From Chloroflexota bacterium (lineage in GTDB: Bacteria; Chloroflexota; Dormibacteria; Dormibacterales; Dormibacteraceae), in the NCBI GenBank assembly GCA_005880175.1, contig VBJR01000206.1, positions 2,094 to 9,067 on the forward strand: a stretch of DNA of 6,974 nucleotides. The letters run 5' to 3'. Every line of letters starts with the position of its first letter. Positions within the stretch are counted from its first letter, which is position 1. This document shows, one piece after another, positions 1-6,974 of this stretch. The notes under the pieces are model-generated. The model searched no databases. It was not told the DNA's origin and was given only the letters and a program-made list of their open reading frames with translations. Both the position numbers and the translations under genes were made by a program.

Positions 1-13
1 GCGCCCTTGACGG

Positions 14-958
14 CTACTGCTCCAGCAGACGGGCCAGGTGGTCGGCCGCGTCTTCGGCGCGGACGTGGCTGTAGTTCCGCGAGATCATCGTCAGGTCCGC
101 GTGGCCCAGCACTTCCTGAAGCATCAGCGCGTTCATGCCGGAGCGCAGCGCCCACGTGGCGAAGCTGTGGCGCATCGCGTGCGGGTACGCGCGCGTCGGG
201 TCCACCTTCGCGCGGTCGGCGACGCCCTTCATCATCTGCTCGACCGTCCGGCGCTCCAGCGGCTCGTACAGGCCCGTCCGCCGGCTTCGGCGGATCGTCA
301 GGAAGATTCGGTCGGACGCCGCGTCCTTCCGGTCGCGGTCCGCGTACTTGCGTAGTCGCCGGGCCACGGCCGGCGGGCGCAGCGGCACCAGCCGTTCCTT
401 CTCGCCCTTCCCCCTGACCTTCAGGAACCATCCCCGGTCGTTCTGGATCACGTCCGCCGGGCGCAGCGCCAGCAGCTCGCCGAGTCGCAGGCCCGTGTTG
501 CCCAGCACGCGGATGATGAGCCTGTCGCGCTCGGTCTCGGCCGCGTTCTCCATCGCCTCGATCTCGGTGCGCTCCAGCGTGGCGACCACCTTCTTCGGCA
601 CGGTCGGGACCTTCGGCTTGCCCGCCACCGTCTCGCCCTGCGACCGCACGTAGCCCAGGAACACGCGCACCGATCGCGAGTAACTGGCCACCGACGCTTT
701 GCTGAGCGGCTTCCCGTCCGGCCGCGTCTTGTCCAGCAGCGACGTCGTGAACCGGTCCAAGACCCGCTGGTCGAGCTGGTCCGGTCGCTCGATCCCCTGC
801 TCGGCGCAGAACGGCAGGAAGAGCTGGTACACCGGCCAGCGGTACGCCTCCAACGTCCGGACGCTCTTCCCGCCCGCCCGGACCGACCCCAACCAGTCGT
901 CCGCCAGGGACCGCAGCGGCGTCGACGGGGACTCCTCGACCACCTTCAGCCTGGCCAT
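14..958 (-). CDS. Tyrosine recombinase / integrase (Xer-like, compact)
   Basis: Site-specific DNA recombinase of the phage integrase/XerC-D family, 314 residues. An N-terminal SAM-like core-binding domain covers about residues 12-108. The catalytic domain covers about 125-312 and has the complete active-site set: R158 in TGLRLGE, K184 in RGKGEKERLVPL, H260 and R263 in HAMRHSFATW, H286 in LGHADL, and the nucleophile Y296 in RNYSHV. Nothing is truncated. At 314 residues it matches Xer-type enzymes and leaves no room for the extra N-terminal arm-binding domain of many element integrases. The ATG at 958 is chosen because an excellent Shine-Dalgarno (AAGGTGAGG on the minus strand, 965-973) lies 6 nt upstream. 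It reads away from the tRNA-Gln fragment at 1052-1101, whose CCA end is about 90 bp from the start codon, so integration and excision at that tRNA is the inferred job. The family assignment is firm; the target is inferred from position. Confidence 0.95.
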   Translation of the reverse strand: MARLKVVEESPSTPLRSLADDWLGSVRAGGKSVRTLEAYRWPVYQLFLPFCAEQGIERPDQLDQRVLDRFTTSLLDKTRPDGKPLSKASVASYSRSVRVFLGYVRSQGETVAGKPKVPTVPKKVVATLERTEIEAMENAAETERDRLIIRVLGNTGLRLGELLALRPADVIQNDRGWFLKVRGKGEKERLVPLRPPAVARRLRKYADRDRKDAASDRIFLTIRRSRRTGLYEPLERRTVEQMMKGVADRAKVDPTRAYPHAMRHSFATWALRSGMNALMLQEVLGHADLTMISRNYSHVRAEDAADHLARLLEQ

Positions 959-975
959 GGCTCACCTCACCTTAC

Positions 976-999
976 TTCGCATTCGTACGGAATGGCGAA
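976..999. promoter_or_regulatory. Imperfect palindrome over the recombinase -10 (candidate operator)
   Basis: The left arm TTCGCATTC and the right arm GGAATGGCGAA are complementary apart from two one-base bulges (TTCGC/GCGAA and ATTC/GAAT), around a GTAC centre at about 985-988. The palindrome covers the -10 box and part of the spacer of the recombinase promoter. This is where a repressor or an excisionase-type factor could shut the gene off. The symmetry is seen; the role is inferred. Confidence 0.45.
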
Positions 1000-1011
1000 C
1001 CACACCGTCAA
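982..1011 (-). promoter_or_regulatory. Probable promoter of the recombinase gene
   Basis: On the minus strand a -35 box TTGACG (1006-1011) is followed after an 18-bp spacer by a -10 box TACGAA (982-987). The -10 ends 23 nt before the start codon at 958, and a strong Shine-Dalgarno lies between them. Both boxes fit the housekeeping sigma pattern of high-GC bacteria (TTGAC and TANNNT-like). The assignment is by pattern only. Confidence 0.6.
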
Positions 1012-1051
1012 GGGGGTTACCCTCAACTCAGAACCGCTGAAAGAAGGGGGT

Positions 1052-1101
1052 TGGCTGGGGAGGAAGGATTTGAACCCTCGATCTCCTGATCCAGAGTCAG
1101 G
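1052..1101 (-). tRNA. Partial tRNA-Gln(CTG), 3' half; probable attachment site
   Basis: The minus strand carries a canonical 3' half of a tRNA. The anticodon stem is CCTGA/TCAGG (1097-1101 with 1085-1089), enclosing the loop CTCTGGA, with anticodon CTG at 1092-1094 (glutamine). Then come a 5-nt variable region, a T arm (GAGGG, loop TTCAAAT, CCTTC), the acceptor 3' strand CTCCCCA, discriminator G and an encoded CCA (1052-1054). The matching 5' acceptor strand (TGGGGAG) is absent from the preceding 40 nt. A D-loop-like ATGGCGAAGAC lies at about 1107-1117, but it is 5 nt out of register. It is therefore not a working tRNA gene here. Beside a tyrosine recombinase, it is best read as the tRNA-identical core of an attachment site, with about 50 bp of identity or slightly more. 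Confidence 0.75.
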
Positions 1102-1150
1102 CGCCCTGTCTTCGCCATGTGGAGTCGGACATCCCGAACTCACCTTGACT

Positions 1151-1197
1151 CGCCTGACCCACTGGTAACGCGGCGATTGTGCGCCTGACCCGTAGGT
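1151..1197 (+). repeat. Pair of direct repeats CGCCTGACCCnnnGGT
   Basis: The copies are at 1151-1166 and 1182-1197, identical at 13 of 16 positions, with starts 31 bp apart (close to three helical turns, so on the same DNA face). The same CGCCTGAC core, followed by TC, also occurs in inverted orientation at 1094-1103 across the tRNA anticodon arm. They could be accessory recombinase or excisionase sites, or relaxosome protein sites. The recombinase shows no obvious arm-binding domain, which weakens the first reading. Confidence 0.5.
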
Positions 1198-1269
1198 GCT
1201 GTTTTGGGGGTGTGTCAGTGGGTTCGCAAGCCGACCTGCAAAGCCGCGCGTCGATCGATGCGTGTTGAG

Positions 1270-1287
1270 ACGAGGCGGCGGCCTCGT
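1270..1287. repeat. 7-bp hairpin ACGAGGC/GCCTCGT
   Basis: Perfect 7-bp arms (1270-1276 and 1281-1287) surround a GGCG loop. No T tract follows, so it is not an intrinsic terminator. It is one of the structures in the candidate oriT region and could be a protein-recognised hairpin in single-stranded DNA. Confidence 0.45.
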
Positions 1288-1292
1288 AAATG

Positions 1293-1374
1293 GTGAAGGC
1301 CCATTTATAGCTCCTTCACAGTTCTGGAGGGTTACTTGGTAGGTAGCTTCACAGACGGCGAGCGGCTGTGAAGC
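1293..1374. repeat. CTTCACAG repeat cluster in alternating orientation
   Basis: CTTCACAG occurs at 1314-1321 and 1347-1354. An inverted copy CTGTGAAG lies at 1366-1373, and a shorter inverted copy GTGAAG at 1293-1298. They form two stems: GTGAAGG (1293-1299) with CCTTCAC (1313-1319) around an AT-rich 13-nt loop, and GCTTCACAG (1346-1354) with CTGTGAAGC (1366-1374) around an 11-nt loop. Repeated identical half-sites suggest one DNA-binding protein, such as a relaxosome accessory factor, the relaxase itself, or a regulator of the downstream operon. Confidence 0.55.
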
Positions 1375-1377
1375 GGG

Positions 1378-1439
1378 GGGTCTGGGGGCGGAGCCCCCGG
1401 CTGTTCCCTGCACCGAAAACCCGAGAACGCTCCAGACCC
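1378..1439. repeat. Nested inverted repeats (GC-rich)
   Basis: GGGTCTGG (1378-1385) is perfectly complementary to CCAGACCC (1432-1439). Inside it, GGGGGC (1384-1389) pairs with GCCCCC (1393-1398) around a GGA loop. The two stems share bases 1384-1385, so they may be alternative folds. There is no T-rich tail, so termination is unlikely. The position just upstream of the relaxase fits an oriT structure or a 5' leader element. Confidence 0.45.
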
Positions 1440-1442
1440 TAC

Positions 1443-1465
1443 GCACCCAGAAGGGGTGCTACGAT
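1443..1465 (+). promoter_or_regulatory. Inverted repeat beside a possible -10 of the relaxase operon
   Basis: GCACCC (1443-1448) and GGGTGC (1454-1459) form a perfect 6-bp inverted repeat with a 5-nt spacer. It is followed immediately by TACGAT (1460-1465), a plausible -10 of the TANNNT type about 50 nt before the relaxase start. No good -35 sits at the expected distance. An operator over a factor-assisted promoter is possible, but this is weak pattern evidence. Confidence 0.3.
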
Positions 1466-1474
1466 GGGAACCCG

Positions 1475-1516
1475 GCGACAGTCCGGAGTTACTGGCTGAG
1501 GAGCAGCGCGACAGTC
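1475..1516 (+). repeat. 9-bp direct repeat GCGACAGTC in the relaxase leader
   Basis: Exact copies lie at 1475-1483 and 1508-1516, 33 bp apart. The second directly abuts the relaxase start codon. The likely Shine-Dalgarno GAGGAG (1498-1503) lies between them. A protein bound to the DNA or RNA here could affect relaxase expression; chance is also possible for a 9-mer pair. Confidence 0.35.
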
Positions 1517-4500
1517 ATGGCAGTGAGCTTCAAGAAGCTCAAGATCGACGACCAGCACCTCTCGGGCGAGCAGCTCGTCTCGTACCTCGCCGACGCGCAG
1601 GCGGCCGGCGACTACTACAGCGAGGAGGAGACGGCGCCGATGAACTGGCTGGCGACGCCGCTGGCCCGGCGCCGGTACGCGCTCGAAGACTACGGGGTGT
1701 CGAAGGCGACGCTGCGCTTCCTGATCGAGGGAACCCACCCGATCAGCGGCCGGAACATCCGGAACCACGGCAGCGACAAGACGATGGTGGGGGCGCAGGA
1801 CATAACGATGAGCCCGGCCCCGAAGTCGGTCAGCATCCTGTGGGCGCTGGGAGATGACCGCTTGCGCTTCGACCTGGAGCGGTTCGTCTTCAAGGCGAAC
1901 GACATCGCGATCGGGCGACTCCTCGACGAGCAGCCGCTCGTGCGCAAGCGGGTCGTGCATGGCTCGGCGGGCATCGTGTCCGTGAAAGCAGTGAACTACG
2001 TGGGCGTCCAGGTCATGCACACCACGGCGCGGATGACGGCGAACGACCTGAAGGTCCCCGATCCGCAGCTGCACGTGCACAACCTGCTGATCGGCGCCGT
2101 GACGCCGACTGGCGAGCTGCGGGCGCTTGACTCCAAGGTGATCCTCGACTACATCGCCGCCCTGGACGCGGAAGCGAGCGCCTACCTGGCCGCGGAGCTC
2201 CAGGCGTACGGGTTCGAGCTCGAATGGAAGCTGGAGTACCGCAAGGAGAGCGGCCAGCCGCGGATGGCGTGGGAGATCAAAGGCGTGCCGCAGAGCCTCA
2301 TCAAGGCGATGAGCCGGCGGACCTCGGAGATCGAGGACCTGAAGGCGCAGTACCGCAAGGCGACTGGCCGCGAGGCCCTGGGGCCGAGCTGGGACGCGTT
2401 CGTGGTCGCCCAGCGAGGCCAGAAGGCCAAGCTCAGCCCGTCCGAGCTGCGGGCGTGGTGGCTCGTGGAGGCCGAGGAGCACGGGCTTGACGCGGCGACC
2501 GTGGACACGTTGGTCGCGGAGGCTGCCCAGCGGCGGGCTGCGGGCATCCGCAAGCCGGACGAGGACAGCGAGGAGGCCGCTGAGCTGCGCCGCCTGATCC
2601 TCGAACACGTCTGCCGGCAGCACGCGTTCGTGCCGGTTGCCGAAGTCGAGAGGCTGGCCTGGCAGCTGGCGGTGACGCGTGTCGACCCGCGCACGGCCGG
2701 CCGGGTGCTGGCCCACATGGTGGGCGATGGCGACCTGATCGTGACCACCGACCAACAGGTCACGACGCTGGAGGTCTTGGCCCACGAGCAGCGGACGCGA
2801 CGAGCCGCGGCCGAGCTGCTGGCCGCTGAGCCAGAGTCGCCGGTTGCGGCCGACCTGGTCGAGGCGGAGCTGGAACGGAGGGCATCGGAAGGCCGCCCTT
2901 TCGATGAGCATCAGGAGGCGTCGCTGCGGCTTGCCGTGAGCGGCGCCCGCTTCGTCTCGATCTCGGGCAAGGCCGGCACGGGCAAGAGCAACACGATGGC
3001 GGCGATGAGCGCGCTCTGGCACGAGCAGAGGCGGCGCGTGATCGCGACGGCCGTTCCCGGCCGCACGGCGCAGAAGGCGGCTGTCGACAGCAACGCGGAT
3101 CTCGTCCTCAACCTGGACCAGTTCCGGGTCCAGGTCGAGAACGGCCAGCTGCGCCTGCGGCCCGGAGACGTGGTGCTCGCCGAAGAGGCAGGCCAGATCG
3201 ACCACCACCGGTATGCCCCGCTGGTCGAGGCCGTGAGCCGGAGCGGGGCGACGCTGGTGCAGCTCGGCGACGACAAGCAGCTGTCGCCGGTCGGGCCGGG
3301 CGGGCTGTGGACCGTCCTGCACCGCCAGGCCGAGGCGGCCGGGCGAGCGACACAACTGCGCGTGGTCTACCGGGCGCACTCGGCCCGAGAGGCGGAAGCC
3401 TGGGACGATCTTCGAGACGGACGGATCGCGCGGGCGCTGACCTGGATTCGCGACGAGGGTCGGCTGCACCTGTACGAGACGCGGCCGGAGCTGCGCGCGG
3501 GCGTGGTCGAGGCGTGGTGGGCCGGCAACCGCGACGGCATGATGATCGTGGACACCTCGAACGAGGAGCGCGACCAGCTCAACGCGCTGGCACAGGCTAA
3601 GCGCCTGGAGGCCGGCGAGCTCGGCGACCAGGTCGTCGAGCTGGCGAACGGGCGGCAGGTACACCGCGGCGACCGCGTCCTGTTCAGCGCGATCTACGAC
3701 CCGCCCGGGCTGCCGCACTCGCTGCGCGTCGAGAACGGCACGCCGGCCCGTGTCCTGCGCGTGGAACCGGAGCACGGGCGGATCGAGCTGCAGTTGGAGG
3801 AGCCGAAGCAGGAGCGCCGGCTGGAAGTCGGCGCCGATGCCCCGATGGAGCTCGGGTACGCCCGGCACGTCCAGAAGGCGCAGGGGGTGACCGTCGAGGA
3901 CACGGACATCGCCGTGAGCCGGCGGACCCGCCGCAACCAGCTCTACGTCATGGGGTCCCGGGCGCGCTCGGGTGCCCGCGTGCACGTGCTGACCGCAGAC
4001 CTGGAGACGGTCACGAGCGCTGACCCGACCGTGTCCTCGCCCGCCACCGCCGAGCGGCCGGGCCTGGCCGCATACGTGGCCTACATCGCCGAGCTGGACG
4101 CGCGCGAAGACCTCCGCCCGGCGGAGCGGGCGGCGCTGGCCCAGGCGGCGGCGGCCGAGTTCCTGTGCCAGCCGAGCGGCGAGGCGTCGCCAGCCGGGCA
4201 GGATGACGAGGAACCGAGCGATGACGAGCTGGCCGTCGAGATGGCCGCGATCGAGGCCGAACGAGCCGAGCGGGAGGCCATCGCGGCACTGACGATTGAG
4301 CAGACCGAGCGCCGCGCCCAGCACGAGTCGACGAAGGAGGCGGTCGGCGACCGGCCGCCCCTGCCGGCCGCGCCTTGGGAGAGCGAGCGCATCGAGCTGG
4401 AGGACGACCGCCAGGTAGAAGACGTCCAGCGCGACGAGTCCCGCGACGACCTCGCCGTTCACGTGCGCGAGCGGGGGTGGGAGCCGCCGGAGCGCGAGCC

Positions 4501-5950
4501 TGCGGCGATCGAGCTTCCCCTCCCTCACCGGGAGCCTGACCTCGCCGCGCTCCAGTTCGACGACGGGACGGCGGTCGCCCGCGGACAGGTCGTCAGGTTC
4601 AGCGACCCGGCGGCGCTCGTGGGCGCTGCGCGCAACGAAGTCCAGCCAGAAGACCTCGGCGTCGTCCTCGGCTGCCACCGCGGCGGGGTGACGTTTGACT
4701 ACGTCACCGTCGAGCTGGTGGGCGGCCGGCGGGTCGAGGTCTGGCAGACGGCTAGCGGGATCACGGTCGAGCCTGACCTGGCGCCGGCGACCGTCCGTGA
4801 CGCGATCCCGCGGCCGGACCAGCGCGACCCGGTCGCGCTGAACGTCTACGAGCTGGTCAACGGAACCCGCCTAATGGCCGGCGACCAGGTCCGCTTCACC
4901 GAGCCCGCCACCCTGGCCGGCGTGGGCCACGTAGACGCGGGCGCTGAGGCGCTGGTGGACGACGTCGAGCGGCACCGGTACAACCGTGCCGTCCTGGCGC
5001 TCGGCGACGGGCGGAAGGCGAGCATCTACCGGGCGGCGAAGCTGGAGATCGTGAAGCCCGCGCAGGAGCCGACGCCGATCCCGGCGCCGGGCGCATCGGA
5101 TTCAAAGCCGGCGACTTCGAACGAGGCAGCGGGGAGACGCGTTCGTCCGAGCATGGCCCGCGCCCTGCCGGCCCGCGACGCCGACGAGACGATCGCGCGG
5201 CGTTACATGGAGTCGCACGACATCGCCGGCAGCCTGGCGCGCTACCGCCATGCCGGCAAGCTGCTCCAGGTCCAGGACCCGATCCACCGCGCGGCCGAGC
5301 TGCTGATCGCCGACCCGGGCAGTGTCGCCGTCGCGATGGACGTCGAGGCGGAGCTGCGCCTGCGCGAGGCCGTGGCAGCCCAGTTGAGCGCAGGCCCAGC
5401 GGGCGGAGAGTCGCAGGCCGCGACCGTCGAGGCGCAGGAGCCGCCCGCTGCGACTCCCGCGGAGGCCCCGACCCAGCTGGCAGCCTTCATCGCGCCGGCC
5501 GGAGCCGATGCGGCGAGCCGGATCGTCCGCGCCGATGTGGCCTACGAAGCGCGCCGGCAGCGGCGCGAAGCGTGGCTGCGGGAGGACCCGGCCCGCGCGA
5601 CCTCGCCCGTGCCCGAGCCGGATGCCGCGCCGCGCGCCTACGTCGTGGCCGGCCATCTCGGAGCGTCGCGTGCGCTGACGCGGGCAGTGTCGGTGGCTGC
5701 GGAGTCGCACATGCTCACGACGCCTCTGCGTCCGTGGCTGGCGCAGGAGGTCGACCTCGCCGCTGCGCGCATGATGACCGCCGACGAACAGGAACCAGGG
5801 AACCCCGCCGAGGCCGACGCGGAGGCGGAGCGAGCCCGCCGGCAGGCCGAGCGGCACCGCGAGCTCGCGTACGAGCGCCGAGCCGACGACCGGACGCCAG
5901 GCGCCGTGCGCGCGTCCGAGCGTGACAGCGAGTCCGAGGCGAGGCGGTAG
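1517..5950 (+). CDS. mobF: MobF-family conjugative relaxase-helicase (TrwC/TraI/TraA type)
   Basis: A 1477-residue protein that should nick one strand at oriT, stay covalently bound to the 5' end, and unwind the strand for transfer. The relaxase domain (about 1-300) has a tyrosine pair Y33-Y34 in GDYY, then GAQDITMSPAPKSVSILWAL (92-111). The metal-binding three-histidine motif is H168 in HTTAR with H186 and H188 in DPQLHVH. A RecD-like superfamily 1 helicase (about 420-830) follows: Walker A GKAGTGKS (484-491), motif II EEAGQ (556-560, E where D is usual), GDDKQLSPVGPGG (584-596), an SH3-like insertion (about 705-771), YARHVQKAQG (781-790) and a final LYVMGSRAR (809-817). Residues 840-1010 are acidic and probably helical. 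Two SH3-like modules (1011-1086, 1111-1181) and a charged helical tail complete the protein. The ATG is preceded by GAGGAG, 13 nt away, a rather long spacing. It appears intact and heads an operon with the next two genes. Confidence 0.93.
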   Translation: MAVSFKKLKIDDQHLSGEQLVSYLADAQAAGDYYSEEETAPMNWLATPLARRRYALEDYGVSKATLRFLIEGTHPISGRNIRNHGSDKTMVGAQDITMSPAPKSVSILWALGDDRLRFDLERFVFKANDIAIGRLLDEQPLVRKRVVHGSAGIVSVKAVNYVGVQVMHTTARMTANDLKVPDPQLHVHNLLIGAVTPTGELRALDSKVILDYIAALDAEASAYLAAELQAYGFELEWKLEYRKESGQPRMAWEIKGVPQSLIKAMSRRTSEIEDLKAQYRKATGREALGPSWDAFVVAQRGQKAKLSPSELRAWWLVEAEEHGLDAATVDTLVAEAAQRRAAGIRKPDEDSEEAAELRRLILEHVCRQHAFVPVAEVERLAWQLAVTRVDPRTAGRVLAHMVGDGDLIVTTDQQVTTLEVLAHEQRTRRAAAELLAAEPESPVAADLVEAELERRASEGRPFDEHQEASLRLAVSGARFVSISGKAGTGKSNTMAAMSALWHEQRRRVIATAVPGRTAQKAAVDSNADLVLNLDQFRVQVENGQLRLRPGDVVLAEEAGQIDHHRYAPLVEAVSRSGATLVQLGDDKQLSPVGPGGLWTVLHRQAEAAGRATQLRVVYRAHSAREAEAWDDLRDGRIARALTWIRDEGRLHLYETRPELRAGVVEAWWAGNRDGMMIVDTSNEERDQLNALAQAKRLEAGELGDQVVELANGRQVHRGDRVLFSAIYDPPGLPHSLRVENGTPARVLRVEPEHGRIELQLEEPKQERRLEVGADAPMELGYARHVQKAQGVTVEDTDIAVSRRTRRNQLYVMGSRARSGARVHVLTADLETVTSADPTVSSPATAERPGLAAYVAYIAELDAREDLRPAERAALAQAAAAEFLCQPSGEASPAGQDDEEPSDDELAVEMAAIEAERAEREAIAALTIEQTERRAQHESTKEAVGDRPPLPAAPWESERIELEDDRQVEDVQRDESRDDLAVHVRERGWEPPEREPAAIELPLPHREPDLAALQFDDGTAVARGQVVRFSDPAALVGAARNEVQPEDLGVVLGCHRGGVTFDYVTVELVGGRRVEVWQTASGITVEPDLAPATVRDAIPRPDQRDPVALNVYELVNGTRLMAGDQVRFTEPATLAGVGHVDAGAEALVDDVERHRYNRAVLALGDGRKASIYRAAKLEIVKPAQEPTPIPAPGASDSKPATSNEAAGRRVRPSMARALPARDADETIARRYMESHDIAGSLARYRHAGKLLQVQDPIHRAAELLIADPGSVAVAMDVEAELRLREAVAAQLSAGPAGGESQAATVEAQEPPAATPAEAPTQLAAFIAPAGADAASRIVRADVAYEARRQRREAWLREDPARATSPVPEPDAAPRAYVVAGHLGASRALTRAVSVAAESHMLTTPLRPWLAQEVDLAAARMMTADEQEPGNPAEADAEAERARRQAERHRELAYERRADDRTPGAVRASERDSESEARR
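2807..2881 (+). repeat. Intragenic repeat, copy 1 (relaxase residues 431-455)
   Basis: Segment beginning AAELLAAEP and ending VEAELERR, just before the helicase motor. It matches residues 1259-1283 at 15 of 25 positions without gaps. At the DNA level it shares two 15-bp identical blocks with that copy, gcggccgagctgctg (2807-2821) and gtcgaggcggagctg (2858-2872). Confidence 0.55.
4547..5059 (+). repeat. Tandem SH3/KOW-like modules in the relaxase C-terminal region
   Basis: Module A (residues 1011-1086) contains DDGTAVARGQVVRFSDPAAL and module B (1111-1181) contains VNGTRLMAGDQVRFTEPATL. They share G-T-x4-G-x-V-R-F-x2-P-A-x-L-x-G. The helicase-embedded segment at 705-771, NGRQVHRGDRVLF, has the same beginning. 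In RecD-like helicases this type of small beta barrel sits within the motor and contacts DNA. The extra copies may be additional DNA- or protein-binding modules. The repeat is seen; fold and role are inferred. Confidence 0.5.
5291..5365 (+). repeat. Intragenic repeat, copy 2 (relaxase residues 1259-1283)
   Basis: C-terminal counterpart of 2807-2881, beginning AAELLIADP and containing VEAEL. The two identical 15-bp DNA blocks lie at 5291-5305 and 5342-5356. The surrounding region (about 1210-1290) is helical and lacks helicase motifs. Confidence 0.55.
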
Positions 5951-5954
5951 AGCC

Positions 5955-6851
5955 GTGGGCCGCCCCCGCAACGGCACCCCGAAGCGCCGGTACTCCACGA
6001 CGATCGACGCCGCGCTCGCGGCGCGTTGGGAGGCGTTCGCGGGCAAGGGCGCGAACGGTACGGCCGCCCGCCTGCTGGAACGGGCAATTGCCGAGGCGCT
6101 TGCCGCCTCGGACGGAAGTCCGGAACTCCGCGGCCGGCGGCCGGAACGTATCGAGCCCGTCGACACCTTCCACCGACAGCCGTACGGAGTTGCCGCAGGC
6201 GACCAGGTCGGCGAGTTCGAGCGCCGGCTGGCAGACGCCGAACAGCGGATCGAGGACTTGACCATCGGACTGGTGAAGGCTCAGCGGGCGCAGAAGGCCA
6301 GTCCCGAGAAAATGTCGCAGGCTGCGACATTTGCCGACTCCGGCGAGCCCGCCGCCACAGCACGGCCGCGCGGCGCCCGATGGGAGTGGCCCCTTGAGAC
6401 ACTGCTGCAGGACGAGCGCTGGTGGGAGGCGTGGCTGCCGCGCCTGTACGAGCTGCTCGGCCAGGAGCTCCAGGGCCAGTTCGCAGCGGCAGACCAGCTC
6501 CCGAGGGACGCTCGCGGCTACATCGACCTGATGTCCTACCTCTTCCCGCCCATCGGCGACACCGATTGGCGCTCGCCTGCGTACGGGGGGGCAGCCCTCG
6601 CCGCCTCGGCCGCGCCGGTCGCCGCGCAGACGATGCCGCCGACGCTGGGTCCGCTGCGGGGGCACGTGTGGGAACCGGTCGTTCGACACGTGGCGGAGGC
6701 GCTGGCCGCGCTGGAGAGCACGGGGGCGGAAGGGGCGGACGCCTACCTCCGCCTGCGCGCCAAGGCCGAGATCATCGGGCCGTGGTCCGAGGCGCTTTTC
6801 CGGCTGCTCGGCGAAGCCGCGCTCCGGGCGCCTTCCCGCCAGCTCGCGTGA
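5955..6851 (+). CDS. Ribbon-helix-helix-like DNA-binding protein with coiled coil; possible relaxosome accessory or regulator
   Basis: 298 residues, family not recognised. The N-terminus GRPRNGTPKRRYSTTID (2-18) is basic. Residues 11-50 fit a ribbon-helix-helix: strand RRYSTTID, helix AALAARWEAFA, a GKGANG turn, and helix TAARLLERAIAEAL. Residues 84-112 (FERRLADAEQRIEDL) look like a coiled coil. After a linker come a Trp-rich helical part (142-200, with WEWPLETLLQDERWWEAW) and a helical C-terminus (235-298). The GTG at 5955 is chosen because GAGGCGG (5941-5947) is a good Shine-Dalgarno 7 nt upstream and the start lies 4 nt after the relaxase stop. A GTG at 5922 would overlap the relaxase and lacks such a site. 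Small ribbon-helix-helix proteins such as TrwA and TraY assist MobF relaxases at oriT and repress their operons, so that role is plausible. At 298 residues this is much longer than those. It contains a striking palindrome at 6310-6332. Confidence 0.8.
   Translation: MGRPRNGTPKRRYSTTIDAALAARWEAFAGKGANGTAARLLERAIAEALAASDGSPELRGRRPERIEPVDTFHRQPYGVAAGDQVGEFERRLADAEQRIEDLTIGLVKAQRAQKASPEKMSQAATFADSGEPAATARPRGARWEWPLETLLQDERWWEAWLPRLYELLGQELQGQFAAADQLPRDARGYIDLMSYLFPPIGDTDWRSPAYGGAALAASAAPVAAQTMPPTLGPLRGHVWEPVVRHVAEALAALESTGAEGADAYLRLRAKAEIIGPWSEALFRLLGEAALRAPSRQLA
6310..6332. repeat. Perfect 10-bp palindrome inside the ribbon-helix-helix-like gene
   Basis: AAATGTCGCA (6310-6319) and TGCGACATTT (6323-6332) are perfect inverted repeats with a GGC spacer. 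Read as codons 119-126, the stretch uses AAA, GCT, ACA and TTT in a gene that overwhelmingly prefers G or C at third positions. The DNA sequence therefore seems constrained for a reason beyond the peptide KMSQAATF. No T tract follows. An internal operator, a partition or replication protein site, or a recombination site are possibilities. Confidence 0.6.
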
Positions 6852-6974
6852 GCCGCTACCGCCTTGACGGGCGCGTGGGCCTGTTCGACGAGCCCGACCC
6901 CTACAGCACAGTCTACGAGCCGTCCAGCCTCAGCACGGACTTCCATTGGGAGTTCGGCTACAACTCGGGCCGGG
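6848..6974 (+). CDS. Start of a third operon gene, unknown function (cut by window edge)
   Basis: A GTG at 6848 overlaps the TGA of the preceding gene (6849-6851) in the GTGA arrangement typical of translational coupling. The frame stays open for 42 codons to the end of the window. The visible protein begins MSRYRLDGRVGLFDEPDPYS and continues with acidic and aromatic residues (TDFHWEFGYNSGR near the cut). It has no signal peptide and no recognisable motif, so I assign no function. Its place in the relaxase operon suggests a role in transfer, for example another accessory or coupling component. Confidence in the frame comes from the overlap, the open frame and the G/C-rich third positions. Confidence 0.65.
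   Translation, partial: MSRYRLDGRVGLFDEPDPYSTVYEPSSLSTDFHWEFGYNSGR

Follow-up and report, generated by a model that had tools for sequence, protein, structure and literature searches.

Mobile elements have been described as leaving fragments of tRNA genes behind (PMC9897764), and the Islander collection of 3919 islands comprises 2083 anticodon-centred sites, 3760 3′ fragments, 159 5′ fragments and 125 tandems with two or more members (PMC4383910). The stretch of DNA analysed here (the window, 6974 bp) resembles the anticodon-centred, 3′-fragment type of Islander tRNA island (PMC4383910) in its attP-like tRNA 3′ fragment with a tyrosine integrase beside it, tandems of such islands also being known; it differs in showing a joined site, a MobF relaxase on the far side, and a host lineage that is apparently Candidatus Dormibacterota.

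In the class Dormibacteria, an 11.7-kb element at tRNA-Gln (L248), a 33-kb MobF element at tRNA-Gly (G046:C28), and both elements of contig G229:C104 carry integrases related to that of the window, theirs lying beside a tRNA whose 3′ fragment recurs distally. A further locus (L373) has, like the window, a tRNA-Gln fragment and then a MobF relaxase gene in the same polarity. These relatives differ from the window in being integrated forms, with integrases 27 to 50% and relaxases about 27 to 31% identical to those of the window, and in G046:C28 the relaxase gene lies beside the integrase gene, not at the far end. The MobF ICEs and AICEs of Actinobacteria also combine an integrase with a relaxase and a tRNA target, as in the window; compared with these, no transfer genes beyond the relaxase, no replication genes, and no attL or attR were seen in the 6974 bp. 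On balance, the tRNA-Gln fragment in the window is probably the attP core of a single integrative element of the MobF type, either conjugative or mobilizable, from a Dormibacteria host, in a circular form (excised or plasmid) or as identical copies in a row.

The integrase and the adjoining tRNA-Gln fragment

The gene at positions 14 to 958 (minus strand) encodes a Xer-like tyrosine integrase of 314 aa that matched PF00589 with 105.2 bits (cut-off, 27.1); NCBIfam Xer-type models also matched, with scores under their cut-offs. The invariant residues of the integrase family alignment were present (R158, K184, H260, R263, and Y296), and we take these to be the catalytic residues. Among the 120 matches listed, the six organism-named homologues at 45 to 52% identity were all from Candidatus Dormibacteria or Dormibacteraeota, and the nearer homologues, at 82 to 96%, were metagenome proteins without an organism. 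No relative was found in viral contigs when the window integrase alone was the query, and 80 loci were found there when the integrase alignment was used. Six of these 80 were inspected (L081 to L086): a whole tRNA lay beside the integrase in L082 and L085, a 5′ fragment in L081, and none was called in L083, L084, and L086.

The initial annotation had described only the 3′ part of tRNA-Gln(CTG), its 5′ acceptor strand missing, with a recombinase past the CCA and a relaxase on the opposite side, and this arrangement was borne out. Positions 1105 to 1052 (minus strand) aligned with positions 23 to 76 of the 76 in the intact tRNA-Gln(CTG) of locus L168 (genome G001), including the CCA, at 98.1% over 54 nt (53/54; E = 2.45e-22), a match too close to be due to chance. 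The true span of the fragment, 1052 to 1105, is slightly longer than the 1052 to 1101 originally proposed. The sole mismatch is an A for G in the T-loop. This attP-type core corresponds to the last two thirds of tRNA-Gln, and the acceptor 5′ strand and D-arm are missing. ARAGORN called 0 tRNA genes across the 6974 bp, and Rfam RF00005 matched a partial tRNA at 1117 to 1063 (minus strand) with 26.8 bits, under the gathering score of 29; these results and the alignment to positions 23 to 76 ruled out an intact tRNA overlooked by the caller. The distance from the CCA to the integrase start (PF00589 gene, 14 to 958, minus strand) is 93 nt, and that from the other end of the core to the relaxase start (TrwC/MobF gene with PF08751, 1517 to 5950, plus strand) is 411 nt. 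A tRNA 3′-end fragment thus adjoins the integrase gene, as expected of the attP of a tRNA-targeting element. Two features that would have spoken against this view, an intact tRNA-Gln and chromosomal housekeeping genes beside the integrase, were looked for in the window, and none was found.

In the class of Candidatus Dormiibacter spiritus, 110 genomes were compared: the tRNA part was best matched by the tRNA-Gln of G001 (98%), G072 (98%), and G274 (96%), and 105 of the 110 had some match at E ≤ 0.001. Taken with the integrase and relaxase homologues, these matches suggest that the host belongs to the class Dormibacteria or lies close to it. No integrase of the window's family (E ≤ 0.001) occurred within 19 and 14 kb around the tRNA-Gln of G001 and G072, respectively; hence, unoccupied tRNA-Gln sites exist. 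Plasmids and phages yielded no hit when searched at near identity. Exact tRNA-fragment patterns gave 0 matches in viral or genome contigs, misses that mean little because both patterns ran one to three bases past the true core. The ends of the window had no exact overlap at 12 to 200 bases, so that a circle was not demonstrated by the window itself.

The relaxase side of the window

The gene at 1517 to 5950 (plus strand) encodes a relaxase-helicase of the TrwC/MobF type with 1477 aa, which matched PF08751 (152.2 bits), PF13604, and the NCBIfam MobF model NF041492 (132.3 bits; cut-off, 100). Its organism-named homologues at 43 to 49% identity came from six Dormibacteraeota, one Chloroflexi bacterium, and one Candidatus Nephthysia, and two from Solirubrobacteraceae were found at 31%. 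In viral contigs, no relative was found with the window relaxase alone as the query, and a relaxase profile found 2 loci at 24 to 26% identity. The window reaches about 1 kb beyond the relaxase gene, where an ORF at 5955 to 6851 (plus strand; first start at 5922 in the ORF list) has an N-terminus that appears ribbon-helix-helix-like by eye. This ORF had no match in Pfam (5922 to 6851) or NCBIfam (5955 to 6851). The element of the window could be mobilizable only.

Upstream of the relaxase gene, positions 1314 to 1399 (plus strand) contain CTTCACAG twice in direct and once in inverted orientation, with hairpins. The three matches fall at 1314 to 1373, against 0.13 expected, and 0 of 200 shuffles reached three; the fold of 1300 to 1405 (z = −3.17) was better than those of 200/200 shuffles. 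As a guess from these repeats and folds, the region is a candidate oriT or control region.

Layout around related integrases in the class Dormibacteria

An integrase match (E ≤ 0.001) was found in 99 of the 110 class genomes, and the layout was examined for the best 54 rows of these matches (E ≤ 2.5e-45), which are not independent of one another (e.g., L237 and L238 are identical and L240 and L241 nearly so). The search for tRNA fragments used 73 distinct tRNAs, all from the loci fetched, and may have overlooked fragments of any other tRNA. An intact same-strand tRNA lay immediately upstream of 41 of the 54 integrases, at a distance of 71 to 186 nt except in L258 (−77, start misplaced); in L272, which has two tRNAs, the distance was counted to the nearer one. 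The targets were tRNAs for Gln, Gly, Arg, Thr, Pro, Val, and Ala. Ten of these 41 loci repeated the 3′ part of their own tRNA distally, 6.8 to 13.7 kb off within the stretch fetched (28 to 66 nt, 96 to 100% identity), with the repeat beginning at tRNA position 24 to 31 in 8/10, at 11 in L268, and at 48 in L278. No distal fragment was counted in the remaining 31, many of whose stretches were bounded by the end of the contig or reached about 15 kb beyond the integrase; L271 had a weak match (81%), which was left out of the count. This habit of the related integrases, a tRNA neighbour whose 3′ part recurs at the far end, was directly observed, as were the core of the window and its flanking genes. 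Because 41/54 loci have the whole tRNA and 10/41 the distal 3′ part, attL appears to bear the whole tRNA and attR a fragment, and the expectation that attL keeps the whole tRNA thus agrees with the 41 related integrases that adjoin one. A clear tRNA-Gln case is L248, with a whole tRNA, the integrase, and, at a distance of 11.7 kb, a 50-nt 3′ part that matches exactly, an Nramp gene lying outside. The 11.7-kb island also contains a gene for an MmeI-type restriction-modification enzyme (L248:8954-11728) and a serine recombinase gene (8180 to 9019).

Thirteen of the 54 loci lacked an intact upstream tRNA. In six of these, a contig end interrupts the locus or the integrase is truncated (L232, L235, L239, L276, L277, and L282); among the others, a 5′ part lies beside the integrase in L245, L273, and L279, a 3′ part in L265 and L274, and L250 and L281 have no upstream tRNA. 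In the three 5′-type members (L245:8143-15134, L273:5884-15137, and L279:6772-15369), the part beside the integrase covers tRNA positions 1 to 40, 1 to 39, and 1 to 37, respectively, at 100% identity, and an intact tRNA lies 7 to 9 kb off at the opposite side. From this arrangement, these elements seem to supply the 5′ part and the promoter side of the tRNA. The 5′-fragment type is a minority in Islander, at 159 of 3919 islands (PMC4383910). L274 (G001:C67, 16,986 bp) has the appearance of a second attP: its integrase adjoins a tRNA-Gln 3′ part (85.7%), and a whole tRNA is absent. Its contig showed no end overlap and no tRNA by Rfam, and its other genes were non-diagnostic; candidate readings are a circle, a tandem, or a wrongly binned contig.

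A tree built from 62 integrases placed the window's clade (with P0001 to P0004) together with L229 (SH-aLRT, 93). L229 is the nearest integrase among the class loci in the tree and adjoins an intact tRNA-Gln(CTG). The tRNA target changes at least 22 times elsewhere in this tree, and the agreement in target is therefore support from one neighbour.

Tandem and attR-like loci

L265 proved to be part of a tandem on contig G229:C104 (loci L265, L308, L309, and L318), in which two elements occupy one tRNA-Gly(ccc). The order is the whole tRNA-Gly(ccc) at 65116 to 65191, integrase 1, a MobF relaxase gene near 45 to 47 kb, a 3′ part at 13674 to 13723, integrase 2, and a last 3′ part at 9562 to 9617. 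An element of about 51 kb with the MobF relaxase is thus followed by one of about 4.1 kb with its own integrase. It follows from this tandem that a fragment flanked on both sides by element genes can be chromosomal. The main alternative for the window, in which two different elements are stacked at a single chromosomal tRNA-Gln and meet at the fragment, draws on this layout. The fragment would then do double duty, as attR for a MobF element closer to the whole tRNA and as inner attachment site for the integrase's element. The same order is present on G229:C104, and 125 tandems occur among the 3919 Islander islands (PMC4383910); we regard this alternative as possible but rather unlikely.

On the 6117-bp contig of L373 (G238:C37), a gene for a GntR/aminotransferase regulator and a further ORF are followed by a tRNA-Gln 3′ part (44/44 against positions 30 to 73 of a class tRNA-Gln) and, 2.2 kb on, by a MobF relaxase gene (PF08751, 206.5 bits) that reads away from the fragment, with the polarity seen in the window. 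This relaxase is 29% identical to that of the window, and no integrase of the window's family was found on the contig at E ≤ 0.001. L373 therefore shows the relaxase side of the window with other DNA in place of the window's integrase. It looks like an attR, and the DNA beyond the fragment is, as we infer from the one gene, chromosome. An element of this type, if circularised, would give the gene order of the window. The initial annotation had argued that attR is a fragment facing chromosomal DNA and that element genes on both sides indicate attP or a tandem. The first point is matched by L373, where the fragment has a MobF relaxase to one side and, to the other, the GntR/aminotransferase gene and no integrase, and the second is supported by the relatives, the tandem layout being real in G229:C104.

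Among 20 relaxase 5′ regions from class genomes, the contig of L373 (L367) had its tRNA-Gln fragment, that of L374 (L366) had a partial tRNA of another kind, three had whole tRNAs, and the others had no clear one; a weak tRNA-Ser match occurred in L363. The MobF relaxase starts of L373 (4988 to 6115) and L374 (3 to 1295), from two genomes, appeared very similar by eye. The L374 start lies 2.2 kb from a partial tRNA with a good 5′ part and a poor 3′ part. On G046:C28 (L310 with L323), an element of about 33 kb at tRNA-Gly(tcc) has its integrase and MobF relaxase genes side by side; the distal 46-nt part is two bases off the tRNA, and these look like a compensating pair. No element combining the window's own relaxase type with its integrase type was found.

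Candidate arm repeats flanking the core

Thirteen elements with both ends known (the ten class loci with a distal 3′ part, G046:C28, and the two of G229:C104) were used as a reference for repeats in the arms. Direct repeats linking the region beyond the tRNA (integrase side) with the region ahead of the distal part had a mean score of 10.7 in true pairs versus 8.1 in mismatched pairs, and 0 of 20000 permutations were as high. In a restricted test, whose ranges were chosen after the window's repeat had been seen, at least 12 of 15 identical bases were found in 7/13 elements versus 10/182 mismatched pairs. In the window, the candidate arm repeats are GCGAAGTAAGGTGAG on the integrase side (966 to 980, minus strand) and GCGAGTCAAGGTGAG on the relaxase side (1139 to 1153, minus strand), a weak pair with 12/15 identical bases. 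By 12-mers, 71% of mismatched pairs equalled the window pair, and by ungapped score the window pair came 6th among the 14 of its row and 7th among the 14 of its column. Overall, the flanking repeats weakly favour a single element.

For two stacked elements, the comparison is less favourable. The flanks of the window have a weak common arm repeat, as do the flanks of single elements in 7/13 cases. On G229:C104, the pair belonging to element 1 matches at 14/14, and the arm of the second integrase pairs poorly with the neighbour's end (7.0), though the pair with its own far end is not strong either (9.5).

A probable single element and its proposed mechanism

Several lines of evidence argue for one element with attP as its core. 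The core covers positions 23 to 76, the type of block duplicated by the relatives (10/41 loci; start at 24 to 31 in 8/10), L229 adjoins tRNA-Gln(CTG), L373 has the fragment and then a MobF relaxase, and the arms agree at 12 of 15. Counted against it were the G229:C104 tandem, the absence of an end overlap, the ordinary rank of the arm repeat by 12-mers and ungapped score, and the lack of an element with both window types. If this preferred explanation holds, the core joins the integrase end to the relaxase end because what was sequenced was a circular form or identical copies in a row. An assembly chimera, in which the ∼54 bp present at both attL and attR of an integrated element led to the joining of wrong flanks and a false attP, is improbable: a repeat this short could mislead an assembler working with small word sizes and the record is apparently a metagenome contig, but common reads are longer than 54 bp and should resolve it. 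A decayed tRNA or relic attachment site out of use, for which the missing 5′ part and the absence of an intact copy from the window might speak, is very improbable given the 53/54 bases kept, a start near position 23 like that of the verified repeats, and an open integrase gene at 93 nt, relatives lying at 71 to 186 nt apart from L258 with its misplaced start.

For one element, the integrase would recombine the core with a host tRNA-Gln(CTG), probably within the anticodon loop. On integration, the 54 bp of the element would rebuild the tRNA beside the integrase as attL, and the host's former 3′ part would stay beside the relaxase end as attR. Excision would be the reverse, giving a circle on which the relaxase would act in transfer. 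Repeated blocks of the 3′ type mostly start at 23 to 31 and those of the 5′ type end at 37 to 40, which would place the exchange point in the anticodon loop if one point serves both; the block start at 48 in L278 is a misfit. A broader proposal, that the window is a replicating circular integrative element (a plasmid also integrating at tRNA-Gln) of an uncultured Candidatus Dormibacterota, and that an Xer-like integrase family found across the class has shifted between many types of tRNA, uses either tRNA part, and always exchanges in the anticodon loop, is doubtful as a whole.

Significance for Candidatus Dormibacterota

Insertion at tRNA genes by tyrosine integrases is already well known, and nothing in the window departs from this scheme; the mechanism being textbook, it holds little general surprise. 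Candidatus Dormibacterota live in soil and are known chiefly through metagenomes. Judged by title and the start of the abstract, none of the few papers retrieved had mobile or conjugative elements of Dormibacterota as its subject. What is new is a tRNA-targeting MobF integrative element, apparently from Candidatus Dormibacterota. The joined attP, the MobF relaxase, and the matched tRNA target could be a start for an integration tool in such hosts.
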